Source: a virus
Strand: one strand, 5' to 3'
Virus record (IMG/VR): IMGVR_UViG_3300036846_000340
Coordinates: 1-20,193 of that record
Length of the DNA stretch: 20,193 nucleotides
In this document: in pieces, positions 1 through 20,193 of the stretch
How positions within the stretch are numbered: the stretch's first letter is position 1
Layout of the letters: each line of letters begins with the position of its first letter
Notes under the pieces: generated by a model
What the model was told of the DNA's origin: nothing
What the model saw: only the letters and a program-made list of their open reading frames with translations
Databases searched by the model: none
Program-made: the position numbers and the translations under genes

Positions 1-214
1 GGGGACAGGTCTTCCACTCGCCCGTCGGCCCAGCATTCGACGCGGTGTTCACATTCCACACCGGGTCGAAATACTGGACGAAGCTGTACTGCCCCAGATG
101 GACGGCAGTGGCACCCGCCGGCAGAACGCGCGATGCACCAGGAGCGAGGCTCTCGGTGTTGGTGGTCGCCTTGCCAAGGGTGAGGGGAAGCCCGGTGCCG
201 CGAATAGTAGGCAT
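1..214 (-). CDS. Hypothetical phage structural-type protein, N-terminal part (cut by window edge)
   Basis: The reading frame opens at ATG (214-212) and runs off the left edge after 71 codons with no stop. It begins MPTIRGTGLPLTLGK and has an Ala/Gly/Thr-rich stretch followed by an aromatic patch (GQYSFVQYFDPVW). The start is set by TAGGAG, whose first three bases are the stop codon of the capsid gene, so translation is probably coupled to capsid synthesis. Lying directly downstream of the major capsid gene, it is likely a virion or head-completion protein, but I do not recognise the family and only the N-terminus is visible. Confidence 0.75.
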   Translation of the reverse strand, partial: MPTIRGTGLPLTLGKATTNTESLAPGASRVLPAGATAVHLGQYSFVQYFDPVWNVNTASNAGPTGEWKTCP

Positions 215-225
215 ACAACGTTCTC

Positions 226-1236
226 CTAGAAAGCGTTGCCGGTCATGCCAGTCAACTGCATGCCCGTCACAGGCTTGGTGCAGACCACATTGAAGGCCAC
301 GATCATCACCCCAATATTCGCGATCTGGAAGTTGGGGATAGTGCTCTCAAAGCCCGAGAACAGGAAGGGCGCGTCCTCGCTGATGTACATCGCGATATAC
401 TTAGTATTAAAGAGGTACATCGTCCCTTGCTGCAAGAAGGGATCGGGGAAGATCGGCACATTGAGAACCGTCAAACACCGGAAGCCGGCATTCACCGAGT
501 CGTCCATCCCGTACACAGACCCCGGGCTGGTCCTGAACTGCTCGGCCCCCATGAAGTCTTGCATAAGGGTAGTCCAGTCACCAAACGACATGACCCCGAA
601 GTCCGGCGCTTCGCCGCCATTGAGGAAGGTCAGCTGCGCAATCCGGCTGGCAATGCCGATCCGGGTGGAGATGTTGGTGTTGACCGCGATCAGGTTCGAC
701 TTCCAGAACGGGTTGGCGTTCCGGTTGATGCCGCCGTAGGTGGGGACGTTGGCCCCGTTGTCATAGGCTTGGCTGAAGCTGTCGACCTGGAGGGGGGCGT
801 TCTGGTTGTTCTGGTAGAGGGCTGAGGCAATGCTCTGGGTGGCGACTGCTTTCGCGTCGGCCATGACGGCACGGAGGCGGGGGATAACTACTTCCGTGGC
901 CTGTACAAGCGCCTCCATGCCCAGGAAAGGTATTGGCACGACGCCAAGCTTCAGATTAAATTCAGCGTTCTGTACTGCTGTCAAGTCAGTAGGTTGTGGG
1001 AAGGCTCCATCGAAACCTGCCCAAGAATACTGAACAAAAGAAGCCCCTTGCGTTGGCACCGTTACTGAAGAAACACCACCAGCCGCCCTCTGTGCATTGC
1101 CCAGAAGTAAAGAAAGCACAGGATGTGCTTTGTATATCTGGACCACAAGGGCAGGAATGAATGCTCTCCGAGTAATCGCAGCAAGTTCGAGGCCCACTGG
1201 CCCACTTGGAATGATGCCACTACCGAATTGAGGCAC
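226..1236 (-). CDS. Major capsid protein (probable HK97-fold)
   Basis: This 336-aa protein is the likely major head subunit. It has a long N-terminal helical region, a central segment with GGINRNANPFWKS, which resembles the G-G-I-x-R-x-x-NPFW motif I know from phage capsid proteins, and a C-terminal half with the hydrophobic beta-rich composition typical of HK97-fold coats (FNTKYIAMYISEDAPFLFSG). Start is GTG (1236-1234) with TTGGAG about 9 nt upstream. It follows a scaffold-like gene and HNH endonuclease 1 in the leftward late operon and sits 17 nt past the endonuclease stop. Length is normal for a capsid protein without a fused protease. The family call rests on motif memory and synteny, not a search. 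Confidence 0.82.
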   Translation of the reverse strand: MPQFGSGIIPSGPVGLELAAITRRAFIPALVVQIYKAHPVLSLLLGNAQRAAGGVSSVTVPTQGASFVQYSWAGFDGAFPQPTDLTAVQNAEFNLKLGVVPIPFLGMEALVQATEVVIPRLRAVMADAKAVATQSIASALYQNNQNAPLQVDSFSQAYDNGANVPTYGGINRNANPFWKSNLIAVNTNISTRIGIASRIAQLTFLNGGEAPDFGVMSFGDWTTLMQDFMGAEQFRTSPGSVYGMDDSVNAGFRCLTVLNVPIFPDPFLQQGTMYLFNTKYIAMYISEDAPFLFSGFESTIPNFQIANIGVMIVAFNVVCTKPVTGMQLTGMTGNAF

Positions 1237-1253
1237 GGTTGGTCTCCAATTCT

Positions 1254-1871
1254 CTACAAGAAGGACTGAAGCAGTTCAGTCTTTCGACTGACATTTACTT
1301 CACCCTTACTTGATGGGCCGGCAGGAAGAACTGCGAAACCATAGTCCCGCAGGAAGGTTCTCATAAAGGCGATACGGTCTTCCACTCGCTGGCCCTTACC
1401 ATGGCGAGAGGACCACAGCTCAAGGTTCTCGGGCCGGTTATCTGCTCTGTCGCCGTTCTTGTGATGCACAGTCTCGTCGGCAAAGAGCTGACGGCCTAGC
1501 TGACGCTCCACCACCGCTCGATGCTCGGGGATGTACCCCCCATCGGCGCGCAGCAGCTTGTAGCCGTACTTGTCGATGATGAAAGCCTTCTCCCGGCGCG
1601 TCACATTCTCGCACGCCTCGGAGCAGTACTTGCGGGTCCGGTTGAAGGCCCCGCTTGGATAGCGGCTACCCTCGAACTCTTTGCCACACCCGTGACAGAC
1701 AAGCACTGGGGCAACACCCTTGTTCCGACGGTAACATTCAAGTGTGCAATAGCGCTGCGGCGTCTTGGACGCACTACCCCACGCAGCCGACACCAGGATC
1801 GTGAAGTCGGTCCCGCAGCCTACGCATGACAGCGTAACCTTCGGAGCCGATCTCGGGACGATCCTCCTCAT
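1254..1871 (-). CDS. HNH endonuclease 1, free-standing homing type, with two Cys4 zinc knuckles
   Basis: This 205-aa protein is a predicted DNA-nicking or double-strand-cutting homing endonuclease. Two N-terminal Cys4 zinc-binding modules are visible: C16/C19/C42/C46 and C59/C62/C83/C87. They are followed by an HNH domain at about residues 113-160, with EHR (H117), the core HHKNGDRADNRPENLEL (H136, H137, N145, N149) and a late histidine (H157). An in-frame extension to 1991 exists, but ATG at 1871 overlaps the stop of the preceding scaffold-like gene in an ATGA tetranucleotide, which fits coupled translation and avoids a 124-nt overlap. It separates the scaffold-like gene from the capsid gene, a frequent landing place for such selfish genes in phages. 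Function is well supported by motif; the target site is unknown. Confidence 0.88.
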   Translation of the reverse strand: MRRIVPRSAPKVTLSCVGCGTDFTILVSAAWGSASKTPQRYCTLECYRRNKGVAPVLVCHGCGKEFEGSRYPSGAFNRTRKYCSEACENVTRREKAFIIDKYGYKLLRADGGYIPEHRAVVERQLGRQLFADETVHHKNGDRADNRPENLELWSSRHGKGQRVEDRIAFMRTFLRDYGFAVLPAGPSSKGEVNVSRKTELLQSFL

Positions 1872-2473
1872 CGGGCCGATCTCATCTCGTTCAGAACACT
1901 GTAGGCTTCGTTGTCGGCCCAGCGCTCCGGGTTCTCCAGCAACAGCTTGGAGGACTCCGGGTCCTCGCCGGGCAGCGGCCCCACCCCCCACGTCTTGGGC
2001 GCAAGCCCCCCGCTCTCCTGCGGAGAGGCTGGCTTCGGGTTGCGCTTGAAGTACAGAAGAGCTGCGCTCTCGGGATCGTGCAGCTTCTCCTTCTCCATGA
2101 ACTTGCCGAGGGCCTCTTCACCCTCCGCCGTCATGTCGTGGTCCTTGACGGCCTGGGTCCAGCTCTCGTTGAAACTCGCCTGACGGCGGGCCATCAATGA
2201 GTCGTCACGTTCCTTGATCCGCTCCTCTTCGAGGGCCTTGACCCGCTCCTGGGTAGCATTGAGTTCCCGGACATAAGGGGCCGCGATGTCATCTGTCGTC
2301 TGGGCCTGCGGATACTTGTGCTTGATCAGCCGCTCGTAGTGGGTCCGCACATTGGGGTCCCCATGGAGCGTCGTGTGAAGGGTGTGTGCCCGGTACATCT
2401 GGTCGAGCGCCGGCATCCCCCCCAGCCGCTTGACCGTCGCCAGCAACTGGGCGTCGGCGTCATCGATTTCCAT
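1868..2473 (-). CDS. Scaffold-like phage head protein
   Basis: The 201-aa product is highly charged and mostly helical, with a predicted coiled-coil stretch around residues 68-100 (ELNATQERVKALEEERIKER) and an acidic, Pro-rich C-terminus. Position next to the capsid gene (interrupted only by HNH endonuclease 1) and composition match capsid scaffolding proteins, which chaperone procapsid assembly and are then lost. Start ATG at 2473 has AGGAG 8 nt upstream, and the TAG stop of the previous gene lies inside this TAGGAG. Its last bases overlap the HNH start (ATGA). No catalytic motif is seen. The role is inferred from context and composition; another internal virion protein is possible. Confidence 0.7.
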   Translation of the reverse strand: MEIDDADAQLLATVKRLGGMPALDQMYRAHTLHTTLHGDPNVRTHYERLIKHKYPQAQTTDDIAAPYVRELNATQERVKALEEERIKERDDSLMARRQASFNESWTQAVKDHDMTAEGEEALGKFMEKEKLHDPESAALLYFKRNPKPASPQESGGLAPKTWGVGPLPGEDPESSKLLLENPERWADNEAYSVLNEMRSAR

Positions 2474-2482
2474 GGCCCACTC

Positions 2483-2671
2483 CTAGTGAGAGTTGGCGTC
2501 GGGGACGTGAGAGATGTTCATGTTGTTCACGTCCTTGATCGAGCGCGTGACGCTGCGGCGCGCCCCGATGTCCGTGTTGTTGAACGGCACCCTGACCACC
2601 ATCGGGTCCGGGTTGTCGAGGTCCTGCGGAACACTGTCCCTGTAGGCGCGCGGGAACTTACGGTCAGCCAT
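2483..2671 (-). CDS. Small hypothetical virion-region protein (62 aa)
   Basis: The 62-aa product starts MADRKFPRAYRDSVPQDLDN and is hydrophilic with no membrane segment. ATG at 2671 has TAGGAG 6 nt upstream, and the TAG of that site is the stop codon of the preceding Pro/Gly-rich gene. It lies between that gene and the scaffold-like gene in the late operon, with 9 nt to the next start, so it is very probably translated. I recognise no family. Confidence 0.7.
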   Translation of the reverse strand: MADRKFPRAYRDSVPQDLDNPDPMVVRVPFNNTDIGARRSVTRSIKDVNNMNISHVPDANSH

Positions 2672-2680
2672 GGTCTTCTC

Positions 2681-3124
2681 CTATCCGATGGGGAGTCCGC
2701 CAGGCGGCGGACCGGGTGGACCGCCGGGGGGTGCGCCGGGGCCAGGAGGTGCGCCGCCCCCCATAGGCGGTGGCATGACTCCGGGCATCCCGCCGCCGCC
2801 TCCCCCGCGACCAGCCAGCAGGGCAGCCAACGGGGATTGCTGCTGTGCGCCTGCCAACATCTGCTTCATGGCCTCCAGCCCGACACCAGGGGACTGCGCC
2901 TGCGGCGGCGCAACCTTGGTCAGGTTGCTGATGGCCCTGAGAACTTCTTTGTGGAGAGGGTGTTGGGGGGGAATATCGGAAAGTGCTTTCTCCAGCATGT
3001 TCACCGCTTGACCAACCATGGCGGAACCATTGGCGGCACTACCAAGGCTGGCGCTAGGGCGCGTGATGGGTGCAGACCCAAAAGGCGGCTGCGGTCCCAA
3101 CATGCCTACTGGCGGCGGCGGCAT
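2681..3124 (-). CDS. Pro/Gly-rich small virion protein downstream of portal
   Basis: The 147-aa product has low-complexity Pro/Gly arms at both ends and a central helical core at about residues 29-95 (VGQAVNMLEKALSDIPPQHP and EVLRAISNLTKVAPP). Small proteins with a similar LEKAL..AL..L core occur after portal genes in podovirus-type genomes, so a minor head or core role is plausible. Start ATG 3124 has GGAGG about 10 nt upstream. The C-terminal Gly/Pro tract (GMPGVMPPPMGGGAPPGPG) is not a regular collagen triplet. Function is unknown. Confidence 0.7.
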   Translation of the reverse strand: MPPPPVGMLGPQPPFGSAPITRPSASLGSAANGSAMVGQAVNMLEKALSDIPPQHPLHKEVLRAISNLTKVAPPQAQSPGVGLEAMKQMLAGAQQQSPLAALLAGRGGGGGGMPGVMPPPMGGGAPPGPGAPPGGPPGPPPGGLPIG

Positions 3125-3148
3125 CCTTTATCCCCCTCCAACCCTTGA

Positions 3149-3196
3149 TTACCGCCGACGACCGCGACGGTGCCGACGACCCATGCGACGTGCCAT
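3149..3196 (-). CDS. Micro-ORF: 15-aa arginine-rich peptide
   Basis: A complete short frame encodes MARRMGRRHRRGRRR and ends in TAA: 10 Arg and 1 His in 15 residues. The start is preceded by a consensus Shine-Dalgarno, AAGGAGG, 6 nt upstream of ATG, as strong as any in the operon, and it fills the gap between the portal stop (3258) and the next gene (3124). It is too short for normal gene callers. The composition resembles DNA-condensing viral core peptides such as adenovirus mu, but homology is not implied. Alternatives are a leader peptide coupling translation to the next gene, or chance. Confidence 0.55.
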   Translation of the reverse strand: MARRMGRRHRRGRRR

Positions 3197-3257
3197 GGAG
3201 GGCCTCCTTCCTCTTGAGAGTCCCGGGGAGACACCCTACCCAGGGACAAGGTTGGCT

Positions 3258-4970
3258 TCAGCCTCGGCCTCGACCAGACGACCGCAGCATCTCCGGGTGA
3301 GCGGCAACCATCTCTGCTTGCTTCTTCCGGCGCTCATCGATGTCGGCGAGAAGAGTGTCCTCCTGGGGAGGGTGTGTCAAGCGGATTAGCCCCTTGTCAT
3401 CAATGGCATGGGTCCTCGCCAAGTCAAAGGCAAGTGATCTTGCTTCCTGTGAGAAGGCCGGGCTTGAACTATGACTGTCTACCGACAGCTCGTAGTCGTC
3501 GGCCACTTGGTCGAGGATGAACTCGACCGGCTTAGCCTGCCCATCAACATGGGCCACAAACATATCGGGCACCTTGTCCTGCAACATCTGGAACCCCAGG
3601 TCGCCCAACTCGGCGTAGGTCTTCTCAATGTCCAGCGCCCTATCCCTCAGACGCGGCGAGGACATCCGCACCATCGTCTCACCATGGACGCCCGATCGGA
3701 TCCCCTGCTCTCCCATGCCCCTGGACACTGGCGCTTCAAAGCCGCCCTGTCGGTTGAAGTTGTCCCGCAGGTCGCTCAAGAAGGGCAGGGCCTGCTCCGG
3801 CAACTTGGGGGCCATGTTCTCGGCCTTGAACTGCGGGTTGTTCTCCGCCAGCCGGCCGCCGGGCTTCATCAGCGTGGACCGCTTCTCGTCGATGTTGCCG
3901 GTCATCCCATTGAAGGTCATCGGCGGGTCCTCCTGCATCCGCATGGTGCGGGAGATACCATTCACTTGGGCCGTGATGGCCTGCTGGGCGATCATCAGTT
4001 GAGCAACCTCCGATCTTCCCCAGAAGTAGTCGATCACAGGGTTGGGACAGATTTGCACAAAGGGCTGATGACCACTGATCCCCAGCAGGTTCCGTCTCTG
4101 TAGTTTCCCTTCGATGACCAACTCGTCCACCAGCTGGAATGTCGTGTAGTCCTCCCGGTCGTTGTCGATCACCCAGAGTTCGTCGATCTGGACCAGCTCC
4201 GTCAGCGTCTGGGCATCTACCTGCGGCCGAGGCCCCTTGACCCAGTTGACCCACCCACCCGGAATACTGGATTGAGGTGGGGTCAGGTTGACCGGGATGG
4301 TCCCACCAATAAGAAGTGTGCGTACATCGTGCTGCTGGCCCATGATCGTCGGGTCCGCCCGCGCCCTCCGCCTCACATAGTTCTTGATCGCCCGCTCTTC
4401 GGGGTGGTCCGCGATGCTTCTCTCGAAGGACCCCAGCGTCATGAAGCTGGTGTGGACAAAGGCATCCTGCCGGTCGAGGCCCTGCAAACCCTCGTAGTAG
4501 ACACCCATAAAGCCCTGGGCGATCACATACGGATCAAGTCCTTTTCTTCCCCATAACAGTTTTACGAAGCAGGAGGCGTCGACGAGTCCCCAGTTGACGG
4601 CGGTGGCAAAGCTGTTGTCCACGCCCCTTCTTGAGAACTCCCGGCTAAGGTAGCTAGACGCAATGTGTCCCTTAGCCTGTTCCGCCTGATCATGGCTATG
4701 GTCAAAGCTAAAGACAAATCTTGGGTTGACGGGGCTGAAGAGCGACGAAGCAAGGTGATCAACCGCCGGGTAAATCTCATTGTCCACCGCCCCCGCACCA
4801 TCATCGGTGCCGGTGAAATAGAAGTTCCGATAGGCCTGCGACTGCATCACCCGGTCATCCCGGCTGACTGAACATTTGGCGATGATCTCCTGGCACCAGC
4901 TGCCCACATCCCGCCGGGGTATCCGGCCCAGATTAGCCGCATGAGAGGGTGTCTGACTTCTTCGTGCCAT
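3258..4970 (-). CDS. Portal protein (head-to-tail connector)
   Basis: The 570-aa protein is predicted to form the dodecameric DNA-entry ring at one capsid vertex. Size, position and internal features match podovirus-like portals: an N-terminal helical region, a wing with YPAVDHLASSLFSPVNPRFVF, a central Pro-rich motif around PFVQICPNPVIDYFWGRS, a helical SEVAQLMIAQQAITAQVN stem-like segment, and a C-terminal crown (about 450-570) rich in charged helices. ATG at 4970 overlaps the upstream gene's TGA by one base (TGATG), with AGGA 8 nt upstream. The C-terminus ends in basic SSGRGRG. The call rests on recognised portal-like features and synteny with terminase and capsid; no database search was possible. 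Confidence 0.85.
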   Translation of the reverse strand: MARRSQTPSHAANLGRIPRRDVGSWCQEIIAKCSVSRDDRVMQSQAYRNFYFTGTDDGAGAVDNEIYPAVDHLASSLFSPVNPRFVFSFDHSHDQAEQAKGHIASSYLSREFSRRGVDNSFATAVNWGLVDASCFVKLLWGRKGLDPYVIAQGFMGVYYEGLQGLDRQDAFVHTSFMTLGSFERSIADHPEERAIKNYVRRRARADPTIMGQQHDVRTLLIGGTIPVNLTPPQSSIPGGWVNWVKGPRPQVDAQTLTELVQIDELWVIDNDREDYTTFQLVDELVIEGKLQRRNLLGISGHQPFVQICPNPVIDYFWGRSEVAQLMIAQQAITAQVNGISRTMRMQEDPPMTFNGMTGNIDEKRSTLMKPGGRLAENNPQFKAENMAPKLPEQALPFLSDLRDNFNRQGGFEAPVSRGMGEQGIRSGVHGETMVRMSSPRLRDRALDIEKTYAELGDLGFQMLQDKVPDMFVAHVDGQAKPVEFILDQVADDYELSVDSHSSSPAFSQEARSLAFDLARTHAIDDKGLIRLTHPPQEDTLLADIDERRKKQAEMVAAHPEMLRSSGRGRG

Positions 4971-6688
4971 CAGGTATCCTGTGCCCGGTCGTCTGGAACG
5001 CCCGGCGGATTATAAGGGGCAGTGCTGTTCTGGTTGAAGAAGCTATTGCGGTCCCGCGTGCCAGGGATTGGGCGGGAGCCGACGACGGCTCCCTCCGGTC
5101 CCGGCTGCAACAGCGGATTGTCCTGGGTCCCCGGCATCGGCCTGTACCCCCCCGGCCCCACCAACCCACCCGGCAGCAACATCCGCAGCAGCGCCGCCTG
5201 CTGAAGCAGGGGAGCCTGCTGAAGAGCCGCCTCGTTGGCCGGCGGCCCAGGAGGGGGCGGTTTGGGCCAGTTCTGCAAGCGCCATGGAGTGACGAAGTTG
5301 CCGCCGCCCGCACCTGACCATAGGGGCACAGCCCATGGCGGTATCTCCTGCGCCTTCTCCTGCTCGTCCTCCTTCTCGAACAGATGCACGTCCCCCACCT
5401 GCTGGAGGAGGGAGTTGGCCGTCGGCACCCCGCCCATCCGTGGCAGCGGGGCCTGCGGCTGTTGTGGCTGTTGTGGTGGGGCCGGCGCACCCCATGGCGG
5501 GTTGGGACCCACCCACCGCTGCGCCTTGTCGTCCCACAAGACTTGGCCGTTGGGCAATTGGTAGTTGTCGCCCTCCCACCTCGGAGCCACCTCGGGGTTA
5601 GCCCACTGGCTGTCGCTGGAGAAGGTGGGCGACAAGGGCGTCTTCCAGTAGTCAGGGAAGTGCGGCCGGTTGTCGTTGGGGTCAACCTCCTGCTTGGCGT
5701 GGGGGTCGCCGGCTTGAAGGGCGGACCAGTAGCCGCGCATGTCATAGTCCGACACAGGCAGGTTGGGGTTGAAAGGGACCTGGTTCTCGGTCAGCCAGGC
5801 CCGGAACTGGGCCTCCTGCTGCGGCGGCAGGGCTGTGTTGTAGGGGGCCGTCGCGCCTGGGTTCAAGAAGGCCCGGTTGCGCTGGAGGTTAGCTCCCCAG
5901 AACCGTTGGTCCTCAAGCTCCGGCTGGGTCTGGGCCTTGAGCATCGGGTCGGCCTCGGGCCGCCTGTGTCCTCCGAGGCTCTGCAATCCCTCGACGGCCG
6001 GGTTGTACCGCAGCATGTTCGATCCCGGCAGTGGGGCCGGCGGGTTCTCGACCATGTCCCCGGAAGGTTGGGGGTGGCCGCCAAAGATGCCCGGGTCGGC
6101 GACGGCCCCCTGCACCCTCCCAGCCTGCTGCTTCCTGGCTAGGGCCGCTTGCTGCGCCGGGTTCAAGTCGACCGCGTCGGCCGGTCCCGTCGGGAAGCCG
6201 GCGGCCAGACTATTCAGTTGCCGCAAGATAGCTCCCCAGTCCAGGGTAGGTAGCGGCTGCGGCAGGGTCGGCGGGGGGAGGTCCTGCTTGAGGCCGGGCT
6301 GCGCCCTACCCGTTGTGTCAGAGATGGGCACCCCTAAAGTGTGCGTCATCTCACTTCCGGGGGTAGGCCTTACAGTGCCAGGCGGGGCTTGCGGGTCGGA
6401 GCCGCCGTAGTACCCAAGCCGCCCAAGCCTCAGTGCATCGCTGAGTGCCTCGTCCCTCCCCGGTTCATGCAACTGCCTGAACGCCTCTTTCTCCCGGAGA
6501 AGCTGGTCCGTCGTAGCGTCCTGCGCTTCCGTCGGCGGCATCTTCTGGCCTTCCCGGTAGCTGGGTCCCATACGCTCCAGCTCTCCCGGCCCAAGGTTCC
6601 TCAACTCCTCCGGGCTGGCAGTACGCAGGAATTGTAGATAGGCGGCCAGCCTCTTCTTCTGTTCCTGGTCAAGGTCGAGTAGGGGCAT
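4970..6688 (-). CDS. Pro-rich virion-associated protein with DYDMRGYW/PDYWKTP..PTFS domain
   Basis: The 572-aa protein is mostly Pro/Gln/Gly-rich and probably disordered. A compact domain lies at about residues 283-388: YNTALPPQQEAQFRAWL, then DYDMRGYW (314-321), HFPDYWKTPLSPTFSSDS (343-360) and a W-G-D-N-Y ending. This arrangement (E-x-x-F-x-x-W, DYDxRGxW, PDxxKxPxxPTFSxxS) is a recurrent domain in phage virion-associated and internal proteins; its biochemical role is not known to me. The C-terminal part repeats RPMPGTQD and RPIPGTRD, and TAPYN occurs twice (near 280 and near the end). ATG 6688 follows the previous stop with no gap (TAGATG), with AGGGA about 10 nt upstream. It overlaps the portal start by one base, so it is likely coexpressed with the portal. 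Confidence 0.7.
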   Translation of the reverse strand: MPLLDLDQEQKKRLAAYLQFLRTASPEELRNLGPGELERMGPSYREGQKMPPTEAQDATTDQLLREKEAFRQLHEPGRDEALSDALRLGRLGYYGGSDPQAPPGTVRPTPGSEMTHTLGVPISDTTGRAQPGLKQDLPPPTLPQPLPTLDWGAILRQLNSLAAGFPTGPADAVDLNPAQQAALARKQQAGRVQGAVADPGIFGGHPQPSGDMVENPPAPLPGSNMLRYNPAVEGLQSLGGHRRPEADPMLKAQTQPELEDQRFWGANLQRNRAFLNPGATAPYNTALPPQQEAQFRAWLTENQVPFNPNLPVSDYDMRGYWSALQAGDPHAKQEVDPNDNRPHFPDYWKTPLSPTFSSDSQWANPEVAPRWEGDNYQLPNGQVLWDDKAQRWVGPNPPWGAPAPPQQPQQPQAPLPRMGGVPTANSLLQQVGDVHLFEKEDEQEKAQEIPPWAVPLWSGAGGGNFVTPWRLQNWPKPPPPGPPANEAALQQAPLLQQAALLRMLLPGGLVGPGGYRPMPGTQDNPLLQPGPEGAVVGSRPIPGTRDRNSFFNQNSTAPYNPPGVPDDRAQDT

Positions 6689-7948
6689 CTACTGTTGTCC
6701 CTGCTGGAGGCCGGCGAGGGCAGACAGTATATTAGGCCAGGTCCACTGGACAGGGGCCGGCCCCACTAGGGGCTGGCGCAGCGGCTGCACCTCGTGGGGG
6801 GCGATGGTTTCCTGGCCAAAGGGCGTGTCCTGCGTCCTGATCGGGGAGAAGCGCCTAAGGTCCTCCAGCGACATGCCGAGACGCTTCTCCACGTTGAACG
6901 ACTCCGTCTCGCCGGCCACCCCCCGATAGTCCGCGTAGGCCTTTTCGCCTACCTTGTTCAGTTCTTCGGCTCTGCTGGTCAGCTCCTCGCGCAGATCGTT
7001 GAGTTCCTGCGACCCCAGGTCCGCTGCGTCGCGGGGTATGCCGGCGAGGTCGAGCCTGGCATTGAACCTGTACAGGTCGGCCATGTAGTTGAACGCCTTG
7101 GTCGCATGACCCGACGGCAGGAACGCTTCCGGCGAGGAGCCACCTGGCAAGTCCTCGATCATCTGGATGCCGTGCCCACTTTCATGCACGAAGGTCTTCA
7201 ATATCTGCTCTGGTGACTGGTTGGCGTTGATGTACATCTGCGCCGGCTGGCCTGTTATGGCGTTCCTGTTGAGTTGCCCCGAGTGCTCCAGCGTCGTACT
7301 GAAGTTGACAGGAAGATTAGCCAGCTGCGGGTATTGCTTGAAGAGTTCCGGGTGCTCAAAGGCCTGACCGGCACTGGTGACCTTCGTACCAGGCGGTGCG
7401 ACCAGCTTGGCCCCCTGGTCTGATATTTCGTGACGCCAGTTGCCGAAGGCGTCCTGATAGAACCCGGTCCTTTGCCACACTACGTCGGGCGACGCCCCGC
7501 CGGAGGCCATGACCTTGGCTGTTATCAGGGCGTCGCTGTCGACGGCGGCGGCCCGGTTGACCCCAGCAAGGGAGCGCAGCGCACCGGCCGGGGCCGGCAT
7601 CCCGGCACCCAGCAGGGCAGTGTTGGCCGCAAAGCCCTGCGCCGCGCCGGCCACATCTCCCATGGGTATCTCGCCGCTGGCCACCATGCCTGGCGTCTTG
7701 ATGTAGTTCAGCAGGCCCCGGCCCATGTTGGTCACGTCCTCGCCGATGGCCTGGCCGGCCCCGGTGATCACATCCAGAATACTCCGGGGGGGCCGGATCA
7801 CCCGCCCGGAGACAGGGCTTTGCGGGGACACCTTGTCGAGAGCGCCGCCAAGCTCTAAGGAGGGGTCATCCAACAAGGAGGCCATGCCTATGTTTACACC
7901 CGATCCGCCGCCCGAGGAACCCGGCGAGGCCGAGGAAGAAGAAGACAC
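6689..7948 (-). CDS. Virion-associated HExxH metalloprotease-like protein (polyvalent-protein domain)
   Basis: This 419-aa protein has a zincin-type motif, FVHESGHGIQ (H255, E256, H259), and a likely third ligand region GETESFNVEKRLGM (347-360). The layout of phage polyvalent-protein metallopeptidase domains is recognisable: DVVWQRTGFYQDAFGNWRHEI (156-176), HPELFKQYPQL (199-209), the HExGH helix, then E-x-x-NV-x-x-RL-x-M and RTQD (371-374). The N-terminus is a Ser/Gly linker followed by a Gly/Ala-rich segment. GTG 7948 is taken as start, 18 nt after the tail-fibre stop, but no clear Shine-Dalgarno is present; ATG 7885 (MASLLDD) is an alternative. In known families this domain is usually embedded in much larger proteins injected with DNA. 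Proteolysis is inferred from motif only. Confidence 0.72.
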   Translation of the reverse strand: MSSSSSASPGSSGGGSGVNIGMASLLDDPSLELGGALDKVSPQSPVSGRVIRPPRSILDVITGAGQAIGEDVTNMGRGLLNYIKTPGMVASGEIPMGDVAGAAQGFAANTALLGAGMPAPAGALRSLAGVNRAAAVDSDALITAKVMASGGASPDVVWQRTGFYQDAFGNWRHEISDQGAKLVAPPGTKVTSAGQAFEHPELFKQYPQLANLPVNFSTTLEHSGQLNRNAITGQPAQMYINANQSPEQILKTFVHESGHGIQMIEDLPGGSSPEAFLPSGHATKAFNYMADLYRFNARLDLAGIPRDAADLGSQELNDLREELTSRAEELNKVGEKAYADYRGVAGETESFNVEKRLGMSLEDLRRFSPIRTQDTPFGQETIAPHEVQPLRQPLVGPAPVQWTWPNILSALAGLQQGQQ

Positions 7949-7966
7949 GCCGGAGGAGGAGGCCGC

Positions 7967-9899
<1,933 letters not shown>

Positions 9900-9903
<4 letters not shown>

Positions 9904-10211
9904 GGCTCGCTATGCTCGCCATGATGCTCGTCTCTCGGCCGAGGGGCGGGCCGAGGGTGCCCAACCAGGCTCTGTCGGTTGCCTGCGGCAACCTCCAGAA
10001 CGCCAACCCTGTACTCGCCGCATGCGAGCCAGTCCGGTTGGGGGGCGGGATAGGCGACATACTTGGTGACGCGCGTCTCTGGTTGACCACTCTCCGGGTG
10101 CAAGATCATGTCGATGTGAAGCTGGACCGCCGGCGGAAAGCGGTGACACTCACGCGGCTGGCCTGGCTGCTGCGCCAGGAAGAACTTGCAGGTGTCACAG
10201 GTGAGGCCCAT
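9900..10211 (-). CDS. Small Cys-rich phage protein (zinc-binding type)
   Basis: The 103-aa product starts MGLTCDTCKFFL and has Cys at 5, 8, 22 and 64 with the pattern C-x2-C ... ECHRFPP ... CGEYR, as in a common family of short phage Zn-ribbon-like proteins of unknown role. A GTG two codons upstream is in frame, but ATG 10211 has a near-perfect AGGAGG 5-6 nt upstream, so I use ATG; the TGA of the preceding gene lies in that site. The C-terminal 30 residues are Pro/Arg/His-rich. The next gene begins by ATGA overlap. Confidence 0.7.
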
Positions 10212-10213
10212 CG

Positions 10214-10711
10214 TCACCTCCTGTTGAAGTTCCCCAGCGAGTGCGCGGTCATCGTCGGCCGGGCTTGGTGCAACTTCCGCATGGGATTGGAGCCTTCCAC
10301 GTCAGACATCTTCGAGGCCGCCTGCGCTTGCTGCAAGACGTTGGCCACAGGGATTTGCGGCACGGTCCCATTGCCGGCGTTGCCCCACATGAAGCCGCCG
10401 GCCCGCTGGACGGAGTTGGTCGGCCCGATGATGTTGGTAGGTGGGGCCGGCGGCATCTTGTAGGCTGTCTCGCCCTCCTGCGCATTGTCCCGCATGTCGG
10501 TCAGCCCAAAGTCCTCCGACGCCACCTTCCACGCCTCGTCAATCGCCTTAGCGTGGGTGCCGATGATCGCCGGCATGGTCACCCGGTCGGGCAGCGGGTC
10601 GGGATGAAACCCGCACTGCGGACAATCTGGTTCGAGGAAGCCCAGCTTCGACTCCGTCCTCCACTTGTGCGAACACACTGGACACCGATACACCCGTATA
10701 TATCTAGCCAT
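10214..10711 (-). CDS. Zinc-ribbon phage protein
   Basis: The 165-aa product has an N-terminal zinc ribbon, YRCPVCSHKW...PDCPQCG (C10, C13, C30, C33). A conserved segment follows, AIDEAWKVASEDFGLTDMRD and DNAQEGETAYKMPPAP, which I have seen in podovirus-type structural regions after similar zinc ribbons. The remainder is Gly/Asn/Gln-rich. ATG 10711 (MARYIRVYR) is chosen over a start eight codons upstream because TTGGAG precedes it and it only overlaps the HNH gene by 8 nt. Probably a virion-associated or assembly factor; function unknown. Confidence 0.68.
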   Translation of the reverse strand: MARYIRVYRCPVCSHKWRTESKLGFLEPDCPQCGFHPDPLPDRVTMPAIIGTHAKAIDEAWKVASEDFGLTDMRDNAQEGETAYKMPPAPPTNIIGPTNSVQRAGGFMWGNAGNGTVPQIPVANVLQQAQAASKMSDVEGSNPMRKLHQARPTMTAHSLGNFNRR

Positions 10712-11195
10712 CGACGTGTCTCCAAGTGTCGCCACTCTTAGCCTTGTTTATAGCACCGCGACTGACACCATAGTGTTTGGCCAATGCATACTCCGGCCAA
10801 GTAGAGGTTCGAATGGCGCGGACTATTTCATCGGTTAGTAGGGCGTTATATACACGTTGCCCTCTCGGTCTGGTGCCATGTACCTTCTTGTCGTCCTCGT
10901 TTTCTTGCCTTGTTGCCCAACGTAGATTACCACTCCTGTTGTTCAAGGGCTTACCGTCCCAATGAGCAGCTTCGTGCTTATCACTTGGCGGCGGGCCAAC
11001 AAACAACTCGCATACCAACCTATTGAGCAGGACTGTCCTTATACTGCCATCACGATGCCGCAGACCGAATTGGCGATAGCCCTTCTTAGTCACAGTCCCT
11101 TTCAAAAGCCTGCCGGTAATATGGTGACGATGTACAACACCTTCGTCAGAGATCACATACGAGGGGAAATCCGGGTGTGTCTTCCAGTTAGGCAT
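10704..11195 (-). CDS. HNH endonuclease 2 (NUMOD4-HNH-HTH homing type)
   Basis: This 163-aa product has a NUMOD4-like N-terminus (WKTHPDFPSYVISDEGVV, with LKGTVTKKGYRQFGL), a core HNH motif HWDGKPLNNRSGNLRWAT (H78, D80, N86, N90) followed by QENEDDKKVHGT, and a C-terminal helix-turn-helix (LAKHYGVSRGAINKAKSGDTW) that would give DNA specificity. ATG 11195 is chosen because the long upstream extension in this frame lies over the previous genes. The gene overlaps both neighbours by 8 nt (ATGCCTAA at its start and ATGGCTAG at its end). It is of a different subfamily from HNH endonuclease 1. Homing function is family knowledge; the cleavage site is not known. Confidence 0.88.
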   Translation of the reverse strand: MPNWKTHPDFPSYVISDEGVVHRHHITGRLLKGTVTKKGYRQFGLRHRDGSIRTVLLNRLVCELFVGPPPSDKHEAAHWDGKPLNNRSGNLRWATRQENEDDKKVHGTRPRGQRVYNALLTDEIVRAIRTSTWPEYALAKHYGVSRGAINKAKSGDTWRHVDG

Positions 11196-11460
11196 CGTAG
11201 AGGACCTTTGCACGAAGCTCGATGGTGAGGCTGTCAAGGGAGACGAAGTGGTTGGGTTCCAGATCGTCGACCTCGTTGCGCGCCTTCCACACGGCGGAGC
11301 CGTGTAGGTTGTTGTTCTTGATGAACTCCTCGATAAAGCCACGGGCCAGGTAGCGGGCGATGTCAAGGGTCATCCGGTCGCCGGTGAACGGGTGGGTATG
11401 GATGACCAGCGGCGGCACCAACGGATGGTTCGAGTTCTTGATTGCTAAGGTAAAAAACAT
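11188..11460 (-). CDS. Unknown 90-aa late-region protein
   Basis: The product starts MFFTLAIKNSNHPLVPPLVI and continues with TLDIARYLARGFIEEFIKNN and DLEPNHFVSLDSLTIELRAK. ATG 11460 is strongly supported by GGGAGGA 6 nt upstream, whereas the extended open frame to 11511 has no such site. It overlaps the preceding gene by 98 nt in another frame, which is unusual for this genome. I recognise no domain; a small head-completion or tail component is possible from position. Its stop codon overlaps the start of HNH endonuclease 2. Confidence 0.65.
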   Translation of the reverse strand: MFFTLAIKNSNHPLVPPLVIHTHPFTGDRMTLDIARYLARGFIEEFIKNNNLHGSAVWKARNEVDDLEPNHFVSLDSLTIELRAKVLYDA

Positions 11461-11896
11461 CGTGTTCCTCCCGCGTAAGGGGGAATGGGACAAGACGAGG
11501 CGAGTGCCCACCGATGTAGCGCCAGCCGGCCCCGTCCTTGGAGAACTCGGCGACGACCAAGTTGTCCGCCTCGAAGCAGTCTACCTCCGCCCCCACTAGT
11601 CGGGCCATGGCCTGGAGCCGCTTGAAGAGGGGATCATCGGCGAAGTCCACGACGGCCACCTTCACTCCGAAGAGATGCCCACCCTTGAGGTCAGTTCCAT
11701 GTGTTTGCAGTACTCGCATAATATCCTTGAACTCATCCCACAGCATATAGACTTGCTCCGGCTTCTCGCCGTTGTGGGTCTGGCTGTAGTTGTGCAGCTT
11801 CATGTAGAAGCGGTTGAGCGCACTGTTGCCTGTCATGTTGGCCAATACGGTCAGAGCCGCGCCCGCCATCTCCTGCTTGGTAAAGAAGTTGGTCAC
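11363..11896 (-). CDS. Unknown 177-aa protein after large terminase
   Basis: The frame begins at GTG 11896, which overlaps the TerL stop as GTGA and has GGGAG 8 nt upstream; a TTG 21 nt earlier is less likely. The N-terminal half is helical (TKQEMAGAALTVLANMTGNS). The middle has VYMLWDEFKDIMRVLQTHG and a mixed alpha/beta part follows (FGVKVAVVDFADDPLFKRLQ, GAEVDCFEADNLVVAEFSKD, GWRYIGGHSPRLVPFPLTREEH). The last 30 residues are read out of frame with the next gene. Function is not recognised. Position straight after TerL suggests a late structural or assembly protein. Confidence 0.62.
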   Translation of the reverse strand: MTNFFTKQEMAGAALTVLANMTGNSALNRFYMKLHNYSQTHNGEKPEQVYMLWDEFKDIMRVLQTHGTDLKGGHLFGVKVAVVDFADDPLFKRLQAMARLVGAEVDCFEADNLVVAEFSKDGAGWRYIGGHSPRLVPFPLTREEHDVFYLSNQELEPSVGAAAGHPYPPVHRRPDDP

Positions 11897-13857
11897 AGAC
11901 CGCGCTCCCTGTACCAAGCTTGTTCTGGTGGGCCTTCGGTCCGGTCGCGCTCCTTGTTGGCGAAGAAGTTGGACACGATGCTGGCGACGGCATTGGGCGG
12001 CCGGCCGGTCTTCCTGTCAAGGTCATCCTGCTGCGCTCTGGCCCAGGTGTAGCCGAGGTCGATCAAGTCTTGACGGACCCAGTCCTGCCACGCCCGGTGA
12101 GCAAAGGCCAGTGAGAAGACGTAGTCGTCGTGGTTGCGGCCCTTGGCCCCCGGCCCGATGTCGGCACCCTCTTGTACCACAAACTGCATCTGCTTGAGAC
12201 AGCGGAGGGATTTGATCCACAGGGCGTGGTTGATGTAGCTGTCCCGAAGTTCGTTCATTATGGCTATCTTCAGGTCATAGGTGGTGTTGACACCGTAGGC
12301 GTAACCTTTACCAAGGCTATCTGGCCGATGCCACAAATACCACTTGGCGTTGTCGGTGATGTTGTGCCAGTCCTTGTCATGGACGATGGTGGCCATCATC
12401 TGTGACTGGAGCCAGACCTTGAGCCGGCGCAGCTCGTTCATGATGACGACGCCGGGTCCCTTCACCTCGATGTTGATGTAGCAATCGTCATACAGTGCAG
12501 CTAAGTGCGCCAAGGCCCAGGTGACTTGGAAAGTCTCTGGCTCGGGGGTGCCGTACTCGGCCACTGTCACCAAGCGGTCAGCGTAACACCGGCATACTGT
12601 GATGGCGTGCGAGTCATTCCAGTCGCTGCGCCCGTAGGCCGGGTCAACACCTATGACATATCTCCCCCAGGGGACGGGGTCCTCCCAGACCTTTAGGTCG
12701 GCCTCCTCGATGGTGTGGACCTCCTCGATGGTAGTGGAAGGCAAGTCCTGGCCCAAGTAATAACGATAGGCCGTGAAGTCATAGGGCGAGTCCTGGGCAG
12801 GCGCCGCCTGGTAAATCTCCTTGATGTCGGCCTCTACACGGCGGAGGGGGAAAAAGCTCCGGCCGGAGAGGACGAAGGCCTGGCTCTCGGTCCACGGCTG
12901 GGTCTGATGAAGCATCGCCTCATCGATCGACCTGGCGGTCGATCTCCAACGGTACCAGCAGAGTTGCTCGTCATCGACCGTGACATCATACAGACGGAGT
13001 ACTTCGGATTGGAGTTCGAGTTCCTCGTCGTTCCATGGCTCGCTCATATACTCGTCATAGCGAGGGTCTGATGAAGAGATGCGCTGATCGTCACGCGACC
13101 ACCACCCCACAAAGCAGAAACGCTGAGTGTGAGTGTCTTCCTTCGCCTGCTCGCACATGTGGTAGAAGTGATTGAAGTGATTGGCGGTCGACTCCTTGAT
13201 GAAGAGCCTGTCGGGGTGGCCCTCCGATAGGGTCTGGATGAAGTTCTCTAGGCCCTCGGGATCGCCGTAGTTGGCGACCTCGGTCATGTGGGCGAAGCGA
13301 TAAGAGCGCGAGGCCCCTAGGGTCGAGCGCCGGGTGCCGGCATAGAGGAAGTCCAGCATCGACAGCTTGCCGCCCACATTGAACGACATCAGAGTCTTGT
13401 TGTCGTCCACTATGCGGTGCCTCCACTTCGGCGGCAGGCCGTTGGCGAACTGGCGCAGGATCACACGGATTTTGTCGCGGTTGCCTTCGTCGTCGATCAG
13501 GATGCAGCCATTGATCCCCGGGTAGAGAAAGAGCCAGAAGAGATCGATGGCCAAGCAGATGGTAGTTTCCCCCAACTGTCGGCTCTTAAGGATCGTGAAG
13601 TCGCGGATGCCCTCGTCCATGCCGGCGGCCAAGAAGTCGAGGACCCTGGTTTGAGAGCCCCAGAGGTGTTTGCCCAGGGTGGTGGTGCCCGTCTCACGGC
13701 TCTCGATGGTCAGATGATCAAGGAAGACCTGGAACAAACTTCTCCATTGCGGGGTCGTCCCAGCAACAAGTTGCTCGGAGACTGGCAGCTCCAGGGTTGG
13801 CTTACTTCGTCGCCGGTTAACCCGCTTCGCCGGCAGAATGCTCGTCAGGTCTTCCAT
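11893..13857 (-). CDS. terL: Terminase large subunit (TerL)
   Basis: This 654-aa protein is the packaging motor, ATPase plus nuclease. The ATPase domain has a Walker A-like motif KSRQLGETT (91-99) and a Walker B/catalytic region FAHMTEVA (188-195, E193). The RNase H-fold nuclease shows GVDPAYGRSDWND (D405), INIEVKG (E464) and NHDDYVFSLAFA (D577/D578). ATG 13857 (MEDLTS) is used; a start 29 codons upstream would overlap the previous gene further. It overlaps the candidate TerS gene by 41 nt. It acts with the portal to pump DNA into the procapsid. Length is at the long end of the usual range. Confidence 0.9.
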   Translation of the reverse strand: MEDLTSILPAKRVNRRRSKPTLELPVSEQLVAGTTPQWRSLFQVFLDHLTIESRETGTTTLGKHLWGSQTRVLDFLAAGMDEGIRDFTILKSRQLGETTICLAIDLFWLFLYPGINGCILIDDEGNRDKIRVILRQFANGLPPKWRHRIVDDNKTLMSFNVGGKLSMLDFLYAGTRRSTLGASRSYRFAHMTEVANYGDPEGLENFIQTLSEGHPDRLFIKESTANHFNHFYHMCEQAKEDTHTQRFCFVGWWSRDDQRISSSDPRYDEYMSEPWNDEELELQSEVLRLYDVTVDDEQLCWYRWRSTARSIDEAMLHQTQPWTESQAFVLSGRSFFPLRRVEADIKEIYQAAPAQDSPYDFTAYRYYLGQDLPSTTIEEVHTIEEADLKVWEDPVPWGRYVIGVDPAYGRSDWNDSHAITVCRCYADRLVTVAEYGTPEPETFQVTWALAHLAALYDDCYINIEVKGPGVVIMNELRRLKVWLQSQMMATIVHDKDWHNITDNAKWYLWHRPDSLGKGYAYGVNTTYDLKIAIMNELRDSYINHALWIKSLRCLKQMQFVVQEGADIGPGAKGRNHDDYVFSLAFAHRAWQDWVRQDLIDLGYTWARAQQDDLDRKTGRPPNAVASIVSNFFANKERDRTEGPPEQAWYRERGL

Positions 13858-14113
13858 TGGGGAACGGCTCCACGAGTTGGGTTTCGATCCAGGCCTCCAG
13901 GTCCTCGGCGGTGTAGAGTGCCCACCGGCCCCAGCCGCCGCCACGGGCGGCCTTGTTGCCTCGGAAGAGCCGGTAGCGGGGACCCTTGTCGCCCCACTTG
14001 GAGATTTGCTTGGCGTTGAACGGACCTCGGAGGCGCTCGGACAAGTAGGCGGCGGCCTCCTCGCGGGTCAGGTAAGTCTGCGCGACGGGGGTGTCGTCAT
14101 GCGCGAGAGACAT
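13817..14113 (-). CDS. wHTH/excisionase-like DNA-binding protein, candidate small terminase subunit
   Basis: The 98-aa product has a MerR/excisionase-type winged helix: LTREEAAAYLSERL (helix), then QISKWGDKGPRYRLFRGN and a wing GRWALYTAEDLEAWIE. It lies directly upstream of TerL and overlaps its start, the standard place for TerS, which recognises the packaging site. ATG 14113 has AGGAGG 5 nt upstream and shares one base with the previous stop (TGATG). Family and location support a DNA-binding packaging protein, but this fold is also used by excisionases and regulators, so the TerS call is inference. Confidence 0.65.
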   Translation of the reverse strand: MSLAHDDTPVAQTYLTREEAAAYLSERLRGPFNAKQISKWGDKGPRYRLFRGNKAARGGGWGRWALYTAEDLEAWIETQLVEPFPNGRPDEHSAGEAG

Positions 14114-14313
14114 CAGGACCTCCTGGTGCGCCGCCTCGCCCGCTGGTGGGAGCGATGCTTGCGCTCTGCTTCGCGGCCCTTGGCGGTTACCTTGTTGCCG
14201 CGCATCAGGCCCCGGTTATTCATAGTCCCGTAGACATAGCGGGCAGCGTCTCGGCCCTTCAGGCCTCGCTTGGATGCCTGCCGCTTGAGGCGGTCCTCTA
14301 AGAAGATAGGCAC
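14113..14313 (-). CDS. Small basic phage protein, YVYGTMN type
   Basis: The 66-aa product contains SKRGLKGRDAARYVYGTMNN and GLMRGNKVTAKG, a motif string I know from short phage proteins of unknown function that end in basic tails (here RARRRTRRS). The start is GTG 14313, directly after the TAA of the previous gene, with only AAGAG as a possible ribosome site, so it is probably translated by re-initiation. The high Arg/Lys content suggests nucleic-acid contact. Confidence 0.65.
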   Translation of the reverse strand: MPIFLEDRLKRQASKRGLKGRDAARYVYGTMNNRGLMRGNKVTAKGREAERKHRSHQRARRRTRRS

Positions 14314-14493
14314 TTAGTAGCTCTTGCGGCCGGCCCGGCGGGAGCGGCGGCCCTTGCGGCGGCCTCGGGTGGGGGCGCGGGCGGCAGCATCCATGACCGC
14401 CTTGACAACAGGGGCCGTGACCTTGGCATTGCGGAGGCCCCGGCCACTAGCAATTGGTGGGGCAATCGGGGCTGCTCGGCGGATCGTAGGCAT
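14314..14493 (-). CDS. Small basic protein (59 aa)
   Basis: The frame starts at ATG 14493 (MPTIRRAAPIAPPIASGRG) and ends with a very basic tail, TRGRRKGRRSRRAGRKSY. GGGAGGGG lies about 9 nt upstream of the ATG, and a promoter-like site is 36 nt upstream, so this may be the first gene of the packaging transcript. It abuts the next GTG start with no gap. The basic C-terminus suggests DNA or RNA binding; family unknown. Confidence 0.62.
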   Translation of the reverse strand: MPTIRRAAPIAPPIASGRGLRNAKVTAPVVKAVMDAAARAPTRGRRKGRRSRRAGRKSY

Positions 14494-14515
14494 GTATCAC
14501 CCCTCCCAACTTCGA

Positions 14516-14806
14516 TCAGGTACAGCCAACTATACCAATCTTAATCAGGAGGGGATACCGGCGATGCGACGGCTGTGTGTGTACACCGCGCGTGTGCACT
14601 GCTGACTTTGCCTGTGCTTCTTCCAGCTTGCTGATACTGCGATTGCTGCTGGTTTTGTGCAGCGCATCCCCAGCATTTCGATGTGCTGAGGCGCGAGGCC
14701 CCATCCGTCGGCGCAAGCACCCAGACCCCGAAGGGAAGCCGCCGGCCTCATTCAGTACGGTGGCTGGACCAGATGCAAGTAACGTCAAGATGGCTAGACC
14801 TCCCAT
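14516..14806 (-). CDS. Doubtful ORF (96 aa) in a poorly explained stretch
   Basis: An open frame starts at ATG 14806 (MGGLAILTLLASG, a short hydrophobic N-terminus) and ends at 14516 inside the promoter-like region. It has no Shine-Dalgarno, and a competing 68-aa frame (14545-14751) covers the same bases. Neither product resembles a known family. I see no tRNA here. The stretch 14,494-14,851 may be untranslated leader, a decayed gene or a real small gene. Confidence 0.25.
   Translation of the reverse strand: MGGLAILTLLASGPATVLNEAGGFPSGSGCLRRRMGPRASAHRNAGDALHKTSSNRSISKLEEAQAKSAVHTRGVHTQPSHRRYPLLIKIGIVGCT
14519..14537 (-). promoter_or_regulatory. Extended -10 promoter with overlapping inverted repeat
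   Basis: On the minus strand TGG-TATAGT (14537-14529) matches an extended -10 element, without a convincing -35. It lies inside an imperfect inverted repeat GGTATAG-TTGG-CTGTACC (14536-14519), which could bind a regulator. Transcription would start near 14522, about 29 nt before the basic-protein gene. No experimental support. Confidence 0.4.
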
Positions 14807-14817
14807 TGTTGGCTCGA

Positions 14818-14839
14818 CGGCCAGCGAAGCGGCCTCAAG
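14818..14839 (-). repeat. Post-stop intergenic hairpin repeat, copy 3
   Basis: Shares 22 identical bases with 15775-15796; the core reads AGCGAAGCGGCCTCAAG on the plus strand. It starts 12 nt after the stop of the 61-aa gene. On the leftward transcript it can fold as GGCC-GC-TTC-GC-GGCC, with an outer GCTTG/CGAGC stem. No T-tract follows, so it is not a typical terminator. Confidence 0.6.
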
Positions 14840-14851
14840 CAGGAGTTGGCA

Positions 14852-15037
14852 TCAGACGGGGAAGATCATGACGACAGTGTCCTTGGTGTCGAGGTGACTG
14901 AGAGCCTTGTCGAGGTCCCGGTAACGATTGCGCATGCGGGATGACTTCCACCCGTAGGGTGGTGACAGGCTGGTCCACATCACATGGAAGTGGAAGTAGC
15001 CATTCCAATACCTTAGGCCGAAGGTGGTCAGGGGCAT
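14852..15037 (-). CDS. Hypothetical 61-aa phage protein
   Basis: The product, MPLTTFGLRYWNGYFHFHVM..., is rich in aromatics early and charged later (SRMRNRYRDLDKALSHLD), with a hydrophobic end DTVVMIFPV. It looks protein-like, but there is no clear ribosome-binding site. The gene is flanked by two inverted copies of the intergenic repeat (14818-14839 and 15062-15078). Function unknown. Confidence 0.5.
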   Translation of the reverse strand: MPLTTFGLRYWNGYFHFHVMWTSLSPPYGWKSSRMRNRYRDLDKALSHLDTKDTVVMIFPV

Positions 15038-15061
15038 GGGTGGGGGTGTCCGAGAGTGAGC

Positions 15062-15078
15062 CTTGAGGCCGCTTCGCT
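15062..15078 (+). repeat. Post-stop intergenic repeat, copy 2 (inverted, 17 nt)
   Basis: CTTGAGGCCGCTTCGCT here is the reverse complement of the core of the other two copies. It lies within 26 nt of the stop of the 211-aa gene (TGA 15090-15088), and CGGCCGGGT separates it from that stop. Together with 14818-14839 it brackets the 61-aa gene as a terminal inverted repeat. Confidence 0.6.
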
Positions 15079-15087
15079 ACCCGGCCG

Positions 15088-15723
15088 TCACACGAGGCCG
15101 CCGACCTTGACGTGGAACTGGTCGCCGGTCGTGGCCCCGAAGATAGCGATAGCTGAGCCAGGGACCAGGAGGCTCCCATTAAAGGTGAAGGTGGTGTTGA
15201 TCGGAATGGGGATGCCGTTGTTCACGCCGGGCGCGTAGGCTCCGCCGCCTAGCGCCGGCCAAGGGTTCTCCAAGTAAATAAGGGGGGCCACCAAGTATCC
15301 AGCGCCGGGGTCGTCAACCACTATCGTGGCGACTGCGCCGGCGGCGATGGTGGCGTGGGCAACTGCAACCCTGCCGGGTACGGATGCGCCGCCAAGAGAG
15401 GTGCTGCCGGGGGCCGTCTCGTAGTCGCCCTGGACAACCCCGCCGAGTATGCGGACCTGGGGTGCAATCGTGTAGCCGACGCCGCCGTTGGCAACAGCGA
15501 TGCCCGAGACGGCTCCGGCGGCCAGGGTGGCCACTCCCTTAGCGGGTCCGATCCCCAGGTATAGAGTGTCGGTCGCGTCAACTGCGCTTACTGACAGTGA
15601 CAGCCGGCGGGGCTGCTGTGGTAGTAACAGCTGGGCGGTGCCGCCGGCGGTGACAGTGCCGCTGAAGTCTAGGAGGTCGTCAAGCGGGGTCTGGCCCCGG
15701 ATACCAGGAAAAGCAGTCGACAC
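15088..15723 (-). CDS. Structural-type protein with GxGY..AP repeats (211 aa)
   Basis: The product has two copies of a beta-type repeat: GGVGYTIAPQVRILGG (about 80-95) and GAGYLVAPLIYLEN (about 140-153). This is the GxGYxxxPxVxIxGG repeat common in phage tail and fibre proteins. The rest is Ala/Gly/Val-rich with a C-terminal beta segment (TFTFNGSLLVPGSAIAIFG...GDQFHVKVGG). GTG 15723 has AGGAG 6-7 nt upstream. It is probably a virion decoration or fibre-associated protein; the role is inferred. Confidence 0.7.
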   Translation of the reverse strand: MSTAFPGIRGQTPLDDLLDFSGTVTAGGTAQLLLPQQPRRLSLSVSAVDATDTLYLGIGPAKGVATLAAGAVSGIAVANGGVGYTIAPQVRILGGVVQGDYETAPGSTSLGGASVPGRVAVAHATIAAGAVATIVVDDPGAGYLVAPLIYLENPWPALGGGAYAPGVNNGIPIPINTTFTFNGSLLVPGSAIAIFGATTGDQFHVKVGGLV

Positions 15724-15751
15724 GGCACTCTCCTGTTAGCTTGTGAAGGGT

Positions 15752-15796
15752 GCTGGCCGGAGATGGTTGGTCACCGGCCAGCGAAGCGGCCTCAAG
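15752..15796 (-). repeat. Intercistronic hairpin plus post-stop repeat, copy 1
   Basis: GCTGGCCGG (15752-15760) and CCGGCCAGC (15774-15782) form a perfect 9-bp stem with a 13-nt loop. The right arm runs into the 22-nt intergenic repeat (15775-15796). The element fills the 80-nt gap between the 109-aa and 211-aa genes, starting 7 nt after the upstream stop. No T-run follows on the minus strand. Confidence 0.65.
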
Positions 15797-15803
15797 TAGG
15801 GAC

Positions 15804-16133
15804 TTAACTCGATGAGCGGGAGGATGTGGTACCTGATGAAGAACTGGTGCCGGTTGCTCCAGTGGAACCTGTGGAGCCGGCGGTCCCGCCTGTTGCGCCG
15901 GTCGCTCCAGTTGCACCCGTGGCTCCGCCGGCGGGAGGGGTCGCGGCGATGGCGGCAGCGACGGCAACGGCAGCGGCAAGGAGGCCGGATGTCACTGCGG
16001 CCGGAGCGGTCAATCCGAGGCCGTGCTGCATCTCGTTGTCGACAAGCTGGAGAAGTGTCTCGACCTTCGCGTCGGTGGGGGCGGCGGTCACCGCATCGAT
16101 GATGGCCTGGAGCCATCCGGGAACGTCGGCCAT
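15804..16133 (-). CDS. Small protein with short collagen-like tract (109 aa)
   Basis: The product begins MADVPGWLQAIIDAVTAAPT, continues with a helical segment (VETLLQLVDNEMQHGLG), an Ala-rich hydrophobic stretch (SGLLAAAVAVAAAIAATPPA), a short Gly-Ala-Thr triplet tract (GATGATGATGATGG...) and a Ser tail. ATG 16133 has AAAGGA about 8 nt upstream and is preferred over an in-frame ATG at 16175. It is the first gene of the late block, 55 nt after a promoter-like site. Possibly an anchored virion fibre or decoration; inferred. Confidence 0.6.
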   Translation of the reverse strand: MADVPGWLQAIIDAVTAAPTDAKVETLLQLVDNEMQHGLGLTAPAAVTSGLLAAAVAVAAAIAATPPAGGATGATGATGATGGTAGSTGSTGATGTSSSSGTTSSRSSS

Positions 16134-16157
16134 GAAATGATCCTTTCGCTTCAAGGG

Positions 16158-16176
16158 ATTGGCGAGGTTCGCCAAT
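16158..16176 (-). other. 5'-leader hairpin before the late block
   Basis: ATTGGCGA-GGT-TCGCCAAT is a perfect 8-bp stem with a 3-nt loop, 25 nt upstream of the first late gene and downstream of the promoter-like -10. It could stabilise the leader, act in attenuation, or bind a protein. Confidence 0.5.
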
Positions 16177-16187
16177 CGAGCAAAGCG

Positions 16188-16196
16188 ATCATATCA
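16188..16196 (-). promoter_or_regulatory. Extended -10 promoter candidate for the late block
   Basis: TGA-TATGAT on the minus strand matches an extended -10 element (5 of 6 bases of TATAAT plus TG one base upstream). A TTGACT further upstream is 22 nt away, too far for a normal -35. Transcription would begin near 16181, before the leader hairpin and the 109-aa gene. Confidence 0.4.
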
Positions 16197-16349
16197 TGGA
16201 CGAAGGTCGGCTCGAAGTCAACGACCAAGTGCGGTCAGTTGGGAACAAAGGTTGGTGGTGAAGGTAGCCCCGGGGCGCGAAATTTCACCCGGGGAATGGG
16301 CGGGTGGCGGACACTTATCTCCCCCACCAATAGACCCAACGCATGCGCG
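16197..16349. other. Non-coding stretch with GC-rich dyads
   Basis: No supported gene. It holds CCCCGGG/CCCGGGG (16268-16274 and 16288-16294) around GAAATTTC, which is itself a palindrome. A perfect 12-bp palindrome CGCGCTAGCGCG (16346-16357) starts at its right edge and contains the stop codon of the neighbouring gene. These may be protein-binding or terminator-like elements. Confidence 0.4.
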
Positions 16350-16808
16350 CTAGCGCGTGGTGTCAGTCACTGGCCCTAGCCTAGGGAGGGGCACGTCCCT
16401 GGGCCTCCCCCCAGGGAGCCTACACCGTCCCCCCAGACCATAGGCCAGCACCTTCCTGCGCATGGTCACAGCGTAGCTGTGGCAGACCCTATAGCGATCC
16501 TGTAGCTGGCGTATCGTCATGCGCTCTAGGTCACGTATCGACAGGGAGCCGTCACCTATGTCAGCACGCAGTCCAGCGATACCAGCGGCACCATGTGACG
16601 GTCCCTTGGGGATGGCACCATGTGGGTTACCGATGGCCGGGTTACCAACAGGTTTATGGTAGGTCATAAGACGGGTTGCAGACCCTACAACTACAGCTGC
16701 CACAGCCTCGACAATCTCGCAGACCATGCCTGTCGCCGCTTCCGGCGGCTGTGGGACCGCCTTGGGTCTATCCTTAGCTACCGCACTAGCCAATTGGCCC
16801 TCTCGCAT
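16350..16808 (-). CDS. Possible HTH regulatory protein (152 aa)
   Basis: The frame starts at ATG 16808 (MREGQLASAVAKDRPKAVPQ) with GAGG about 10 nt upstream. The C-terminal half contains SIRDLERMTIRQLQDRYRV and CHSYAVTMRRKVLAYG, which reads as a helix-turn-helix with a basic recognition helix. It is isolated from the gene upstream by an intrinsic terminator and has its own upstream region with one perfect and one degenerate copy of the AACGC-N7-GCGTT dyad, so it could be an autoregulated phage regulator. The N-terminal half is not recognised, and some chance remains that this is not a gene. Confidence 0.5.
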   Translation of the reverse strand: MREGQLASAVAKDRPKAVPQPPEAATGMVCEIVEAVAAVVVGSATRLMTYHKPVGNPAIGNPHGAIPKGPSHGAAGIAGLRADIGDGSLSIRDLERMTIRQLQDRYRVCHSYAVTMRRKVLAYGLGGRCRLPGGRPRDVPLPRLGPVTDTTR

Positions 16809-16840
16809 CGTCTTTAGCCCTCAAAACGGCTTGGTAGGTA

Positions 16841-16857
16841 TCCGCCCCTGGTGCGTT
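16841..16857. promoter_or_regulatory. Degenerate operator-like dyad
   Basis: TCCGC-N7-GCGTT aligns with the perfect dyads at 16874, 17249 and 17735, with an intact right half-site and 3 of 5 bases in the left. It lies 33 nt upstream of the possible HTH gene. Confidence 0.35.
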
Positions 16858-16873
16858 TTCTGCCAGGGAACGC

Positions 16874-16890
16874 AACGCCACTGTAGCGTT
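16874..16890. promoter_or_regulatory. Operator-like dyad, site A
   Basis: AACGCCACTGTAGCGTT is a 5-bp dyad with a 7-nt centre. It matches site C (17735) at 15 of 17 bases. It lies between the intrinsic terminator and the start of the possible HTH gene. Confidence 0.6.
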
Positions 16891-16902
16891 TTCTCCCCAG
16901 GC

Positions 16903-16929
16903 AAGAAAAGACCCGCGCACGGCGGGTCT
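16903..16929 (-). terminator. Intrinsic terminator
   Basis: AGACCCGC (16909-16916) and GCGGGTCT (16922-16929) form an 8-bp GC-rich stem with a 5-nt loop. On the minus strand it is followed by TTTTCTT. Outer CCCCAG/CTGGGG arms extend it. It ends the transcript of the 68-aa gene and separates it from the gene at 16808. Confidence 0.8.
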
Positions 16930-16951
16930 AGTCTGGGGAGGGAGGGAGGGA

Positions 16952-17158
16952 TTACGCCTTGGCGGGAACCTTCCCATAGTTCTCGTCTGTGGTGATGACG
17001 TTGAGATTGTACTTCACCATGCCGAACGGGGTGGAAATCTCCACGAACGGCCCAGTCTTCGCGACGATGCGGCTCTTGCCGCTCTGGCTCGCCGTCGGCT
17101 TGACGTTCAGCGCAACGACCAAGGTCAGCGTGTTGCCTTCGCATTTCGGAGTAATCAT
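16952..17158 (-). CDS. Conserved small phage protein (68 aa, SxSGK..VA type)
   Basis: The product begins MITPKCEGNTLTLVVALNVK and contains TASQSGKSRIVAKTGPFVEI. This matches a short phage family (M-I-x-x-x-x-x-G-x-T-L-x-L...SxSGKxxxVA) of unknown function that I have seen in many tailed phages. It is a single-gene leftward unit with its own terminator and an AACGC-N7-GCGTT dyad 91 nt upstream. The ribosome-binding site is weak. Confidence 0.72.
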   Translation of the reverse strand: MITPKCEGNTLTLVVALNVKPTASQSGKSRIVAKTGPFVEISTPFGMVKYNLNVITTDENYGKVPAKA

Positions 17159-17248
17159 GGCTACTTGTGCTTTCGGTTATGGCCTCGGGGCGGAATGCCC
17201 TTTGGCGAAATCAGTCAACCACGGCCTGCCAAAAATCAGCCCCAAATA

Positions 17249-17265
17249 AACGCTCCCGTTGCGTT
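17249..17265. promoter_or_regulatory. Operator-like dyad, site B
   Basis: AACGCTCCCGTTGCGTT matches site C at 15 of 17 bases and shares the half-sites AACGC and GCGTT with 7-nt spacing. It lies upstream of the leftward 68-aa gene. Confidence 0.6.
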
Positions 17266-17302
17266 CCATTCGCCAAATCGGCCAGCAACTGCAAGCACTT
17301 GG

Positions 17303-17330
17303 ACAATCGACAGGTGCGACAATCTGTCAA
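17303..17330 (-). promoter_or_regulatory. Possible leftward promoter
   Basis: On the minus strand a perfect -35 TTGACA (17330-17325) is followed, 16 nt on, by a weak -10 GATTGT (17308-17303). A GACAATC repeat flanks it. It could drive the 68-aa gene, whose operator-like dyad lies downstream. Weak -10, so low confidence. Confidence 0.25.
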
Positions 17331-17384
17331 CTAGCCAGGTTTTCGCCTCGCATGTGGGCGCGTCCGCCCCATCCCATGGGTGCC

Positions 17385-17677
17385 GGTGGGTCGCGCATGT
17401 TGCCCCCGTGCTCGCGCCCGTTGGGCGCTCGCACCCACTGATCTGTGGGGGTGGGTCGCGCATGTTGCCCCCGTACGGTTGGGCATGTGGGTGTTACGGG
17501 TGTGACGGTGTAACGGCCCTCTCCCCCACAGGTGGGTCGCGCATGTTGCCCCTCACCCGGTACTACCTCCGTGAGGTAGTACCGGGTCAGATCCCGGCTG
17601 TCAAGCCCTCCCAGGCACAGGTGGGTCCCGCTCGCTTCGCTCGCGGTCGGGACAGGTGGGTCGCGCATGTTGCCCCC
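17385..17677 (+). repeat. Four direct repeats of a 22-23-bp word (iteron-like array)
   Basis: Copies lie at 17385-17407, 17450-17472, 17531-17552 and 17655-17677, all on the plus strand. The common core is GGGTCGCGCATGTTGCCCC, identical in all four. Start-to-start distances are 65, 81 and 124 nt. Spacers carry hairpins at 17414-17428 (GCGCCC-GTT-GGGCGC), 17555-17587 and 17625-17653 (GTCCCG...CGGGAC). A fifth copy lies in the early gene at 19136. Spacers differ in length and sequence. Confidence 0.85.
17555..17587. repeat. Perfect 15-bp inverted repeat, 3-nt loop
   Basis: ACCCGGTACTACCTC (17555-17569) and GAGGTAGTACCGGGT (17573-17587) are exact reverse complements around CGT. No T-tract on either strand, so not a normal terminator. 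It lies 3 nt beyond the third direct repeat. Confidence 0.9.
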
Positions 17678-17734
17678 AGTCCGCAACATCCCCGGCTCCC
17701 CTCGGCAAATGTTGGCTGGCGAGCCGGCTAACGG

Positions 17735-17751
17735 AACGCCACCGTTGCGTT
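17735..17751. promoter_or_regulatory. Operator-like dyad, site C
   Basis: AACGCCACCGTTGCGTT differs from site A and from site B at two positions each. It lies 134 nt upstream of the first rightward early gene, so it may control that operon. Confidence 0.6.
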
Positions 17752-17885
17752 TACTTCGTCGAAAATCCCAACAACTTCAACGACTTAGCCTGCGACAACA
17801 TGTCACATCGCCAAAACTTCCGACCAAGCGCCCAATATTGGCGTTCGCCTACCAAGTAACAACCTACCACACAGGAAGTCAGGCC

Positions 17886-18116
17886 ATGAAGATCGCTACA
17901 CAGGTACTCCAAGACCTACAGGACAATGCTTCAGAGGACATCGACGCGCTCTGCAACCTGTACGCAGACACCAGGGGCTGCGACATGATGACCGTCCAAC
18001 AGCGCGCCCGCATCGTCATGCGTTGCGACGATGCCAAGGCCGGCGACCGCTATGCCACCTGGACCTTCTTCGTCCGCACCGGCATCCCCGCCTCCCGCAT
18101 CCGTACGAGGGCCTGA
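17886..18116 (+). CDS. Early hypothetical protein (76 aa)
   Basis: First gene of the rightward operon. The product is acidic early (DLQDNASEDIDALCNLYADT) and ends with an Arg-rich part (GIPASRIRTRA). Start ATG 17886 has AGGAA about 10 nt upstream. It ends 2 nt before the next ATG. No domain recognised. Confidence 0.7.
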   Translation: MKIATQVLQDLQDNASEDIDALCNLYADTRGCDMMTVQQRARIVMRCDDAKAGDRYATWTFFVRTGIPASRIRTRA

Positions 18117-18118
18117 CC

Positions 18119-18295
18119 ATGGGACGCACCATGTGGGTACTCCACTGCGCCGCCGCCCATTACCTCCGCACCGGCAACCTCCTGATATTGCACTACAAGG
18201 AGCGCCCCGATTGGGGCCTCCCCTCTCACATCCCCGCCGCTCTGTGGGTCATGTCGGAGTATCGTCTGCAACTACGCAAGCAAGGGAGAGCCTAG
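18119..18295 (+). CDS. Early hypothetical protein (58 aa)
   Basis: The product, MGRTMWVLHCAAAHYLRTGN..., is rich in aromatic and hydrophobic residues (LLILHYKERPDWGLPSHIPA, LWVMSEYRLQL) and ends basic. GAGGG lies about 8 nt upstream, overlapping the end of the previous gene. No membrane helix is clear. Family not recognised. Confidence 0.65.
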   Translation: MGRTMWVLHCAAAHYLRTGNLLILHYKERPDWGLPSHIPAALWVMSEYRLQLRKQGRA

Positions 18296-18297
18296 CC

Positions 18298-18498
18298 ATG
18301 CACACCACTCAACCGCCCACACCAGCTGAGCTGCGAGAGTGGCAACAGCTCCACGAGCGCGCCGATCACTTCGACCGGCTCTGCGCCGCTCGCAAGCACA
18401 TCGACAGCATCCGTGGCTACAGCGACAGCGGCCGTGACGATAGCCTGCGCAGCATCTCCGCTGCCATCCGTGCCTACCTTTCCATCGTCCCGCTCTAG
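18298..18498 (+). CDS. Early hypothetical protein (66 aa)
   Basis: The product begins MHTTQPPTPAELREWQQLHE and is helical and charged (ERADHFDRLCAARKHIDSIR). ATG 18298 is 2 nt after the previous stop, and GGGAGAG lies about 10 nt upstream. Its TAG stop forms the first three bases of the next gene's TAGGAG. No known domain. Confidence 0.65.
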   Translation: MHTTQPPTPAELREWQQLHERADHFDRLCAARKHIDSIRGYSDSGRDDSLRSISAAIRAYLSIVPL

Positions 18499-18507
18499 GA
18501 GACAACC

Positions 18508-18672
18508 ATGACCCTACCCGATGACTTCTTCCGCAAGCTCACCCGTGACGAGGAAACCGAGTTCCGCGAGTGGGCGCGCGCCAACTACGACCCCGACGTT
18601 ACCCCGATGCCCGTCTGGCATCCCGTTGTCCGCGACGAGTGGGAGCGCCTCAGACTCGCTTCGCTCGCTTGA
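18508..18672 (+). CDS. Small conserved phage protein (54 aa)
   Basis: The product, MTLPDDFFRKLTRDEETEFR..., contains EFREWARANYDPD and VWHPVVRDEWERL, a pattern (EFRxWARxNYxP...WHPVVxxE) common to short tailed-phage proteins of unknown role. ATG 18508 has TAGGAG 6 nt upstream. It is followed by a hairpin before the next gene. Confidence 0.72.
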   Translation: MTLPDDFFRKLTRDEETEFREWARANYDPDVTPMPVWHPVVRDEWERLRLASLA

Positions 18673-18682
18673 CCATTGCTTA

Positions 18683-18706
18683 CTGCGCCATCTCCGGGTG
18701 GCGCAG
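18683..18706 (+). other. Intergenic hairpin in the early operon
   Basis: CTGCGCCA (18683-18690) and TGGCGCAG (18699-18706) form a perfect 8-bp stem with an 8-nt loop. Only two Ts follow, so it may be an RNA-processing or partial termination element instead of a full terminator. Confidence 0.5.
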
Positions 18707-18734
18707 TTGGGAACGGCCAGCACAGGAGGGACAC

Positions 18735-18986
18735 ATGGCTAAGTACGAGTTCGGCAAGCGGTGGGATGACAAGCTCCCCCGCTACGACATCAAGTGGCTC
18801 ATGGGCCGCGTCCACGTCGGCACCCCCGACAGCGAGGTCGAAGCCGACATCCGCCGCCGCTGCGCTGCTTGGCCGCCACGCATGATCGGCCAGGCTGTCG
18901 CCTATGCCCTGGAGTGCCACAAGGCCAATCGGGGCCTCTACAACTACGTCATGGGCGGCACCCACCGCCGCCTCGAACTGGGATGA
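18735..18986 (+). CDS. Early hypothetical protein (83 aa)
   Basis: The product begins MAKYEFGKRWDDKLPRYDIK and has PDSEVEADIRRRCAAWP and QAVAYALECHKANRGLYNYV, resembling short phage proteins of the type ...YALxxHxxNxxLYxxVMxG. ATG 18735 has ACAGGAGGG 4 nt upstream, one of the strongest sites in the window; an upstream extension is not needed. Its TGA overlaps the next ATG (ATGA). Confidence 0.7.
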   Translation: MAKYEFGKRWDDKLPRYDIKWLMGRVHVGTPDSEVEADIRRRCAAWPPRMIGQAVAYALECHKANRGLYNYVMGGTHRRLELG

Positions 18987-19171
18987 GCCTAGACCACATA
19001 CCGGGCTTGGAGCGGATACCACACGTATCCGCGCCTCCCCGCCCGTGGCTGCGCTGGCTCGCGCTGGCGCTCGCCATGCTCGCCTGTATGGGCGTGGGCT
19101 TCGCCCTCGGGCGCTACCTCGACGACATCCTCGGCTGGGTCGCGCATGTTGCCCCCGGATGGCACCAATGA
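18983..19171 (+). CDS. Small single-pass membrane protein (62 aa)
   Basis: The product has one clear hydrophobic helix, WLRWLALALAMLACMGVGFA (about 22-41), between a Pro-rich N-terminus and a short C-terminus. It starts by ATGA overlap and ends by another ATGA. Its last residues, GWVAHVAPGWHQ, are encoded by a fifth copy of the control-region repeat. Orientation and role are unknown; an early membrane or spanin/holin-like role is only a guess. Confidence 0.6.
   Translation: MSLDHIPGLERIPHVSAPPRPWLRWLALALAMLACMGVGFALGRYLDDILGWVAHVAPGWHQ
19136..19156 (+). repeat. Fifth copy of control-region repeat, inside a gene
   Basis: TGGGTCGCGCATGTTGCCCC followed by C (21 nt) is identical to the core of the four copies at 17385-17677. 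It encodes WVAHVAP near the end of the membrane protein. Confidence 0.85.
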
Positions 19172-19365
19172 GCATGTACGACGCCCTCAAGCGCCTTCGC
19201 CAGCACCTGTCCTCCCGAGACAGCGCCTGCCTCAAGAAGCCCTACAACAACCGTGAAGAGGCAGAGGAGCACGCCGCCTACATCCACCGCAAGTTCCATG
19301 CTCCCCTCCAGCACGCCTATCGCTGCTGGTGCGGCGCATGGCACCTGACAACCAAGAGGAGCTGA
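19168..19365 (+). CDS. Small zinc-binding type protein (65 aa)
   Basis: The product has C21-LKKPYNNREEAEEHA and YRCWCGAWHLTTKR (C53, C55, H59). The pattern C-x-KK-Y...A..A...YxCxCxxWHLT is a recurrent phage and bacterial small zinc-binding family. It starts by ATGA overlap with the membrane protein gene. Role unknown; nucleic-acid binding is possible. Confidence 0.7.
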   Translation: MSMYDALKRLRQHLSSRDSACLKKPYNNREEAEEHAAYIHRKFHAPLQHAYRCWCGAWHLTTKRS

Positions 19366-19368
19366 CCC

Positions 19369-19845
19369 ATGACCAAGTGCTATGTGTTCGACCTCGACAG
19401 CACCCTCGCCGACCCGACTCACCGGCTCTGGTACATCCAGAAGCCCGACCCCGACTGGCGCGGCTTCTTCGCCGCTTGTGGTGGTGACGAACCCATCGTC
19501 CCTATCGTGAGCCTCTACAAGCACCTGTGGAACGGGGCCGAGGAGGGCCAGTACGAGGATCGCATCCGGTACTACGCTATGATCATCGTCAGCGGTCGCT
19601 CAGACGAGTGCCTCCCGCAGACCGAGGTTTGGCTACAGGACGTGGCTAACCTCGCCTACCACGCGCTCTACATGCGCAAGGCGGGCGATCACCGGCCCGA
19701 CCACTTGGTCAAGTCCGAACTCTTGGACCAGATGCTGGCCGACGGCTGGGAGCCGATCCTCTTCATCGACGACCGGCAACAAGTAGTCGATATGTGGCGC
19801 TCCCGAGGCTACACCTGCCTCCAGTGCGCCCCCGGCAGCTTCTAA
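19369..19845 (+). CDS. HAD-family polynucleotide 3'-phosphatase-like enzyme
   Basis: The 158-aa product shows all four HAD motifs: DLDST (D8, D10), SGR (75-77), K115 in VKSELLDQM, and DDR (134-136), with MWRSRGYTC following. The YMRKAGDHRPDHLVK element and overall length fit the phosphatase domain of T4-type polynucleotide kinase, which removes 3'-phosphates at DNA or RNA ends. No kinase domain is attached. ATG 19369 has GAGGAG 7 nt upstream. It is the last gene of the rightward operon. Confidence 0.85.
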   Translation: MTKCYVFDLDSTLADPTHRLWYIQKPDPDWRGFFAACGGDEPIVPIVSLYKHLWNGAEEGQYEDRIRYYAMIIVSGRSDECLPQTEVWLQDVANLAYHALYMRKAGDHRPDHLVKSELLDQMLADGWEPILFIDDRQQVVDMWRSRGYTCLQCAPGSF

Positions 19846-19892
19846 CCCAACAGTCCTAGGGAAGTTTTTGGGTGCGTCGACAAGCCATGATC

Positions 19893-20193
19893 CTAGCCCC
19901 ATTGCTCGCGCGACGCTGCCGTCATCCAGGATGTCCACTCCCGCCGTGGCGGGTTGTAAGACTGCCCGTCACGCCGCTTGCGGGCTACGAGTACACGCGG
20001 CCGCCGCTTCTTCGCCGCCCGCGCCTGCGTTCTGCGGCGGTTGGCTTGTTCCACTTCAAGCTCGTTGAGCGTCTGCGCCCCGTAGGATCGCGCCTTAAGG
20101 ACTTCCCGTATGCGCTTGACGACTATCTCGGCGGACAAGTTGATCCACTCACCCCTTATCAAGTGTGCGCGGAAGTGGTCGAGGATCGCTCGT
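19893..20193 (-). CDS. Unknown leftward protein, C-terminal part (cut by window edge)
   Basis: The frame is open from the right edge to TAG 19893 and gives 99 residues. A helical part (LIRGEWINLSAEIVVKRIRE) is followed by an Arg/Lys-rich linker (RRRTQARAAKKRRPR) and a tail NPPRREWTSWMTAA. A TTG at 20162 is a possible start, but the frame continues past it without a stop, so the gene probably extends beyond the window. It converges on the early operon. Function not recognised. Confidence 0.55.
   Translation of the reverse strand, partial: RAILDHFRAHLIRGEWINLSAEIVVKRIREVLKARSYGAQTLNELEVEQANRRRTQARAAKKRRPRVLVARKRRDGQSYNPPRREWTSWMTAASREQWG

Follow-up and report, generated by a model that had tools for sequence, protein, structure and literature searches.

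The stretch of DNA analysed (the window) is a whole IMG/VR contig of 20,193 bp, hereafter W. Its positions 17159-17885 form a non-coding stretch of about 0.73 kb, where the first-pass annotation had counted 0.3 kb. Two gene blocks part here, as that annotation had proposed, and this is the sole such point in the complete related genome. Leftward, the gene of a conserved 68-aa protein (16952-17158, minus strand) is followed by structural genes; rightward, the gene of a conserved 76-aa protein (17886-18116, plus strand) opens the early block. In the related genome G2, replication genes lie in one outgoing block and structural genes in the other. The early block of W also encodes a protein with a polynucleotide-kinase-type phosphatase domain (19369-19845, plus strand), and an HNH endonuclease gene (1254-1871, minus strand) adjoins the major head protein gene.

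The non-coding stretch contains four mismatch-free 22-bp copies of a repeat named R1, GGTGGGTCGCGCATGTTGCCCC, all on the plus strand (17385-17406, 17450-17471, 17531-17552 and 17655-17676). The four copies had been reported beforehand as sharing a 19-bp core; they are present, their identity extends over 22 bp, and a fifth copy had been overlooked. This fifth copy, with 1 mismatch (19134-19155, plus strand), lies within a 62-aa CDS (18983-19171) and ends 12 bp before the next ATG (19168). In 100 dinucleotide shuffles, no match to R1 was found at 3 mismatches or fewer (chance expectation 0). In the W genome there are thus five R1 sites in the same orientation, all within the window; elsewhere, a single two-mismatch match to a 15-bp core was found, in contig N9. 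Spacers between the intergenic copies measure 43, 59 and 102 bp and carry hairpins, so that a CRISPR array, with its near-constant spacer length, was rejected. The palindromes announced for these spacers were found at three places. The first spacer has a hairpin with a 6-bp stem, GCGCCC-GTT-GGGCGC (17414-17428), and a similar spacer exists in G2. Between copies 3 and 4 lies a hairpin with a perfect 15-bp stem and a 3-nt loop (17555-17587), which shows compensating changes in relatives. It is followed by a 35-bp insertion or duplication (17617-17651), found in W only and absent from relatives, in which ACAGGTGGGTC is duplicated around a short CGCTCGCTTCGCTCGCGG hairpin.

A search of IMG/VR for the exact 19-bp R1 core retrieved only three other contigs, all from the same metagenome (3300036846): G1 (22.4 kb), G2 (57.0 kb) and G3 (27.2 kb). 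The ends of G2 overlap by 97 bp, so that its map closes into a full circle of 56,896 bp. A second repeat, the 29-bp R2, led to three further contigs of the group, including N9 (39.3 kb), each end of which overlaps W by exactly 127 bp; together they give a circular map of 59,282 bp. G3 too ends with these 127 bp, and the other end of N9 matches W only, among the contigs compared. A cassette at this place (window 19876-20193; L008:1-318) is 98% identical between W and G3, far closer than the remaining genome, and the shared sequence probably broke the assemblies there. R2, ATACTGCGATTGCTGCTGGTTTTGTGCAG, recurs without change in the genomes of the group, with as many as three copies in each and in either orientation with respect to genes (window 14634-14662, +; L016:9531, +; L017:282, -; L017:7951, -; and other contigs). 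The third dispersed repeat is R3, CTTGAGGCCGCTTCGCT(GGCCG), which is short, has internal symmetry and also occurs in both orientations (window 14818-14839, 15062-15078 and 15775-15796; L016:9490; L016:11087; L017:6694).

Among more distant relatives, R1 is absent from L029 (a contig that stops before the homologous place), L033, L034, L036 and L039, and L033 and L034 have no comparable non-coding array of direct repeats. Blastn of the array region against INPHARED gave no match, and a wider 16-mer scan returned, outside the group, single matches only. By exact patterns in IMG/VR and blastn in INPHARED, R1 arrays turned up in a single group of uncultured phages of about 57-59 kb. A repeat of host origin was rejected, as the 19-mer has 7 single matches in 257 Gb of GTDB genomes, which we estimate to be about chance with GC bias.

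The first-pass annotation had asked for repeats at the same place in relatives. R1 is found in G1, G2 and G3 at corresponding positions and in the corresponding orientation: in all four genomes it occupies the same divergent region and the same small gene, and always faces the early block. The number of intergenic copies varies (4 in W, 2 in G1, 4 in G2, 3 in G3), and the spacers differ in sequence and in length. These genomes differ by 10-25%; across them, a 17-bp core of R1 has a single substitution in total, 17 of the 18 copies being unaltered, a conservation measured on four closely related array-bearing genomes from one metagenome. The array is real and, to judge from this sequence comparison, apparently under strong selection. 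The copy inside the small gene covers nine codons that are identical in the four genomes, compared with 13 of 34 upstream codons, and offers a clear example, open to testing, of constraint at the nucleotide level within a coding sequence. In G3 this copy consists of 20 bp repeated exactly in tandem, which alters the end of the protein, and it marks a junction from which a 0.7-kb cassette is absent.

The unit formed by R1 copy 3 on the left, the 17555-17587 hairpin and R1 copy 4 on the right is the part of the array common to all four genomes, with start-to-start distances between the two repeats of 88-93 bp, and of 124 bp in W because of the 35-bp insertion. In each genome the hairpin pairs perfectly, over 15 or 16 positions, G2 having one additional pair, and each of its four variable pair positions is changed on both sides. 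Pairs were counted on a MAFFT alignment and in a hand-set register, as MAFFT misplaced the extra base pair of G2. The constraint is thus seen to act on the structure of the hairpin rather than on its sequence, which suggests a role at the single-strand level, as RNA or as ssDNA. As a whole, the array folds into more stable structures than shuffled sequences on either strand (z of -4.0 and -3.5); R1 alone folds no better than shuffled sequence. Start-to-start spacings of R1 copies (65/81/124 in W; 65/95/93, 34/88 and 88 in the others) vary modulo 10.5 and are unphased. In G2, the spacer that separates the second from the third R1 copy (L007:8190-8244, plus strand) resembles a 3'-truncated tRNA with, by eye, a GTG anticodon; the Rfam tRNA model gives it 19.6 bits, below threshold, and ARAGORN finds no tRNA.

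The array is flanked by palindromes. Operator-like palindromic sites are found on its left (AACGCTCCCGTTGCGTT, 17249-17265), on its right (AACGCCACCGTTGCGTT, 17735-17751) and upstream of the gene of a 152-aa protein (AACGCCACTGTAGCGTT, 16874-16890). With at most one mismatch, the palindrome AACGCNNCNGNNGCGTT has three sites in W, G1 and G3 and two in G2, and it is confined to the surroundings of the array in all four. Dyads TGCGACANNNTGTCRCA and CGCCCAATATTGGCG also lie close to the array; the latter (17829-17843) is conserved and precedes the first early gene. A further dyad on the right flank, TGCGACAACATGTCACA (17791-17807), has a weak left counterpart at 17315-17329. The 152-aa protein (16350-16808, minus strand) is a candidate regulator: helices predicted at residues 76-123, with moderate confidence, are compatible with a helix-turn-helix, the remainder of the model being of low confidence. 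This protein has no Pfam match, and a fold search with its mostly low-confidence model gave no significant match. Its presumed recognition helix varies among relatives and R1 does not, so that this neighbour may not be the protein that binds R1. No match was found in a consensus promoter scan of the region, and a sigma-54 promoter was rejected, its GG and GC elements being, by eye, 11 rather than 10 nt apart. As for a single-subunit phage RNA polymerase, PF00940 had no match in a search whose control also matched nowhere, and the large proteins had no such PHROG match.

The best explanation, to which we give slightly less than even weight, is that positions 17.16-17.89 kb make up a single bidirectional control region, in which the R1 set would act as direction-dependent transcription-control sites. 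R1 would be an asymmetric site recognised by its sequence, probably by a DNA-binding protein that the phage encodes. Its copies, one of them within the early block, would face early, rightward transcription and work, much like stoperators, as operators or roadblocks whose effect depends on direction. Together with the conserved hairpin and the flanking palindromic operators, they would set the timing or the extent of early transcription. We observe the conserved sequence, position and orientation, the structure-preserving changes of the hairpin and the palindromes around the array; we infer the binding of a protein to R1, the identity of that protein and transcription as the process controlled. 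The control-element reading is supported by the five same-orientation sites with none elsewhere in the W genome bar one weak core match, by the core unchanged in nearly all copies while spacers differ, by the codons kept identical at the in-gene copy compared with those upstream, and by the conserved position between two outgoing gene blocks. The restriction of the AACGCNNCNGNNGCGTT palindromes to the region and the HTH-like protein encoded next door, with a palindrome upstream, add to this support. Against it count the promoter scan that returned no match, the structural constraint on the hairpin, the variation of the recognition helix next to a constant R1, and the presence of only about five R1 sites, versus more than 20 sites in phage L5. 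Nearly unchanged amid a diverged genome, R1 would give a clear handle on how early and structural gene expression are separated in these phages.

The array might instead be a replication origin, R1 being iterons bound by an initiator, with the hairpin aiding strand opening or priming and forks running both ways along the gene blocks. We consider this unlikely. Its position at the divergence point would suit an origin, and genomes of the group have genes for a polymerase, a primase-like protein and a helicase of their own. A precedent for such a use of non-coding repeats is the PLE satellite, where they serve as iterons (PMC7145576). A change in GC skew, proposed earlier as a check, does occur exactly at the array: the detrended cumulative skew of the 59.3-kb map has its extreme within the array, at 17516, and G2 shows a step at the corresponding place. 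Where leading strands are G-rich, an origin should produce a skew minimum. The extreme observed is a maximum and coincides with the switch in gene direction, with which it is confounded, and the outgoing strands near the array are C-rich, opposite to the usual leading strand. Moreover, the intergenic copy number varies from 4 down to the 2 of G1, the spacing is not helically phased, one R1 copy lies 1.5 kb off inside a gene, and an A+T-rich segment is missing, as A+T content reaches only 55-57% in the richest 60 bp. No initiator of the RepA or O type was recognised among the proteins scanned: those neighbouring the array have no family match, and the DUF3987 primase-like protein is encoded far away.

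A better origin candidate exists in the early module: in one of its non-coding gaps, N9, N10, N11 and G2 share a giant inverted repeat of about 300 nt (L047:8480-8765 in N9; L049:8345-8640; L051:2480-2770; reverse complement of L016:13885-14210). This nearly perfect hairpin has an A+T-rich inner stem and encloses an island of 75-78% A+T. Its folding energy is predicted at -130 to -141 kcal/mol, compared with -63 to -80 in mononucleotide shuffles, and pair-keeping changes on both sides occur at 32 of 105 predicted pairs in three of the four sequences. On these features it would be a stronger origin candidate than the array, though a structured RNA could also explain it. Of the two possibilities named in the first-pass annotation, a replication origin or a multi-site control element, the second is the better supported; "iteron-like" fits the appearance of R1, and the helical phasing and A+T-rich segment of an iteron origin are missing.

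An RNA-level leader carries a similarly low probability. The array would then be transcribed in the early direction, with R1 and the hairpins forming an attenuator, an antitermination (nut- or put-like) element or a processing element in the RNA. The single orientation of every R1 copy relative to early transcription agrees with this, as do the compensating changes that keep the hairpin and the better folding of the array than of shuffles on either strand. R1 itself, however, does not fold better than shuffled sequence. No intrinsic terminator, in which a T run (the U-tract of the RNA) follows a GC-rich hairpin, was found at the array hairpin. No Rfam family reached the gathering threshold over the array, by which a known RNA family was rejected. 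Finally, the two flanks clearly resemble each other, as duplicated promoters would, in W only. We can also imagine, with still less conviction, that a new bipartite kind of phage control element, in need of both a fixed 20-bp sequence and an extruded or transcribed hairpin, has the repeat-hairpin-repeat as its smallest unit; with R2, R3 and the giant hairpin it would make up one genome-wide cis-acting system.

It is very unlikely that R1 is a recombination linker at a module boundary, a short invariant block of homology where cassettes come and go. Copy number and spacers do vary as recombination between copies would make them, the in-gene duplication of G3 marks the junction that lacks the 0.7-kb cassette, and the same genomes contain further invariant dispersed repeats, R2 and R3. 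Recombination alone nevertheless leaves a constant core unexplained between genomes so far diverged, and the position of R1 is kept at both places in all four. Lastly, it is hardly credible that the array is a pac or cos site by which the small terminase recognises DNA for packaging: repeats near terminase genes are typical of such sites and the leftward block has its large terminase gene about 3.5 kb away, but the array does not adjoin terminase genes, relatives with a 40% identical terminase have no comparable repeats, and genome ends are invisible in circular assemblies.

Returning to the control-element reading, R1 can be compared with several known systems. The PLE satellite has an iteron origin whose repeats, like R1, lie in a single non-coding region of a phage-related element; its iterons are bound by a RepA_N initiator, are semi-palindromic and converge on a poly-A tract (PMC7145576), and neither such an initiator nor such an arrangement is seen here. 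The start-associated sequences (SAS/ESAS) of Cluster K mycobacteriophages share with R1 a non-palindromic repeat bordered by GGG...CCC, mostly in one orientation; some have inverted repeats of variable spacer, and their function is unknown (PMC3203893). SAS contain AGGAG and lie 3-7 bp before start codons (PMC3203893), whereas R1 has no AGGAG and four of its five copies are far from starts, only the in-gene copy being near one, at 12 bp. Stoperators, described in Cluster A mycobacteriophages L5 and TipsytheTRex, are, like R1, short asymmetric repeated sites in promoter regions or intergenic positions, with an orientation tied to transcription (PMC9283540); R1 keeps the same strand in the four genomes. 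Stoperators are 13 bp long with more than 20 sites (PMC9283540), compared with 22 bp and about five sites for R1, four of them in one region rather than in short intergenic gaps genome-wide. Unlike stoperators, the R1 set has one site within a coding sequence and a hairpin, kept in all four genomes, between its sites. No repressor was identified and the proteins scanned show no sign of lysogeny, another difference from stoperator phages. We do not claim R1 as a member of the stoperator family, because the genome-wide distribution is lacking and no repressor was found. The SPBRE of SPbeta is 15 bp long and spread over about ten promoters (PMC10516654), and no MrpR-like protein was identified here. 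Like R1, it is a repeated motif specific to the phage that was first noticed from the sequence only, and it later proved to be the site of a master repressor, MrpR (PMC10516654). Of the systems compared, stoperators and the MrpR-bound SPBRE come nearest to R1 as working analogues.
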